Shown here: positions 1-64,000 of the stretch, piece after piece
How the letters are laid out: each line of letters begins with the position of its first letter
Position numbering within the stretch: position 1 is the first letter of the stretch
Origin: Streptomyces sp. NBC_00582
GTDB taxonomy: Bacteria > Actinomycetota > Actinomycetes > Streptomycetales > Streptomycetaceae
Assembly: GCF_036345155.1 (NCBI RefSeq)
Contig: NZ_CP107772.1
Coordinates: forward strand, 7,874,001-7,938,000
DNA length: 64,000 bases
Direction of reading: 5' to 3'
The notes under the pieces: model-generated
The model's input: the letters and a program-made list of their open reading frames with translations, nothing else
Databases searched by the model: none
Told to the model about the DNA's origin: nothing
Position numbers and translations under genes: made by a program

Positions 1-530
1 TGCACCGCCTCGACGTGGGGACGTCCGGCCTGATGGTGGTCGCCAAGTCCGAGCGGGCGTACACCTCGCTCAAGCGCCAGTTCAAGGAGCGCACGGTCGA
101 CAAGCGCTACCACACGCTCGTCCAGGGCCACCCGGACCCGACCAGCGGCACCATCGACGCGCCCATCGGCCGGCACCCGCACCACGACTACAAGTGGGCG
201 GTCACCGCCGAAGGCAAGCCCTCCGTCACGCACTACGACCTGATCGAGGCCTTCCGCGCGGCCTCCCTGCTGGACGTGAAGCTGGAGACCGGCCGCACCC
301 ACCAGATCCGGGTGCACATGTCCGCCCACCGCCACCCCTGCGTCGGCGACCTGACGTACGGCGCCGACCCGACGCTCGCCAAGCGGCTGCGGCTGACCCG
401 TCAGTGGCTGCACGCCGTACGGCTGGGCTTCGAGCACCCCGGTGACGGGCAGTGGGTGGAGTTCGCCAGCGACTACCCGGCCGACCTGCAGAAGGCCCTG
501 GACCGGGTCCGCGAGGAGACCTACGGATGA
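1..530 (+). CDS. RluA-family pseudouridine synthase, C-terminal part (5' end outside window)
   Basis: The reading frame is open from the left edge (first complete codon at base 3) to the stop at 528-530, so the N-terminus lies outside the window. The first residues read [10 protein letters not shown], which is the RluA-family catalytic motif HRLDxxTSG; the Asp codon at 12-14 would be the nucleophile that isomerises uridine to pseudouridine in rRNA or tRNA. Further on, [13 protein letters not shown] is the second family signature. The N-terminal S4 domain usual in RluD-type enzymes would be upstream and is not visible. Its stop overlaps the next start in an ATGA tetranucleotide, implying translational coupling to the acetyltransferase gene. 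The family is firm; which of RluA, RluC or RluD it corresponds to is not settled by this fragment. Confidence 0.93.
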
Positions 531-1000
531 GCGGCACGCCCGCGTACACGGTGCGCGTCGCCGAGGACCCGGCCGACCTGGAGGCGTGCTTCGCGGTGCG
601 CAAGGAGGTCTTCGTCGGCGAGCAGGGCGTCCCGGAGGACCTGGAGTACGACGAGCACGACGCGGGTGCCGCGCATGTGCTGGCGGTCCGTGAGGACGGC
701 GTACCGCTCGGGACGGGGCGGCTGCTGTTCGGCGCGGCCGCAGCGGGGCGCACCGGCGGCGACCCCGCGGTCGGCTCCCTCGGGCGGCTGGCCGTGGCCC
801 GGGAGGCGCGGGGGCTCGGTGTCGGGGTGGCGCTCGTGCGGGCCATCGAGGAGGCGGCCCGCGCGCGGGGGTTGACGGCCGTCGACCTGCACGCGCAGAC
901 CCAGGCCCTGGGTTTCTACGAACGGCTGGGGTACACGGCGTACGGCGCCGAGGAGCTGGAGGCGGGGATTCCGCACCGGTCCATGCGGCGTTCTCTCTAG
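527..1000 (+). CDS. GNAT family N-acetyltransferase (ElaA/YjcF-like)
   Basis: This is a 157-residue GCN5-related acetyltransferase that transfers acetyl from acetyl-CoA to an unknown amine. The acetyl-CoA pyrophosphate loop is visible as [16 protein letters not shown] (motif A, RxxGxG type). The N-terminal [15 protein letters not shown] and the C-terminal [11 protein letters not shown] stretches are typical of the small ElaA/YjcF subgroup. I start at the ATG in the ATGA overlap with the pseudouridine synthase; the frame is open further upstream but only inside that gene. The overlap points to co-transcription. The substrate cannot be told from sequence. Confidence 0.88.
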
Positions 1001-1033
1001 CGACCGGTGGTGCGTGCGACGCTGGAGGTCGGG

Positions 1034-2656
1034 ATGCCCTTGATCGTCCAGTCGTCCGGAGCGCCGCCCGTGGATCAGTTGGCCCTGCTGTTCGTCCTGT
1101 TGCTCGGGGCCGTGGTGAGCGTCCCGGTCGGAGACCGGTTCGGGTTGCCCTCGCCGGTGCTGATGACCCTGCTCGGAATCGTCCTCGCGGTCGCCGACTT
1201 CGTGCCGAACGTCGACGTCCCGCCGGACCTGATCCTGCCCCTGGTGCTGCCGCCGCTGCTCTACGCGGCCGTACGGCGCACCTCGTGGCGGCAGTTCGCC
1301 GCCAACAAGCGGCCCATCTTCCTGCTCGCCGTGGCGCTGGTGTTCGTCACCACGGTCTGTGTGGCCGCCGTGGCCCACTCGGTGATCCCCGGGCTGCCGG
1401 TCGCCGCCGCCGTCGCGCTGGGAGCCCTCGTCGCGCCGCCCGACCCGGTGGCCGCGACCGCCGTCGCCGGACAGCTCGGGCTGCCGCGCCGGCTCGTCTC
1501 CATCCTGGAGGGCGAGGGCCTGTTCAACGACGTGACGGCCATCGTGCTCTACCACGTGGCGATCGCGGCCGCCGTCAGCGGGGAGTTCGTGCCCGGTGAG
1601 GCGGCCCTGGAGCTGGTGCTGTCCGCCGTGGTCGCGGTCGCCGTGGGCGTCGGGCTCGGCTGGGGCGCCAACCGTCTGCTCGACCTGCTCGGCGACGCGA
1701 CCCTGCAGATCGGGCTTACCCTGCTCGTGCCGTACGCCGCCTATGTGCTCGCCGAGGAACTGCACGGCTCCGGTGTGCTCGCGGTGCTGACCTGCGCGCT
1801 GTTCCTCGCGGAGTACGCCACCGACCCCGACGACGTGCTGACGCGGCTCGCCGGGCACGCCTTCTGGGACATCGTCGACACGCTGGTGACCGGCGTGGCG
1901 TTCGGGCTCATCGGGCTCGAACTGCACAACGCGATCCGTACGGCGTCCGGGCGCTGGGGCGAGATGCTCGGCTGGGCCGGGATCATCGCGGCCGTGGTGA
2001 TCGTCGTACGACTGGGCTGGCTGCTGCCGGCGACCTGGCTGACGAAACGGCTGCACGCGCGGCGGGACTACGACGAGGACATCCCGCTGAGCTGGCGGGA
2101 GACCGTGATCATGTGGTGGTCGGGGATGCGGGGGGTGGCGTCGGTCGCGCTGGCGCTGGCGATTCCGCTGGAGACGGACGCGGGGGAGGCGTTTCCCGAT
2201 CGGGACGAGATCGTCTTCGTCGCCTTCGGGGTGATCATGGCGACGCTGGTGCTGCAGGGGCTCACCCTGCCGTGGCTGGTGAAGCGGCTGGGGGTGCGGG
2301 CCGACACCGAGCGGGAGAAGGCGTTCGAGCGGGAGCTGGCGGTGCGGGCGGCGAAGGCGGCGAAGCGCAGGCTGCGGGAGATCGAGGAGGTGGAGGAGCT
2401 GCCGGAGGAGCTGAGCGAGCAGATGCTGCGGCGGGCCTTCGAGATCGGGGTGCGGATCAGTCCCGAGATGGGGGAGGAGGAACGCAGGGAGGCGCATGAC
2501 GCGCGGGTGCGGAGGCTGAAGCGGGTGCGGCGGATCCAGGGGGAGTTGTTGAGCGCGGCTCGGCATGAGGTGTTGGCGGCGCGGAGTGAGGCGGGGGCGG
2601 ATCCGGAGGTGGTGGACCGGGTGCTGCGTCAGCTGGATGTCCGTAGCCTTCGGTGA
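1034..2656 (+). CDS. Na+/H+ antiporter, CPA1 (NhaP/NhaA-like SLC9) family
   Basis: A membrane protein of about 540 residues with roughly 12 hydrophobic segments followed by a highly charged cytoplasmic tail of about 110 residues rich in Arg, Glu and Lys. It should exchange Na+ (or K+) for H+ across the cytoplasmic membrane. Family landmarks are ALVAPPDPVAATAV, corresponding to the conserved TDPV region, and EGEGLFNDVTAIVLY, with the essential Asn-Asp pair in transmembrane helix 5. I start at the ATG at 1034 because GGAGG lies 5 bases upstream; an in-frame GTG at 1007 would add nine residues. The 33-base gap after the acetyltransferase suggests one transcript. Ion specificity is not predictable. 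Confidence 0.9.
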   Translation: MPLIVQSSGAPPVDQLALLFVLLLGAVVSVPVGDRFGLPSPVLMTLLGIVLAVADFVPNVDVPPDLILPLVLPPLLYAAVRRTSWRQFAANKRPIFLLAVALVFVTTVCVAAVAHSVIPGLPVAAAVALGALVAPPDPVAATAVAGQLGLPRRLVSILEGEGLFNDVTAIVLYHVAIAAAVSGEFVPGEAALELVLSAVVAVAVGVGLGWGANRLLDLLGDATLQIGLTLLVPYAAYVLAEELHGSGVLAVLTCALFLAEYATDPDDVLTRLAGHAFWDIVDTLVTGVAFGLIGLELHNAIRTASGRWGEMLGWAGIIAAVVIVVRLGWLLPATWLTKRLHARRDYDEDIPLSWRETVIMWWSGMRGVASVALALAIPLETDAGEAFPDRDEIVFVAFGVIMATLVLQGLTLPWLVKRLGVRADTEREKAFERELAVRAAKAAKRRLREIEEVEELPEELSEQMLRRAFEIGVRISPEMGEEERREAHDARVRRLKRVRRIQGELLSAARHEVLAARSEAGADPEVVDRVLRQLDVRSLR

Positions 2657-2743
2657 TCTCCTACCCGCGCACCGCCCGTTCACGGTGGGTCGAGAGGCTC
2701 AGCGACCCTCGGTGGTTGCTCATCGGCGGCGGCTTTCCCCGGT

Positions 2744-2749
2744 TACGCT
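2744..2749 (+). promoter_or_regulatory. Candidate -10 box of the SDR gene (leaderless type)
   Basis: TACGCT lies 6 bases before the ATG at 2756, so transcription would begin at or next to the start codon. No ribosome-binding site is visible. The -35 element is weak (TTGCTC, with too long a spacer). Confidence 0.4.
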
Positions 2750-2755
2750 CTGATC

Positions 2756-3496
2756 ATGGTACGTAACGTCGTGATCAGCGGTGGCGGTACGGGAATTGGG
2801 CTTGCCGTGGCTCGGGTCTTCGCGGGGGACGGGGATCGGGTGCTGTTGCTCGGGCGGCGGGGCGAGGTGCTGGAGAAGGCGGGCGTCGACGGGGCGTTGA
2901 CCCATGCGGCCGACCTGAGCCGGGTCGAGGAGGTCAGAGGGGTCGCCCGGTTCGTCGCGGAGGAGTTCGGGACGGTCGATGTGCTGGTGCACAGCGCGGG
3001 GGGCGCCGGGCATCTGGAGCCGCCGAGCGCGAGCGAGGACCCGCTCGACCGGGTCGCACACCACTGGACCGTGAACTTCCGGATCAACACGCTCACCGCC
3101 GCCCTGCTCACCGAGGCCCTCAAGGACCGGCTCGCCTCCCCCGGCGGGCGGGTGCTGTTCGTCAGCTCGATCGCCGCCTACCGGGGGTCCGGGAGCGGGG
3201 CGTACGCCGGCGCCAAGGCCGCGCTGCACCCGTACGCCCGTGATCTCGCCCGGGAACTGGGCCCGCGCGGGATCACCGTGAACACCGTCGCGCCCGGCTA
3301 CATCGAGGACACCGGGTTCTTCGGCGAGGCCATCGACCCCGCGCGGCGGGAGCGGCTGATCGGCGAGACCTTCGACGGGCGTGCCGGGACGCCGGGAGAC
3401 GTCGCCGCCACCCTGCACTGGCTCGCCTCGCCCGGCGCCGCGCACATCACCTCGCAGGTCGTCCAGGTCAACGGCGGCGCCGAGCGGGGCAACTGA
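2756..3496 (+). CDS. SDR family oxidoreductase
   Basis: A 246-residue classical short-chain dehydrogenase/reductase using NAD(H) or NADP(H). The N-terminal GGGTGIGLAVA is the TGxxxGIG cofactor loop, HSAGGAG replaces the usual NNAG, and the catalytic Tyr and Lys are in YAGAKAAL (YxxxK), preceded by the active-site Ser region FVSSIAAY. The start is the only good ATG and is preceded by a -10 box rather than a ribosome-binding site. The gene is convergent with the MscS gene, the stops being 9 bases apart. The substrate is unknown; FabG-like 3-oxoacyl reduction is one possibility. Confidence 0.88.
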   Translation: MVRNVVISGGGTGIGLAVARVFAGDGDRVLLLGRRGEVLEKAGVDGALTHAADLSRVEEVRGVARFVAEEFGTVDVLVHSAGGAGHLEPPSASEDPLDRVAHHWTVNFRINTLTAALLTEALKDRLASPGGRVLFVSSIAAYRGSGSGAYAGAKAALHPYARDLARELGPRGITVNTVAPGYIEDTGFFGEAIDPARRERLIGETFDGRAGTPGDVAATLHWLASPGAAHITSQVVQVNGGAERGN

Positions 3497-3505
3497 GCCC
3501 CCGCG

Positions 3506-4600
3506 TCACGGGTGATGTGCCGCCGCCCCGTCCGGGGAGGAGGAACGGGCACCGGGGATCCGGGCCGGCGGCGGCGTCGCGTCCGCCGTGTTGACGCGCG
3601 GCAGGGCGTAGGGGTGCTCCTTGGCCAGCCAGCGGACCATCTGCTCGCGGACCGTGACCCGGACCGTCCAGATGTCGTCGGCGTCCTTCGCCGTGACCAG
3701 CGCCCGCACCTGCATGGTGTTCGGGGTGGTGTCCGTCACGTCCAGCCCGCAGGCCCGGCCGTCCCAGGCCGGGCACTCGCGCAGGATGTCCCGCAGCTTC
3801 TCGCGCATCGCGTCCACCGGCGCCGTGTGGTCGACGTGGAAGTAGACGATGCCGGTCATCTGCGGTGTGCCGCGCGACCAGTTCTCGAACGGCTTCGAGG
3901 TGAAGTACGACACCGGCATGGTGATCCGGCGCTCGTCCCAGGTCCGCACCGTCAGGAAGGTCAGCGTGATCTCCTCGACCGTGCCCCACTCGCCGTCCAC
4001 CACGACCGTGTCGCCGATGCGCACCATGTCGCCGAAGGCGATCTGCAGCCCCGCGAACATGTTGCTCAGGGTCGACTGGGCGGCCACACCGGCGACGATG
4101 CCAAGGATGCCGGCCGAGGCCAGCAGCGAGGCGCCCGCCGCCCGCATCGCCGGGAACGTCAGCAGCATCGCCGCCACCGCCATCACCCCGACGATCGCCG
4201 CCACCACCCGCATGATCAGCGACACCTGGGTCCGCACCCGCCGCACCCGGGCGGGGTCGCGGTGCATGCGCGCGTAGCGGGAGTACGACGTCTCCACGAC
4301 CGCCGCCGCGATCCGGATCACCAGCCAGGCCACCGAACCGATCAGCACCAGGGTGAGCGCCTGGCCGATGCCGGTGCGATGGTCCTCCAGGAGCTGCGCC
4401 TGGTCGTACGAGCCTCTCAGCAGGGCCGCGCACAGCACGAGCTGGTACGGGATGCGGCCGCGCCGCAGCAGACCCCACAGCGGGGTCTCACTGTGCCGGG
4501 CGTCGGCCTTGCGCAGCAGAAGGTCGGTGGCCCAGCCGATGAGGACGGTCAGCAGGACCGAGCCGCCGACCACGATCACGGGGCGGATCAGGTTCTCCAT
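3506..4600 (-). CDS. Mechanosensitive ion channel, MscS family
   Basis: A 364-residue inner-membrane channel expected to release solutes on hypo-osmotic shock. Three to four transmembrane helices occupy the first half. The pore-lining Gly/Ala-rich helix is visible in LLASAGILGIVAGVAAQ followed by STLSNMFAGLQIAFGDMVRIGD, the start of the beta domain, then EWGTVEEITLTFLTVRTWD. The frame is open to 4708, but I start at the ATG at 4600 (MENLIRPV), which has a GGGGG ribosome-binding site and begins just before the first hydrophobic helix. The C-terminus is Pro/Ala rich. It is divergent from the hydrolase gene downstream on the chromosome. Confidence 0.9.
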   Translation of the reverse strand: MENLIRPVIVVGGSVLLTVLIGWATDLLLRKADARHSETPLWGLLRRGRIPYQLVLCAALLRGSYDQAQLLEDHRTGIGQALTLVLIGSVAWLVIRIAAAVVETSYSRYARMHRDPARVRRVRTQVSLIMRVVAAIVGVMAVAAMLLTFPAMRAAGASLLASAGILGIVAGVAAQSTLSNMFAGLQIAFGDMVRIGDTVVVDGEWGTVEEITLTFLTVRTWDERRITMPVSYFTSKPFENWSRGTPQMTGIVYFHVDHTAPVDAMREKLRDILRECPAWDGRACGLDVTDTTPNTMQVRALVTAKDADDIWTVRVTVREQMVRWLAKEHPYALPRVNTADATPPPARIPGARSSSPDGAAAHHP

Positions 4601-4685
4601 CCCCCGAAAGTAACCGGGTCGGCGGTCCCTTGAACATGTGACTTCCGTGCGGAGACGCACACGGAGCGTTGTCGGTGCCGGCTGG

Positions 4686-4691
4686 CACCAT
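4686..4691 (+). promoter_or_regulatory. Candidate -10 box of the hydrolase gene
   Basis: CACCAT lies 6 bases before the ATG at 4698, the same geometry as other leaderless-type starts in this window. No ribosome-binding site is seen between it and the start. Confidence 0.3.
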
Positions 4692-4697
4692 GGGCGC

Positions 4698-5267
4698 ATG
4701 AACATCATGCTCTTTCACTCGACCTACGGACTGCGCCCCGCCGTGCGCGCGGCGGCCGACCGGCTGCGCGCCGCCGGGCACGAGGTGTGGACCCCGGACC
4801 TCTTCGAGGGACGCACGTTCGAGACGGTGGAGGAGGCCAGGGACTACCGGGAGGAGATCGGCAAGGACGAGCTGCTGAAGAGAGCCGTCCTGGCCGCCGC
4901 GCCCTACTCGGAGAGAGGGCTGGTGTACGCCGGGTTCTCGCTGGGCGCGGCGATCGCGCAGACCCTCGCCCTCGGCGACGACAAGGCGCGCGGCCTGCTG
5001 CTCCTGCACGGCACCTCGGACCTGGCGCCGAACGCCTCGGTGGACGAGCTGCCGGTGCAACTGCACGTGGCGGAGCCGGACCCGTTCGAGCCCGACGACT
5101 GGCTGAGCGCCTGGTACCTCCAGATGGGCCGGGCGGGCGCCGACGTGGAGGTCTACCGGTACGCGGGCGCCGGGCACCTGTACACCGATCCCGATCTCCC
5201 GGACTGGGACGCGGAGGCCGCCGAGGCCACCTGGCGGGTGGCACTCGGCTTCCTCGACACGCTCTAG
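4698..5267 (+). CDS. Dienelactone hydrolase family protein (alpha/beta hydrolase)
   Basis: A 189-residue single-domain alpha/beta hydrolase. The nucleophile elbow reads GFSLGAAIAQ, so the nucleophile is Ser rather than the Cys of classical dienelactone hydrolase. The candidate catalytic His is in GAGHLYTDPDLPDWD near the C-terminus, and the acid is probably in the AEPDPFEPDDW loop. I start at MNIMLFHSTYGLRP (4698) rather than the longer open frame from 4638, because that segment is the first beta strand of the fold. Its stop and the stop of the convergent phosphatase gene share the self-complementary AGCCGTACGGCT. The substrate is unknown. Confidence 0.85.
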   Translation: MNIMLFHSTYGLRPAVRAAADRLRAAGHEVWTPDLFEGRTFETVEEARDYREEIGKDELLKRAVLAAAPYSERGLVYAGFSLGAAIAQTLALGDDKARGLLLLHGTSDLAPNASVDELPVQLHVAEPDPFEPDDWLSAWYLQMGRAGADVEVYRYAGAGHLYTDPDLPDWDAEAAEATWRVALGFLDTL

Positions 5268-5276
5268 CCGTACGGC

Positions 5277-6956
5277 TCAGACCGGGTCGTACGTCCGCTC
5301 GACCTTCTGGGTCCCGGTGCGCGTGCGGTACGAACGGGACCAGGAGGAGGTCGCGGTGGCGCTGGTGCGGTCGGACAGGACGTAGTAGTCCATCTGCGCG
5401 CGGTCGGCGGTGATGTCCAGGACGCCGTAGCCGTGGCGGTCGGTGTCGACGAAGTGGACGTGCCGGTTGGCGGCCCGGATGATCGGCGAGGCGATCGCGG
5501 TGAGCGTGCCCTCCGGGACCTTGACGATGTCGTCGAGGTTGTCGGAGGTCACCGAGGTGACCACGAACTCGGTGGCGGCGGACGCCGACAGCGGGTAGGT
5601 GCCCGCGTCCACGGGCACGTCGTTGGCCCACGCCATGTGGATGTCACCGGTCAGGAAGACGGTGTTGCCGATGGCGTTGGAGCGCAGATGCGCCAGCAGC
5701 TCACGGCGGTCGTCGGTGTAGCCGTCCCACTGGTCGGTGTTGAGGGCCAGGCCTTCCTGCGGCAGACCGAGCAGCTTGGCGAGCGGCTTGAACAGGTCGG
5801 CCGACAGGGAGCCGATGGCGAACGGCGAGATCATCACCGAGTTGCCGACCAGCCGCCAGGTGGTGTCGGACGCCTTCAGCCCGGCCTTCAGCCAGTCGAG
5901 CTGCGCGCGGCCGGTGATGGTGCGGTCCGGGTCGTCGACCGAGCCGTTGCCTACCTTGACCTGCTGCGAGCGGAAGGACCGCAGGTCGAGCAGGGACAGA
6001 TCGGCCAGCTTGCCGAAGCGCAGCCGGCGGTAGGTGGTGCCGGCGATCGCCGGGCGGACCGGCATCCACTCGAAGTAGGCCTGCCTGGCGGCCGCCTGAC
6101 GGGCTGCCCAGGCGCCCTCGGTGCCCTCCGTGTGGTTCTCGGCGCCGCCCGACCAGGTGTCGTTGGCGAACTCGTGGTCGTCCCAGATCGCGACGACCGG
6201 CGCCTTGGCGTGCAGGGCCTGGAGGTCGGGGTCGGTCTTGTACTTGCCGTGCCGGGTGCGGTAGTCGGCCAGCGTGAGGATCTCGTGCGTGGGCGAGGTC
6301 TGCCGTACGACCGTGCCGCGCGCGCCGTACTCGCCGGTGCCGTACTCGTAGATGTAGTCGCCGAGGTGCAGCCAGGCGTCCAGGTCGCCGCGGGCCGCGA
6401 GGTGGCGGTACGAGGAGAAGTAGCCGGCCTCCCAGTTGGCGCAGGAGACCACGCCGAAGCGCAGGCCGGCCACCGCGGCGTCCGCCGCCGGCGCGGTGCG
6501 GGTGCGCGCCACCGGGGAGTCCGTGCCGCCCGCGGTGAAGCGGAACCAGTAGTCGGTGGCCGGGGCGAGGCCGCGCACGTCCGCCTTGACGGTGTGGTCG
6601 GAGGCGGCGGTCGCGGTGAGGGAGCCCCGGCCGACGATGTTCGTCAGCGCCTTGTCGGTCGCGACGACCCAGCTCACCTCGGTGTCCGGGCCGAGCCCGG
6701 AGCCGGGGGTCGCCTCGGCGGTCGGCGTCACCCGCGTCCACAGCAGGACGCCGTCGGGCAGCGGGTCGCCGGAGGCGAGACCGTGCAGGAAGGAGGGGGC
6801 CTCGGCGGCGCGGGCCGGTATCGCGGCGGCGAGCGGCCCGGCCAGGACAGCCGTCGCCGCCGCGGCCTTGACGACCGTACGGCGGCGCGGGGACAGCGAG
6901 TTGACGCGCTCTGACGGGGTGTCGGCGCTCTCGGGTGATCTGTGTCGACTGGTCAC
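5277..6956 (-). CDS. phoD: Alkaline phosphatase D (PhoD) family, Tat-exported
   Basis: A 559-residue secreted phosphomonoesterase/phosphodiesterase of the PhoD family, which uses Ca/Fe. Residues 24-30 (RRRTVVK) followed by an Ala-rich hydrophobic stretch and PARAAEA form a twin-arginine signal peptide. [17 protein letters not shown] opens the PhoD N-terminal fibronectin-like domain. Metal-binding motifs [20 protein letters not shown] and [10 protein letters not shown] follow in the expected order. The start is a GTG with no ribosome-binding site; TAATCT ends 8 bases upstream, so the mRNA may be leaderless. In Streptomyces this family is typically under PhoP control, but I cannot see a convincing direct-repeat PHO box in the short upstream gap. 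Confidence 0.93.
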
Positions 6957-6964
6957 GGGCGATC

Positions 6965-6970
6965 AGATTA
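6965..6970 (-). promoter_or_regulatory. Candidate -10 box of phoD
   Basis: On the reverse strand TAATCT lies 8 bases before the GTG start at 6956. It sits between the upstream gene's terminator hairpin and the phosphatase start. Confidence 0.35.
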
Positions 6971-6983
6971 CTGACCAGTACGG

Positions 6984-7020
6984 CAAAAGAGCGGGCGAAC
7001 GTGAAATGTTCGCCCGCTCT
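6984..7020 (-). terminator. Rho-independent terminator of the DsbA-like gene
   Basis: A perfect 13-bp stem (6988-7000 with 7008-7020) and a 7-base loop. Read on the reverse strand it is followed by TTTT, so it ends transcription of the gene whose stop is at 7052. Confidence 0.8.
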
Positions 7021-7051
7021 TCGGCAATCCGTTCTCCGACCGTCCGCCGGA

Positions 7052-7864
7052 CTAGGCCTTGAGGGCCGCCTCGATCGCCGTGTTGAAGTCGGCGACCGTC
7101 ATCGGGGCGTTCTGCCCGTCCGAACCGGTCAGCGTCTTGCCGTCCATCTTCAGGGTCGGGGTGCCCGTCACACCGCTGTCGTCGAAGGTCTTCGACATCT
7201 CCAGCGCCCACCGGTCATAGGTGCCGTTCTTCACCGCGTTCTGGAACGCGGTGTTGCCCTTCAGCTCCTTGACGGTGTCCGCCACCTTGATCAGGTAGGA
7301 GTCGTCCTTGAACTTGTCGTCGGTCTCCTCGGGGTGGTACTTCGCCGAGTACAGGGCGGTCTTGTACTCGAGGAACGCCTCGGGGCTGACGTTCAGCGCC
7401 GCGCCCAGGGCGCTCAGCGCGTTCTTGGAGCCCTCGCCGGTCAGGCTGCGGTCGAGGAAGGTGGCGCCGACGTACTGGAGCTTGAACTTGCCGTCGTCGT
7501 AGTCCTTCTTCACCGTCGCGCCGACGGTCTGCTCGAACTGGGCGCAGATCGGGCAGCGCGGGTCCTCGTACATCACGAGGGTCTTCTTGGCGCTCGCCTT
7601 GCCCATGACGACGGTGGTGCCGTTCTTGCCGGTGGTGTTGGCCGGCTCGACCAGCTTGGCGGTCTTGGCCTCCTCCCAGTAGCTGGGCTGGTTGGCCTGG
7701 ACGACGGCGTAGCCTATGCCGCCGGCCGCGGCCAGCACGCCGACCGCCGAGGCGGCGACGATGATCTGCCGCTTGGCCTTGGCCCGCTTGGCCTGCTTCT
7801 CGCGCTCGAGGCGGAGCCGCTCCCGGGCCGCCGTCTTGGCCGCCGCGCTGTTTCGCTTGCTCAT
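7052..7864 (-). CDS. DsbA-family thioredoxin-fold protein, membrane anchored
   Basis: A 270-residue protein with a very basic cytoplasmic N-terminus (residues 10-32, Arg/Lys/Glu rich), one transmembrane anchor at about 33-55, and an extracytoplasmic thioredoxin fold. The redox site is CPIC (about residues 104-107) in the context MYEDPRCPICAQF. It probably oxidises or isomerises disulfides in exported proteins. The start is the ATG at 7864 with GGAG about 9 bases upstream; ATGs at 7879 and 7894 lack one. The adjacent membrane protein gene lies upstream on the same strand. A second protein of the same design is encoded at 36853-37629. Confidence 0.9.
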   Translation of the reverse strand: MSKRNSAAAKTAARERLRLEREKQAKRAKAKRQIIVAASAVGVLAAAGGIGYAVVQANQPSYWEEAKTAKLVEPANTTGKNGTTVVMGKASAKKTLVMYEDPRCPICAQFEQTVGATVKKDYDDGKFKLQYVGATFLDRSLTGEGSKNALSALGAALNVSPEAFLEYKTALYSAKYHPEETDDKFKDDSYLIKVADTVKELKGNTAFQNAVKNGTYDRWALEMSKTFDDSGVTGTPTLKMDGKTLTGSDGQNAPMTVADFNTAIEAALKA

Positions 7865-7960
7865 GGTGGTGTTCTCCATCGGGGACGCGCACACGGGGTG
7901 CGCGGGATACGTGGGTGGGGACTGCTCGTGCCGGTGACCGCTCCGGCGGAACGGTCGCGC

Positions 7961-8653
7961 TCAGACGGAGACGGCGGGGTGCGGTGGTCCGCGCCGGCCC
8001 ACGCAGTGCACGAGGAGCAGGTCCCGGGCGGTGGCCGTGGCGTGCGCGGGCCGCGACAGGCGGCGGGCCGCCGGGGCACGTCGTACGGTCACGGCGCGGA
8101 CCGCGAGCAGCAGGGGCCGGAAGGTGGTCGCGCCGGCCGCCCGCAGGAGCTGGGCCAGCGCCCGCTCGCCCCGGCGCAGCCAGGCGGCCGCGATCAGGCC
8201 GACGGTGACGTGCGCGGCGAGCAGCAGCCAGGCGGTGGCCGGGTCGGAATGGGCCATCAGGCCGCCGAGCCGGTCGGGGTCGGTGCCGGTCACCCGGGCC
8301 AGCGGGGTGCCGACCCGGCTGCCGTCGCCGCACAGCACGTCCCAGCCGACCGCTGCCAGCGGGCCGGCGACCGGGCCGCCCGCCCGGCCGTAGCAGACGT
8401 GCTGGCCGGTGGTGAAGATCGTGTCGGCCGCGAGTTCCAGGGGGATCAGCAGGGCGGCGATCCGCCCGAAGCCGCACTCGCGGCCCGCGAGGGCGTACGC
8501 GAGGAGGAACACGGCGGCCGCGACGGCGGCCACCGTGTTGAACGGCAGCGGGGCCCGGGACAGCAGGACGTGCGACGCGGTGCTGAGCGTCACGACGACC
8601 GCCGTGAACAGCGCCGCGCGTACGGCTCTGAGTCGGGTCCCGGATATGTCCAT
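7961..8653 (-). CDS. Integral membrane protein of unknown function
   Basis: A 230-residue protein with four or five hydrophobic segments (about 12-30, 37-56, 62-80 and 138-165) and a basic C-terminal tail ending in HCVGRRGPPHPAVSV. Cys and His residues occur in an external-looking loop (TTGQHVCYGRAGGP and DVLCGDGS). I recognise no family. It lies directly upstream of, and on the same strand as, the DsbA-like gene (96 bases between its stop and that gene's start), so a role linked to redox or metal handling at the membrane is possible but only inferred from position. The start ATG is the first in frame. Confidence 0.75.
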   Translation of the reverse strand: MDISGTRLRAVRAALFTAVVVTLSTASHVLLSRAPLPFNTVAAVAAAVFLLAYALAGRECGFGRIAALLIPLELAADTIFTTGQHVCYGRAGGPVAGPLAAVGWDVLCGDGSRVGTPLARVTGTDPDRLGGLMAHSDPATAWLLLAAHVTVGLIAAAWLRRGERALAQLLRAAGATTFRPLLLAVRAVTVRRAPAARRLSRPAHATATARDLLLVHCVGRRGPPHPAVSV

Positions 8654-8721
8654 GGCAGCAGAGAGTGTGTCACGCGCTCCTGTAGGGGACCCCTAAAGGG
8701 TGCCTGTGAGGAGCAGCACCG

Positions 8722-10047
8722 TCACAGACCCGGGATCCGGCCGTTGCGGAAGAGGTCGACGAAGATCTGGTGGTCGGCCCGCGCGCGTGCGCCGTAGCTG
8801 TGCGCGAAGTCCACCAGGAGCGGCGCGAAGCCCTCCTCGTCGGCGGCGATGGCGGCGTCGATGGCCCGCTCGGTGGAGAACGGCACCAGGGACTCGCCCG
8901 AGGTGTCGTCGGCCGCCGCGTGCATGGTGGCGGTGGCCCGGCCGAGGTCGGCGACGACACCCGCGATCTCCTCCGGGTCGTCGATGTCGCCCCAGTCCAG
9001 GTCGACGGCGTACGGGGAGACCTCGGCGACGAGCTGACCCGCGCCGCCCAGCTCGGTCCAGCCCAGCCACGGGTCGGCGTGCTGCTGAAGGGCGCGCTGG
9101 GAGATCACCGTGCGGTGGCCCTCGTGCTGGAAGTAGTCACGGATCGCCGGGTCGGTGATGTGCCGGGAGACGGCCGGGGTCTGGGCCTGCTTGATGTAGA
9201 TCACGACGTCGTTCTCCAGGGCGTCGCTGTGCCCCTCCAGCAGGATGTTGTACGACGGCAGGCCCGCGGAGCCGATGCCGATGCCGCGGCGGCCCACGAC
9301 GTCCTTCACCCGGTAGGAGTCCGGGCGGGCCAGGGAGGTCTCCGGCAGCGTCTCCAGATAGCCGTCGAAGGCCGCGAGGACCTTGTAGCGGGTGGCCGCG
9401 TCCAGCTCGATGGAGCCGCCGCCGGGCGCGAAACGGCGCTCGAAGTCACGGATCTCCGTCATGGAGTCCAGCAGGCCGAAGCGGGTCAGCGAGCGGGCGT
9501 CGCGCAGGGCGTCCAGGAGCGGGCCCTCGGCGGTGTCCAGGGTGAACGGCGGCACCTCGTCGCTCTTGGCGCCGGTCGCCAGCGCGCGCATCCGCTCGCG
9601 GTACGCGCCCGCGTACACCCGGACCAGCTCGGTGATCTGGTCGTCGCCGAGCGCCTTGGCGTACCCGATGAGGGCGATCGAGGCGGAGAAGCGCTTGAGG
9701 TCCCAGGTGAAAGGGCCGACGTAGGCCTCGTCGAAGTCGTTGACGTTGAAGATCAGCCGGCCGGTGGAGTCCATGTAGGTGCCGAAGTTCTCCGCGTGCA
9801 GATCGCCGTGGATCCACACGCGCGAGGTGCGGTCGTCCAGGAACGGGCCGCCCCGCTTCTCCGCGTCCAGATCGTGGTAGAACAGCGCGGCCGTGCCCCG
9901 GTAGAACGCGAACGCAGAGGCCGCCATCTTGCGGAACTTCACCCGGAACGCGGCCGGGTCGGCGGCCAGGAGCTCGCCGAAGGCGGTGTCGAAGACGGAG
10001 AGGATCTCCTCGCCGCGCTGCTCGTCGTTGAGCTGGGGAACCGACAT
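8722..10047 (-). CDS. DUF2252 domain protein (kinase-like fold)
   Basis: A 441-residue protein of the DUF2252 family, which is distantly related to aminoglycoside phosphotransferase/protein-kinase folds. The kinase-like catalytic loop is visible as HGDLHAENFG (residues 80-89), and the metal-binding Asp region is NVNDFDEA (about 101-108). No substrate is known for the family. I start at the ATG at 10047 (MSVPQLNDEQ) because GGAGG lies about 9 bases upstream; the open frame to 10101 has no such site. It is divergent from dnaE with about 170 bases between them. Confidence 0.87.
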   Translation of the reverse strand: MSVPQLNDEQRGEEILSVFDTAFGELLAADPAAFRVKFRKMAASAFAFYRGTAALFYHDLDAEKRGGPFLDDRTSRVWIHGDLHAENFGTYMDSTGRLIFNVNDFDEAYVGPFTWDLKRFSASIALIGYAKALGDDQITELVRVYAGAYRERMRALATGAKSDEVPPFTLDTAEGPLLDALRDARSLTRFGLLDSMTEIRDFERRFAPGGGSIELDAATRYKVLAAFDGYLETLPETSLARPDSYRVKDVVGRRGIGIGSAGLPSYNILLEGHSDALENDVVIYIKQAQTPAVSRHITDPAIRDYFQHEGHRTVISQRALQQHADPWLGWTELGGAGQLVAEVSPYAVDLDWGDIDDPEEIAGVVADLGRATATMHAAADDTSGESLVPFSTERAIDAAIAADEEGFAPLLVDFAHSYGARARADHQIFVDLFRNGRIPGL

Positions 10048-10148
10048 CGCTGGGTGCCTCCTGGTGCGGTACATGGACGACAGCGTCTCTGCCGACTCCA
10101 ACGCACGAAGGTACGCGGGAGTGCCCGGCCAGTGTCAGTCACGAGGCA

Positions 10149-10154
10149 TAGACT
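10149..10154 (+). promoter_or_regulatory. Candidate -10 box of dnaE
   Basis: TAGACT about 65 bases before the dnaE GTG would give a short leader that contains the GGAGG ribosome-binding site. No clear -35 box is seen. Confidence 0.3.
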
Positions 10155-10217
10155 TCGACGCTGACCCCCGGACTGTCCGCCCGCCAGTCGTCGAGTGTTT
10201 CCCTTGGAGGCCACGCC

Positions 10218-13200
10218 GTGTCGAAGCCGCCCTTCACGCACCTGCACGTCCACACCCAGTACTCGCTGCTGGACGGTGCCGCGCGGCTGAAGGACATGTT
10301 CAACGCGTGCAACGAGATGGGCATGACCCACATCGCCATGTCCGACCACGGCAACCTGCACGGGGCGTACGACTTCTTCCACACCGCGAAGAAGTCCGGG
10401 ATCACCCCGATCATCGGGATCGAGGCGTACGTCGCGCCCGAGTCGCGGCGCAACAAGCGCAAGATCCAGTGGGGCCAGCCGCACCAGAAGCGGGACGACG
10501 TCTCCGGCTCCGGCGGTTACACCCACAAGACGATCTGGGCGGCGAACGCGACGGGCCTGCACAACCTCTTCCGCCTCTCCTCCGACGCGTACGCCGAGGG
10601 CTGGCTGCAGAAGTGGCCGCGCATGGACAAGGAGACCATCGCCAAGTGGTCCGAGGGGCTCATCGCCTCCACCGGCTGCCCCTCCGGCGAGCTCCAGACC
10701 CGGCTGCGCCTCGGCCAGTACGACGAGGCCCTGAAGGCGGCCGCCGACTACCAGGACATCTTCGGCAAGGACCGCTACTTCCTGGAGCTGATGGACCACG
10801 GCATCGACATCGAGCACCGGGTCCGCGACGGCCTGCTGGAGATCGGCAAGAAGCTCGGCATCCCGCCGCTGGTGACGAACGACTCGCACTACACGTACGC
10901 GCACGAGGCGACGGCGCACGACGCGCTGCTGTGCATCCAGACCGGCAAGAACCTCTCCGACCCCGACCGCTTCAAGTTCGACGGCACCGGCTACTACCTG
11001 AAGTCCACGGACGAGATGTACGCCATCGACTCCTCGGACGCCTGGCAGGAGGGCTGCGCCAACACGCTCCTGGTGGCCGAGCAGATCGACACCGCCGGCA
11101 TGTTCGAGGCCAGGAACCTCATGCCGAAGTTCGACATCCCCGAGGGCTACACCGAGGTCACCTGGTTCCGCGAGGAGACCATGCGCGGCATGCACCGCCG
11201 CTTCCCCGAGGGCATCCCGGACGACCGCATGAAGCAGGTCGAGTACGAGATGGACACCATCATCTCGATGGGCTTCCCGGGCTACTTCCTCGTCGTCGCC
11301 GACTTCATCATGTGGGCCAAGAAGCAGGGCATCGCCGTCGGCCCCGGCCGGGGCTCGGCGGCCGGCTCGATCGTCGCGTACGCCATGGGCATCACCGACC
11401 TCGACCCCATCCCGCACGGTCTGATCTTCGAGCGCTTCCTCAACCCCGAACGCATCTCGATGCCCGACGTCGACATCGACTTCGACGAGCGTCGGCGCGT
11501 CGAGGTGATCAGGTACGTGACCGAGAAATACGGCGCCGACAAGGTCGCCATGATCGGCACCTACGGCAAGATCAAGGCCAAGAACGCGATCAAGGACTCC
11601 GCGCGCGTGCTGGGCTACCCGTACGCGATGGGCGACCGCATCACCAAGGCCATGCCCGCCGACGTCCTCGGCAAGGGCATCGACCTCAACGGCATCACCG
11701 ACCCCTCGCACCCGCGCTACAGCGAGGCGGGCGAGGTCCGCGCGATGTACGAGAACGAGCCCGACGTGAAGAAGGTCATCGACACCGCCAAGGGCGTCGA
11801 GGGCCTGGTCCGCCAGATGGGTGTGCACGCGGCCGGCGTGATCATGTCCAGCGAGACCATCACCGAGCACGTCCCCGTCTGGGTGCGGCACTCCGACGGC
11901 GTGACCATCACCCAGTGGGACTACCCGAGCTGTGAGTCGCTCGGCCTGCTGAAGATGGACTTCCTCGGCCTGCGCAACCTGACGATCATGGACGACGCCG
12001 TCAAGATGGTGAAGTCCAACAAGGGCGTCGACATCGACCTCCTCGCCCTGCCGCTCGACGACCCGAAGACCTTCGAACTGCTCCAGCGCGGTGACACCCT
12101 CGGCGTCTTCCAGTTCGACGGCGGCCCCATGCGCTCCCTGCTGCGCCTGATGAAGCCCGACAACTTCGAGGACATCTCCGCCGTGTCGGCGCTCTACCGT
12201 CCCGGCCCGATGGGCATGGACTCGCACACGAACTACGCGCTGCGCAAGAACAAGCTCCAGGAGATCACCCCGATCCACAAGGAGCTGGAGGAGCCCCTCC
12301 AGGAGGTCCTGGCCGTCACCTACGGCCTGATCGTCTACCAGGAGCAGGTGCAGAAGGCCGCCCAGATCATCGCCGGCTACTCGCTCGGCGAGGCCGACAT
12401 CCTCCGCCGCGTGATGGGCAAGAAGAAGCCCGAGGAACTGGCCAAGAACTTCACCATCTTCCAGGCCGGCGCCCAGAAGAACGGCTACAGCGACGAGGCC
12501 ATCCAGGCCCTGTGGGACGTCCTGGTCCCGTTCGCCGGCTACGCCTTCAACAAGGCCCACTCCGCCGCGTACGGACTGGTCTCGTACTGGACCGCCTATC
12601 TGAAGGCGAACTACCCGGCCGAGTACATGGCCGCGCTGCTGACGTCCGTCAAGGACGACAAGGACAAGTCGGCGATCTACCTCAACGAGTGCCGCCGTAT
12701 GGGCATCAAGGTGCTGCCGCCGAACGTCAACGAGTCGGTGCACAACTTCGCCGCCCAGGGCGACGACGTGATCCTCTTCGGCCTCGAGGCCGTCCGCAAC
12801 GTCGGCACCAACGTGGTCGAGTCGATCATCAAGAGCCGCAAGGCGAAGGGGAAGTACGCCTCTTTCCCCGACTACCTCGACAAGGTCGAGGCGGTCGCCT
12901 GCAACAAGCGGACCACCGAATCGCTGATCAAGGCGGGCGCGTTCGACACGCTCGGCCACACCCGCAAGGGCCTCACCGCCCAGTTCGAGCCGATGATCGA
13001 CAATGTGGTCGCGGTCAAGCGCAAGGAGGCCGAGGGCCAGTTCGACCTCTTCGGCGGTATGGGCGAGGAGGAGAGCAGCGAGCCCGGCTTCGGCCTGGAC
13101 GTGCAGTTCACCGAGGACGAGTGGGACAAGACCTATCTGCTCGCGCAGGAGCGGGAGATGCTCGGTCTCTACGTCTCCGACCACCCGCTCTTCGGCCTGG

Positions 13201-13757
13201 AGCACGTGTTGTCCGACAAGGCGGACGCGGGCATCGCCCAGCTCACCGGCGGTGAGCACGCGGACGGCGCGGTCGTCACCATCGGCGGCATCATCTCGGG
13301 CCTGCAGCGCAAGATGACCAAGCAGGGCAACGCCTGGGCCATCGCCACCGTGGAGGACCTCGCGGGCTCCATCGAGTGCATGTTCTTCCCGGCGACCTAC
13401 CAGCTCGTGTCGACCCAACTCGTCGAGGACGCCGTCGTCTTCGTCAAGGGCCGCCTCGACAAGCGGGAGGACGTGCCCCGGCTCGTCGCGATGGAGCTGA
13501 TGATCCCGGACCTGTCCCACGCGGGCACCAACGCGCCGGTGGTCCTCACCATCCCCGCCACCCGGGTCACCCCGCCGATGGTCAGCCGCCTCAACGAGAT
13601 CCTCACCCACCACAAGGGTGACAGCGAGGTCCGCATCAAGCTCCAGGGCCCGACCCGGACGACCGTCCTGCGCCTGGACCGGCACCGGGTCAAGCCGGAC
13701 CCGGCGCTGTTCGGCGATCTGAAGGTGCTGCTCGGCCCGTCCTGCCTGGCGGGCTGA
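10218..13757 (+). CDS. dnaE: DNA polymerase III alpha subunit
   Basis: The 1179-residue replicative polymerase subunit, a normal length for actinobacterial DnaE1. The N-terminal PHP domain starts FTHLHVHTQYSLLDG with the metal-ligand HxH pair. The polymerase active site includes GPGRGSAAGSIVAY and the catalytic Asp triplet in PDVDIDFDERRR (about residues 415-430). Later segments are the VYQEQV and GYAFNKAHSAAYG motifs, the beta-clamp-binding/OB-fold region (GAVVTIGGIISG), and a C-terminal DRHRVKPDP stretch. The GTG start has TTGGAGG 7 bases upstream. A perfect hairpin follows the stop, so it is probably transcribed alone. Confidence 0.98.
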   Translation: MSKPPFTHLHVHTQYSLLDGAARLKDMFNACNEMGMTHIAMSDHGNLHGAYDFFHTAKKSGITPIIGIEAYVAPESRRNKRKIQWGQPHQKRDDVSGSGGYTHKTIWAANATGLHNLFRLSSDAYAEGWLQKWPRMDKETIAKWSEGLIASTGCPSGELQTRLRLGQYDEALKAAADYQDIFGKDRYFLELMDHGIDIEHRVRDGLLEIGKKLGIPPLVTNDSHYTYAHEATAHDALLCIQTGKNLSDPDRFKFDGTGYYLKSTDEMYAIDSSDAWQEGCANTLLVAEQIDTAGMFEARNLMPKFDIPEGYTEVTWFREETMRGMHRRFPEGIPDDRMKQVEYEMDTIISMGFPGYFLVVADFIMWAKKQGIAVGPGRGSAAGSIVAYAMGITDLDPIPHGLIFERFLNPERISMPDVDIDFDERRRVEVIRYVTEKYGADKVAMIGTYGKIKAKNAIKDSARVLGYPYAMGDRITKAMPADVLGKGIDLNGITDPSHPRYSEAGEVRAMYENEPDVKKVIDTAKGVEGLVRQMGVHAAGVIMSSETITEHVPVWVRHSDGVTITQWDYPSCESLGLLKMDFLGLRNLTIMDDAVKMVKSNKGVDIDLLALPLDDPKTFELLQRGDTLGVFQFDGGPMRSLLRLMKPDNFEDISAVSALYRPGPMGMDSHTNYALRKNKLQEITPIHKELEEPLQEVLAVTYGLIVYQEQVQKAAQIIAGYSLGEADILRRVMGKKKPEELAKNFTIFQAGAQKNGYSDEAIQALWDVLVPFAGYAFNKAHSAAYGLVSYWTAYLKANYPAEYMAALLTSVKDDKDKSAIYLNECRRMGIKVLPPNVNESVHNFAAQGDDVILFGLEAVRNVGTNVVESIIKSRKAKGKYASFPDYLDKVEAVACNKRTTESLIKAGAFDTLGHTRKGLTAQFEPMIDNVVAVKRKEAEGQFDLFGGMGEEESSEPGFGLDVQFTEDEWDKTYLLAQEREMLGLYVSDHPLFGLEHVLSDKADAGIAQLTGGEHADGAVVTIGGIISGLQRKMTKQGNAWAIATVEDLAGSIECMFFPATYQLVSTQLVEDAVVFVKGRLDKREDVPRLVAMELMIPDLSHAGTNAPVVLTIPATRVTPPMVSRLNEILTHHKGDSEVRIKLQGPTRTTVLRLDRHRVKPDPALFGDLKVLLGPSCLAG

Positions 13758-13780
13758 GGGTCCGACGCGGAAGAGAGCGC

Positions 13781-13812
13781 GAGGGGCGCGTCCGGTTGTG
13801 GACGCGCCCCTC
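13781..13812 (+). terminator. Terminator after dnaE
   Basis: Perfect 13-bp stem (13781-13793 with 13800-13812) and a 6-base loop, 23 bases after the dnaE stop. There is no T-run, as is common in Streptomyces. Confidence 0.75.
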
Positions 13813-13820
13813 GGTGTGCC

Positions 13821-13837
13821 CGGGCTGCAACAGCCCG
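13821..13837. terminator. Second small hairpin between dnaE and the 54-aa gene
   Basis: CGGGCTG-CAA-CAGCCCG forms a 7-bp perfect stem immediately before the stop of the convergent small gene. It may end transcription from either side. Confidence 0.45.
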
Positions 13838-13848
13838 CCGCACGGACG

Positions 13849-14013
13849 TCAGTTGTGCCCGAACCGTTTCTGCCGGCCCTTGCGGGCCATGTCCGCCGGC
13901 GTCACCTGGGAGATGCGCTGCTCGACCTGCTCCTGCATCGAGGACTGCTGGGCCTGCTGCTGACCACGCTCGGACTGCGGCTGTTTCCGGTCCTGCTTCT
14001 TGTTCTTGGCCAT
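13849..14013 (-). CDS. Small hydrophilic protein, unknown function
   Basis: A 54-residue, very polar protein: MAKNKKQDRKQ at the N-terminus, a Gln-rich middle (QQQAQQSS) and a conserved-looking RISQVTPADMARKGRQKRFGHN tail. No membrane segment or cysteine. I start at the ATG at 14013 because AGGAGG lies about 8 bases upstream; the frame is open to 14145 but without a ribosome-binding site. I recall similar small proteins next to dnaE in streptomycetes, but no function. Its basic, Gln-rich character would fit binding to a nucleic acid or to another protein; that is speculation. Confidence 0.72.
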   Translation of the reverse strand: MAKNKKQDRKQPQSERGQQQAQQSSMQEQVEQRISQVTPADMARKGRQKRFGHN

Positions 14014-14228
14014 GGGGATCTGCCTCCTGCGGGGGATGTAGGGACCAGGGCCGCGACCAGATTCACATAGGCTGACATCAGGCGCATTTCGGATAATTAC
14101 CGTCCGTGACAGGGGTTCTCCGAGCGCATCGGCCCGAAACGCCACGCCGAAGATCGAGTTCGGGCCGTTAACCCCCGCACGGTCGGGCAGACTCGAAGGA
14201 AGCCCGAAGCAAACCTCCCGGGAAGAGG

Positions 14229-15458
14229 GTGAGTCGTGTGGACCGCTGCATCGTCCTGGTGGACGCCGGGTATCTGCTGGGGGCCGCCGCGAGCCTCCTC
14301 GCCGGAGAGCCCTCGCGGTCCCGTATCACCGTCGATCACTCCGCCCTCGTCCAGGGTCTGCGCGAACAGGCCGAGTCCGACACCGAGCGGCCCCTGCTGC
14401 GCATCTACTGGTTCGACGGCGCCCCCGACCGTGTCCCCCAGCCCGAACACCGCAGGCTGCGGGTGATGCCCCGGGTCACCGTCCGGCTGGGCGCCCTCAC
14501 CCGCAGCGACGGACGCTGGGCCCAGAAGGGCGTCGACGCCGCCATGCACGCCGAACTCACCGAGCTGGCCCGCAACCGCGCCTGCTCCGACGTCGTCCTC
14601 GTCACGGGCGACGGCGATCTGCTCCCCGGCATGATGGCCGCCAAGGAGCACGGCGTCGCCGTCCACCTGTGGGCCGTCCAGGCCGCCGACGGCGACTACA
14701 ACCAGTCCGAGGACCTCGTCGCCGAGGCCGACGAACGGCGCGTCCTGGACCGTACGTGGATCACCAAGGCCGTACGCGCCAAGGAGCTCGGCGGGGTGTG
14801 CGCGCCGCCGCCCGTGCCCCGGCCCGAGATCGCCGCGATCCTCTCCGCGCCGCTGCCCGACTCAGGCCTCGCCCCGGCCGCCGACCGCTCCGCGGAGGAA
14901 CCCGAACACGCGGGCGCCGACGCCGCCGACCGCGCCGGCACCCAGGAGCGGGTGCCCGCCACCAAGGGCGTCCCCACCCCCAAGGACCTGGCCGCGCTGC
15001 GCGCCCCCGGAGCCCACCCCGCCCCGCACCCCGCCACCGCGACCCTGCGCTGGTCCTCCGACCGGGGCTGGGTGGACCGCCCCGGGGTCGTCGCCGAGCC
15101 CGCCGAGGCCGCCTCCATGCCGACGCTGGCCCAGCTCACCACGGCCGAGCAGCGGTGGGCCGACCGCGAGGAGGACATCACCACCGTCGGCGGCGACCCG
15201 TACGAGGTGGGGCAGGTCTTCGCCCGCCGCTGGATGGGCCGCCTCGGCGACCAGAGCCATCTGCAGAAGCTGTCGGGCATGTACCCGCGGATCCCGCACC
15301 GCATCGACGGCGAGCTGCTGCGGTACGCGGCCCGTTTCGGACTGCTCGCCCACAAGGACGACCAGATCGACGAGCACGACCGCTACGCCATCCGGGCGGG
15401 CTTCTGGCGCGAGGTCGACGTCCGGACCGCCGCCGAGCACGCGCCCGCCGGGGACTGA
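14229..15458 (+). CDS. NYN-domain (PIN-like) protein
   Basis: A 409-residue protein whose first about 165 residues form a NYN/LabA-type PIN-like nuclease domain. Conserved acidic residues are in place: D12 (LVDAGY), D63 (YWFDGAPD), D103 (QKGVDAAM) and D128/D130 (VTGDGDLLP), a set that binds Mg2+ in nucleases of this fold. The middle (about 200-280) is Ala/Pro-rich and likely disordered. The C-terminal about 100 residues (GDPYEVGQVFARRWMGRL onward) are a compact, probably helical domain I do not recognise. The start is GTG 14229; GTG 14238 is also possible. RNA is the likely substrate, by family only. Confidence 0.82.
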   Translation: MSRVDRCIVLVDAGYLLGAAASLLAGEPSRSRITVDHSALVQGLREQAESDTERPLLRIYWFDGAPDRVPQPEHRRLRVMPRVTVRLGALTRSDGRWAQKGVDAAMHAELTELARNRACSDVVLVTGDGDLLPGMMAAKEHGVAVHLWAVQAADGDYNQSEDLVAEADERRVLDRTWITKAVRAKELGGVCAPPPVPRPEIAAILSAPLPDSGLAPAADRSAEEPEHAGADAADRAGTQERVPATKGVPTPKDLAALRAPGAHPAPHPATATLRWSSDRGWVDRPGVVAEPAEAASMPTLAQLTTAEQRWADREEDITTVGGDPYEVGQVFARRWMGRLGDQSHLQKLSGMYPRIPHRIDGELLRYAARFGLLAHKDDQIDEHDRYAIRAGFWREVDVRTAAEHAPAGD

Positions 15459-15504
15459 CGGCTCCGGGAGCAGCCCCAAGGGCGAGCAAAGCCCGCGGAC
15501 CCCG

Positions 15505-15510
15505 TAGTCT
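15505..15510 (+). promoter_or_regulatory. Candidate -10 box of the ABC-2 exporter pair
   Basis: TAGTCT ends 8 bases before the GTG at 15519 with no ribosome-binding site between, suggesting a leaderless transcript. Confidence 0.4.
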
Positions 15511-15518
15511 CGTCCCTT

Positions 15519-16538
15519 GTGAGTACGCGCGCGACATCGGCCATCCGGCACCCGGACGAGGTCGTGTGTGCCGTGCGCGGACTGACCAAGACCTATCGGG
15601 CGGTACGGGGCCGGCGCGGCACCCCGGCGACCCCCGAGGTACGGGCCACCGACGCGGTCGAGCTGGACATCCGCCGCGGTGAGATCTTCGGCCTGCTCGG
15701 GCCGAACGGAGCCGGCAAGTCCACCCTCGTACGGCAGCTCACCGGGCTGATGCGGCCCGACGCGGGCACCGTGGAGATCCTCGGCCACGACATCGTGCGC
15801 CACCCCGAACGGGCCGCGCGCATCCTCGCCTACCTCGGCCAGGAGTCCACCGCCCTCGACGACCTCACCGTCTCCCTCGCCGCCGAGACCACCGGCCGGC
15901 TGCGCGGCCTCGACGTACGCCACGCCCGTCAGGAGCGGGACGCCGTCCTCGACGAGCTGGGGCTCACGCCGATCGCCGGGCGGCCCCTGCGCAAGCTGTC
16001 CGGCGGACAGCGCCGGCTCGCCTGTTTCGCGTCCGCGCTGGTGGGGGAGCGGCCCCTGCTGGTGCTGGACGAGCCGACCACCGGCATGGACCCGGTCGCC
16101 CGGCGCGCCGTATGGTCGGCCGTGGACCGGCGACGTGCCGAGCGCGGCACCACCGTCCTGCTGGTCACCCACAACGTCATCGAGGCCGAGACCGTCCTCG
16201 ACCGGGTCGCCGTCCTCGACAGGGGCCGGGTCATCGCCTGCGACACGCCCACCGGGCTCAAGGAGCGGGTCGCCGACGAGGTCCGGGTCGAACTGGTGTG
16301 GCGGGAACGGGCGCCGCTGGAGGTGCCCGAGGTCGCCGCGCTGCGGGAGCGGGCCGTGGAGTCGGGGCGCCGCTGGACCCTGCGGCTGGCCCCCGACGAG
16401 GCCCGGGCGATCGTCGCCACCGTCACCGGCGGGGCCGCGTTCGCCGCACTGGACGACTTCACCCTGGCCACGCCCAGCCTGGAGGACGTGTACCTGGCCC
16501 TGGGCGGGGCCGCGCGGCAGGGGCTGGTGCGGGCGTGA
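15519..16538 (+). CDS. ABC transporter ATP-binding protein (drug/antibiotic export type)
   Basis: A 339-residue ATPase with Walker A GPNGAGKST (residues 61-69), signature LSGGQRR (about 168) and Walker B LLVLDEPTTGMD (about 190), then HNVIEAETV with the switch His. The C-terminal about 80 residues form the accessory domain typical of DrrA/CcmA-like ATPases. It pairs with the membrane protein 73 bases downstream to make an ABC-2 exporter. Unusually, about 15 residues (RGRRGTPATPEVRATD) are inserted in the first strands before Walker A. The exported substrate is unknown. Confidence 0.92.
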   Translation: MSTRATSAIRHPDEVVCAVRGLTKTYRAVRGRRGTPATPEVRATDAVELDIRRGEIFGLLGPNGAGKSTLVRQLTGLMRPDAGTVEILGHDIVRHPERAARILAYLGQESTALDDLTVSLAAETTGRLRGLDVRHARQERDAVLDELGLTPIAGRPLRKLSGGQRRLACFASALVGERPLLVLDEPTTGMDPVARRAVWSAVDRRRAERGTTVLLVTHNVIEAETVLDRVAVLDRGRVIACDTPTGLKERVADEVRVELVWRERAPLEVPEVAALRERAVESGRRWTLRLAPDEARAIVATVTGGAAFAALDDFTLATPSLEDVYLALGGAARQGLVRA

Positions 16539-16611
16539 GCGCGGGGGGCTTCGGGTCCGTATGGTCCGTAGGGGTCGGTGTGAGAGCCGTAGGGAAGAGG
16601 AGCAGCGCCAC

Positions 16612-17433
16612 GTGAGTGTCGTACCCGCCGAGGTTGTGCCGGGCGGCGCCCGGGCCGGCACCGGCACGGTCCGCGCGGCCGCCGAGCTGGGGCCGCGCGC
16701 GCGGCTGTGGCCGTCGCTCGTGGCGGTGTACCGGGCGCAGCTCTCGCGCGCGCGGGTGGCGCGGATCCCGCTGCTGTTCGTGGCGACCTTCCAGTCGGTC
16801 GGCATCCTGATCATGATGCGGGGCGTCGTCGACGGGGGCAGCGAGGCCGAGTCGGTCGTCGCGGGCTCGGCGGTGCTGGTCGTCGCGTTCGTCGCGCTCA
16901 ATCTGCTGGCGCAGTACTTCGGGCAGCTCCGGGCGAGCGGCGGGCTCGACCACTACGCCACCCTGCCGGTGCCGCCGGCGGCCGTGGTGCTGGGTGCGGC
17001 GGGGGCGTACGCCTCCTTCACCGTGCCGGGGACCCTGGTGACCGCGGTGTTCGGGTGTGTGCTGTTCGGGCTGCCGCTGACGCATCTGTGGGTGCTGGCG
17101 GCGGTGATTCCGCTGGCGGGGGCCGCGCTGTCGGGGCTGGGCGCCGCGTTCGGGCTGCTCGCGCCGCGGCCGGAGCTGGCGACGGTGCTGGGGCAGCTCG
17201 GGATGTCCGCCGCGCTGCTGCTGGGGGTGCTGCCGCCGGACCGGATGCCGGAGGCGGTGCGGTTCGCCCGGGATCTGCTGCCGTCGACGTACGGCGTCGA
17301 GGCCTTCGCGCGGACCTTCGCCACGGATCCGGACTGGGCGCTGGTGCTCGGGGACCTCGCGGTGTGCGCGGGTGTGGGCGTCGTTTCGCTGGCCGTCGCC
17401 ACCTGGGCGTACCGGCGGGCCGCCGTCCGGTGA
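16612..17433 (+). CDS. ABC-2 type transporter permease
   Basis: A 273-residue membrane protein with six predicted transmembrane helices, the partner of the ATPase upstream. Hydrophobic stretches include IPLLFVATFQSVGILIMM, SAVLVVAFVALNLLAQ, GTLVTAVFGCVLFGLPL and LWVLAAVIPLAGAAL. The C-terminal DLLPSTYGVEAFARTF motif is typical of ABC-2 permeases of the DrrB type. I start at GTG 16612, which has GAGGAG about 10 bases upstream; the much longer open frame from 16135 is out of phase with the ATPase and is a shadow. The first about 45 residues are hydrophilic and cytoplasmic. Confidence 0.88.
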   Translation: MSVVPAEVVPGGARAGTGTVRAAAELGPRARLWPSLVAVYRAQLSRARVARIPLLFVATFQSVGILIMMRGVVDGGSEAESVVAGSAVLVVAFVALNLLAQYFGQLRASGGLDHYATLPVPPAAVVLGAAGAYASFTVPGTLVTAVFGCVLFGLPLTHLWVLAAVIPLAGAALSGLGAAFGLLAPRPELATVLGQLGMSAALLLGVLPPDRMPEAVRFARDLLPSTYGVEAFARTFATDPDWALVLGDLAVCAGVGVVSLAVATWAYRRAAVR

Positions 17434-17455
17434 CGCGCCGCACAGCGGGGCCTGG

Positions 17456-17461
17456 CACGAT
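17456..17461 (+). promoter_or_regulatory. Candidate -10 box of the DUF2567 gene
   Basis: CACGAT ends 6 bases before the GTG at 17468, a leaderless-type arrangement. Confidence 0.3.
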
Positions 17462-17467
17462 GTCAGG

Positions 17468-18157
17468 GTGACCGCACCGCTGACTCCGCCTCCGCCGCCG
17501 CACGAACCGTCCCCGCAGGGCGCCGCCTGGCCGCCTCCGCCCGGGGGGTACCTGGGGGTCGCGGACGCGCCGCGGGACGCCTCGTACGGACAGGACGGGC
17601 CCGGGATGAAGACCGAACTGCGGGAAGCCGCCGTGGTCACGGTGGTGCTTGCGGTGGCCGGGGCGCTGCTCGGGGTGGTCTGGAAGTGGCTCGCGCCGTC
17701 CGTGCCGCTGGTCGGTGACGTGGTGAACGGGGCGTGGGTGGTCTACCTCAAGGACACCGAGGGGGAGCAGGCGATCGGGGTGGACGGGACGTTCACCCTG
17801 CTGGCGCTGGGGTTCGGGGCCGTGAGCGCGGCGGGGGTCTTCGCCTGGCGGCGGCGTGGGGGCGTGCCGCTGGTGGTGGCGCTGCTGGTCGGGGGGCTGC
17901 TGGGGTCGGTCCTGGCATGGCGGCTGGGGGTGTGGCTGGGGCCCGGGTCGGATGTGATCGCCCAGGCCAAGGCCGCGGGGAAGGGGGTGACGTTCCCGGC
18001 GCCCTTGAAGCTGGGGGCGCACGGGGCGTTGCTGGCGTGGTCGTTCGCGGCGCTGCTGGTCCACCTGGGGCTCACGGCCCTGTTCGGACCGCGCGACCCC
18101 GACCCGTACGGACAGGACCCCACCCCGAAGGACTCCTACGGCGCGCCGCTCGCGTAA
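17468..18157 (+). CDS. DUF2567-type membrane protein
   Basis: A 229-residue protein with a Pro-rich cytoplasmic N-terminus (residues 1-45), a transmembrane helix at about 52-72, an extracytoplasmic loop (VNGAWVVYLKDTEGEQAIGVDG), then three further helices and a Pro/Asp-rich C-terminus. The layout is that of the actinobacterial DUF2567 family, whose function is unknown. I start at GTG 17468 because the frame upstream overlaps the permease gene in another phase. It is convergent with the YbaK gene, the stops being 19 bases apart. Confidence 0.8.
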   Translation: MTAPLTPPPPPHEPSPQGAAWPPPPGGYLGVADAPRDASYGQDGPGMKTELREAAVVTVVLAVAGALLGVVWKWLAPSVPLVGDVVNGAWVVYLKDTEGEQAIGVDGTFTLLALGFGAVSAAGVFAWRRRGGVPLVVALLVGGLLGSVLAWRLGVWLGPGSDVIAQAKAAGKGVTFPAPLKLGAHGALLAWSFAALLVHLGLTALFGPRDPDPYGQDPTPKDSYGAPLA

Positions 18158-18176
18158 CGGCGACGCGCCCTTCCGG

Positions 18177-18677
18177 TCAGCCGCGGCCGATCGGGGCCAG
18201 GATCGCTGCTGTCAGGGTGGCCAGGTCGGCCGGGGCGAGTTCCACCTCCAGGCCGCGGCGGCCCGCCGAGACGCAGATCGTGGGGTGGGCGTCGGCCGAG
18301 TCGTCGAGGACCGTGGGGAGTTTCCTGCGCTGGCCCAACGGAGAGATGCCGCCCCGGACGTATCCCGTGGTGCGTTCGGCCAGGGTGGGGTCGGCCATCG
18401 TGGCGCGCTTGCCGCCGACCGCCGAGGCGAGCGCCTTGAGGTCGAGGGAACCGGCCACCGGGACCACCGCGACCGTGAGGGCGCCGTCGACGTCGGCGAC
18501 CAGGGTCTTGAAGACCCGGTCGGGGGACACGCCCATCGCCTCCGCGGCCTCCTCGCCGTAGGACGGGTGGTTCGGGTCGTGGTCGTAGGAGTGGACCGTG
18601 AAGTCCACGCCCGCCGAGGTGAGGGCCACCGTGGCGGGCGTGCCGCCGGACTGCTGCTTCTTCGGCTTCTTCGCCAT
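18177..18677 (-). CDS. ybaK: Cys-tRNA(Pro)/Cys-tRNA(Cys) deacylase, YbaK/EbsC
   Basis: A 166-residue stand-alone tRNA-editing protein that hydrolyses cysteine wrongly attached to tRNA(Pro). Family features are HSYDHDPNHPSYGEEAAEAMG near the N-terminus, VFKTLV with the conserved catalytic Lys, VPVAGSLDLKALA, and the substrate-binding GYVRGGISPLGQRRKLPTVLD. Length is normal for the family. The N-terminal MAKKPKKQQ is a basic extension. The gene lies 28 bases downstream of the Lon-N-domain gene on the same strand. Confidence 0.93.
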   Translation of the reverse strand: MAKKPKKQQSGGTPATVALTSAGVDFTVHSYDHDPNHPSYGEEAAEAMGVSPDRVFKTLVADVDGALTVAVVPVAGSLDLKALASAVGGKRATMADPTLAERTTGYVRGGISPLGQRRKLPTVLDDSADAHPTICVSAGRRGLEVELAPADLATLTAAILAPIGRG

Positions 18678-18705
18678 GGGTTTCGAGCGCCTTGGGGTCG
18701 TGGCC

Positions 18706-19446
18706 TCAGTTGAGACTGGTCGGGCCGCGCGTCAGGTCCGACGCGGGCAGCGAGGGAAGGCTACGGATGATCGCCGTCTCGGTGCGAAGGAGTTTCAGTT
18801 CGTCACGGAGCCGGGACGCCGTGTCGGGGGCCTGCAGGAGGCGCTGCTTGGTCGGCGTGTCGAGCATCATCGCCGCGGCCACCAGGTAGGAGACCACCGC
18901 GGGGTCGTCGGGGAGGTCGGCGCCGGTGGTGAGGGAGCGTTCCCGGGCGCCCGCGAGGCGCTTCTGGTACTGGCGGAAGGAGCGCAGGACGCCTTCGGCG
19001 AGGGCGCCCGCCTCGTCGCCGGGTCGTTCCGGCAGTTCCTCGAGTTCGGCCGTGAGGAAGGGGCCCGACGCGTCCACCGACAGCAGGCGGACCCTCGTGG
19101 TGCCCGTCGCCAGGACCTCGAAGGTGCCGTCGGCCCGCTCACGGATCGTCGCGGCGTCGGCGACGCAGCCCGTGCCGTGGAAGGCCTTGAGGGGATCCTC
19201 GCCGAAGCCGGCCGCCGGGCCGCGCTCGGGCAGCGCCGTCGGGTCGGGCAGACCCGGTGCGCTGGGCGCGACCTCATGGCCGTCGCGGATGGCGACGACG
19301 GCGAAACGGCGCGGTTCGTCCTCGGCGGTCTTGAGCAGATCGCGCATCATGGCGCGATAGCGCTCCTCGAAGACGTTCAGCGGGAGCACCAGACCCGGGA
19401 ACAGCACCGAGTTCAGGGGGAAGAGCGGCAGACGGACGGTGGTCAC
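18706..19446 (-). CDS. Lon N-terminal (substrate-binding) domain protein
   Basis: A 246-residue protein consisting of a LON substrate-binding domain without ATPase or protease parts. The start VRLPLFPLNSVLFPGLVLPLNVFEERYR is the hallmark of the domain, and later GTGCVADAATIRERADGTFEVLATGTTRVRLL matches its second half. The C-terminal about 100 residues are helical and charged. Such stand-alone proteins are common in actinobacteria; the role is unknown but binding of unfolded peptides is plausible. The GTG start at 19446 is 11 bases after the stop of the upstream hypothetical gene, suggesting one transcript. Confidence 0.87.
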   Translation of the reverse strand: MTTVRLPLFPLNSVLFPGLVLPLNVFEERYRAMMRDLLKTAEDEPRRFAVVAIRDGHEVAPSAPGLPDPTALPERGPAAGFGEDPLKAFHGTGCVADAATIRERADGTFEVLATGTTRVRLLSVDASGPFLTAELEELPERPGDEAGALAEGVLRSFRQYQKRLAGARERSLTTGADLPDDPAVVSYLVAAAMMLDTPTKQRLLQAPDTASRLRDELKLLRTETAIIRSLPSLPASDLTRGPTSLN

Positions 19447-19457
19447 GGCGCAGAAGC

Positions 19458-20492
19458 CTAATGGTCGTCCGGGTGGGCTCGGTCGTCGTGCCCGTTTCGT
19501 GGACGCCACGGTTCGGGCACGGCCCCTCCGGTGTACACCGCCTCGCGCACCGCGAGGAAGTGGCCGAGCGGGTCGTCGGAGAGCCTGCCCCAGGGGAAGG
19601 AGGTGGCGTACGGGCCGATCAGGCGGAGCTGGACGAGGGCGTCGTCGAGGCGGCCGAGGCGGACGAGGACGTACGTCAGCAGATTGCGTATCTCGGCGGT
19701 CCACGGGTCCAGGGACGGGTAACGGGCCGACAGGGCCATCGCCCGGTCGGCCGCCGAGTCCAGCCGCTCGCGCGGTACCTCGGGGCCGCAGCCGTCGGTG
19801 AGATAGGCGAAGGCGGCCCGGACGGGGAGCGCCTGGACCAGCGAGCCGGCCGGGGCGTCCTGGGCGGCGCGGTCGGCGAAGTCGAAGCACTCGCGGTGCG
19901 AGCCGTGCCAGGACTCGGCGAGATAGCGCTTGGCGGCGACATGGCAGCCGTAGTGGTGCGGGGCGCGGCGCACCGCCGCCTCCCACAGCTCGCCGAAGTA
20001 CTTGTGCCCGGCCCGTGTGCCGCGGGCGTGGTCCAGGGCGATCCGCCACGGCACCGGGTCGCGGTGGTCGCTCTGCGCGGCCGCCGTGATCAGCGGGCTC
20101 ACCTCGCGCAGCAGTTCGGCCCGGGCCGGTGACCGCCAGGCGCGGTCGACCGCGAGCTGGGCGGAGACCAGCAGCAGGTCGGGGTCGCGGGGCGCCGCCG
20201 CACGCCACTCCTCGAACCACTCCGTGCGGGAGTGCGCGAAGGAGGCCAGCCGGGTCACATAGCGGTCGCGGTACTCCCACTCGCCCCGCTCACGGGTGCG
20301 GGACAGGAGCGCGGCGGCCGTCTCGAACGCGCCGCGGCCGGCCGCGACCAGGGCCGGGCCGAGCCGGTCGTCGGGCACGTCGAGGAGCACCTCGTCGTCG
20401 GCGGGGAGCCCGGCGCCGGGGTGGGGGGCGGCGGTCGTCCGGGCAGCCCGGGAGATCCGGGAGGCTCGGATGAAGGGGGGCAGCAGAGCCAT
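19458..20492 (-). CDS. Conserved hypothetical, probably TPR-like helical protein
   Basis: A 344-residue soluble protein rich in Ala, Arg, Asp and Leu, with helical pairs such as GAFETAAALLSRTRERGEWEYRDRYVTRLASFA and RLDDALVQLRLIGPYATSFPWGRLSDDPLGHFLAVREAVY. The alternation of small-residue helices resembles tetratricopeptide repeats, but I cannot assign a family. There is no signal peptide. I chose ATG 20492; ATG 20504 adds four residues, and the open frame to 20624 looks non-coding. It is probably co-transcribed with the Lon-N-domain gene downstream. Confidence 0.72.
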   Translation of the reverse strand: MALLPPFIRASRISRAARTTAAPHPGAGLPADDEVLLDVPDDRLGPALVAAGRGAFETAAALLSRTRERGEWEYRDRYVTRLASFAHSRTEWFEEWRAAAPRDPDLLLVSAQLAVDRAWRSPARAELLREVSPLITAAAQSDHRDPVPWRIALDHARGTRAGHKYFGELWEAAVRRAPHHYGCHVAAKRYLAESWHGSHRECFDFADRAAQDAPAGSLVQALPVRAAFAYLTDGCGPEVPRERLDSAADRAMALSARYPSLDPWTAEIRNLLTYVLVRLGRLDDALVQLRLIGPYATSFPWGRLSDDPLGHFLAVREAVYTGGAVPEPWRPRNGHDDRAHPDDH

Positions 20493-20679
20493 GGTGCCGC
20501 CCATTGAAAAGCCGCAGGTCGGCTTCCGCCAGAGGGTGTGGGCAAGCTGGGGAAAGTTGTACGCCGCCAGGTCAAGGAACCGTAAAAGGTGAGTGCTGTT
20601 CAGGGATTGTTCGTGCACGGACAAGGGGGTTGTGTGGAGATTCCGCGGGCCGGGTTTCAGTCGGCCGGGACCGTGCGCG

Positions 20680-22260
20680 TCACCCCCGCCGCAGCAGCCG
20701 CGTCGCCCCCGCCGCCACCGTCGTGGCCAGGATCCAGCCGAGCAGGATCAGCGCCGTCGCCAGCCACTGCCAGCCGCCGGTGAGCCGCCACTGGCCGACC
20801 TGGCCCAAATCGATCACCGGCAGCAGCAGGTCCAGGGAGAACAGCGCCGGGTTCCACGGCGGATGCCCCGCCGGGTTCACCGCGGGATGCGGGGCGTTGG
20901 CGAAGGCCAGGGTGCTCGCCGCCCACAGCACCGCCATCCACACCGCCGCCCGGCCCGGCCGGTACCCGTAGGCGACCGTCCAGTCCTGCGCGTAGCCCAC
21001 GAGCTTCGCGGCCGGCGGCAGCGTCTCGCGGCGCCTGCGCTGCTTGGCGAGCAGCACCTCGCGGGCGTCCTCGTCCTCCCCGCCCTCCCGCAGCACCGTC
21101 GCCAGCCGTTCGTACGGCTCCGGCGCGTACTCGGCGGTCGCGGCGGCCACCCAGTCCAGCCGCGCGGCCAGCGGGAACGGCCCCTGGGGCACCAGGTTCT
21201 CGTAGGCGAAACCACCCATGTGCAGCCGGCCGGGGCCGGGCCACGCGCTCGCCCGGTCCACCAGGTTGATCACCCGGGCGCCGGACAGCACCACCTTGCC
21301 CCGCGCCGGCCGCTCGCCGAGGAATCGCAGCTCGGGCGTCTGGACCCGGACCAGCGACAGTTCCTGGTCGTCCGTGAGGACGAACCGGGCCCGCTCCAGG
21401 TCGACCGCGTCCCCGAACCGCCCGTCGTCCAGCCGCACCCCGCCCCGGCACTCGAAGCGCTGGATGCGCGTCCCGCGCGCGGGGGTCGTCCCGCTCAGCG
21501 CCTGCCGGCCGACGCCCGCCGGGGTCAGATACAGCGAGCGCTCCACCGTGAGCTGGGGCGCGTTCAGCGCGAGCCGGGTGTACGGGTTGGCCAGCCGGGC
21601 GCCCCGCAGGCTCAGCGACACGCCGATCTTGGCGCTGCGCAGACTCACCTCGCCGTGCGACTCCAGCAGCTCCGCCTGGAGGTCCTGGCCGACCGTCATC
21701 CCGTCGGCGGCGATCGAGCGGCCCGTACGGTCGTGGTGCACGATCGCCTGGTTGAGCAGCAGGTCCGTGCCGATGTGCGCGTCGGTGAGCCGTACGCCGT
21801 GGTGGAAGCGACAGCGCGGAAGATGCAGATCGCCCTCCGTGTGCAGCCGCGCCGCCTCCAGGCGCGGCACCGCGCAGTCCACCATCCGCAGGGTCGCGAA
21901 CCGCGCCTCCGGCAGCAGCACGTCCTCCTCGAACCGGCACCGCCTCATCTCGACGTACGGCACCACCGTGCCGCCCGCCAGGTCGAGGCTGCCGCTGATC
22001 CGCACGCCGGCCAGCTTGAGGCTGGACACCCGGCCCGCCAGCGCGGGCGGCCCGTCCAGCAGCAGCCAGGCGACGATCCTCGCCCGCACGGTCCGCTCCT
22101 CGCCCCACGGATGCCCGCCGTGCGGATCGTCGACGACCGGGTCCCCGCTGCTCAGGTCGTACACGCTGCCGTTGCGGAACGACTGCCACATCCCGGCCTC
22201 GGCCGCGGTCAGATCGTCCGGAATGTCTCCCGTGGCGTCTGCGTCCCCTTCGGTCACCAT
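20680..22260 (-). CDS. Membrane-anchored beta-helix-like protein (often labelled oxidoreductase)
   Basis: A 526-residue protein. Residues about 75-330 consist of short repeating strands (for example LKLAGVRISGSLDLAGGTV, FATLRMVDCAVPRLEAARL, VSLRSAKIGVSLSLRGARL) like a degenerate pentapeptide-repeat or right-handed beta helix. Near the C-terminus are two transmembrane helices (AAVWMAVLWAASTLAFANA and WLATALILLGWILATTV) flanking a hydrophobic re-entrant-looking loop (LFSLDLLLPVIDLGQ). Database names such as membrane-associated oxidoreductase are, as far as I know, unsupported: I see no nucleotide-binding or redox motif. The start ATG has a GGGGGTG site. Confidence 0.75.
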   Translation of the reverse strand: MVTEGDADATGDIPDDLTAAEAGMWQSFRNGSVYDLSSGDPVVDDPHGGHPWGEERTVRARIVAWLLLDGPPALAGRVSSLKLAGVRISGSLDLAGGTVVPYVEMRRCRFEEDVLLPEARFATLRMVDCAVPRLEAARLHTEGDLHLPRCRFHHGVRLTDAHIGTDLLLNQAIVHHDRTGRSIAADGMTVGQDLQAELLESHGEVSLRSAKIGVSLSLRGARLANPYTRLALNAPQLTVERSLYLTPAGVGRQALSGTTPARGTRIQRFECRGGVRLDDGRFGDAVDLERARFVLTDDQELSLVRVQTPELRFLGERPARGKVVLSGARVINLVDRASAWPGPGRLHMGGFAYENLVPQGPFPLAARLDWVAAATAEYAPEPYERLATVLREGGEDEDAREVLLAKQRRRRETLPPAAKLVGYAQDWTVAYGYRPGRAAVWMAVLWAASTLAFANAPHPAVNPAGHPPWNPALFSLDLLLPVIDLGQVGQWRLTGGWQWLATALILLGWILATTVAAGATRLLRRG

Positions 22261-22355
22261 CTGTCACCCCCTTCGGCCACCCACAGCCCTTGATGCCCCT
22301 CCGTGACCCCCTGGAAGCAAGACGTGAAGGTGATCTTCCGGGTTCCGGCCACGCT

Positions 22356-22376
22356 GCGTATCAGCCACTGATACGC
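22356..22376. promoter_or_regulatory. Perfect inverted repeat upstream of hisD, candidate operator
   Basis: GCGTATCAG and CTGATACGC flank the triplet CCA, a perfect 9-bp inverted repeat centred about 49 bases before the hisD start. Its position just upstream of the -35 region suits an activator, or a repressor that blocks polymerase. No regulator gene is adjacent. Confidence 0.5.
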
Positions 22377-22402
22377 GCGGACGGCGCCGGATCCCGGTCT
22401 GA

Positions 22403-22408
22403 GAGAAT
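22403..22408 (+). promoter_or_regulatory. Candidate -10 box of the his operon
   Basis: GAGAAT ends 6 bases before the hisD GTG; with no ribosome-binding site present, the his mRNA is probably leaderless. Confidence 0.45.
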
Positions 22409-22414
22409 TGGCCT

Positions 22415-23740
22415 GTGATCTCTCGAATCGATCTGCGCGGCGACGCCCTTCCCGAGGGCCCCGCCCTGCGTGACCTGCTGCCCCGAGCCGAGTTCGACGT
22501 TCAGGCCGCCCTGGAGAAGGTGCGTCCGATCTGCGAGGCCGTGCATCATCGGGGCGACGCGGCGCTGATCGACTTCGCCGAGAGGTTCGACGGGGTACGG
22601 CTGGAATCCGTACGGGTCCCCGCGCGCGCGATCGCCGACGCGCTGGAGGCGCTCGACCCGGCCGTGCGCGCAGCCCTGGAGGAGTCCATCCGCCGCGCCC
22701 GGCTCGTCCACCGTGAGCAGCGCCGTACGACCCACACGACCCAGGTCGTGCCGGGCGGCTCGGTGACCGAGAAGTGGGTGCCCGTGGAGCGCGTCGGGCT
22801 GTACGCGCCCGGCGGCCGGTCGGTCTACCCGTCGTCCGTCGTGATGAACGTCGTGCCCGCGCAGGAGGCCGGCGTCGCGTCCATCGCGCTCGCCTCCCCG
22901 GCCCAGGCCGGGTTCGGGGGCCTCCCGCACCCGACGATCCTCGCCGCCTGCGCCCTGCTCGGCGTCGACGAGGTGTACGCCGCCGGTGGCGCGACCGCCG
23001 TCGCGATGTTCGCGTACGGCACCGAGTCCTGCGCGCCCGCGAACATGGTCACCGGGCCGGGCAACATCTGGGTCGCCGCCGCCAAGCGCTACTTCACCGG
23101 CAAGATCGGCATCGACGCCGAGGCGGGCCCGACCGAGATCGCGGTCCTCGCCGACGCGAGCGCCGACCCCGTGCACGTGGCGTCCGACCTGATCAGCCAG
23201 GCCGAGCACGACCCGCTGGCCGCCGCCGTCCTGGTCACCGACTCCGTCGAACTGGCGGACGCCGTCGACAAGGAGCTGGAGCCGCAGATCGCGGCCACCA
23301 AGCACATCGACGACCGGATCGTCCCGGCCCTCAAGGGCCGGCAGTCCGCGATCGTCCTCGTCGACGGCATCGACGAGGGCCTCCGCGTGGTCGACGCCTA
23401 CGGCGCCGAGCACCTGGAGATCCAGACGGCGGACGCGGCGGCCGTGGCCGACCGCGTGAAGAACGCCGGCGCGATCTTCATCGGGCCCTGGGCGCCGGTC
23501 TCCCTCGGCGACTACGCCGCCGGGTCCAACCACGTGCTGCCCACCGGTGGCTGCGCCTGCCACTCCTCGGGCCTCTCCGTCCAGTCCTTCCTGCGCGGCA
23601 TCCACATCGTCGACTACACACAGGACGCGCTGGCCGAGGTCGCGCACCACGTGGTCACGCTGGCGGAGGCGGAGGACCTGCCCGCGCACGGCGCGGCGAT
23701 CAAGGCAAGGTTCGGGTGGAAGGTACCGGCGAGCAAGTGA
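22415..23740 (+). CDS. hisD: Histidinol dehydrogenase
   Basis: A 441-residue enzyme catalysing the last two steps of histidine synthesis, L-histidinol to L-histidine with two NAD+. Landmarks are [26 protein letters not shown], the Zn ligands in [16 protein letters not shown], and NHVLPTGG in the signature region. Length is typical. The GTG start has no ribosome-binding site but a -10 box 6 bases upstream, which fits a leaderless mRNA. It is the first gene of an eight-gene operon and overlaps hisC by four bases (GTGA). Confidence 0.97.
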
Positions 23741-24846
23741 ACTTCGGAATCGACGATCTCCCCGTACGGGACGAGCTGCGCGGCAAGTCCCCCTACGGCG
23801 CGCCCCAGTTGGACGTCCCCGTACGGCTGAACACCAACGAGAACCCCTACCCGCTGCCCGAGCCGCTGGTCGAGCGGATCGCGGAGCGGGTCCGTGAGGC
23901 GGCCCGCGACCTCAACCGCTACCCCGACCGGGACGCCGTGGAGCTGCGCACGCGGCTCGCGCAGTACCTGACGGACACGTCCGGGTACGCGGTCGGCCTC
24001 GCCAACGTGTGGGCGGCCAACGGCTCCAACGAGGTGCTCCAGCAGCTCCTGCAGACCTTCGGCGGACCGGGCCGTACGGCGATCGGCTTCGAGCCGTCGT
24101 ACTCGATGCACGGACTCATCGCGCGCGGCACCGGAACCGGCTGGATCTCCGGCCCGCGCAACGAGGACTTCACCATCGACGTCCCGGCGGCCGAGAAGGC
24201 CCTCGCCGAGCACCGCCCGGACGTCGTCTTCATCACCACCCCCAACAACCCCACCGGCACCGCCGTCCCGGCCGAGACGGTCCTCGCGCTGTACGAGGCC
24301 GCGCAGGCGGCCAGGCCGTCCATGGTGGTGGTCGACGAGGCGTACATCGAGTTCAGCCACGGCGACTCGCTGCTGCCGCTGCTCGAAGGCCGGCCGAATC
24401 TGGTCGTCTCCCGGACGATGTCGAAGGCCTTCGGCGCGGCCGGGCTGCGCCTCGGCTATCTCGCCGCGCACCCGGCGGTCGTGGACGCCGTCCAGCTCGT
24501 ACGGCTGCCGTACCACCTGTCGGCCGTCACCCAGGCGACCGCGCTGGCAGCCCTGGAGCACACCGACACGCTGCTGAAGTACGTCGAGCAGCTGAAGTCG
24601 GAGCGGGACCGGCTGGTGAGCGAGCTGCTGGCGATCGGCTACGAGGTCACGGCGTCCGACGCCAACTTCGTGCAGTTCGGCCGGTTCGCCGACGCCCACG
24701 AGGTCTGGCAGCGGATCCTCGACCGGGGCGTCCTGGTCCGCGACAACGGCGTGCCGGGCTGGCTGCGGGTCACCGCCGGAACCCCCGAAGAGAACGACGC
24801 GTTCCTCGACGCGGTCCGTGAAGTCAAGAAGGAGCAGAGCGCATGA
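23737..24846 (+). CDS. hisC: Histidinol-phosphate aminotransferase
   Basis: A 369-residue PLP enzyme of fold type I converting imidazole acetol phosphate to L-histidinol phosphate with glutamate. Visible features are [14 protein letters not shown] at the N-terminus, [34 protein letters not shown], and the PLP Lys in [17 protein letters not shown]. The GTG start lies in the GTGA overlap with hisD. The frame is open much further upstream but only as a shadow of hisD. Confidence 0.97.
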
Positions 24847-25436
24847 GCCGCGTAGGACGTATAGAGCGGACGACGAAGGAGACCTCGGTCCTCGTCGAGA
24901 TCAACCTCGACGGCACCGGCAAGGTCGATGTGTCGACCGGCGTCGGCTTCTACGACCACATGCTCGACCAGCTCGGCCGGCACGGTCTGTTCGACCTGAC
25001 GGTGAAGACCGACGGCGATCTGCACATCGACTCGCACCACACCATCGAGGACACCGCCCTCGCCCTCGGCGCCGCCTTCAAGCAGGCCCTCGGCGACAAG
25101 GTCGGCATCTACCGCTTCGGCAACTGCACGGTCCCGCTGGACGAGTCCCTCGCCCAGGTGACGGTGGACCTGAGCGGCCGCCCGTACCTCGTGCACACCG
25201 AGCCCGAGAACATGGCGCCGATGATCGGCGAGTACGACACCACGATGACCCGGCACATCCTGGAGTCCTTCGTCGCCCAGGCCCAGATCGCGCTGCACGT
25301 GCACGTGCCCTACGGGCGCAACGCCCACCACATCGTGGAGTGCCAGTTCAAGGCCCTCGCCCGGGCGCTGCGGTACGCGAGCGAGCGCGACCCGCGTGCG
25401 GCCGGCATCCTCCCCTCCACGAAGGGTGCGCTGTAA
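24843..25436 (+). CDS. hisB: Imidazoleglycerol-phosphate dehydratase
   Basis: A 197-residue monofunctional HisB (dehydratase only, without the phosphatase domain of enteric HisB). The two metal-binding His clusters are visible in [16 protein letters not shown] and [35 protein letters not shown] is the first signature. The ATG overlaps the hisC stop (ATGA). Histidinol-phosphate phosphatase must be supplied by another gene; none is evident in this window. Confidence 0.97.
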
Positions 25437-25440
25437 ATCC

Positions 25441-25605
25441 ATGAACGGTCTGTCGACCCTTCTGATCGTCGTCGGTCTGTTCCTGGCCGGCGGCATCTAC
25501 TCCTTCGTCAAGCAGGACATGCCGAAGAGCCTGGTCGTGCTGCTGTCGATCGGCGCCGGGATGTGTCTGGTCGCCGGTGTGATGAGGCTGGAGGTGTGGA
25601 GTTGA
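25441..25605 (+). CDS. 54-aa two-helix membrane protein within the his operon
   Basis: A very small hydrophobic protein with two predicted transmembrane helices ([19 protein letters not shown] and [19 protein letters not shown]) joined by the polar turn VKQDMPK. The ATG lies only 4 bases after the hisB stop, and its TGA overlaps the TTG/GTG start region of hisH, so it is expressed as part of the operon. No function is known to me. Its place inside a tight biosynthetic operon argues that it is a real gene rather than a spacer. Confidence 0.78.
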
Positions 25606-25610
25606 GCGCG

Positions 25611-26246
25611 GTGAGCAAGAAGGTCGTCGTCTTCGACTACGGCTTCGGCAACGTCCGCTCCGCCGAGCGCGCCCTCGCGCGCACCGGGGCCGAGGTCGAG
25701 ATCACCCGTGACTTCGACCGGGCCATGAACGCCGACGGGCTGCTGGTGCCCGGCGTCGGGGCCTTCGCCGCCTGTATGACGGGTCTGCGCGAGGCGCGCG
25801 GAGACTGGATCATCGACCGCCGGCTCTCCGGCGGACGCCCCGTGATGGGCATCTGCGTCGGCATGCAGATCCTGTTCGCCCGCGGCATCGAGCACGGCGT
25901 CGAGACCGAGGGCCTCGACGAGTGGCCCGGCGCGGTCGAGCCGCTCCAGGCCGAGATCGTGCCCCACATGGGCTGGAACACCGTGGACGCGCCCGCCGAC
26001 TCCGAGCTCTTCGCCGGCCTCGACGCGGACGCCCGCTTCTACTTCGTGCACTCCTACGCCGTCCACGACTGGTCCCTGGAGACCCACAACCAGGCCATGC
26101 ACGCGCCCCGGGTGACCTGGTCGACGCACGGCAAGCCGTTCGTGGCGGCCGTGGAGAACGGCGCCCTGTGGGCCACCCAGTTCCACCCCGAGAAGTCCGG
26201 CGACGCCGGAGCCCAGCTCCTCACCAACTGGATCGGAACCCTGTGA
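25611..26246 (+). CDS. hisH: Imidazole glycerol phosphate synthase, glutamine amidotransferase subunit
   Basis: The 211-residue class I glutaminase that feeds ammonia to HisF. The catalytic Cys is C82 in MGICVGMQ, and the His-Glu pair is in QFHPEKSG near the C-terminus. [16 protein letters not shown] is the N-terminal signature. Two starts are possible: GTG 25611, with GGAG 9 bases upstream (chosen), or TTG 25602, which would overlap the preceding stop as TTGA with GGAGG 7 bases upstream. The stop overlaps priA by four bases. Confidence 0.95.
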
Positions 26247-26968
26247 GCAAGCTCGAACTCCTCCCCGCCGTCGACGTCAGGGACGGCCAGGCCGTCCGTC
26301 TCGTCCACGGCGAGTCCGGCACGGAGACCTCGTACGGCTCCCCGCTCGAGGCGGCCCTCGCCTGGCAGCGGGCGGGCGCCGAGTGGCTGCACCTGGTCGA
26401 CCTCGACGCCGCCTTCGGCACCGGCGACAACCGGGACCTGGTCCGCGAGGTCACCCGGGCGATGGACATCAAGGTCGAGCTGTCCGGCGGTATCCGCGAC
26501 GACGCCTCGCTCGCCGCCGCGCTCGCCACCGGCTGCACCCGCGTCAACCTCGGCACCGCCGCCCTGGAGACCCCCGAGTGGGTCGCCAAGGTCATCGCCG
26601 AGCACGGCGACAGGATCGCGGTCGGCCTGGACGTGCGCGGGACGACCCTGAAGGGCCGCGGCTGGACCCGCGACGGCGGCGACCTCTACGAGACGCTGGA
26701 GCGGCTCAACGCGGAGGGCTGCGCCCGGTACGTCGTCACCGACATCGCCAAGGACGGCACCCTGCAGGGCCCCAACCTGGAGCTGCTGCGGAACGTCTGC
26801 GCGGCGACGGACCGGCCGGTCGTGGCGTCGGGCGGCGTGTCGTCCCTCGACGACCTGCGGGCCATCGCCGAGCTGGTACCCCTCGGTGTCGAGGGCTCCA
26901 TCGTCGGGAAGGCGCTGTACGCGAAGGCGTTCACCCTGGAAGAAGCACTGGAGGCAGTGTCGTCATGA
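26243..26968 (+). CDS. priA: Phosphoribosyl isomerase A, bifunctional HisA/TrpF
   Basis: A 241-residue beta/alpha barrel. In Streptomyces and mycobacteria this HisA homologue (PriA) isomerises both ProFAR in histidine synthesis and phosphoribosyl anthranilate in tryptophan synthesis. The catalytic Asp is D11 ([10 protein letters not shown]), R19 (AVRLVHGE) is the residue linked to dual use in mycobacterial PriA, and the second Asp is in [26 protein letters not shown] matches PriA rather than plain HisA. No separate trpF lies near the trp genes, in line with the dual role. The GTG start overlaps the hisH stop. Confidence 0.95.
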
Positions 26969-27369
26969 CGTCCGAGGCCGTGCGGCGTGTGCAGAGCGGA
27001 AGTCCCTGGGAAGAGAGTTTCGGATTCGCACGCGCCGTCGCGGCGGGCGACCGTGTGCTGGTGTCGGGCACCACGTCCTTCAAGGGCCGCGTGCTCCACG
27101 GGGAGGGCGACCCCTACGAGCAGGCCAAGCGGTCCTTCACCAGCGCCCTCGAGGCGATCGGGGAGTTCGGGCTCGGTGTGGAGTCCGTGATCCGTACCAG
27201 GATGTATCTCACGCACCAGCGGGACGTCGACGACGTGGGCCGGGCCCATCAGGAGATCTTCGGCGCGGTGCGCCCGGTCTCGACCCTGCTGGTCGTGGAG
27301 GGGTTCGTCGACCCGCGCATCCTGGTCGAAGTGGAACTAGAGGCATTCAGAGGAGCCGTGAACTCATGA
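26965..27369 (+). CDS. RidA/YjgF family protein inside the his operon
   Basis: A 134-residue RidA-like protein. Members hydrolyse reactive enamine/imine intermediates released by PLP enzymes, or have related deaminase roles. The segments [39 protein letters not shown] and a C-terminal LVEVELEAF fit the trimeric fold; the usual catalytic Arg is probably in the VIRTRMYLT strand. It overlaps priA (ATGA) and hisF (ATGA), so it is translated with the pathway. The specific substrate is unknown; removal of a side product of histidine or tryptophan synthesis is a reasonable guess. Confidence 0.88.
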
Positions 27370-28121
27370 CCCTGGCGGTCCGAGTCATCCCCTGCCTGGA
27401 CGTGGACAACGGCCGGGTCGTCAAGGGCGTCAACTTCCAGAACCTGCGCGACGCGGGCGACCCCGTCGAGATGGCCAAGGTGTACGACGCGGAGGGCGCC
27501 GACGAGCTGACCTTCCTGGACATCACCGCCTCGTCGGGCAACCGCGAGACCACCTACGACGTGGTGCGCCGCACCGCCGAGCAGGTGTTCATCCCGCTGA
27601 CCGTCGGCGGTGGCGTGCGCACCCCCGAGGACGTCGACAAGCTGCTGCGGGCGGGCGCCGACAAGGTGGGCGTCAACACGGCGGCCATCGCCCGCCCGGA
27701 GCTGATCAAGGAGATCGCCGAGCGGTTCGGCAGCCAGGTGCTGGTGCTGTCGGTGGACGCGCGCCGCACCGCGCCGGGCTCCTTCGAGGTGACCACCCAC
27801 GGCGGGCGCAAGGGCACGGGCATCGACGCGATCGAGTGGGCGCACCGGGCGGCCGAGCTGGGCGCCGGCGAGATCCTGCTGAACTCGATGGACGCCGACG
27901 GGACCAAGGACGGCTACGACCTCGAGATGATCGCCGCCGTCCGCAAGCACGTCACCGTCCCGGTGATCGCCTCGGGCGGCGCCGGAAAGCTCGGCGACTT
28001 CGCGCCGGCCGTCGCCTCGGGCGCGGACGCGGTGCTGGCCGCGTCGGTGTTCCACTTCGGCGACCTGAGGATCGGCGAAGTGAAGCAGGCGCTGAAGGAG
28101 GCGGGTCACCCGGTGCGGTGA
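27366..28121 (+). CDS. hisF: Imidazole glycerol phosphate synthase, cyclase subunit
   Basis: A 251-residue beta/alpha barrel that uses ammonia from HisH to turn PRFAR into imidazole glycerol phosphate and AICAR. The catalytic Asp is in [15 protein letters not shown] (D12), and the second in [39 protein letters not shown] and PVIASGGAG are the phosphate-binding segments. The ATG overlaps the RidA stop. It is the last gene of the operon, followed by a hairpin. Confidence 0.97.
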
Positions 28122-28138
28122 CGCCGCGCTCGGCTTGA

Positions 28139-28173
28139 GGTGAGCCCCGGTCACCTGGTGGTCGGGGCTCACC
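28139..28173 (+). terminator. Terminator of the his operon
   Basis: Perfect 11-bp stem (28139-28149 with 28163-28173) and a 13-base loop, 17 bases after the hisF stop; no T-run. Confidence 0.7.
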
Positions 28174-28182
28174 TGTGGGGAG

Positions 28183-28663
28183 ACGCACCGATTGCCGTTC
28201 GTCGCCGAGTCCGCGACGGCCTCCCGGTTGGCCGAGCAGATCGACGAGGCCGTGTCGCTCGTCGGCTACCACCTGCGCAAGCTCGCCGGGCACGGCCTCA
28301 TCGAGGAGGCCGGGCAACCCAGCACCGACGCCCGGGAGCGCTGGTGGCAACCGGCCTCGGACGGGGCCGGCGTCCGGGACGAGGACTTCCGGGACGCACC
28401 GGAGAAGGCGGCCATCCACCCGGCGGCGTCACGGCTCTTCCCGGAGCAGCGGTCCTTTCGGAGCCCTCGCGTACGTCCCGGCGATCGCCGCCGTGTCCAG
28501 TCTGGCGGTCTCGGCGTGGCACCGCTCGGCATGCCCCTGTCCGCCGCCGCGATCGGGGCGTGGGGATGCGGCCCGGTCTTCCTGGCCGGCGCGGCGGTCT
28601 GCGGCCTCGGCGGAGTCGTCGCGCTGTGCGTCCCCGCCCTGCGCTCGCCGGGCTGCCCCGCTG
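28183..28663 (+). pseudogene. Decayed ArsR-type regulator plus MFS-transporter remnant
   Basis: This stretch has no intact gene, but one frame (from about 28192) first reads like the DNA-binding half of an ArsR/HTH-20 regulator (TASRLAEQIDEAV, VGYHLRKLAGHGLIEEAG, ARERWWQPA). After about 60 unrelated residues it reads as a hydrophobic helix pair (PLGMPLSAAAIGAW, CGPVFLAGAAVCGLGGVVAL) like the end of a major facilitator permease. A different frame carries another hydrophobic helix around 28452-28520 (FGALAYVPAIAAVSSLAVSAW). The regulator lacks its N-terminal helices and has no credible start codon. I infer a regulator/efflux gene pair reduced by deletion and frameshift. Confidence 0.5.
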
Positions 28664-28664
28664 A

Positions 28665-29063
28665 TCAGCCCTTCGGCTGCGCCAGCTGCACCAGATTGCC
28701 CACCGTGTCGTCCAGGACGGCCATGATCACCGGACCCTGCTCCTGCGGGGCCTGGGTGAACTCCACGCCCAGGGCGCGCAGCCGCTCGTACTCCCGGTGG
28801 ATGTCGTCCACCGAGAAGACGATGCAGGGCAGCCCCGCCCCCTTCACCGCCGTGCGGTACGGCTCCGCGATGGGCCCCTGACCGGGCTCCAGCAGGAGCT
28901 GCAGGTCCTGCTGGGCGCCCTCGGGCGCGCCGACGGTGACGAACAGCGTGCCGCCGCCGAGGTCCATGTGCATCCGGGTCTCGAACCCCAGCACGTCCGT
29001 GTAGAACGCGTGGGCCTTCGCGACGTCGTCGACGTACACGCTGGTCATGGCTACTTTGATCAC
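28665..29063 (-). CDS. VOC family (glyoxalase/bleomycin-resistance fold) protein
   Basis: A 132-residue protein with the paired beta-alpha-beta-beta-beta modules of the vicinal oxygen chelate fold. Evidence is the N-terminal VAMTSVYVDDVAKAHAFYTDVLGFETRM and the C-terminal IVFSVDDIHREYERLRALGVEFTQAP followed by VLDDTVGNLVQL, where the metal-ligand Glu is often replaced. Substrate unknown. It lies 36 bases downstream of the TIGR03085-type gene on the same strand and probably shares its transcript. Its stop abuts the pseudogene remnant. Confidence 0.88.
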   Translation of the reverse strand: MIKVAMTSVYVDDVAKAHAFYTDVLGFETRMHMDLGGGTLFVTVGAPEGAQQDLQLLLEPGQGPIAEPYRTAVKGAGLPCIVFSVDDIHREYERLRALGVEFTQAPQEQGPVIMAVLDDTVGNLVQLAQPKG

Positions 29064-29099
29064 GGGGGTGCCCTTTCAGCCCGCTCGGGTCCGGCCGGC

Positions 29100-29735
29100 T
29101 CAGATGCCCAGTTGCCTGCCGCTGTGCAGCTTCTCGATGGCGTCCTCGTCGCCGTCCAGCTCCACCTTCGCGGCGCTCTGCCGGCCGTACAGGAACAGCA
29201 GCAGCTCCGACGGCTCCCCGGTGACCGTCACCACCGGCGTGCCCCGCTGCGCGACCGCCGTACGGCCGTCCGCGCGGCGCAGCACCAGACCGGTCGGCGA
29301 GCCGCGGCCCATCAGCCGGGCGGTGCGTTCCAGCCGGGACCACAGGGCGTCCTGGAAGACCGGGTCGAGCTCCCGGGTCGTCCAGTCGGGCTGGGCCCGG
29401 CGGACGTCCTCCGTGTGGACGTAGAACTCGATCGTGTTGGACGCCTCGTCGATCTGCTTGAGCTGGAAGGGGGAGAACCGCGGTGGCCCCGTACGGATGA
29501 GCTGGATCAGCTCCTCGTACGGCTTCGCGGCGAACTCGCCCATCACCTTGTCCAGCCGGGGCGCGAGCTGCTTGATCAGGATGCCCCCGGCGGCGTCCGG
29601 ACGGCGCTCCCGCACCACCACGTGGGCGGCCAGGTCCTGCGTTTTCCAGCCCTCGCACAGGGTTGGGGCGCCCGGACCGGCGGTCTCCAAGAGGTCGGCG
29701 AGAAGGAGCCGTTCACGCTTGGCGAAAGTCGACAT
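29100..29735 (-). CDS. TIGR03085-type (maleylpyruvate isomerase/DinB-like) protein
   Basis: A 211-residue actinobacterial protein of the mycothiol-dependent maleylpyruvate isomerase superfamily. The N-terminal four-helix bundle has the pattern [37 protein letters not shown], in which the His of LAAHVV is a metal ligand; further His and Glu ligands lie around [18 protein letters not shown]. The C-terminal domain ([10 protein letters not shown] onward) is the SCP2-like part. Function unknown; a mycothiol link is by family only. The ATG at 29735 has no strong ribosome-binding site. Confidence 0.85.
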
Positions 29736-29862
29736 GCGGTCAGCCTACGACTGCGTAAAGCGTCCGCCCACCCGTCTCCCGGCCACCACCCCTCACCGAG
29801 GCCCTCCGGGCGGCCCCTGCCCAACCAGTGGACGACGCCCCGTCACTGTCAGCGGCGCGCGG

Positions 29863-29868
29863 CACAAT
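29863..29868 (+). promoter_or_regulatory. Candidate -10 box of hisI-trpE
   Basis: CACAAT ends 7 bases before the hisI ATG at 29876, suggesting a leaderless hisI-trpE transcript. Confidence 0.4.
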
Positions 29869-29875
29869 GGCACCC

Positions 29876-30268
29876 ATGACCAGCACGCCCCCGCCCAGCA
29901 CCCTCGACCCCGAGATCGCCGCCCGCCTCAAGCGCAGCGCCGACGGGCTCGTCCCCGCCATCGCCCAGCAGTACGACACCGGCGAGGTGCTCATGCTCGG
30001 CTGGATGGACGACGAGGCGCTGCACCGCACCCTCACCACCGGCCGCTGCACCTACTGGTCGCGCAGCCGCCGGGAGTACTGGGTCAAGGGCGACACCTCC
30101 GGCCACTTCCAGTGGGTGAAGTCCGTGGCGCTGGACTGCGACGCCGACACCCTGCTGGTCAAGGTCGACCAGATCGGCGCCGCCTGCCACACCGGCGCGC
30201 GCACCTGCTTCGACGCCGACGTGCTGCTCGGGGCCGCCGATTCCGGCGTACGGGCCGAGGGTCAGTAA
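29876..30268 (+). CDS. hisI: Phosphoribosyl-AMP cyclohydrolase
   Basis: A 130-residue monofunctional HisI that opens the purine ring of PR-AMP in the third step of histidine synthesis; the HisE pyrophosphatase domain is not fused. The Zn and Mg sites are visible in [19 protein letters not shown] and [12 protein letters not shown], with [11 protein letters not shown] and [18 protein letters not shown] as family signatures. I start at ATG 29876, placed 7 bases after a -10 box; ATG 29867 would lie within that box. It is separated from the main his operon but lies 11 bases upstream of trpE. Confidence 0.95.
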
Positions 30269-30279
30269 GGTCAGCCGCC

Positions 30280-31758
30280 ATGGACCTCGATACCTTCCGC
30301 AAGCTCGCCACCGACCGGCGCGTCATCCCGGTCACGCGCAAGCTGCTCGCCGACGGTGACACCCCGGTCGCCCTCTACCGCAAGCTCGCCGCCGAGCGCC
30401 CCGGCACCTTCCTGCTGGAGTCCGCGGAGAACGGCCGCTCGTGGTCCCGGTACTCCTTCGTGGGCGTCCGGTCCGCGGCGACCCTGACCGCCCGCGACGG
30501 CCGGGCCCACTGGTTCGGCGCCCCGCCCGTCGGCGTCCCCGTCGACGGCGACCCGCTGGCCGCCCTGCGCGCCACCATCGAGGCCCTGCACACCCCCCAC
30601 CAGGAGGGTCTGCCGCCCTTCACCGGCGGCATGGTCGGCTACCTCGGCTACGACATCGTGCGCCGCCTGGAGAAGATCGGCCCCGGCGAGCGCGACGACC
30701 TGCAGCTCCCCGAGCTGACCATGCTCCTGACCAGCGACCTCGCCGTCATGGACCACTGGGAGGGCTCGGTTCTGCTGATCGCCAACGCGATCAACCACAA
30801 CGACCTCGACACCGGCGTCGACGAGGCGTACACGGACGCGGTGGCCCGTCTCGACGCCATGGAGGCCGACCTCACGCGCGCGGTGGCCCAGCCCCCGGCC
30901 GTGCTGCCGCCCTCCGAGCTCCCCGAGTACACCGCCCGCTGGGGCGGCCCCGACTTCCAGGAGGCCGTCGAGGACATCAAGGAGCGCATCCGCGCGGGCG
31001 AGGCCTTCCAGGTCGTCCCCTCGCAGCGCTTCGAGACGCCGTGCACGGCGAGCGCGCTGGACGTCTACCGCGTGCTGCGGGCCACCAACCCCTCGCCGTA
31101 CATGTACCTGTTCCGCTTCGACGGCTTCGACGTCGTCGGCTCGTCCCCCGAGGCCCTGGTCAAGGTCGAGGACGGGCGGGCCATGGTCCACCCCATCGCC
31201 GGCACCCGGCACCGCGGCGCCACCCCGCAGGAGGACCAGGCCCTCGCCGACGAACTCCTCGCCGACCCCAAGGAGCGCGCCGAGCACCTCATGCTCGTCG
31301 ACCTCGGCCGCAACGACCTGGGAAGGGTCTGCGAGCCCGGCTCGGTCGAGGTCGTCGACTTCATGTCCATCGAGCGGTACTCGCACGTCATGCACATCGT
31401 CTCGACGGTCACCGGCAAGGTCGCCCCCGGCCGCACCGCCTTCGACGTCCTCACCGCCTGCTTCCCCGCCGGGACCCTCTCCGGCGCCCCCAAGCCCCGC
31501 GCCATGCAGATCATCGACGAGCTGGAGCCGTCCCGGCGCGGTCTGTACGGCGGCTGCGTGGGTTACCTGGACTTCGCGGGCGACTCCGACACCGCCATCG
31601 CCATCCGCACCGCCCTGCTGCGCGACGGCACCGCGCACGTCCAGGCCGGCGCCGGCATCGTCGCCGACTCCGACCCGCTCGCCGAGGACCAGGAGTGCCG
31701 CAACAAGGCGGCCGCGGTCCTGCGCGCGGTCCACACCGCGAACCGGCTCGGGACGTAG
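30280..31758 (+). CDS. trpE: Anthranilate synthase component I
   Basis: A 492-residue chorismate-utilising enzyme that makes anthranilate, the first committed step to tryptophan. The feedback-inhibition LLES motif is at about residues 45-48 (FLLESAENG). The catalytic core has [40 protein letters not shown] and [11 protein letters not shown]. The amidotransferase partner TrpG and trpD are not in this window. The ATG is 11 bases after hisI, so the two are co-transcribed; there is no room for a trp leader peptide and attenuator between them. Confidence 0.96.
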
Positions 31759-31797
31759 CCCTCCGGACGGGGTGGGCGCGGTGGTTGCGTGAATCAC

Positions 31798-31829
31798 TGA
31801 GCCCCGGGTGACGGTTGGCCCGGGGTTCA
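31798..31829 (+). terminator. Terminator after trpE
   Basis: 11-bp stem with one G-T pair (31798-31808 with 31819-31829) and a 10-base loop, directly before the -10 box of the next gene. Confidence 0.6.
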
Positions 31830-31832
31830 GGC

Positions 31833-31838
31833 GATAGT
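31833..31838 (+). promoter_or_regulatory. Candidate -10 box of the TIGR02234-type gene
   Basis: GATAGT ends 7 bases before the GTG at 31846, which supports that start over the GTG at 31837 lying inside the box. Confidence 0.35.
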
Positions 31839-31845
31839 GGACTCC

Positions 31846-32487
31846 GTGACCGCTGTACCTCACCCCCGTTCCGTATCCGCCGCCTCCGCCCGGGCCGGCC
31901 GGCTGAGCCTCGGCCTCGCCCTGATGTCCGGTGCGCTGGGCGCGGCCGTGGCGCTGCTCTCCACCCGGCAGCGCTGGTCGCAGGGCACGGCGACGGTGGC
32001 CGGCGGCCCCTTCGCCCTCACCGCCAAGGGCAGCGACGTCACGGGCGTGCCCGCGGCGCTCGCCATAGTGGGCCTCGCCGCGCTCGTCGCCGTCTTCGCC
32101 GTCCGCAAGGCCGGCCGCCTCGCGGTCTCCGCCCTCCTCGCGCTCTCCGGCGTCGGCATCGTCGTCGCCGCCCTGACCGGAGCCTCCGACGACTCCGCGC
32201 TCGACGAACAGGCCGCGCGGGCCTCCGGCGACACCTCCGCCACCGTCGCCTCCTTCACCCACACCGCCTGGCCCTATGTCGCGGTCGTCGGCGGTGTCCT
32301 GATCCTGCTGGCGGGCCTGCTGGCCCTGCGCTACGGCCGCCAGTGGCCCGCCATGTCCGGCCGCTACGAGCGCGGCGGCGCCCCCCGTCAGCGGCGGGCC
32401 GCGCGGCCCGCCGACCCGGAGCGGCCCGAGGAGATCTGGAAGGCCCTGGACCGCGGCGAGGACCCGACCGGCACCGACCCGGCCTGA
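31846..32487 (+). CDS. Trp-region conserved membrane protein (TIGR02234/Trp_oprn_chp type)
   Basis: A 213-residue protein with four transmembrane helices: two near the N-terminus (LSLGLALMSGALGAAVALL and VPAALAIVGLAALVAVFAV), one immediately after (AVSALLALSGVGIVVAAL), and one near 145 (AWPYVAVVGGVLILLAGLLAL). A highly charged tail follows. This fits the actinobacterial family found beside trpE and trpC, whose role is unknown. The QRWSQGTATV motif after the first helix is typical of it. I choose GTG 31846 on promoter geometry; GTG 31837 adds three residues. Confidence 0.83.
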   Translation: MTAVPHPRSVSAASARAGRLSLGLALMSGALGAAVALLSTRQRWSQGTATVAGGPFALTAKGSDVTGVPAALAIVGLAALVAVFAVRKAGRLAVSALLALSGVGIVVAALTGASDDSALDEQAARASGDTSATVASFTHTAWPYVAVVGGVLILLAGLLALRYGRQWPAMSGRYERGGAPRQRRAARPADPERPEEIWKALDRGEDPTGTDPA

Positions 32488-32560
32488 CCTCGAGCCGGGC
32501 GACCCGCGCCGGGGCTTCCCGATGTGGTGAATCAGACGCGAACGGAAGCCACCCCCGCGT

Positions 32561-32582
32561 CCCGTACGCGGGCGCGTACGGG
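32561..32582. promoter_or_regulatory. Perfect inverted repeat at the promoter of the HGxxPAAW gene
   Basis: CCCGTACGC and GCGTACGGG are separated by GGGC. The right arm runs into a GACAAT -10-like box (32582-32587), so a protein bound here would cover the promoter spacer. It could also be a simple hairpin. Confidence 0.4.
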
Positions 32583-32641
32583 ACAATGGACGGCGAGCCT
32601 CCGGCTCGGACGGACACATAGACAGCAATGAGGAGCAAGTC

Positions 32642-32899
32642 ATGGCGGGCAGCAGCCACGGACACACCCCGGCCGCCTGGACCGGTGTCACCATCGCCTT
32701 CATCGGTTTCTGCGTCGCGGGCGCGTTCATGGTGATGGCCCAGCCGGTGGGCTTCTGGGCCGGCATGGTGATCGTGGCCCTCGGCGGGGTCGTCGGCGGC
32801 CTGATGCGTGCCGCGGGCCTGGGCCAGCCGAAGGACGCCCACCCGGCACACAAGGTCGCGGCGACGGCGAAGCCCGAGCCCGTCGCCGCCGAGGGCTGA
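32642..32899 (+). CDS. HGxxPAAW-family small membrane protein
   Basis: An 85-residue protein with the diagnostic motif HGHTPAAW at residues 6-13 followed by two transmembrane helices (VTIAFIGFCVAGAFMVMA and FWAGMVIVALGGVVGGLM) and an Ala/Lys/Pro tail. The family is restricted to actinobacteria and of unknown function. The ATG is preceded by GAGGAG about 7 bases away. It lies within the trp region, bounded upstream by a palindromic promoter and downstream by a strong hairpin, so it is probably a single-gene transcript. Confidence 0.9.
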   Translation: MAGSSHGHTPAAWTGVTIAFIGFCVAGAFMVMAQPVGFWAGMVIVALGGVVGGLMRAAGLGQPKDAHPAHKVAATAKPEPVAAEG

Positions 32900-32917
32900 C
32901 CGCCCGGAGCACTCCCC

Positions 32918-32955
32918 GTGAGGGGCGACCGGCACACGCGCCGGTCGCCCCTCAC
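32918..32955 (+). terminator. Strong terminator after the HGxxPAAW gene
   Basis: Perfect 16-bp stem (32918-32933 with 32940-32955) and a 6-base loop, 18 bases after the stop. Confidence 0.8.
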
Positions 32956-32978
32956 GCGCGTGTGCGCCCCCGGAAGGG

Positions 32979-32984
32979 CAGAAT
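32979..32984 (+). promoter_or_regulatory. Candidate -10 box of the DUF2752 gene
   Basis: CAGAAT ends 7 bases before the GTG at 32992; an ATG at 32983 falls inside the box and is therefore an unlikely start. Confidence 0.4.
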
Positions 32985-32991
32985 GCGGGAC

Positions 32992-33438
32992 GTGAACGCC
33001 GACAGCCGGAGGGTGACACCGACGGGCCCACGGACGCCGTCCACGGCCGTGGGACGCCTCGCCGTGCCCGCCGGGATCCTCGCCGCCGTCGCCGGGGCCT
33101 TCGCGTACGTCGGGGCCGTCGACCCGAACGAGCCCGGCCACTACCCCGTCTGCCCCCTGCTCCGCGTCACGGGCCTGTACTGCCCCGGCTGCGGCGGCCT
33201 GCGCAGCGCGCACGCCTTCGCCCACGGCGACGTCCTCACCGCCCTGCACGCCAACGCCCTCGCGGTGGCCGGCTACCTGTTCTTCGCCGTCGTATGGACC
33301 GTCTGGGTGGTCCGCGCGGCGCGCGGACGGCCGCTGCGGATCGACCTCGGCCCGGTCGCCCTGTGGTCGCTGGGCGCGTCGGTGCTGGTCTTCACGGTTG
33401 TCCGGAACCTGCCGTTCGGTGGCTGGCTGCACCCTTGA
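32992..33438 (+). CDS. DUF2752 membrane protein
   Basis: A 148-residue protein with three transmembrane helices and the DUF2752 signature CPLLRVTGLYCPGCGGLRSAHAFAHGD between the first and second. The three Cys residues and His could bind a metal or form disulfides, but no function is established for the family. The start is GTG 32992 on promoter geometry. It is preceded by a strong terminator and followed after 78 bases by the trpC leader ORF. Confidence 0.87.
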   Translation: MNADSRRVTPTGPRTPSTAVGRLAVPAGILAAVAGAFAYVGAVDPNEPGHYPVCPLLRVTGLYCPGCGGLRSAHAFAHGDVLTALHANALAVAGYLFFAVVWTVWVVRAARGRPLRIDLGPVALWSLGASVLVFTVVRNLPFGGWLHP

Positions 33439-33504
33439 TCAACGGGCGAATGTCCAGGTAGTGGGACCGCGCTCCACCGGATGTGAGGCGGCACCCCTCC
33501 TGCG

Positions 33505-33510
33505 GATACC
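33505..33510 (+). promoter_or_regulatory. Candidate -10 box of trpC
   Basis: GATACC ends 6 bases before a GTG at 33517 that begins a 15-codon ORF running into trpC. This would make the short ORF, not trpC, the leaderless first cistron. Confidence 0.4.
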
Positions 33511-33516
33511 ATCGCA

Positions 33517-33564
33517 GTGACCATCGTTCTCCACTGGTTGCCCGGAAGGGGGCCGCTCGCGTGA
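33517..33564 (+). CDS. 15-aa leader ORF overlapping the trpC start
   Basis: GTG at 33517 opens the reading frame [15 protein letters not shown] and ends with TGA at 33562-33564, which overlaps the trpC GTG (33561-33563) in a GTGA tetranucleotide. A -10-like GATACC lies 6 bases before the GTG. The peptide contains a single Trp codon, so classical tandem-Trp attenuation is unlikely; coupling translation of trpC to the leader is more plausible. It is too short to prove by composition, and the trpC ribosome-binding site (GGAAGGGGG) lies inside it. Confidence 0.4.
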
Positions 33565-34370
33565 GTGTGCTCGACGAGATCATCGACGGAGTCCGTGCCG
33601 ACCTCGCGGAGCGGCAGGCGCGCGTCAGCCTCGACGAGCTCAAGGAGCGCGCGGCCAAGGCGCAGGCCGCCAAGGACGGTGCCGCCGCGCTCAAGGGCGA
33701 CGGCGTCAAGGTGATCTGCGAGGTCAAGCGCTCCAGCCCGTCCAAGGGCGCGCTGGCCGCCATCGCCGACCCGGCGGGCCTCGCCGCCGACTACGAGGCG
33801 GGCGGCGCCGCCGTCATCTCCGTCCTCACCGAACAGCGCCGCTTCGGCGGCTCGCTGGCCGACCTGGACGCCGTCCGCGCCCGCGTCGACATCCCGGTGC
33901 TGCGCAAGGACTTCATCGTCACGTCGTACCAGCTGTGGGAGGCCCGCGCGCACGGCGCCGACCTCGCGCTGCTGATCGTGGCCGCCCTCGACCAGCCGGC
34001 CCTGGAGTCGCTGATCGAGCGCGCCGTCTCCATCGGCCTCACCCCGCTCGTCGAGGTGCACGACGAGGAGGAGGTCGAGCGCGCGGTGGACGCGGGCGCC
34101 CGGATCATCGGCGTCAACGCGCGCAACCTGAAGACCCTCGAGGTCGACCGCGGCACCTTCGAGCGGATCGCCCCCGAGATCCCCGACCACATCGTCAAGG
34201 TCGCCGAGTCCGGCGTCCGCGGCCCCCACGACCTCATCGCGTACGCCAACGCGGGAGCCGACGCGGTCCTGGTCGGCGAGTCCCTGGTGACCGGCCGCGA
34301 CCCGAAGACGGCGGTGGCCGACCTGGTCGCGGCGGGCGAGCACCCCGCACTGCGTCACGGCCGGGGCTGA
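33561..34370 (+). CDS. trpC: Indole-3-glycerol phosphate synthase
   Basis: A 269-residue beta/alpha barrel that converts CdRP to indole-3-glycerol phosphate in tryptophan synthesis; it is monofunctional (no TrpF domain). Catalytic residues lie in [22 protein letters not shown] and [13 protein letters not shown], followed by ESGVRGPHD. The GTG start has GGAAGGGGG about 10 bases upstream and sits in a GTGA overlap with the leader ORF. The open frame back to 33483 is non-coding. trpM follows after 21 bases. Confidence 0.96.
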
Positions 34371-34391
34371 TCACCCGCTAGGCTGGCCCCG

Positions 34392-34595
34392 ATGACTCTC
34401 ACCGTGACGACCGTGGACCGGTACGCCCGCCTCGCGCGCGGCTGCCGCCCGAGGGGCTGCCGAGCCCCGGCGAGGCGCGTCCACGGCCGCCGGGTGCGGT
34501 ACGTCATCGGAGACGAACCGGGACAGGTCAACGGACGTCGATGGCAGCGCGCCCCTGAGGGGCGCGGGGAACTGCGCGACCAGCCCACTGCCTGA
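34392..34595 (+). CDS. trpM: TrpM-like small modulator of tryptophan synthesis
   Basis: A 67-residue, very basic protein (13 or more Arg in the first 55 residues, three Cys) encoded between trpC and trpB. In S. coelicolor the small ORF at this position (trpX/trpM) is described as modulating tryptophan biosynthesis and differentiation; identity here rests on position, size and the MTLTVTTVDRYARLA start. The last about 20 codons fall in a palindromic element (34545-34585) that resembles a repeat common in Streptomyces intergenic DNA, so the C-terminus may be acquired rather than conserved. It has no obvious ribosome-binding site. Confidence 0.65.
   Translation: MTLTVTTVDRYARLARGCRPRGCRAPARRVHGRRVRYVIGDEPGQVNGRRWQRAPEGRGELRDQPTA
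34545..34585. repeat. Short palindromic interspersed element inside trpM
   Basis: CGCGCCCC-TGA-GGGGCGCG (34548-34566) followed by GGGAACTGCGCGACCAGCC. I recognise this composite as a sequence that recurs in many Streptomyces intergenic regions. Here it encodes the end of trpM and could form a hairpin in the trpC-trpM-trpB transcript. Copy number cannot be checked from this window. Confidence 0.5.
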
Positions 34596-34665
34596 GGTCG
34601 CCCACCAAGCTCCGCCCCCACGGCGATTCGTGTTTCTCCACCAACACTCACCGTGAGGTATCCGC

Positions 34666-35945
<1,280 letters not shown>

Positions 35946-35949
<4 letters not shown>

Positions 35950-36764
35950 GCGGGAACATTCAGCTGCTGTCGGACACCCTGGCGGCCGCCAAGGCCGAGG
36001 GCCGCTCCGCCCTCATCGCCTACCTCCCGGCCGGGTTCCCGACCGTGGACGGCGGCATCGAGGCCATCAAGGCCGTCTTCGACGGCGGCGCGGACGTGGT
36101 CGAGGTGGGTCTGCCGCACAGCGACCCCGTCCTGGACGGCCCGGTCATCCAGACCGCAGACGACATCGCCCTGCGCGGCGGCGTCAAGATCGCGGACGTC
36201 ATGCGCACGGTCAAGGAGGCCCATGAGGCCACCGGGAAGCCGGTGCTCGTCATGACGTACTGGAACCCCATCGACCGCTACGGCGTCGAGCGGTTCACCG
36301 CCGAGCTGGCCGAGGCGGGCGGCGCGGGCTGCATCCTGCCCGACCTGCCGGTGCAGGAGTCGGCGCTGTGGAGGGAGCACGCCGAGAAGCACGGCCTCGC
36401 GACGGTCTTCGTCGTGGCGCCCAGCAGCAAGGACGAGCGGCTGGCGCAGATCACCGCGGCGGGCAGCGGCTTCGTCTACGCCGCCTCGCTCATGGGCGTC
36501 ACCGGCACCCGTGAGTCGGTCGGCGCGCAGGCCCACGACCTGGTCGAACGCACCCGGGCCACCGGCTCCGCCCTGCCCGTCTGCGTCGGCCTCGGTGTCT
36601 CCAACGCCCGGCAGGCCGCCGAGGTCGCCGGTTTCGCCGACGGTGTGATCGTCGGCTCGGCCTTCGTCAAGCGGATGCTGGACGCGCCGGACGACGCGGC
36701 CGGCGTCGAGGCCGTCCGGGCCCTCGCCGGTGACCTGGCGAAGGGCGTGCGCGGGCAGGGGTAG
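35946..36764 (+). CDS. trpA: Tryptophan synthase alpha chain
   Basis: A 272-residue beta/alpha barrel that cleaves indole-3-glycerol phosphate and passes indole to TrpB. The catalytic Glu is in [19 protein letters not shown], and the Asp in the [23 protein letters not shown] context; [31 protein letters not shown] is the phosphate-binding end. [11 protein letters not shown] differs slightly from the common VPFSDPxADGP. The GTG start overlaps the trpB stop. It ends the trpC-M-B-A unit. Confidence 0.97.
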
Positions 36765-36810
36765 CAGAGCGGGACATGTCGTGCGGTTCACCCGTACAGG
36801 TGGACCTGGG

Positions 36811-36839
36811 ACCGGGGGGGCTCATTGGGCCTCCCCGGT
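36811..36839 (+). terminator. Hairpin between trpA and the DsbA-like gene
   Basis: ACCGGGG and CCCCGGT pair around a G-rich, imperfect centre. It ends 13 bases before the next start, so it could be a terminator or limit read-through. Confidence 0.4.
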
Positions 36840-36852
36840 TCGTTCTGGGGGT

Positions 36853-37629
36853 GTGAGCGAGAAGAATCGAGAGGGAAAGCGCACCGCCCGGGAGCGACTG
36901 GCGGTGGAGCGCGAGAAGCAGAAGGCCGCCGAGCGGCGGCGACGCACACTGATCGTCGGCGCGAGCGTCGTCTGTGTGCTGGGCCTGGCCGCGGTGATCG
37001 GCGTCGTCGCCGCGAACTCCGGCAAGGACGAGGACAGCGCCAAGTCCGGCCCGGTCGTGGCGCCCACGGGGGCCACGGGCAAGGACTCCCTGGCGATCCC
37101 GGTCGGCAAGGACGACGCCCCGTCCACGCTCACGGTGTGGGAGGACTTCCGCTGCCCCGCCTGCAAGGCCTTCGAAACGGCGTACAGACCGACGATCCAC
37201 GAGCTGGCGGACGCCGGGAAGCTGAGGGTGGAGTACCACCTGGCCACCCTCATCGACGGCAACATGGGCGGCAGCGGCTCCCGCAACGCGGCCAACGCGG
37301 CGGCCTGCGCCCAGAACGCGGGGAAGTTCACCGCCTACCACGACGTGCTGTACGAGAACCAGCCCGAGGAGACGAACGACGCCTACAGCAAGAACAGCGA
37401 GCTGATCGAGCTGGCCGGCAAGGTCGACGGCCTCGACACGCCGGCGTTCCGCGCCTGTGTCGAGAAGGGCACGCACAACAGCTGGGTCGTGAAGTCCAAC
37501 CAGGCCTTCCAGAACGGCGGCTTCGGCGGCACGCCCACCGTGCTCTTCAACGGCAAGAACATCTACCAGGACCGGACGATGACCCCGGCCAAGTTCAAGC
37601 AGATGGTGGAGGAGGCCAACCAGGGGTGA
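36853..37629 (+). CDS. DsbA-family thioredoxin-fold protein, membrane anchored
   Basis: A 258-residue paralogue, in design, of the protein at 7052-7864: a basic cytoplasmic N-terminus (residues 7-32), one transmembrane helix at about 33-54, a Gly/Ser linker and an external thioredoxin domain with CPAC at 101-104 (EDFRCPACKAF). The cis-Pro loop is FGGTPTVLFNG. It should act on disulfides of exported proteins. I start at GTG 36853, preceded by GGGGG; the longer open frame from 36730 runs into trpA. lgt follows after 82 bases, so both downstream genes serve protein export rather than tryptophan synthesis. Confidence 0.9.
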   Translation: MSEKNREGKRTARERLAVEREKQKAAERRRRTLIVGASVVCVLGLAAVIGVVAANSGKDEDSAKSGPVVAPTGATGKDSLAIPVGKDDAPSTLTVWEDFRCPACKAFETAYRPTIHELADAGKLRVEYHLATLIDGNMGGSGSRNAANAAACAQNAGKFTAYHDVLYENQPEETNDAYSKNSELIELAGKVDGLDTPAFRACVEKGTHNSWVVKSNQAFQNGGFGGTPTVLFNGKNIYQDRTMTPAKFKQMVEEANQG

Positions 37630-37695
37630 GGGTTTCTCACCGGCCCGTTATGGAGCCGTAGCCGGGCTGCCCGTCGTGGGCCCGGTGCGGCAGGG

Positions 37696-37701
37696 TAGCG
37701 T
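37696..37701 (+). promoter_or_regulatory. Candidate -10 box of lgt
   Basis: TAGCGT, a common Streptomyces -10 form, lies 10 bases before the lgt ATG at 37712. Confidence 0.35.
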
Positions 37702-37711
37702 CGGACCTGCC

Positions 37712-38734
37712 ATGGAACTTGCCTACATTCCCAGCCCGTCGCGCGGGGTGCTGTACCTCGGCCCCATTCCGCTGCGCGGCTACGCGTTCTGCATCATCAT
37801 CGGCGTCTTCGTCGCGGTCTGGCTCGGCAACAAGCGCTGGCTCGCCCGGGGCGGGCAGGCCGGCACGGTGGCCGACATCGCGGTCTGGGCCGTGCCCTTC
37901 GGACTGGTCGGCGGCCGGCTCTACCACGTGATCACGGACTACGAGCTCTACTTCACCGAGGGCCGTGACTGGGTGGACGCCTTCAAGGTCTGGGAGGGCG
38001 GCCTCGGCATCTGGGGCGCGATCTCCCTCGGCGCGGTCGGCGCCTGGATCGGCTGCCGCCGCCGGGGCATCGCGCTGCCCGCCTACGCCGACGCCATCGC
38101 TCCCGGCATCGCCCTGGCGCAGGCCATCGGCCGCTGGGGCAACTGGTTCAACCAGGAGCTGTACGGCAAGCCGACCGACCTGCCCTGGGCCCTGCACATC
38201 ACGTCCTCCGCGGACGGCCGGGTGCCGGGGTACTACCACCCGACGTTCCTGTACGAGTCGCTGTGGTGCATCGGTGTCGCGCTCCTCGTCCTCTGGGCGG
38301 ACCGCCGCTTCAAGCTGGGGCACGGGCGGGCGTTCGCGCTGTACGTCGCCGCGTACTGCGCGGGGCGCGGTTGGATCGAGTACATGCGCATCGACGACGC
38401 GCACCACATCTTCGGCATCCGGCTCAACGTGTGGACCGCGATCATCGTGGGGCTGCTCGCGGTGACGTACATCGTGGTGTCGGCGAAGAAGCGGCCCGGC
38501 CGGGAAGAGGTCGTCGAGCCTCTTGCCTCCGGCGGTGCGGCCGGATCCGACGGTGCGGCCGAGCCCGAGAGCGAGCCCGAGAACAAGGCCGAGGACAAGA
38601 CTGAGGCCGACCAGAAGGCCGAGGCCGACCAGAAGGCTGAGGCCGAGGACAAGGCCGAGGACAAGGCCGAGGCCGAGGACGAGGAAAAGGAAAAGGAAAA
38701 GGACGAGGCCGAGTCGGCCGGTAAGAACAGCTGA
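37712..38734 (+). CDS. lgt: Prolipoprotein diacylglyceryl transferase with acidic repeat tail
   Basis: A 340-residue membrane enzyme that attaches diacylglycerol to the lipobox Cys of lipoproteins. Seven transmembrane helices occupy residues 1-260. The Lgt signature is GRWGNWFNQELYG at 140-152, with the essential Arg and Asn, and GGRLYHV at 68-74 holds the first conserved Arg. Unlike enteric Lgt, it has a tail of about 80 residues after IVVSAKKRPGREEV made of Glu, Lys, Ala and Asp repeats, certainly cytoplasmic and probably disordered or helical. The ATG at 37712 starts just before the first helix. Confidence 0.95.
   Translation: MELAYIPSPSRGVLYLGPIPLRGYAFCIIIGVFVAVWLGNKRWLARGGQAGTVADIAVWAVPFGLVGGRLYHVITDYELYFTEGRDWVDAFKVWEGGLGIWGAISLGAVGAWIGCRRRGIALPAYADAIAPGIALAQAIGRWGNWFNQELYGKPTDLPWALHITSSADGRVPGYYHPTFLYESLWCIGVALLVLWADRRFKLGHGRAFALYVAAYCAGRGWIEYMRIDDAHHIFGIRLNVWTAIIVGLLAVTYIVVSAKKRPGREEVVEPLASGGAAGSDGAAEPESEPENKAEDKTEADQKAEADQKAEAEDKAEDKAEAEDEEKEKEKDEAESAGKNS
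38597..38710 (+). repeat. Imperfect tandem repeats encoding the acidic Lgt tail
   Basis: Units around GAGGCCGACCAGAAG and GAGGACAAGGCC repeat several times and end in a GGAAAA-type triplicate (38687-38700), which is unusually A-rich for this DNA. They encode EADQKA, AEDKAE and EKEKEK blocks. Repeat-length change by slippage is likely between strains. Confidence 0.7.
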
Positions 38735-38748
38735 CGGCTGGTTCTACG

Positions 38749-38789
38749 ACGACGGAGGGCGCCCGGGTTTCCCGGGCGCCCTCCGTCGT
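38749..38789. terminator. Bidirectional terminator between lgt and the citE-like gene
   Basis: Perfect 19-bp stem (38749-38767 with 38771-38789) with a TTT loop, between two convergent stop codons. It is the longest perfect hairpin I found in the window. Confidence 0.85.
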
Positions 38790-38797
38790 GGAAGGAG

Positions 38798-39634
38798 TCA
38801 GTCGCGGCGGGCCGCGAGGGACAGGGTGCGTTGGGCCGCCGACACCACCGCCGCGTCGATGAAGCGGCCGTCCGGGAGGGCCTGGGCGCCCTGTTCCGTC
38901 ACCGCCGCCTTGACGATCGTCTCGGCCTCGTCCAGTTCCTGCTCGGTGGGCAGGTAGGCGCGCTCGATGATGGGGAGCTGGCGCGGGTGGATCGCGGCGC
39001 GGCCCAGGAAGCCGAGGGCGCGGCCATGGGCGCAGGAGGCCGCGAGGCCGTTGAGGTCCCGGGTGTCGGGGTGGACGGACTGCGAGGGCGGGGCGAGGCC
39101 CGCGGCCCGGGCGGCGAGGACCACCCGGGAGCGGGACCAGTCGAGGCCCGCGTCGTCGCGGATGCCGAGGTCGGCGCGGAGGTCGGCCTCGCCGAGGGTG
39201 ATGCCCCGCAGGGCGGGGTGGGCGGAGGCGATGGCGTAGGCGTGTTCGATGCCGAGGGCGCTCTCCAGCAGGGCGTGCAGCGGGGGTGCGCCGCCCTCCG
39301 CGGGGGCGGTGGTCTCGGCGATCCGGGTGATCTGGTGCGGGGCCGTCACCTTGGGCAGCCGCAGTCCCGCGACGCCGGGCAGGGCGGCCACCGCCTGGAG
39401 GTCGGCGGAGGCCAGCGGCCCGTCGAGGGCGTTCACCCGGACGTGCACCGGGACCGGCTGGGGCTCGGAGAGGCGCTCGGCGGTGGCCTTGCGGGCGTAG
39501 GCCTTGCGGTCGGGGGCGACCGCGTCCTCCAGGTCGATGATCACGACGTCGGCGCCCGAGGCGAGGGCCTTGGTGACGGTGTGCGGACGGTCCCCGGGGG
39601 CGTACAGCCAGGTCAGGGGGAAGGGCGCGGTCAC
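38798..39634 (-). CDS. HpcH/HpaI aldolase/citrate lyase family protein (CitE-like CoA-ester lyase)
   Basis: A 278-residue beta/alpha barrel of the CitE/malyl-CoA lyase/HpcH family, which breaks or makes C-C bonds in acyl-CoA esters. LYAPGDRPHTVTKALASGADVVIIDLEDAVAPDRK is the N-terminal signature; the metal ligands are probably the Glu of LLESALGIEHAY and the Asp of GEADLRADLG. It is the last gene of the reverse-strand ADP-ribosylhydrolase operon; its GTG overlaps the CoA-transferase stop. Paired with the CoA-transferase, it could act on a CoA thioester of a dicarboxylic acid. The substrate is unknown. Confidence 0.9.
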   Translation of the reverse strand: MTAPFPLTWLYAPGDRPHTVTKALASGADVVIIDLEDAVAPDRKAYARKATAERLSEPQPVPVHVRVNALDGPLASADLQAVAALPGVAGLRLPKVTAPHQITRIAETTAPAEGGAPPLHALLESALGIEHAYAIASAHPALRGITLGEADLRADLGIRDDAGLDWSRSRVVLAARAAGLAPPSQSVHPDTRDLNGLAASCAHGRALGFLGRAAIHPRQLPIIERAYLPTEQELDEAETIVKAAVTEQGAQALPDGRFIDAAVVSAAQRTLSLAARRD

Positions 39635-40830
39635 AGGGCGCCCTCCTCGCGCAGGGCGGAGAGCTCGGCGGCGGTCAGGCCCAGCTCGGTGAGGACCTCG
39701 TCGGTGTCGGCGCCGTGCGGGCGGCCGGTCCAGCGGATCGCGCCGGGGGTCGCCGAGAGCCGGAAGAGGACGTTCTGCATACGGATCCGGCCGAGCTCCG
39801 GGTCGTCGACGGCGGTGACCGTGCCGAGGGCCTGGTACTGGGGGTCGTCCAGCACGTCCCGTACGTCCTGGACGGGGGCGACGGCGGCCTCCGCCTTCTC
39901 GAAGGCGGCAAGGACCTCGGTGCGGGAGCGGGCCGCGATCCAGCTGCCTACCGCCTGGTCGAGGACGTCGGCGTGCGCGGCCCGGTCGGCGCCCGTCGCG
40001 AACCACGGTTCGTCGATCAGCTCGGGGCGGCCGACCAGGCGCATCACCCGTTCCGCGATCGACTGGGCCGAGGTGGAGACGGCGACCCAGGTGCCGTCGG
40101 CCGTGCGATAGGTGTTGCGCGGGGCGTTGTTGGCGGAGCGGTTGCCGGTGCGCTTCTGGACGTATCCCAGTTGGTCGTACCAGAGGGCCTGCGGACCGAG
40201 GACCGCCAGCATCGGCTCGATGATCGCCATGTCCACGACCTGCCCCTCGCCGGTGCGTTCGCGGGCGGCGAGGGCGGTCATGACGGCGTAGGCCGTGGCC
40301 AGGGCGGTGATGGAGTCGGCGAGACCGAAGGGCGGGAGCGTCGGTGGCGCGTCCGGCTCCCCGGTGATCGCGGCGAAGCCGCTCATCGCCTCGGCGAGGG
40401 TGCCGAAGCCGGGGCGGTGGGCGTACGGCCCGAACTGACCGAAGGCGGTGACCCGGGTCAGCACCAGCCGGGGGTTGGCGGCGGAGAGCTCCTCCCAGCC
40501 GAGGTCCCATTTCTCCAGGGTGCCGGGGCGGAAGTTCTCGATGATCACATCGGCGCCGGCGGCGAGCCGCAGGAGGGTGGCGCGGCCGCCCGGGGTGGAG
40601 AGGTTCAGCGTGATCGTGCGCTTGTTGCGGCCGAGGAGCTTCCACCACAGGCCGATGCCGTCCTTGGCCGGGCCGTGGCCCCGGGACGGGTCCGGTTTCG
40701 TGGGGTGCTCGACCTTGACGACCTCCGCGCCGAAGTCGCCGAGCAGGGTGGCGGCGAGGGGGCCGGCGAACAGGGTGGCGAGGTCGAGGACGCGGAGACC
40801 GTGCAGCGGGGTGGTGGTGGGCCCGGTCAT
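39631..40830 (-). CDS. CaiB/BaiF family (class III) CoA-transferase
   Basis: A 399-residue CoA-transferase that moves CoA between carboxylic acids. LRVLDLATLFAGPLAATLLGDFGAEVVKVEHP is the N-terminal nucleotide-binding signature, and the catalytic Asp is expected in GEGQVVDMAIIEP. The length matches the family. I start at the ATG at 40830, which overlaps the sugar-kinase stop (ATGA); the open frame to 40923 is a shadow. With the CitE-like lyase next to it, it forms a probable organic-acid CoA module at the end of the operon. Substrates are not predictable. Confidence 0.92.
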   Translation of the reverse strand: MTGPTTTPLHGLRVLDLATLFAGPLAATLLGDFGAEVVKVEHPTKPDPSRGHGPAKDGIGLWWKLLGRNKRTITLNLSTPGGRATLLRLAAGADVIIENFRPGTLEKWDLGWEELSAANPRLVLTRVTAFGQFGPYAHRPGFGTLAEAMSGFAAITGEPDAPPTLPPFGLADSITALATAYAVMTALAARERTGEGQVVDMAIIEPMLAVLGPQALWYDQLGYVQKRTGNRSANNAPRNTYRTADGTWVAVSTSAQSIAERVMRLVGRPELIDEPWFATGADRAAHADVLDQAVGSWIAARSRTEVLAAFEKAEAAVAPVQDVRDVLDDPQYQALGTVTAVDDPELGRIRMQNVLFRLSATPGAIRWTGRPHGADTDEVLTELGLTAAELSALREEGAL

Positions 40831-41720
40831 GAGGCGTACTGCTTCTCGATCTCGGAGCGGTACGGCATCGAGGCGGAGGCACCCGGGCGCTGGACCGACA
40901 GCGCGGCCGCCGTGGCCGCCCACGCCAGGGCCTCCCGCACGGGGCGTTCCTCGCCGAGGGCCACCGCGAGGGCGCCGACGAAGGTGTCGCCGGCGCCGGT
41001 GGAGTCCACGGCGGTGACCTGCGGGGCGGGGACGGTGAGCGGGTCGGCGCCGCGGGCCGCGTGGAGGCTGCCGGCCGCGCCGAGCGTGATCACGACCTCG
41101 GGGACGACTTCCAGGAGCGCGGCGGCCGCCTCGTGGGGGTCGGTGCGGCCGGTGAGCGTCGTGGCCTCGTGCTCGTTCGGCACCAGCAGGTCGACGGCGG
41201 CGAGGAGTTCGGGCGGCAGCGGCTGGGCGGGGGCCGGGGTGAGGATCGTACGGACCCCGTGGGCGCGGGCCGCGCGGGCGCCCGCGACGACGGCGGGCAG
41301 CGGGATCTCCAACTGCAGGAGGAGCGCGTCGGCGGAGGCGATCAGGCCCGCGTCGCCGGGCACGAGATGGTCGAGGGTGCCGTTGGCGCCGGGGACGACG
41401 ACGATCGCGTTGCCGCCCTCGTCGTCCACGACGATGTGCGCGGTGCCGGAGGGGAACTCGACCGTGCGCAGATGGTCGGTGTTGACGCCGGAGTGCTCCA
41501 GGGTGGAGCGCAGACGGGCGCCGAAGGAGTCGTTGCCGACCGCGCCGATCATGGAGACGGTGCCTCCGGCGTGTGCGGCTGCGATCGCCTGGTTGGCGCC
41601 CTTGCCGCCGGGGATCGTACGGAACTCCCGTCCCGTCACGGTCTCCCCGCGCTGCGGGGCCTTCTCGACGTAGGCGACGAGGTCCATGTTCGTGCTGCCG
41701 AGCACGACGATGTCGGTCAT
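40827..41720 (-). CDS. rbsK: Ribokinase (PfkB family)
   Basis: A 297-residue PfkB-family sugar kinase closest in features to ribokinase. VVLGSTNMDLVAYVEKAPQRGETVTG and the GGKGANQAIAAAHAG signature are at the N-terminus, and the anion hole and catalytic Asp are in DSTGAGDTFVGALAVAL near the C-terminus. It would phosphorylate D-ribose, or a related sugar such as deoxyribose, at O5. Position inside an operon of four ADP-ribosylglycohydrolases suggests it handles ribose derived from ADP-ribose, though this needs a separate step to free ribose. The ATG overlaps the preceding stop. Confidence 0.88.
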   Translation of the reverse strand: MTDIVVLGSTNMDLVAYVEKAPQRGETVTGREFRTIPGGKGANQAIAAAHAGGTVSMIGAVGNDSFGARLRSTLEHSGVNTDHLRTVEFPSGTAHIVVDDEGGNAIVVVPGANGTLDHLVPGDAGLIASADALLLQLEIPLPAVVAGARAARAHGVRTILTPAPAQPLPPELLAAVDLLVPNEHEATTLTGRTDPHEAAAALLEVVPEVVITLGAAGSLHAARGADPLTVPAPQVTAVDSTGAGDTFVGALAVALGEERPVREALAWAATAAALSVQRPGASASMPYRSEIEKQYAS

Positions 41721-43093
41721 GGGCGGGATGCCTCCCGGTGGGTGAGGGACCAGGTGAGGTGGGCGAGGGTGTCGAAGCCGGTGCCGTCGAAGCCGGCGAC
41801 GGAGGTGGCGAGTCGGTTCTTGAGGGGGGCCGTCCAGGGGGCGGGGAGGGCGGCGGGGTCGCCGGCGAGGAGGCCGGCGACGCTGCCCGCCGTCGCGCCG
41901 TTGGAGTCCGTGTCCCAGCCGCCGGACACCGCGCGGCAGATGGAGCCGGTGAAGTCGCCGTTCGCGTGGGTGAGCGCCGCGGCGATCAGGGCGGTGTTGG
42001 GGATCGCGTGGACCCAGTGCAGGTCCTTGTGGGTGGTGTGGAGTTCGTCCACGACCGTGTCGAAGTCGGTGTGCGTATGGGCGAGTTGGATCGCGTGGGT
42101 GACGGCCTTCGTGAGGCGGGAGCGGGGTGGGATCACCGTGAGGCCGGTGCGCAGGCAGCTGTGGATGTCGTGCTCGCCGGTCGCGGCCGTCGCGATGGTG
42201 GCCGCGGTGAACATCGCCGCGTAGACGCCGTTGGCGGTGTGGGTGAGGGTGGCGTCGCGATGGGCCTGTTCCGCGGCCGCTTCGGGGGCGCCGGGGTGGG
42301 TCCAGCCGTGGACGTCGGCGCGGATGAGGGCGCCGATCCATTCGCGGAAGGGGTTGCGGTGGCGGGCGGTGTGCGGGGGTTCGATGCCGGAGAGGAGGTT
42401 GCGGAAGGCGAGGCGTTCGGCGGTGAAGGTGCGGCCGGGGGGGAGCTCGTCGAGCCAGAGTCTCGCCACGTCGGTGGTGGTGAAGGCGGTGCCGTGGCGT
42501 TGGAGCAGAAGGAGGTTGAGGAGGGGGTAGTTGAGGTCGTCGTCCTCGGGCATGCCGTCGATGTTCTCGGCGAGGGAGGTGGTCGCCGAGCGGCGGTTCC
42601 AGGGGTGGTCGGTGAGGAGGCTCTCGGGGACGCCTCGGGCGGTGAAGTAGGTGGTGAGGGGCCAGTTGCCGGTGGATCTGGCGAGTTGGCGGATGGCGTC
42701 GAGGGGGAGTTTCTCCACCGGTTTGCCCAGGAGGCAGCCGACTGCTCTGCCGAGCCAGGCGGCTTCGAGGGCGGCCGGGGTGGGGGCGGGCCGGGGGTGG
42801 GTTTCACTGGCCCGCGCTTGCGGGGTGCCGCTGCGGATGAGTTCCAGGTCCGTGGGTTCGTCCTCTGCCAGCCTGCTGGGCAGGTCGGCGAGTTCGTCCA
42901 GCAGGTCCTCTGCCAGTTGCCGCAGATAACGGGAGGCGCGTTGGCTGGACGCTCCCGCTCCGGCCGGGGCCTCCGGGCCGCCTGCCGCTCGCCAGCGGGC
43001 TGCGATGGCCCAGGGTTCGCGGCCGTCCTCGGCGGCCTGGCGGAGTTCGTGGCCGAGGAGGTCTTCCGGTTGGACCCAGGTCAGGCGGAGCAT
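41717..43093 (-). CDS. ADP-ribosylglycohydrolase family protein (paralogue 1, extended N-terminus)
   Basis: A 458-residue member of the ADP-ribosylglycohydrolase (ARH/DraG) family. The first about 105 residues, which begin MLRLTWVQPEDLLGHELRQ, are an extra helical domain not found in the other copies. The catalytic core starts at AAWLGRAVGCLLGKPVEKL, where the usual VGDALG Asp is replaced by Cys. Acidic residues are present in MPEDDDLNYPLL, and the C-terminal metal motif is intact and strong: GGWDTDSNGATAGSVAG. Divergent N-terminal and normal C-terminal motifs suggest an altered substrate. It overlaps its upstream neighbour by 13 bases and the kinase by 4. Confidence 0.88.
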   Translation of the reverse strand: MLRLTWVQPEDLLGHELRQAAEDGREPWAIAARWRAAGGPEAPAGAGASSQRASRYLRQLAEDLLDELADLPSRLAEDEPTDLELIRSGTPQARASETHPRPAPTPAALEAAWLGRAVGCLLGKPVEKLPLDAIRQLARSTGNWPLTTYFTARGVPESLLTDHPWNRRSATTSLAENIDGMPEDDDLNYPLLNLLLLQRHGTAFTTTDVARLWLDELPPGRTFTAERLAFRNLLSGIEPPHTARHRNPFREWIGALIRADVHGWTHPGAPEAAAEQAHRDATLTHTANGVYAAMFTAATIATAATGEHDIHSCLRTGLTVIPPRSRLTKAVTHAIQLAHTHTDFDTVVDELHTTHKDLHWVHAIPNTALIAAALTHANGDFTGSICRAVSGGWDTDSNGATAGSVAGLLAGDPAALPAPWTAPLKNRLATSVAGFDGTGFDTLAHLTWSLTHREASRP

Positions 43094-44268
43094 CCCGGGC
43101 CTCCGAGCAGGGTGGTGAAGGCCGTCTCGTGGGAGCGGCGTGCCTGGGCGTCCTTCTCGAAGATCTCGCGGGTGACGCGGGCCAGGGTGCGGGGCGGTTC
43201 CCAGAGGTCCAGGCGGCTCGCCTCCGCGACCTGCTTCGACCAGTCCTCGGGGACGGGGGAGCCGAGGGCGCCCGTGATCGCGCCGGCCATCGTGGCGATC
43301 GAGTCGCAGTCCCGGCCGTAGTTCACCGCGCCGAGGACCGCGTGCCGGTAGTCGCCGTCGGACACGAGCAACATGCCCAGGGCGATCGGGAGTTCCTCGA
43401 TCGCGTGCAGGCGGGAGGGGCGGCGGGCGGCCAGGGAGGGTCTGCGGTAGTCGGGGCCCACCGTGTCGTACGGGGCCACCGCCTCGCGCAGCGGGAGCAG
43501 CGCCGACTCGAAGTCCCGGTGCCGGGACGCCTCTTCGCAGACCTTCTCGATCGCGGTGCGGGTGCCGTCCTTCGCCAGGGACAGACAGGTGGTCACGACC
43601 GAGTCGGGGGTCGCGTCCGGGGCGCAGGCCGCCGCCACCGCCGCCGCGAAGACGCCCGCCGCCTCACGGCCGTACGAGGACGAGTGGGCGCCCGCGATGT
43701 CCAGGGCCTCGGCGTACGCCCCCGCCGGGTGGGCCGCGTTGACCAGGCCGACCGGGGCCATGTACATCGCCGCGCCGCAGTTGACGATGTTGCCGGTGCC
43801 GGCCTCCCGGGGGTCCACATGGCCGTAGTGGAGCCGGGTCACCAGCCATTTCTCCGCCAGGAAGAGCCGGTGCAGGGGGAGGGCCTCGGTCTCCAGCTCC
43901 GGGATCCAGCGGGGGTTCGTCATCAGGTCCGGAACCAGGTGGTCGGTGATCGCGTACGCGTCCAGGTGGTCGCGGACCCGGTCGTAGACCCTGATCAGCG
44001 CGTGGGTCATCAAGGTGTCGTCGGTGACGTGTCCGTCGCCCTTGTGGTACGGCGCGATCGGGCGGGCGGTGCGCCAGGCGTCGCCGTTCCAGGGGCCCAC
44101 GATGCCGTGGACGCGGCCGCCGTGGCGTTCCGCGATCTGGGCGGGAGAGTAGCCCTCGACGGGGCCGCCCAGGGCGTCGCCGACCGCCGCGCCGACGAGG
44201 GCCCCGGTGATCCGGTCGTCCAGGGTGTTTTCTTGCTCTTTTACGCTTTCTGATTCTTTGGGCGTCAT
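43081..44268 (-). CDS. ADP-ribosylglycohydrolase family protein (paralogue 2, complete motifs)
   Basis: A 395-residue ARH/DraG-type hydrolase with all expected metal-binding motifs: GALVGAAVGDALGGPVEG at the start, VTDDTLMTHALIRVYD, and VNYGRDCDSIATMAGAITGALG. It should remove ADP-ribose from a protein, nucleic acid or small molecule. The N-terminal codons (MTPKESESVKEQENTL) are strikingly A-rich for this genome. I use ATG 44268; ATG 44280 would overlap the upstream stop as ATGA but is directly joined to the GGAGG site, which is too close. The open frame upstream is a shadow. Confidence 0.9.
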   Translation of the reverse strand: MTPKESESVKEQENTLDDRITGALVGAAVGDALGGPVEGYSPAQIAERHGGRVHGIVGPWNGDAWRTARPIAPYHKGDGHVTDDTLMTHALIRVYDRVRDHLDAYAITDHLVPDLMTNPRWIPELETEALPLHRLFLAEKWLVTRLHYGHVDPREAGTGNIVNCGAAMYMAPVGLVNAAHPAGAYAEALDIAGAHSSSYGREAAGVFAAAVAAACAPDATPDSVVTTCLSLAKDGTRTAIEKVCEEASRHRDFESALLPLREAVAPYDTVGPDYRRPSLAARRPSRLHAIEELPIALGMLLVSDGDYRHAVLGAVNYGRDCDSIATMAGAITGALGSPVPEDWSKQVAEASRLDLWEPPRTLARVTREIFEKDAQARRSHETAFTTLLGGPGCSA

Positions 44269-44276
44269 GCCCCGAA

Positions 44277-45935
44277 TCATCCTCCTGGTGGCGCCGGTTG
44301 CGTGGCTTCCAGGAGTTCGGCGAGTTCCACCAGGTCGGTGCCGGTGAGGCGGGGGAGTGCGCAGCCGGAGAGGACACGGCAGGCGTCGCGCCAGGAGGCG
44401 GGGATCGCGTCCTTGCCGCCGAGCGCGCCCGCCAGCGCGCCCGCGAGCGCCGGGGCCGAGTCGGCGACCCGGGACAGGCAGGCCGCCGCCGGTACGGCTT
44501 CCTGGAGACGGCCCTCGGCTGCGCTGACCAGGGCCAGGGCAACCGGGACCGTCTCGGCGGCCGCGATGCCGTAGCTGTAGACGTGGTCGACGATCTGGTG
44601 TTCCAGGAGGGGGATCAGGGTGAAGGCGCTGCCCGCGTCGTGGGCGAGTCGCAGCGCGTGGCGGGCGTTGCGGCCGATCTCGGTGTGTTCCGGGAGTTCG
44701 GCGAGGGCCGCGGTGGTGCAGGCCTCGGGGGGTGCGCCGGTCAGGGCGAGGGAGACGGCCGCCGCCATCGCACGGGCGCCGTGCACGCCGTCGCCGTCCT
44801 GGGTGTAGCGGGCGTCGAACTCGGCCAGTTCGGCGGCGAGTCGGGGGTCGCCGGGGTGGGCGACCGCGAGGACGCATGCGCGGACGCACGCGGCGTCGTC
44901 GAAGTAGTGCGGGTTGTCGTGGCCGGTGGCGGGGGGTCGTAGGCCGGTCGCGAGGTTGCCGAGGCCGGCGCGGACGGAGATGCGGGCGCGCAGGGGGAGG
45001 ACGGCGGACTCGATCTCGGGGGCGCGGTCGGCCGCCGCCGCGATCTCGCAGGCGAGGGCGTTCCAGGTGAGGTCGATGGCGGCGCGCATACGGCGTTCTC
45101 GGCTGAGGTCGCCGAGGGCGGTGTCGTCTCCGGCCCTGAGGACCGCTTCCGCCGCGAAGGCCGCCCATTCGGCGTCGTCGGAGGGGCCGAGGCGGAGCGG
45201 TTCGGGGGGCTGGTTCAGGGCGATGGGGACGGGGAGGGTGGTCGTGGCGTTGTGTTCGGCGAAGGTGTCCAGTTCGCGGGTGAGACGGCGGGTCCAGTCG
45301 GGCATGCGGGAGGCGCGGTGGCGGGCGGCGGGCCAGCCGGCGGCGTCGCCTGCGGCGAGGCCGAGGAGGAGGCCGTGGACGCGGGCCTCGGCTTCGCCCT
45401 CGGCCCGCGGTTTCCCACCCGCACCACCCGTGCGGGTCTCGTCGTCGGGTGCGGGTGGCCCCAGGGGGGCGCCCCCACCGTCGGCGACCGCGAGTCCGCC
45501 CGGCTCCGCCGCTCCCCCTTCGTCCGCCATAGCCGTCCCGGCAGACGCCCCCTCGTCCCGCGTGCCCGTGCCGGCAGGCACCCCCTCGTCCCGCGTGCCC
45601 GTCCCCGACGGCATTTCCTTGTCCGCTGTCCCGGCGTCCGGCGGCATTTCCTCGTCCGCCGTCGTCGTCCCCGGCGGCACCCCCCCGTCCCCCGTCCCCG
45701 CCTCCGATGGCGCTTCCTCGTCCCGCGTCCCCGCCCCCGGCGGCATTTCCTTGTCCGCTGTCCCGGCCTGCGACGGCGCTTCCTCGTCCGGCGTGCCCGG
45801 CGGCACCCCCTCGTCCCCCGTCCCCGCCTCCGACGGCACTCCCCCGTCCCGCGTCGCCGCCCCCGGCGGCACCCCCTCGTCCACCGCTGCCGTCCCCGAC
45901 GGCTCCCCCTCGTCCCATGGGCCTGGTGGTTTCAT
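44277..45935 (-). CDS. ADP-ribosylglycohydrolase-like protein (paralogue 3, repeat-rich N-terminus, degenerate site)
   Basis: A 552-residue protein. Residues 8-137 are about twelve copies of an 11-residue unit of the form DEGVPPGAGTR, then a Gly/Pro linker, and only from about 175 (RVHGLLLGLAAGDAAGWPAARH) comes the hydrolase core. The TDDT motif is changed to PSDDAEW, and the C-terminal RDADT to RVADS, so at least one metal ligand is lost. It may be inactive, a binding protein, or act differently. The ATG at 45935 has GGAGG upstream and overlaps the preceding stop (ATGA). Confidence 0.82.
   Translation of the reverse strand: MKPPGPWDEGEPSGTAAVDEGVPPGAATRDGGVPSEAGTGDEGVPPGTPDEEAPSQAGTADKEMPPGAGTRDEEAPSEAGTGDGGVPPGTTTADEEMPPDAGTADKEMPSGTGTRDEGVPAGTGTRDEGASAGTAMADEGGAAEPGGLAVADGGGAPLGPPAPDDETRTGGAGGKPRAEGEAEARVHGLLLGLAAGDAAGWPAARHRASRMPDWTRRLTRELDTFAEHNATTTLPVPIALNQPPEPLRLGPSDDAEWAAFAAEAVLRAGDDTALGDLSRERRMRAAIDLTWNALACEIAAAADRAPEIESAVLPLRARISVRAGLGNLATGLRPPATGHDNPHYFDDAACVRACVLAVAHPGDPRLAAELAEFDARYTQDGDGVHGARAMAAAVSLALTGAPPEACTTAALAELPEHTEIGRNARHALRLAHDAGSAFTLIPLLEHQIVDHVYSYGIAAAETVPVALALVSAAEGRLQEAVPAAACLSRVADSAPALAGALAGALGGKDAIPASWRDACRVLSGCALPRLTGTDLVELAELLEATQPAPPGG
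45525..45914 (-). repeat. 33-bp minisatellite encoding 11-residue repeats
   Basis: Twelve consecutive in-frame units, each beginning with Asp, all 33 bp except one of 27 bp. Typical units are DEGVPPGAATR, DEEAPSEAGTG and DKEMPSGTGTR. The coding strand is G-rich and the + strand C-rich. Confidence 0.85.
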
Positions 45936-46978
45936 GCCGGTACCTCCGGGTGGGTGGTGCGGTGGACGTGGTGGAGGAGGTCCGTGAGGGATTCCGGGGG
46001 GACCAGGCCCTCGCCCCATTTGCCGCCGTCGTCCGGGACCAGGAGTTCCGCCACGTCGAGGATGTGGTGGCCGGCCATGGAGGGCAGGCAGGTGCCGCGG
46101 GCGGGGCCGATCGCCGCCGCCCAGGTGGTCGGGACGGCCGCGACGCCCTGGGTGGCGCCGGCGAGGGCGCCCGCCACCGCCGCCGTGGTGTCGGCGTCGC
46201 GCCCCATGTTGACGGCCGTGAGGACCGCCTCCGGGAAGTCGCCGTCCGCCGCCGCGTACGCGCCGAAGGCGAGGGCGACGGCCTCGGGGGCGAGGTCGGT
46301 CCAGGGGTAGCCGCCGATCACGACGGCGGAGCGGACCGCGCGTTCTCCCCGGTGCGCGACGGCCACCGCGCGGCGCAGGGAGCGGGCCGTCCAGGAGTCC
46401 TCGGGGACGACCGCGAGGGCGGCGGCGACCACCGCGGTCGTCGGCGCGCCCGCCATCGCCGCCGCCACGCCGGCCGCGACCGCCTGACCGCCGTAGATGC
46501 CCTCGCCGTCGTGGCTCACCGCGCCGTCGATGGCGACCAGCCGGGCCGCCTCCGCCGGGCGGCCCGCCGCGAAGACACCGAACGGCGCCGCGCGCATGGC
46601 CAGTCCGTCGCTCCAGGCGTGGCGGTGCTGGGCGGAGATCGGGGCCGCCAGACCCCGGCGGAGGTTCTCCAGCGTGCCGCGCTCGCTGAAGCCGGCGCCC
46701 CGGAAGGGGCCCTCGTCGCGGTCGGCGATCCACTCGTGCCAGGCGGCCTCGACATGCGCCTGGGTGAGGGCCGAGCCGTGCCGGGCGAGGAGCAGGCCGG
46801 AGAAGATCGTGTACTCCGTGTCGTCCGTCCCGGCCGGCCGGTCGGTGACGTACCCGGTGATGCGGCCCCACCGCGCGCGGATCTCCGACGGTTTCATGTT
46901 CTCGGCCGGTGCCCCGAGGGCGTCTCCGACGGCGAGGCCGAGCAGGGCGCCGCGGGCTCGTTCACGGATGGTTGGCAT
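45932..46978 (-). CDS. ADP-ribosylglycohydrolase family protein (paralogue 4, operon leader)
   Basis: A 348-residue ARH/DraG-type hydrolase with complete motifs: RGALLGLAVGDALGAPAE, GTDDTEYTIFSGLLLARHG and VNMGRDADTTAAVAGALAGATQG. It is compact, with no extra domains. I start at ATG 46978 (MPTIRERARGALLG), which has GAGAGG about 6 bases upstream; the frame is open to 47041. It is the first gene of the seven-gene reverse-strand operon. Its substrate could be an ADP-ribosylated protein, as with DraG on nitrogenase reductase, or O-acetyl-ADP-ribose. Confidence 0.9.
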   Translation of the reverse strand: MPTIRERARGALLGLAVGDALGAPAENMKPSEIRARWGRITGYVTDRPAGTDDTEYTIFSGLLLARHGSALTQAHVEAAWHEWIADRDEGPFRGAGFSERGTLENLRRGLAAPISAQHRHAWSDGLAMRAAPFGVFAAGRPAEAARLVAIDGAVSHDGEGIYGGQAVAAGVAAAMAGAPTTAVVAAALAVVPEDSWTARSLRRAVAVAHRGERAVRSAVVIGGYPWTDLAPEAVALAFGAYAAADGDFPEAVLTAVNMGRDADTTAAVAGALAGATQGVAAVPTTWAAAIGPARGTCLPSMAGHHILDVAELLVPDDGGKWGEGLVPPESLTDLLHHVHRTTHPEVPA

Positions 46979-47131
46979 ACGGGGCCTCTCCTCCGCAGGC
47001 TCCGCACGGACGCGGAACCGTTTGCGGATGTGTCCCACCATCGGCGGTTGACCCGAGCCTGGAATCCCCTCATATCACCCGGTCGACATTTGTGCGCACT
47101 CCCGATCGAATGAGCGCTCGGATGTGAAAGC

Positions 47132-47150
47132 GCAGGTTAGCCGAGCCTTT
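47132..47150. promoter_or_regulatory. Weak iron-box-like site
   Basis: GCAGGTTAGCCGAGCCTTT matches the Streptomyces DmdR/IdeR consensus TTAGGTTAGGCTCACCTAA at about 12 of 19 positions, mostly in the left half. It lies between the divergent transporter and hydrolase operons. Confidence 0.35.
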
Positions 47151-47200
47151 CCTTGCTGGCGAGAGGGAAGAATGAGACGTACTTTGGCGTTGTCGGAAAT

Positions 47201-47206
47201 TAGAAT
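47201..47206 (+). promoter_or_regulatory. Candidate -10 box of the VIT1-family gene
   Basis: TAGAAT in an AT-rich stretch, about 57 bases before the ATG and just upstream of the stronger iron box, where a bound repressor would block transcription. Confidence 0.4.
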
Positions 47207-47216
47207 CAATCCAAAG

Positions 47217-47235
47217 TTAGCTTTGGCTCACCTAT
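47217..47235. promoter_or_regulatory. Iron box (DmdR/IdeR-type operator) upstream of the VIT1-family gene
   Basis: TTAGCTTTGGCTCACCTAT matches the known Streptomyces iron-box consensus at 16 of 19 positions. It begins 11 bases after the candidate -10 box and ends 27 bases before the start codon. Confidence 0.65.
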
Positions 47236-47262
47236 CCTGGCTCATCTTCCCGGGGGACTTCC

Positions 47263-47994
47263 ATGGCCATCATCGACATCGAGGCGCCGCTCCACGAGGC
47301 GCACCGCGACAACCACACGCACCGCGATGTGAACGGCGGCTGGCTGCGCCCCGCCGTCTTCGGCGCCATGGACGGCCTGGTCTCCAACCTCGCCCTGATG
47401 ACCGGTGTCGCCGGCGGCGCCGTGGGTCAGCAGGCCATCGTACTGACCGGGCTGGCCGGGCTCGCCGCCGGCGCCTTCTCCATGGCCGCCGGTGAGTACA
47501 CCTCCGTCGCCTCCCAGCGTGAGCTGGTCGAGGCCGAGCTGGACGTCGAGCGCGTCCAGCTGAGGAAGCACCCGAAGGACGAGGAGGCCGAGCTCGCCGC
47601 CCTGTACGCGGCGCGGGGCGTCGACGCCGACCTCGCCCGGCAGGTCGCGGCGCAGCTCTCCCGTGATCCCGAGCAGGCGCTGGAGATCCACGCCCGGGAG
47701 GAACTGGGCATCGACCCCTCCGACCTGCCCTCGCCGCTGGTCGCCGCCGTGTCCAGCTTCGGCTCCTTCGCGCTGGGCGCGCTGCTGCCCGTACTGCCGT
47801 ATCTGCTCGGCGCGAGCGCGCTGTGGCCGGCCGTGCTGCTGGCCCTGTTCGGGCTCTTCGCGTGCGGGGCGGTCGTGGCCCGGGTGACCGCGCGGACCTG
47901 GTGGTACAGCGGACTGCGACAGCTCGCCCTCGGTGGTGCCGCGGCCGGTGTGACGTACGCCCTGGGCAGTTTGTTCGGAACGGCCGTAGGATAG
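47263..47994 (+). CDS. VIT1/CCC1 family iron/manganese transporter
   Basis: A 243-residue membrane protein of the vacuolar iron transporter family, which exports or sequesters Fe2+ or Mn2+. The first helix pair is AVFGAMDGLVSNLALMTGVAGG (Asp and Asn of the transport path), then AGAFSMAAGEYTSVASQREL. A cytoplasmic charged helix of about 60 residues (VEAELDVERVQLRKHPKDEEAEL onward) corresponds to the metal-binding domain, and three helices follow. Iron boxes upstream suggest DmdR control. The start ATG has GGGGG about 6 bases upstream. Confidence 0.9.
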   Translation: MAIIDIEAPLHEAHRDNHTHRDVNGGWLRPAVFGAMDGLVSNLALMTGVAGGAVGQQAIVLTGLAGLAAGAFSMAAGEYTSVASQRELVEAELDVERVQLRKHPKDEEAELAALYAARGVDADLARQVAAQLSRDPEQALEIHAREELGIDPSDLPSPLVAAVSSFGSFALGALLPVLPYLLGASALWPAVLLALFGLFACGAVVARVTARTWWYSGLRQLALGGAAAGVTYALGSLFGTAVG

Positions 47995-48001
47995 TGCGAC
48001 T

Positions 48002-48031
48002 GCTACTTATGCGATGGGCCGCATAAGTAGC
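48002..48031 (+). terminator. Terminator after the VIT1-family gene
   Basis: Perfect 12-bp stem (GCTACTTATGCG with CGCATAAGTAGC) and a 6-base loop, 8 bases after the stop. The stem is unusually AT-rich for this genome. Confidence 0.65.
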
Positions 48032-48247
48032 CGTTACTGAATGGTTTCGAGTGCTTAACCAGCGGGCATGAGCCGTAAGCGCTGTGGGCAATGACGCCTG
48101 CGGCGCACTCGCGGGGCGAACGACGACGCTCTTCCCGCCCCGGATCGACGGACACCGATCTGTCCCGTTCGGTCCCACACACTTCCAGCCACGCGCACGG
48201 TACCCCCGCCGTACGCCTGTGGCGTCCGCATGTTGGAACGGAGTATC

Positions 48248-48263
48248 CGGTTCCCGAGAACCG
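48248..48263. promoter_or_regulatory. Inverted repeat in the gltB promoter region
   Basis: CGGTTC-CCGA-GAACCG, a perfect 6-bp inverted repeat about 100 bases before gltB and next to the GlnR-like site; candidate operator. Confidence 0.35.
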
Positions 48264-48272
48264 CTCCATCAT

Positions 48273-48288
48273 GTAACCTGCACGAAAT
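48273..48288. promoter_or_regulatory. GlnR-like site upstream of gltB
   Basis: GTAAC-CTGCAC-GAAAT fits the Streptomyces GlnR half-site pattern gTnAC-n6-GaAAc except for the last base. GlnR governs nitrogen genes, so control of gltBD is plausible. Confidence 0.4.
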
Positions 48289-48364
48289 TTTGCGCACACG
48301 CAGAGGGCCAACGTCGTCCCTCGGCACGCCACACATGCCACTTGAGACGACGACGGGAGAGCCG

Positions 48365-52949
<4,585 letters not shown>

Positions 52950-52957
<8 letters not shown>

Positions 52958-54410
52958 CCCGAAGGGCTTCCTCAACCACGGCCGTGAGGTCGCCAAGTCC
53001 CGTCCGGTCGACGTGCGCCTCAAGGACTGGAACGAGGTCTACGTCCCCGGCTCGCTGCTGCCGATCATCAGCAAGCAGGCCAGCCGGTGCATGGACTGCG
53101 GCATCCCGTTCTGTCACAACGGCTGTCCGCTCGGGAACCTCATCCCCGAGTGGAACGACTACGCCTACCGCGAGGACTGGTCGGCGGCGTCGGAGCGCCT
53201 GCACGCCACGAACAACTTCCCCGAGTTCACCGGCCGCCTCTGCCCGGCGCCCTGTGAGTCGGCGTGCGTGCTCGGCATCAACCAGCCGGCCGTCACCATC
53301 AAGAACGTCGAGGTCTCGATCATCGACAAGGCGTGGGACGCGGGCACCGTCGCCCCGCAGGCCCCGGAGCGCCTGTCGGGCAAGACCGTCGCCGTCATCG
53401 GCTCGGGCCCGGCGGGTCTGGCCGCCGCCCAGCAGCTCACGCGGGCGGGCCACACCGTCGCCGTCTACGAGCGCGCGGACCGCATCGGAGGCCTCCTGCG
53501 GTACGGCATCCCCGAGTTCAAGATGGAGAAGCGGCACATCAACCGCCGTATCGAGCAGATGCGCGCGGAGGGCACCCGCTTCCGCACCGGCATCGAGATC
53601 GGCCGCGACCTCAAGGCGACCGACCTCAAGAAGCGGTACGACGCGGTCGTCATCGCCGCCGGTGCCACGACCGCCCGTGACCTCCCGGTCCCCGGCCGTG
53701 AGCTCAAGGGCGTGTACCAGGCGATGGAGTACCTGCCGCTGGCCAACAAGGTCCAGGAGGGCGACTACGTCACCTCCCCGATCTCGGCCGAGGGCAAGCA
53801 CGTCGTGGTCATCGGCGGCGGCGACACCGGCGCCGACTGCGTGGGCACCGCACACCGCCAGGGCGCGGCCTCCGTCACCCAGCTGGAGATCATGCCCCGC
53901 CCGGGCGAGGAGCGGAACGCGAACCAGCCCTGGCCGACGTTCCCGATGCTCTACAAGGTGACGTCCGCGCACGAGGAGGGCGGTGAGCGGGTCTACTCCG
54001 TCTCCACCACCCACTTCGAGGGCGACGAGGACGGCAACGTCCAGTGGCTGCACCTGGCCGAGGTCGAGTTCGTCGAGGGGAAGCTGACCCAGAAGCCGGG
54101 CACCGAGCGCAAGATCCCCGCCCAGCTCGTCACCCTCGCCATGGGCTTCACCGGCACCGACCGCGAGAACGGCCTGGTCGAGCAGTTCGGCCTGGACCTC
54201 GACGAGCGCGGCAACATCGCCCGCGACGCCGACTTCCAGACCAACGTGCCGGGCGTCTTCGTCGCCGGTGACGCGGGCCGCGGCCAGTCGCTCATCGTGT
54301 GGGCGATCGCCGAGGGCCGCTCCGCCGCCCGCGGCTGCGACCGCTTCCTGACCGGCGCCAGCGACCTGCCGGCCCCGATCCGCCCGACGGACCGCGCGCT
54401 GATGGTCTGA
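52950..54410 (+). CDS. gltD: Glutamate synthase (NADPH) small subunit
   Basis: A 486-residue flavoprotein that passes electrons from NADPH to GltB. N-terminal Fe-S ligands are C47, C50, C55 and C59 ([15 protein letters not shown]) with a second set in [12 protein letters not shown]. The FAD loop is [16 protein letters not shown], and the NADPH loop is [20 protein letters not shown]. The C-terminal [23 protein letters not shown] is the FAD-closing motif. The ATG overlaps the end of gltB by 8 bases. Confidence 0.97.
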
Positions 54411-54482
54411 AGCACCGCACAGGCAGCACCGCACAGGAGCACCCCAGAGAACGTCCCGTACAACGGCGTACGGAACACAGGC

Positions 54483-54528
54483 CGGCGCCTGCCTCACTGT
54501 CCCCGACCGGACGACCTGGCAGGCGCCG
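54483..54528. terminator. Hairpin between gltD and the convergent ABC gene
   Basis: CGGCGCCTGCC (54483-54493) pairs perfectly with GGCAGGCGCCG (54518-54528) across a 24-base loop. Two copies of AGCACCGCACAGG stand in tandem just upstream (54411-54437). Confidence 0.45.
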
Positions 54529-54538
54529 CCGCACGTCC

Positions 54539-55507
54539 TCAGCCGGAACGGTCCGCGTCGCCGTCCGGCCACACCTGGATGTGGTCCTCCTCCAGCTCCA
54601 GCAGCACCCGGTCCGCCATCCCCAGCGCGGCCGTGTACTCGGCGGGCAACTGCAGCCGGCCCGCGCGGTCGAGCATCGCGTACTCCCGCGCCACCAGCGA
54701 CTCCCGGCCCTCCTCGTCGACCTCGGTGCGGCGCAGCACCTCCGTCGAGGTGCGGCCGTCGCGGATCGCGACCGTGCGCCGGACCTCGCCGGCCACCGCC
54801 TGGTCGTGGGTGACGACGACGACCGTCGTGCCCAGCTCCTCGTTGGCCCGGCGGAACGCCGCGAACACCTGCTGCCCGGTCGCCGAGTCCAGCTCACCGG
54901 TGGGCTCGTCGGCGAGCAGCACCGAGGGCGCGTTGGCCAGGGAAACGGCGATCGCGACCCGCTGCTGCTGGCCCCCGGACATCTGCCGCGGATACCGCTC
55001 ACCGCAGTCGGCGACCCCGAGCAGGGACAGCAGCTCCGCCGCCCGCCCGGCCCGCTTCCCGCGCCGCACCCCCGCCAGCTGCAGCGGCAGCGCCACGTTC
55101 TGCGCGGCCGTCAGATACGGGAGCAGGTTGCGGGCCGTCTGCTGCCAGACGAACCCCACCACCTCACGCCGGTACCGCAGCCGCGCCTTCGCGTCCATTG
55201 TCAGCAGATCGCGGCCCGCGACCCGCGCGGAGCCCGCGGTGGGGACGTCCAGGCCCGCGAGGATGTTCATCAACGTCGACTTGCCGCTGCCGGACGCCCC
55301 GACCAGCGCCATCAGCTCGCCCTCGCGCACCAGCAGATCGAGCCCCTGGAGCGCCTGCACCTCCACGGCGTCCCCGCCCCCGCGCCCCGCGAAGATCCGC
55401 ACCAGCCGGTCGCAGGCGATCAGCGCGTCGTGCCCGTAGACGGGCCGGTCGCGCCGGTCGGCCGCCCGCCGTTCCAGCTCCGCCAGCGACTCGGTGCTCC
55501 CGCTCAT
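54539..55507 (-). CDS. ABC transporter ATPase (LolD/MacB type) with AbrB-like C-terminal extension
   Basis: A 322-residue ATPase. Walker A is GASGSGKST, the Q-loop lies in VWQQTARNLLPYL, the signature is MSGGQQQRVAIAVSL, and Walker B is VLLADEPTGELD. About residues 1-35 are a polar extension. After the normal end of the ATPase (about 270), a stretch AREYAMLDRAGRLQLPAEYTAALGMADRVLLELEEDHIQVW resembles the SpoVT/AbrB swapped-hairpin fold (DRAGRLxLP core). It pairs with the FtsX-like permease whose stop it overlaps (ATGA). The transported or extracted substrate is unknown. Confidence 0.9.
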   Translation of the reverse strand: MSGSTESLAELERRAADRRDRPVYGHDALIACDRLVRIFAGRGGGDAVEVQALQGLDLLVREGELMALVGASGSGKSTLMNILAGLDVPTAGSARVAGRDLLTMDAKARLRYRREVVGFVWQQTARNLLPYLTAAQNVALPLQLAGVRRGKRAGRAAELLSLLGVADCGERYPRQMSGGQQQRVAIAVSLANAPSVLLADEPTGELDSATGQQVFAAFRRANEELGTTVVVVTHDQAVAGEVRRTVAIRDGRTSTEVLRRTEVDEEGRESLVAREYAMLDRAGRLQLPAEYTAALGMADRVLLELEEDHIQVWPDGDADRSG

Positions 55508-58224
55508 CGCATGTCTCCCGCCCTGAGATGGGTGATCGGTGTCCGGCGCCCCGCCCACCAGGCCTGCGCGAGCGCCACCGCGCCCGACAGCAGCACCGCG
55601 CCCGCAGCCGGCAGGACCAGCGACCACGGGTCGGTCCGCAGGGTCGCGCCCGCCACGCCGGCACCGGCCGGCAGGGCCAGCCGGTCCAGATCGATGCCGG
55701 GGGCGAGCAGCACGACGGTGGCCCAGCCGACGGCGACAGCCCCGCCGGCCGCGACGAGCGCCTGGGGCAGCACCTCCAGACCCAGCAGCCGCCGGCCCTG
55801 GCGGGTCGTCAGCCCCAGGGTGCGCAGCCGGGCCAGCAGCGCCGCCCGCTCCGGCGCGGACCGCAGCAGTGAGAGCAGCAGGGCGAGCACGGCGTACCCG
55901 GCGCCCGCGACGACGGCCCAGCCGTAGATCCGCCCGGCGCCCTCCTGGAGCGGCGTGTCGGACAGCGCCGCGCGTTCCAGGGAGCGCAGGGTCACCGTGA
56001 GGTCCGCCCCGCGCACGGCAGCCCGCAGCGCGTCCGCGTCCAGTCCGGCACCGGCCGCCAGCAGGGTCGTGGGACCGCCGGAACCCGGCAGACCCGCCAT
56101 GTCGACCAGCAGGAACTCACCGTCGGGGACGGCGGGGGTGCGGGAGCGCACGGCCGTGATCCGCACCGTGACCGTCCCGTCCGGCGTCACGATCCGGCGC
56201 GGCGCCCGCCCCAGCCGCCCGGCGACCCCGGGCGAGGCGACGGCGTCCAGCACCCCGCCCGACGACGAGAGCCGCCCGGCCGGGAAACCGCCGAGCCCGA
56301 CCCGCCGCGCCAGCCCGGCGTACGCGTCCGGCTCGACCCCGACGACGGCCAGCGGGTGCGTCTCGTCGGACGCGCTCGTCGCGGCACGCTCGAACCGTAC
56401 GTCCGCCACCTCCCGTACCCCCGCCACACCCCGCACCGCTCGCGCCAGGCCCGCAGGGAGCCGCGTGCCGTCTGTCGTGGCGATCCGCGCGTCCGCGCCC
56501 GTGGTCAGCAGCGCGGCCCGGTCCCGGGCGTCCGCGACCCCGCTCAGCACGGACCCCCCGAACGCGGCCGTCGTCAGGGCCGTCAGCAGCGCGAGCAGCG
56601 GCAGCGCCGCGACCGCCGCCGGAGACCGGCCCGCGCGGGCCAGCGCCAGGAACCCCACCGCGCCCCGCAGCCGCGCGGCCGGCCGCGCGGCCCACCGCAG
56701 GGGCAGCGGATACAGCCGTACGAGGATCAGCGCCGCGACCAGCCCGACCAGCACCGGCGCGGCACTCACCAGCAGGTCGCCCGTCGTGCCCGTGCCCCGC
56801 CGGCGCAACGCCGCCACCGAGCCGACGGCCAGCACCAGCACGGTCAGTTCGGCGACCGTGCGGCGCGCCCCGGGACGGGCGTGGGCGAGGTCGTCGCGCT
56901 CCTGGTGCGCCCGCGGGCTGCGGTGGGCGACGAGCGCGCGCACCGGGAGCGCGGCGCAGGCGAGGACCGCCACGGCACCCGCGCCGAGCACGGCGGGCAG
57001 GAGCCGGGCCCCGTCCACGGCGAGCACGGCCAGGAGCAGTCCGCCGGCCGCCGAGGGCACCGCCACCACGGCCGTCTCCCCGAGCAGCCGTCCCGCGATG
57101 CCGGTCAGCGAACCGCCCCGGGCCCGCAGCAGGGCGAGTTCCCGTTCGCGGCGGGCGGCGGCGAGAGCCGCGCTCATGAGCAGGACGACGACGGCGACGG
57201 CGGCGATCCCGAAGGCAGCGACGGCGACCACCGGCGTGATCGCCTCGCGCACTGCCGTGGAGGAGCCGACCACCTGCTCCAGACCGGTGGAGAGGCGGGC
57301 CGTCGGACCGGCCGCCCCCCGCAGCCGCAGCAGCGCAGGGCCGCCTTCGAGGGAGGCGACCGCCTCGACGAGCGCCGGGGCGTCCCGTGCGGTGAGCCGC
57401 CCGGTGGCGGGGGCGATCCGCCAGTACTTCTCCGGCTGGCCCCCGCCGCCGAGCAGCGCCGGCGCCGCCCCGGGCGCCAGCAGCAGGCCCGCCTCCCAGT
57501 AGAAGCGGGGCGGGCTGCCCTTGACGTAGGCCAGGGCGGGGGCGCGCAGGGTCGGCTCCACGGACCAGTAGCCCCGCCCGGGATGCCGGGGCGCGAGGAT
57601 CCCGGTGATCCGGACGGTCAGCGGTGCGTCCGTGAACCCGGCCAGCGTGACGGTGGAGCCGATCCGCAGCCTCAGGGTCCGGGCGGTCTCGACGGTCACG
57701 GCGCCTTCCAGCGCCCGGGTGCCCGTCGTCACCGCCCCGTGGGCGGCGGGCAGCCGGCCCTCCCGTACGGCGGCGTGCCCGGCGAGCCCCGACTGCGTGA
57801 GCAGGGTGAACCGGGGCGGCAACCCGTCGGGGCGGGGGAGCGCGGCCTCCTGTGCCTCCAGGCTCTTCGCGGTCCGCACCCCGTACGCGGACTCGGCGGG
57901 GTCCGCCCGCAGCGGCTCCGGCAGCGACGCGGACGCCCGGGCGGCGACCGCCGCGAGCACCCCGGGCCGTACGGCGTCCTCGCGGGCCTCGCGCGGCAGT
58001 TCGAGCCCCGGCTGCGGGGCCGTCAGCTCCAGCACGGTGGACTGCGCGGGAGCGGCGGCGACGGCCGCGCGCAGCCCCTGGGTGCCGTACGCCTCGACGG
58101 CCCGGGGCAGCAGGGCCGCGAGGAACGCCGTCACCAGCACCAGCGCCCCGAACGCGACGGCGGCCAGGGGCGCGGTGCGCAGCCGGGTCCGCACCCAGGG
58201 CGCGCCCTGTGTGTCCGGGGACAT
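55504..58224 (-). CDS. FtsX-like permease (MacB/LolC type), 906 aa
   Basis: A large ABC-type membrane protein with an N-terminal transmembrane helix (AAVAFGALVLVTAFLAALL), a long external domain of about 280 residues, then a block of helices including ITPVVAVAAFGIAAVAVVVLLMSAALAAA, further helices, a second external domain, and a C-terminal helix set (IYGWAVVAGAGYAVLALLL). This two-fold FtsX arrangement is typical of actinobacterial exporters or mechanotransmission permeases. The ATG directly follows the TAG of the upstream permease gene, and its stop overlaps the ATPase start, so the three form one operon. The substrate is unknown. Confidence 0.88.
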   Translation of the reverse strand: MSPDTQGAPWVRTRLRTAPLAAVAFGALVLVTAFLAALLPRAVEAYGTQGLRAAVAAAPAQSTVLELTAPQPGLELPREAREDAVRPGVLAAVAARASASLPEPLRADPAESAYGVRTAKSLEAQEAALPRPDGLPPRFTLLTQSGLAGHAAVREGRLPAAHGAVTTGTRALEGAVTVETARTLRLRIGSTVTLAGFTDAPLTVRITGILAPRHPGRGYWSVEPTLRAPALAYVKGSPPRFYWEAGLLLAPGAAPALLGGGGQPEKYWRIAPATGRLTARDAPALVEAVASLEGGPALLRLRGAAGPTARLSTGLEQVVGSSTAVREAITPVVAVAAFGIAAVAVVVLLMSAALAAARRERELALLRARGGSLTGIAGRLLGETAVVAVPSAAGGLLLAVLAVDGARLLPAVLGAGAVAVLACAALPVRALVAHRSPRAHQERDDLAHARPGARRTVAELTVLVLAVGSVAALRRRGTGTTGDLLVSAAPVLVGLVAALILVRLYPLPLRWAARPAARLRGAVGFLALARAGRSPAAVAALPLLALLTALTTAAFGGSVLSGVADARDRAALLTTGADARIATTDGTRLPAGLARAVRGVAGVREVADVRFERAATSASDETHPLAVVGVEPDAYAGLARRVGLGGFPAGRLSSSGGVLDAVASPGVAGRLGRAPRRIVTPDGTVTVRITAVRSRTPAVPDGEFLLVDMAGLPGSGGPTTLLAAGAGLDADALRAAVRGADLTVTLRSLERAALSDTPLQEGAGRIYGWAVVAGAGYAVLALLLSLLRSAPERAALLARLRTLGLTTRQGRRLLGLEVLPQALVAAGGAVAVGWATVVLLAPGIDLDRLALPAGAGVAGATLRTDPWSLVLPAAGAVLLSGAVALAQAWWAGRRTPITHLRAGDMR

Positions 58225-61200
58225 CTAGTCCTCCCCTTGGTGGCGCAGCGCGACGGCCGGTTCGGCCCGGCGCAGCGCGGAGACGGCGGTGATCAGCAGG
58301 AGCGGGGCGGCCACCCCCGCGAGCAGCAACGCCACCCGCGCCACCGGGAGTTCGACGAGGACGGGCGGGACGGGCCGCGCGGCCTCGGAGGTCAGCACGA
58401 TCAGCGGGACGACGGCCCGGGTCAGCACGGTCCCCAGCCCCAGACCGGCGAGCAGCCCGGCCCCGACGAGCAGGCTCTGCTCGGTCGCCACCAGCCGGGC
58501 GAGGTCCCGGCGCGGCGCGCCCAGCGCCCGCAGCACCGCGAACTCCGCCGAGCGCTCCCGTCGCGCCCCGGCGGCGCTCACCGCGAAACCCCCGGCGGCC
58601 AGGGCGGCGGCGGCCACCGCGACGGCCGTCAGGGCCGAGCGCGGCCCGGCGCCGAGCGGATCCCGCAGCAGCGCGGCCGCGGTCTCGTCCCGCACGAGCA
58701 CCTGCTCCGGCGTGAGATCGGGGCGCGCCCGCAGCGCGGCGGCGACGCGCGCGGCCCCGCCCGGGGCGGGGTCCACCCACCACTCGTTCGGGGTGAGCGG
58801 CACACTCGCCCGCGCGGCCAGCGCCGCGTCGACGGCCCGCAGATCGAGCAGCAGCGCACCCCCGTCCACCGCCCCGCCGTCCGGGCCGGCGGCGGTCGTC
58901 GGCAGGGCCTCCACGGACCGTACGATCCGCACCCGCAGCCGTTCCCCGGCCAGGGGCACGTCGATGCCGTCACCGACGCCCGCACCCGCCGCGCGCAGGA
59001 AGTCCCGGGTGGCCACCCCGGGGATGCTCGTCGCGGCCGGGGCACCGGCGGTGTCGACGCGGACGGTGAACATCGGCGCGGCGAGGACGCGGCCGTCGCC
59101 GACGCCGGTGCCGTACTCGACGGTCAGCGGGGCGTCCTTCCGTACGAGGGGGGTGAGTTTCGTCCTGGCCACGGTCGTGCCGTTCTCCGACACGGTGCCG
59201 CTGCCCAGCCAGCGCGGTCCCCCGGGCACCGGGACCGTCCGCGCGGAGCCGTCGGACCCGGTGGAGAGCAGCCGTTCGACGGTGAGCCGGTGCCCCTGCG
59301 GGCGGCCGTCGGGGGAGGCGCCGTCGAGCTGAAGCCCGGTCAGCCGCAGCGGGCCGGCCGGTGCGGCGCGCCCGCCGGTCGCCGTCACGTCCAGGTCCAC
59401 GACGGCCCGGTGCACCCGTCCGTCCACGGGGACCTTCCCGGCGCTCAGCCGGTAGGCGATGCCGTAGCCGTCCTCGACGACCAGGGTCAGCTGCGGCGCG
59501 AGGCCGGAGGGGCGCGACCCCGCCCCCGTGACGTCGGTGAGCCGTACGTCGAGTGAGACCCGCCGGGTGCCGTCCGGCAGCCGTATCGCGCGGTCGGTGT
59601 CCTTCGCGGGGGCGAGCGACCGCAGCAGCCGCGCCGGGGTCTCGTCGGCGAGGTCGCCGCGCAGCAGCATCCCGTCGCGGGCGTGGGCCGTGTCCAGGGC
59701 GAGGACCGTGGCCGTACGGCCGCCGGAGAGGTCCAGGGTGGTGCGATGGGCGGGGGCGGCGTCCCGGGCCCCGGGCAGCGCGGTGTAGAGACCCGTCTGG
59801 CCGGGGCTGCCCGGCCTGGTGTCGAGGACCCGCACGGCGGCGCCGGTGCGGAAGTCGGCCTGGTCGTCCTGCGACCGGTCCCAGGACGCGCCGTGTCCGA
59901 TCGCCAGCATCCCGGTCGTCACGGCCACCACCAGCAGCAGCACCGGGCCCGCCCCGCGCAGCGGGCGCCGGCTGAACTGCCAGCCCGCGAGCGCCGCCGG
60001 CAGGCCCCGCCCGCTCGAGGACCGCCGCTCCGCGAGCCGGGCCACCAGCGGCAGCAGCCGCAGCGTCAGCACCGTGCCCGCCAGCAGCGCCAGCGCGGGC
60101 GCGGCGACCAGCAGCGGATCGACGCCCAGCTCCCCGGCCCGGTCCCGGCTGAGCGCGCCGCCGCCGGCGTCGGTCCGCCGGCCGAGCCGCCAGTAGGCGA
60201 TCCCCGCGATCAGCAGCAGCGCGACATCGGCTCCGGCGCGCACCGGCGCGGCCGAGGCCGCGGCCCGGACCCGGCGCAGCCGTACGGGCGCGCCCGCCGT
60301 CGCCGCCAGCGCGGGCGCCACGACCGCCGCCGCGCAGGCCGCGGCGACCCCGCACGCGACCAGCCACACGCGGCCCGCCGGGGCGGTGTCCAGGCGCAGT
60401 CCCAGCCGGTCGAGGGAGGACCAGCGGGCGAGCAGCCCGGCCAGCGGACCGGACAGCAGCGCGGCACCGACCGCCGCCGGCACCGCGAGCAGCAGCGCCT
60501 CCAGCGCCGCCAGCCCCGCGATACGGCCGCGCGATCCGCCCCTGGCCCGCAGCAGTTCGGTCTCGCCCGCCCGCTCGCCGTCCAGCAGCCGGGCCACGAG
60601 CAGCAGCGCGTACCCGGCGAGCAGCATCAGCTGCACCGAGACGATCGCCAGGGTGGAGCGGGAGACGAGCAGGGCCCGCGCGGTCCGGTCGAGCAGGCCG
60701 GGCAGGTCGGTGCGCACGGACGCGCTCTCCCCGAGCGCCTCGCGCAGCTCCCCTGCCGCCCGTGCGTTCGCCGTGCGCAGCCGGTCGATGCCGTCGGTGG
60801 TGAGCGTGCGGTAGTCGGCCGTCGCCACCCAGGTGGTGCCGTCGGTGGTTGCGCGGCCCGAGGCGAGCACGGAGGCGTCGGCCAGCAGCGGGCCGTAGGT
60901 GGTGAAGACGACCGTGCGCACGCCCTGCCCGCCCAGGGAGTCCGCCTGCCAGTACGGGTCGGCGGTGTCGGCCGCCCGGTAGACACCGGTCACCCGGACC
61001 GTCAGGGGCTTCCCGGTCAGCCGGTCGCCGAGCTCGACGCGCGCCCCGGGCCCGAGCCGCAGCCGGTCGGCGGCCGCCTCGGGCAGCGCGACGGGCACCG
61101 GCGCGGTCCGGGCCGGTGCCGGGCCGGGCAGGGTGCCCGCGACCAGCCGGATCCGGGACGGGTCCAGGGAGGCGAGGAAGGTGAGGTCGGGCTGTCCCGC

Positions 61201-61515
61201 CCGCTGGGTTCCGGGCAGCGCGTACGCCGTCGAACGCTCCAGCGCCCGCACGGTCACCGGCAGCCCGTCGAACGCCTCCCGCGCCCGCCGGGTCACGGTC
61301 CGCGCCGCCTCGTCGCGGGGTACGTCCGTCTCGACCACCAGCGCCGCCGAGGCCGCCGCCCGGCCGCTCAGCGTGGTGCGCAGGGCCGCGTCGCCGACGG
61401 AACCGGAGAACGCGGCGAGCGCGGCGAGCACCGAGGAGGTCAGGAGCACCGCCAGCAGGGCGGCCGTGAGCAGCAGCCGGTGCGCGCGCACGCGCAGCAC
61501 CAAGAAGCCCGTCAC
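58225..61515 (-). CDS. FtsX-like permease (MacB/LolC type), 1096 aa
   Basis: The larger of two related permeases. A signal-anchor-like helix (HRLLLTAALLAVLLTSSVLAALAAF) is followed by an external domain of about 250 residues, four helices (ALLVSRSTLAIVSVQLMLLAGYALLLVARLL onward), a second half with its own external domain (PVPGGPRWLGSGTVSENGTT region), and a C-terminal block of helices ending LLAGVAAPLLLITAVSALRRAEPAVALRHQGED. I start at GTG 61515, with GGGGGAAG upstream; the open frame to 62310 is a shadow of the divergent ATPase gene. It ends with TAG immediately before the next ATG. Confidence 0.87.
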   Translation of the reverse strand: MTGFLVLRVRAHRLLLTAALLAVLLTSSVLAALAAFSGSVGDAALRTTLSGRAAASAALVVETDVPRDEAARTVTRRAREAFDGLPVTVRALERSTAYALPGTQRAGQPDLTFLASLDPSRIRLVAGTLPGPAPARTAPVPVALPEAAADRLRLGPGARVELGDRLTGKPLTVRVTGVYRAADTADPYWQADSLGGQGVRTVVFTTYGPLLADASVLASGRATTDGTTWVATADYRTLTTDGIDRLRTANARAAGELREALGESASVRTDLPGLLDRTARALLVSRSTLAIVSVQLMLLAGYALLLVARLLDGERAGETELLRARGGSRGRIAGLAALEALLLAVPAAVGAALLSGPLAGLLARWSSLDRLGLRLDTAPAGRVWLVACGVAAACAAAVVAPALAATAGAPVRLRRVRAAASAAPVRAGADVALLLIAGIAYWRLGRRTDAGGGALSRDRAGELGVDPLLVAAPALALLAGTVLTLRLLPLVARLAERRSSSGRGLPAALAGWQFSRRPLRGAGPVLLLVVAVTTGMLAIGHGASWDRSQDDQADFRTGAAVRVLDTRPGSPGQTGLYTALPGARDAAPAHRTTLDLSGGRTATVLALDTAHARDGMLLRGDLADETPARLLRSLAPAKDTDRAIRLPDGTRRVSLDVRLTDVTGAGSRPSGLAPQLTLVVEDGYGIAYRLSAGKVPVDGRVHRAVVDLDVTATGGRAAPAGPLRLTGLQLDGASPDGRPQGHRLTVERLLSTGSDGSARTVPVPGGPRWLGSGTVSENGTTVARTKLTPLVRKDAPLTVEYGTGVGDGRVLAAPMFTVRVDTAGAPAATSIPGVATRDFLRAAGAGVGDGIDVPLAGERLRVRIVRSVEALPTTAAGPDGGAVDGGALLLDLRAVDAALAARASVPLTPNEWWVDPAPGGAARVAAALRARPDLTPEQVLVRDETAAALLRDPLGAGPRSALTAVAVAAAALAAGGFAVSAAGARRERSAEFAVLRALGAPRRDLARLVATEQSLLVGAGLLAGLGLGTVLTRAVVPLIVLTSEAARPVPPVLVELPVARVALLLAGVAAPLLLITAVSALRRAEPAVALRHQGED

Positions 61516-61644
61516 GCTTCCCCCGCCCCCCGAAGTCCCCCTACGCGGCATGCATATCACGGAGTTACCGGGCGGGTACATGTGTTCGGGGCGCGATGCG
61601 TGCGGCACTTGACGGTGTGGGCGGGCAGCGGATGGGATGCCGGG

Positions 61645-62373
61645 ATGACGGACACCACCGCCGCCCTCGCGACCGGCACCACCGATCGTGCGGCGGACCC
61701 CATGCTGCTCGTGGAGGATCTGCACCACTCCTACGGCACGGGCGCCGCCGCCGTCCACGCGCTGCGCGGGGCGTCCTTCACCGTCGGGCGCGGCGAACTG
61801 GTCGCCCTCAAGGGCCGTTCCGGCTCCGGCAAGACGACCCTGCTGCATCTGATCGGCGGCCTCGACTCCCCGCAGCGCGGCCGGATCGTCCTCGACGGCA
61901 CCGATCTGTCGACGCTCGGCGAGAGCGGGCTGCTGGAGCTGCGCCGCGACCGGATCGGGTTCGTCTTCCAGTCGTTCGGGCTGATCCCGATCCTCACCGC
62001 CGCCGAGAACGTGGGCGTGCCGCTGCGGCTGCGCCAGGCCGAGCCGCGTGAACGCGACGAGCGGGTGGCCCTGTTGCTGGCCCTGGTGGGTCTCGCCGGG
62101 CACGAGGCACAGCGGCCGGCCGAGCTCTCGGGCGGTCAGCAGCAGCGGGTCGCCATCGCCCGCGCCCTCGCCAACCGGCCCGCCCTGCTGCTCGCCGACG
62201 AGCCGACCGGCCAGCTCGACGCCGCCACCGGCCTCGCGGTGATGGAACTGCTGCGGGCCGTGGTGCGCGGCGAGGGCGTCACGGCCCTCGTCGCCACCCA
62301 CGACCCCCAACTCCTGGGCCTCGCCGACCGGGTGCTGGAGCTCGGCGACGGCGAGGTCGTCGAGCGTCCCTGA
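61645..62373 (+). CDS. ABC transporter ATPase (LolD/MacB type)
   Basis: A 242-residue ATPase transcribed away from the permease operon. Walker A is GRSGSGKTT, the Q-loop lies in FVFQSFGLIPIL, the signature is LSGGQQQRVAIARAL, and Walker B is ALLLADEPTGQLD. It lacks the C-terminal extension of its cousin at 54539. It probably serves the 1096-residue permease gene, whose start lies 129 bases away on the opposite strand. The ATG at 61645 has only a weak GGG upstream. Its stop touches the stop of the convergent rhomboid gene. Confidence 0.92.
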   Translation: MTDTTAALATGTTDRAADPMLLVEDLHHSYGTGAAAVHALRGASFTVGRGELVALKGRSGSGKTTLLHLIGGLDSPQRGRIVLDGTDLSTLGESGLLELRRDRIGFVFQSFGLIPILTAAENVGVPLRLRQAEPRERDERVALLLALVGLAGHEAQRPAELSGGQQQRVAIARALANRPALLLADEPTGQLDAATGLAVMELLRAVVRGEGVTALVATHDPQLLGLADRVLELGDGEVVERP

Positions 62374-63237
62374 TCAGGTGAGCTGCTGGACCTTCGCCCA
62401 CGCGCACACCAGCAGCAGCACCAGCAGCGCCCCGCACACCCCCGCCTGGATCCACGGCCGGCGCCGGTCCCGGGGCGCGTAGGCGAAGGCCAGGGCCACC
62501 GCGCCGCCCGTCAGCAGGCCGCCCAGGTGTCCCTGCCAGGACGTCAGGCCCGCCGAGATCACCAGCCACAGCAGCAGCCCCGCCATGAACCGGTTGACCT
62601 GGCTCATGTCGGCGCCCAGCCGGCGGGCCAGGACGTAGTAGGCGGCGCCGACGCCGAAGATCGCGCCGGAGGCGCCGACCGTGAAGACCATGGGGACGAT
62701 CAGCAGCACCAGCACCGAACCGCCGAGCGCCGACAGCAGGTAGAGGGCGAGATAGCGGATCCGGCCGAGCTGGGCCTCCACCACCCGGCCCAGGTTCCAC
62801 AGCGACACCATGTTCATCACGATGTGCAGGATCCCGAACGTGCCCTGGGTGGGCGGCTGATGCAGGAACGCCCCGGTGAGCAGCCGGTACCACTCGCCGT
62901 GCGCGACGCCCCAGGGGACGTAGCCGGGCGGCAGGGTGCCGAGCACGGCGAACCGGTTGACGACGTCCTCGTCCACCAACTCCGCCAGATACGCGAGCAC
63001 GTTGAGCCCGATCAGCGCGTACGTCACCAGCGGCACCGCCGACACCCGGCCGCCGACGACGGTACGGGCCTGACGCACCGACCGCGCGCCCTCCCGTACG
63101 CACTCGGGACACTGGTGGCCGACGGCCGCCTCCCGCATGCAGTCCGGGCAGATGAAGCGCTCGCAACGGACGCAGCGGACGTGGGACTCCACCTTGGGAT
63201 GGCGGTAGCAGGTGGTGACGGTGGACTCGGACTCCAC
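62374..63237 (-). CDS. Rhomboid-family intramembrane serine protease with N-terminal zinc ribbon
   Basis: A 287-residue membrane protease. The first about 50 residues form a B-box-like zinc-binding element (CYRHPKVESHVRCVRCERFICPDC, then HQCPEC). Six or seven helices follow. The HxxxN motif is HIVMNMVSLWN, the catalytic Ser is in FTVGASGAIFGVGAAYY, and the catalytic His is in WQGHLGGLLTGG. It would cleave membrane-spanning substrates. I start at GTG 63237, with GAGGAG about 8 bases upstream; a TTG at 63312 would add 25 residues made of PRNAP-type repeats. Confidence 0.93.
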   Translation of the reverse strand: MESESTVTTCYRHPKVESHVRCVRCERFICPDCMREAAVGHQCPECVREGARSVRQARTVVGGRVSAVPLVTYALIGLNVLAYLAELVDEDVVNRFAVLGTLPPGYVPWGVAHGEWYRLLTGAFLHQPPTQGTFGILHIVMNMVSLWNLGRVVEAQLGRIRYLALYLLSALGGSVLVLLIVPMVFTVGASGAIFGVGAAYYVLARRLGADMSQVNRFMAGLLLWLVISAGLTSWQGHLGGLLTGGAVALAFAYAPRDRRRPWIQAGVCGALLVLLLVCAWAKVQQLT

Positions 63238-63250
63238 GGACCGGCTCCTC

Positions 63251-63310
63251 GGGGCGTTTCTCGGCTGGGTGTTTCGCGGCGGGGCGTTTCTCGGCGGGGT
63301 GCTTCTCGAC
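63251..63310. repeat. Four tandem 15-bp repeats upstream of the rhomboid gene
   Basis: Units 63251-63265 and 63281-63295 are identical (GGGGCGTTTCTCGGC); 63266-63280 and 63296-63310 differ at a few positions. They lie between the divergent rhomboid and VWA genes. Confidence 0.75.
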
Positions 63311-63359
63311 AAGAGCGAACAAAATAGCGAACGCCGCCGGGTGTGGGAGGGTGGGGGCC

Positions 63360-64000
63360 ATGGTCGCGATCAGTCTGAGCAAGGTCCAGGAGACCGCTCC
63401 CGCGCTGGTGAACCTCTACAAGAGCGCCGGGGTGTCCCTCACGAAGCACGGTCTGGACGGCCGGCGGGCCGCCGTCTACCTGGTGGTCGACTACTCGGGG
63501 TCGATGAAGCCGTACTACCGGGACGGCAGCGTGCAGGCGCTGGCCGACCGGGTGCTGGGCCTGTCCGCGCACCTCGACGACGACGGCCGGGTCCCCGTCG
63601 TGTTCTTCTCCACCGACGTCGACGCCGTCACCGACATCGAACTCGCCGGCCACCAGGGGCGGGTGGAGCGGATCGTGGCCGGGCTCGGGCACATGGGGAA
63701 GACCAGCTACCACCTGGCGATGGACGCGGTCATCGACCACTACCTCGACAGCGGCACGCGTGAGCCCGCGCTTGTCGTCTTCCAGACCGACGGCGGCCCC
63801 ATCAACAAGCTCGCCGCCGAACGCTATCTGTGCAAGGCGGCCAGGCTGCCGCTGTTCTGGCAGTTCATCGGCTTCGGCGACCGGGGCAGCAAGCAGTTCG
63901 ACTTCCTGCGCAAGCTCGACGAACTCGCCGTACCCGGCAAGCGCGTGGTCGACAACGCCGGGTTCTTCCACGCCGGTCCGGATCCGCGCCGGGTCTCCGA
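63360..64000 (+). CDS. VWA (TerF-like) domain protein, N-terminal part (cut off by window end)
   Basis: The frame is open from ATG 63360 to the right edge, at least 213 residues. It starts MVAISLSKVQETAPALVNLYKSAG, then VSLTKHGLDG, like the beginnings of tellurite-resistance (TerD/TerF) proteins. The von Willebrand A fold has the MIDAS motif DYSGSM (about residues 48-53), the conserved Thr in GKTSYHLAMD and the Asp in VVFQTDGGP. The gene has GGGAGG about 9 bases upstream. It probably belongs to a tellurium-resistance-like or phage/stress-related VWA family; the rest lies outside the window. Confidence 0.85.
   Translation, partial: MVAISLSKVQETAPALVNLYKSAGVSLTKHGLDGRRAAVYLVVDYSGSMKPYYRDGSVQALADRVLGLSAHLDDDGRVPVVFFSTDVDAVTDIELAGHQGRVERIVAGLGHMGKTSYHLAMDAVIDHYLDSGTREPALVVFQTDGGPINKLAAERYLCKAARLPLFWQFIGFGDRGSKQFDFLRKLDELAVPGKRVVDNAGFFHAGPDPRRVS

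Follow-up and report, generated by a model that had tools for sequence, protein, structure and literature searches.

Bacteroides rus loci scavenge ribose by means of ribokinases and hydrolases, and ARH genes occur in some of them. They differ from the operon described here in relying on SusCD import and nucleoside hydrolases; a locus from BT2804 onwards is tabulated as a ribokinase/TonB/SusD/nucleoside-hydrolase locus (PMC10434189). The yegTUV genes of Escherichia coli resemble our operon in that a transporter, an ARH-family protein and a sugar kinase are transcribed together and controlled by a single regulator, YegW/GgaR, but, as described, they comprise a single ARH without CoA genes, the transporter is of the nucleoside-type MFS rather than the ABC class and the regulator is of the GntR rather than the LacI type; a tie of yegTUV to glycogen through ADP-glucose has been proposed (PMC10819704).

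ADP-ribosylhydrolases (ARHs) carry the magnesium motif E...[T/S]DDT...DxD[S/T], and in classical ARHs a buried Gly and His bind pyrophosphate (PMC6309922). In S. coelicolor, SCO2028-SCO2031 have been published as uncharacterised DraG/ARH homologues and appear in lists of putative hydrolases (PMC5087735, PMC9411070), and SCO2028 and SCO2030 had no activity on U-alpha-ADPr (PMC13036486). The passages on these genes in the three accounts mention no operon, kinase, CoA genes or importer (PMC13036486, PMC5087735, PMC9411070). The ADP_ribosyl_GH family is also enriched in root-surface Verrucomicrobia, where this was explained as protein modification (PMC7251102).

The window, i.e. the whole 64,000-nucleotide stretch of the Streptomyces sp. 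NBC_00582 chromosome that was analysed, contains seven uninterrupted open reading frames on the reverse strand, four of which encode ARH-family proteins: (i) ARH1 (45932-46978, 348 aa) is DraG-like with a complete Mg motif (E, TDDT, DADT), (ii) ARH2 (44277-45935, 552 aa) is a non-canonical member with conserved motifs of its own, (iii) ARH3 (43081-44268, 395 aa) has a complete Mg motif (E, TDDT, DCDS), and (iv) ARH4 (41717-43093, 458 aa) represents a separate subfamily (GKPVE, EDDDLNY, EWIGALIR, GWDTDSNG). They are followed by a ribokinase (RK; 40827-41720, 297 aa), which is a dispensable member of the operon, a class III CoA-transferase of the CaiB/BaiF type (CoAT; 39631-40830, 399 aa) and a CitE/RipC-like CoA-ester C-C lyase of the HpcH/HpaI family (CitE; 38798-39634, 278 aa, GTG start). 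By their coordinates, the genes overlap by 4 bases at ARH1/ARH2, ARH4/RK, RK/CoAT and CoAT/CitE and by 13 bases at ARH3/ARH4, and ARH2 and ARH3 are 8 bases apart; this spacing suggests that all seven are co-transcribed. The first-pass annotation had given the same seven genes and junctions, and its description is exact; the four proteins that it described as different ARH/DraG-family members score 202, 128, 161 and 173 bits (ARH1 to ARH4) against PF03747, with a cut-off of 26.2. RK (PfkB, 230 bits), CoAT (CoA_transf_3, 418) and CitE (HpcH_HpaI, 126) likewise score far above the cut-offs of their Pfam families. In the window, the operon lies between the core genes lgt and VIT1/gltBD, and a gap (46979-47262) separates ARH1 from the divergent VIT1 gene. 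Like ARH1-4, SCO2028-2031 are four ARH genes, there with consecutive locus tags, and the two sets are presumably orthologous, with SCO2028 as the counterpart of ARH1; this assignment follows the order of locus tags and not a comparison of sequences.

The arrangement was compared with 40 fetched related Streptomyces loci, assigned to the genus through named loci that share their make-up, and with 14 further named Streptomyces loci among the best 80 of 571 matches, a list ordered by resemblance to an ARH4 from outside Streptomyces. Genes of relatives were identified as tblastn matches and longest ORFs, and a gene is called absent if the fetched stretch gave no match at E<=1e-6 to 1e-10. ARH1-2-3-4 are present in this order at 38 of the 40 fetched loci, always together with CoAT and CitE; the full set ARH1-ARH2-ARH3-ARH4-RK-CoAT-CitE is found on one strand at 32/40 and the identical set minus RK at 6/40. 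Because this order is kept at 38 of the 40 loci, it is not due to chance, and the proposal that the genes form one unit holds. The first-pass annotation had also tied the hydrolases to the kinase and CoA genes. For the CoA genes this association stands within Streptomyces (38/38 intact fetched operons and 14/14 named loci from the best 80 of 571 matches), but for the kinase it does not: RK is present in 32/38 intact fetched operons and in 4/14 named loci, and is thus missing from six and ten, respectively. Outside Streptomyces the pattern is reversed in eight complete Nonomuraea/Thermoactinospora cassettes among the best 80 of 571 matches, which have RK and lack CoAT and CitE in the fetched stretch.

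Relatives of the operon carry an importer and often a regulator, neither of which is found beside the operon in the window. A gene for a LacI-type regulator, two permease genes and a binding-protein gene lie next to the cassette at 4/40 fetched Streptomyces loci (L090, L093, L095, L104). At one of these, L095 of Streptomyces sp. PsTaAH-137 (on the same contig as L185), LacI and the ABC importer occupy the window's own VIT/lgt site; at the position of the window gap between ARH1 and VIT1, Streptomyces sp. CB02923 (L164) has LacI alone. At the lgt-VIT site of a further genome (L253), the binding protein and two permeases persist while ARHs are missing. By tree topology alone, importer-bearing Streptomyces loci cluster together beside the others and importer-bearing Nonomuraea loci fall outside. 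The eight Nonomuraea/Thermoactinospora cassettes (L152, L154, L160, L162, L163, L171, L196, L197) have the order LacI-PermA-PermB-SBP-ARH1-ARH2-ARH3-ARH4-RK, and in Microbacterium elymi (L183) the order is CoAT-CitE-LacI-perm-perm-SBP-ARH3-ARH4-ARH1-ARH2-RK. Two permeases and a binding protein followed by ARHs are also present in Bacillota, KSB1, Melioribacteraceae and Neomarinimicrobiota MAGs (L148, L150, L156, L169), and Paraglaciecola has ARH4, ARH3 and RK together with a TonB receptor, an SSF transporter and its own CoAT and CitE.

Among the 44 non-Streptomyces loci from the best 80 of 571 matches, permeases lie within 8 kb at 22 and a ribokinase at 18; as the sample is ranked by similarity and 8/44 loci belong to one close group (Nonomuraea/Thermoactinospora), these fractions are not natural frequencies. 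At the remaining 22/44 there are no such permeases nearby, and some of these loci are short contigs. With the same queries, 20 control stretches around CoAT orthologues (3.3 to 19 kb, used whole and not trimmed to 8 kb) gave permeases in 0/20 and a ribokinase in 0/20, and the six other ARH loci of the window genome gave neither. One control stretch (L301) contains a LacI-type match (36%). The cassette regulators score best against RbsR models, yet below cut-off.

Combining the neighbourhood data with the family assignments, we lean towards the reading that the operon encodes the cytoplasmic steps by which a ribosylated compound is catabolized, either a ribofuranoside conjugate or a ribose-containing oligosaccharide. 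The options offered in the first-pass annotation included catabolism of an ADP-ribosylated compound and the recovery of ribose; breakdown of a ribosylated compound in which ribose is recovered fits because the relatives carry a sugar-type ABC importer, which we take to be of the CUT1 type, often with an RbsR-like LacI regulator. In the fuller form of the pathway, the RbsR-like repressor would control the importer; ARH1, ARH3 and ARH4 together with the non-canonical ARH2 would act as ARH-fold metal-dependent glycosidases that differ in linkage or aglycone specificity and release ribose; and a ribokinase, either the operon's own or one encoded elsewhere, would convert ribose to ribose 5-phosphate. 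In Streptomyces and Microbacterium, CoAT and the CitE/RipC-like lyase may then activate and split the carboxylic-acid part of the aglycone to give an acyl-CoA and a 2-oxo acid. The order of these steps is our proposal. In this light, the window form looks like a reduced riboside-import-and-breakdown operon and not like a protein de-ADP-ribosylation system. Since this lineage lacks the regulator and importer, the substrate would enter through another transporter or arise inside the cell. Against this reading, the window genome has no close copy of the cassette binding protein (32% identity at best), the importer is absent from 36/40 fetched Streptomyces loci and such permeases are missing near 22/44 loci from outside the genus, RK is lacking at part of the Streptomyces loci, and CoAT orthologues also occur in clusters without an ARH match.

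The ARH sequences bear on the alternative that the operon is a de-ADP-ribosylation toolkit, in which the ARHs strip ADP-ribose from proteins, nucleic acids or small molecules while the products are recycled through the kinase and the CoA genes. All four are members of PF03747, and DraG of Rhodospirillum rubrum and human ARH1 and ARH3 have the fold and the E...TDDT...DxD[S/T] metal motif in common with ARH1 and ARH3 of the window. In the alignments, the Mg motif of ARH1 is kept at each of its three sites in 51/51 Streptomyces sequences and that of ARH3 in 52/53, the exception being a fragment or a broken frame. Because ARH1 and ARH3 retain all classical ARH catalytic residues, ADP-ribosyl substrates are compatible with their sequences. 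ARH4 has the Glu in 54/55 Streptomyces sequences, the remaining one having a gap there; [E/A]DDD replaces [T/S]DDT in 55/55, and the third motif is DTDS in 53 of the 54 rows printed out of 55, with a gap in the other. As we place them in these alignments, the phosphate-binding Gly and His are retained in ARH1, ARH3 and ARH4 of the printed Streptomyces rows, and some ARH1 rows from outside Streptomyces have Gln, Gly or Ala in place of the His (this alignment group wrongly includes L120, a locus from a genome of the window's genus). However, the scores against the DraG equivalog TIGR02662 (cut-off 337) are 77.5 bits for ARH1 and 43.1 for ARH3, and ARH2 and ARH4 give no match. ARH4 had no sequence relative in the PDB at E<=0.01; its relatives are spread over several phyla, with Bathyarchaeota MAGs among them. 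The neighbourhoods of two of these relatives (L131 and L132, Chloroflexi/Dehalococcoidales) are uninformative on substrate; beside another, on a small contig (L110), ORFs resembling a nucleoside hydrolase and an amidohydrolase were recognized by eye.

ARH2 has neither the catalytic Glu nor the phosphate-binding Gly and His, and one of the metal Asp residues is absent: in 51/51 Streptomyces sequences there is no Glu, the motifs read SDDA and xxADS, Ala replaces Gly and Gln replaces His. Nevertheless, four ARH2 motifs are invariant in 51/51 Streptomyces sequences. The first-pass annotation had noted that the ARHs differ in active-site completeness. Outside Streptomyces, the first Asp of the third ARH2 motif is missing in 13/13 sequences and three have TDDT. 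The PF03747 match begins at about residue 188, and a 33/66/132-bp tandem repeat (45515-45916) codes for much of the preceding part and for the greater share of its low-complexity tail at the N-terminus. The length of this region differs greatly among relatives: in the Streptomyces loci that were measured, between 8 and 430 codons separate the stop of ARH1 from the core of ARH2 (L088 was dropped for a meaningless negative value).

Hydrolysis of ADP-ribose yields ribose 5-phosphate rather than ribose, and for this reason a toolkit of this kind would leave the ribokinase without a function. Also against it are the importer and RbsR-like regulator of the relatives and the lack of metal and phosphate residues in ARH2. 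The first-pass annotation had envisaged that the enzymes free ADP-ribose from various kinds of target; this proposal fares poorly, as no ADP-ribosyltransferase was found among the 17 window proteins in a Pfam scan, ARH2 lacks the phosphate-binding residues and the presumed orthologues SCO2028 and SCO2030 are inactive on U-alpha-ADPr (PMC13036486). Although the toolkit corresponds to the published reading of SCO2028-2031 as DraG-like hydrolases (PMC5087735, PMC9411070), we consider it unlikely. The related idea that O-acetyl-ADP-ribose supplies the acyl group falls because the operon contains no sirtuin gene; a Sir2-like ORF, recognized by eye in translation, lies near a different ARH4 paralogue.

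A second alternative, which could coexist with riboside catabolism, is that two unrelated modules were joined by history, the ARHs and RK acting on ribosides and CoAT and CitE on an unrelated hydroxy acid. RK of the window passes the ribokinase model TIGR02152 (314.2 bits, cut-off 299.65), as do the Paraglaciecola and Nonomuraea cassette kinases, and does not pass a second ribokinase model, NF008353 (269 versus 341). No CoAT or CitE family model reaches its cut-off with the window proteins. Systems with RipC/citramalyl-CoA lyase and a CaiB/BaiF CoA-transferase likewise have a CoA-transferase beside a CitE-type lyase, but the window lyase scores 150 bits against the RipC model NF038242 (cut-off 375) and CoAT 246 bits against SucGlutTfs (cut-off 750), and we therefore leave their specificity unassigned; with all models below cut-off, citramalate, malate and hydroxymethylglutarate are no more than candidate substrates. 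Orthologues of CoAT occur in 28 genomes of other genera, and among the 20 control stretches, 19 of them from other genera, an ARH match is found in 0/20 and an adjacent CitE in 13/20. Together with the Nonomuraea cassettes, which have no CoAT or CitE nearby, this would be expected of separate modules. On the other hand, CoAT and CitE are retained in 38/38 intact fetched Streptomyces operons even after loss of RK, the Microbacterium CoAT shares the clade of Streptomyces-operon CoATs (support 0.917), and the Paraglaciecola ARH/RK cluster has a different CoAT and CitE, which are phylogenetically separate. A purely historical association appears improbable to us. The ARH set is the core of these loci, and the kinase, the CoA genes and the importer are modules.

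Third, the operon could serve turnover or detoxification of an internally made ribosylated metabolite, the importer of relatives salvaging the same compound and the internal source having taken over in most Streptomyces. This would account for the absence of the importer from 36/40 fetched Streptomyces loci, 34 of which retain all four ARHs, and for the location between core genes. The sugar-type importer and regulator of relatives speak against it, as does an empty site: in genomes where ARH4 is lacking, incomplete or displaced, a status defined by a search for ARH4 alone, lgt adjoins VIT with nothing between at 12 of the 17 lgt loci, pointing to a dispensable trait. We regard this explanation as quite improbable. 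A defence system (no PADLOC-DB match at E<=0.001 for 7/7 proteins), a mobile element (megablast gave no match to plasmids, and at 36/40 loci the fetched stretch includes VIT and/or lgt) and nitrogen control by a DraG beside gltBD (ARH1 scores below the cut-off of the DraG equivalog, and position alone links it to gltBD) were rejected.

Extending riboside catabolism beyond Streptomyces, we tentatively suggest, as a possibility about which we are doubtful, that the ARH fold serves in many bacteria as a carbohydrate-active ribofuranosidase. In this scenario, an import pathway with up to four ARH paralogues, including the conserved non-canonical ARH2, would dismantle a ribosylated acid common in soil and sea, feed Actinomycetota, Bacillota and Gammaproteobacteria and have been joined to CoA-transferase/CitE-lyase chemistry at least twice independently. 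The strict conservation of ARH2 without the classical catalytic residues poses a separate question. The importer-bearing strains provide a direct handle, as their binding protein and RbsR-like repressor are expected to recognize the true substrate or its product. If the ARHs are enzymes of riboside catabolism, the census of proteins for reversible ADP-ribosylation in Streptomyces, in which they are now counted as putative protein hydrolases, would change; a novel class of sugar hydrolases, together with an environmental ribose compound, would then become testable.

ORF translation bears out the layout proposed in the first-pass annotation, in which seven reverse-strand genes at 38798-46978 encode four ADP-ribosylglycohydrolase-family proteins (ARH1, 45932-46978; ARH2, 44277-45935; ARH3, 43081-44268; ARH4, 41717-43093), a ribokinase (RK, 40827-41720), a CoA-transferase (CoAT, 39631-40830) and a CitE-like lyase (CitE, 38798-39634). 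All four ARH proteins far exceed the PF03747 cut-off in Pfam profile searches, and the genome has ten PF03747 genes in total. RK scores above the TIGR02152 (ribokinase) cut-off and below that of NF008353; CoAT is a class III CoA-transferase and the lyase is CitE/RipC-like, both below every equivalog cut-off. On one side of the operon come lgt and then dsbA-like and trp genes; on the other, VIT1, which is divergently oriented, precedes gltBD-like genes. A 33/66/132-bp tandem repeat lies at the start of ARH2 (45515-45916), and in Streptomyces this region is anywhere between 8 and 430 codons long. An iron-box-like sequence (47217-47235) upstream of VIT1 has three mismatches to the DmdR/IdeR consensus, with 0 matches in 100 shuffles. 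The tmRNA called by ARAGORN at 25417-26063 overlaps high-GC3 ORFs and is probably false.

Searching 61 Streptomyces genomes with ARH4 (E<=1e-20; orthologues at E<=1.1e-100) gave a match in 47, i.e. 42 orthologues, one 78% fragment at a contig end (genome G032) and four genomes in which the sole match is a ~45% paralogue. Around 40 of the orthologues (the window's own and that of G046 were left out), the full order ARH1-ARH2-ARH3-ARH4-RK-CoAT-CitE is found in 32 loci and the same order minus RK in six; one locus (L106, genome G010) lacks ARH2 and RK and has an interrupted ARH4, and one (L105, genome G012) is ARH4-RK alone. The G012 operon is split over three chromosomal places, as if from large rearrangements: ARH1 by VIT, ARH4-RK, and CitE-CoAT by lgt (L105, L120, L265). 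Among the best 80 of 571 ARH4-scan matches are 14 further named Streptomyces loci (L095/L185 was counted once, within the 40); CoAT-CitE adjoins ARH4 or RK in all 14 and RK is present in just four. The association of hydrolases, kinase and CoA genes claimed in the first-pass annotation thus holds for the CoA pair, but less well for the kinase, missing from six of the 38 loci with all four ARHs in order and from ten of the 14 named loci.

VIT and/or lgt are present in the stretch for 36 of the 40 loci. Among 20 genomes in which ARH4 is absent (14), paralogue-only (4) or partial or displaced (2), lgt was found in 18, and 17 lgt stretches were compared. lgt adjoins VIT directly in 12; in G023 (L253) the two genes are separated just by two permeases and a binding protein, all of cassette type, the G012 stretch (L265) contains CitE-CoAT, and two stretches (L256, L263) are too short to show the arrangement. 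The G017 stretch (L250) ends in CitE, so that this operon was probably cut by the assembly. This survey indicates that, at the lgt-VIT site, genomes mostly have either the whole operon or none of it. Reading of translations showed an ARH4 paralogue (~45%) with a Sir2-like ORF a few kb away in two Streptomyces genomes (L116, L123), at 9097-10176 and 14155-14940 of L116 in the window's own genome (C1, ~2.304 Mb); a CitE-like match lies within about 7 kb of the paralogue in six loci (L116, L118, L119, L124, L125, L126).

In a GTDB genome scan with the ARH4 subfamily, 44 of the best 80 of 571 loci are non-Streptomyces, and within 8 kb of ARH4 these 44 have permeases in 22, a second ARH in 20, ribokinase in 18 and permease and kinase together in 14. 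With identical queries, 20 control stretches around CoAT orthologues gave no permease, kinase or ARH and one LacI-type match (L301), and no LacI, permease, binding protein (SBP) or kinase match was obtained at six other ARH loci in the window's genome. Among the matches listed, eight Nonomuraea/Thermoactinospora loci have the order LacI-permease-permease-SBP-ARH1-ARH2-ARH3-ARH4-RK, and a ninth (L151) is truncated at a contig end. Permease-permease-SBP-ARH1-ARH2-ARH4-ARH1-like is found in a Bacillota MAG, where LacI is also present, a KSB1 MAG and a Melioribacteraceae MAG, and Microbacterium elymi has CoAT-CitE-LacI-permease-permease-SBP-ARH3-ARH4-ARH1-ARH2-RK. An FGE-domain protein, CoAT, ARH4, CitE, RK and ARH3 are found in two Paraglaciecola genomes, in one of which (L155) a TonB receptor, an SSF transporter and LysR were recognised. 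A ~720-aa protein recurs beside marine-bacterial ARH4/RK clusters (L155, L159, L169, L189), with an FGE-sulfatase domain in L155 and two esterase-like genes alongside in L169. As a marker, ARH2 is found in 10 of 396 Actinomycetota genomes, all Streptomyces; ARH4 is found in 12 of 296, four from other families.

LacI, two permeases and the binding protein lie directly before ARH1 in four of the 40 Streptomyces loci (L090, L093, L095, L104), and L164 has LacI without the importer. In Streptomyces sp. PsTaAH-137 (L095, the same contig as L185) the importer lies between VIT and ARH1, i.e. at the window's own site; the L090, L093 and L104 stretches contain neither VIT nor lgt. The topology of a FastTree tree built from the four ARHs puts these five loci in one group next to the remaining Streptomyces, and Nonomuraea that carry the importer fall outside. 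The simplest reading is that the importer is ancestral and was lost in the larger Streptomyces group; alternatively, it may have been acquired later. The nearest counterpart of the cassette binding protein in the window's genome is only 32% identical. The best family match of the LacI regulator is RbsR (193 bits versus a cut-off of 382); the permeases are closest to UgpA/MalF and GlcU/MalG types and the binding protein to oligosaccharide types, all below cut-off.

According to PMC6309922, the metal site of ARHs follows E...[T/S]DDT...D[S/T]D[S/T], activity being lost when any one of the metal ligands tested is changed, and the pyrophosphate is bound by a Gly and a His that are buried. Among Streptomyces, ARH1 has all three metal-motif sites in 51/51 and ARH3 each site in 52/53, and ARH4 has the Glu in 54/55, [E/A]DDD for TDDT in 55/55 and DTDS in 53 of the 54 rows listed. 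ARH2 (51/51) lacks the Glu and has SDDA, xxADS, and Ala and Gln at the presumed positions of the buried Gly and His, respectively. Outside Streptomyces, the 13 ARH2 proteins (one partial) are likewise missing the initial Asp of the third motif, with TDDT present in three. ARH2 also shows conserved segments of its own (WTRR..RE.D, LNQP, GHDNPHYFDD), and its invariance without the classical residues suggests that it may function via other residues or as a partner. AlphaFold models of the ARH2 domain (residues 183-552; pLDDT 84.5) and ARH4 (pLDDT 92.5) best match ARH3, MJ1187 and DraG structures, with modest target-normalised TM-scores of up to 0.72 and 0.78, respectively, among the matches listed; the top 50 PDB matches include one other protein (8xks chain Q).

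CoAT orthologues (E<=1e-115) are found in 39 of 396 Actinomycetota genomes, 11 of them Streptomyces. CitE adjoins CoAT in 13 of 20 stretches around such orthologues, none of which has an ARH match, and Pfam identified amidohydrolases, an amidase, a PF04199 cyclase, MmgE/PrpD and transporters among ten CoAT neighbours. By eye, CoAT-CitE recurs with PF04199-cyclase-, MmgE/PrpD-, amidohydrolase- and IclR-like ORFs in an ARH-free cluster (L297, L300, L301, L302, L311, L312), perhaps another undescribed catabolic pathway. The CoATs of the Streptomyces and Microbacterium ARH operons form a single clade (support 0.917), and the Paraglaciecola CoAT and CitE are placed apart. The pair seems to have been recruited to ARH clusters on two or more occasions, an argument for a carboxylic-acid moiety in the substrate.

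The S. coelicolor proteins SCO2028-2030 (2016) and SCO2028-2031 (2022), presumed orthologues of ARH1-4, were listed as DraG-like and called uncharacterised in the passages concerned (PMC5087735, PMC9411070), and an excerpt of PMC13036486 reports no activity of purified SCO2028 and SCO2030 on U-alpha-ADPr, an ADP-ribosyl substrate. Among the open-licence publications listed by the literature searches, none dealt, by title or abstract start, with this operon or with ARHs as riboside catabolic enzymes. The nearest gene organisation is E. coli yegTUV, itself without an assigned function in the part consulted of PMC10819704. The combined data fit a pathway, each enzymatic step of which we infer, in which a riboside would be imported and cleaved by ARH-fold enzymes, the released ribose would be phosphorylated and, where CoAT and CitE are present, the acid part would be CoA-activated and then split.
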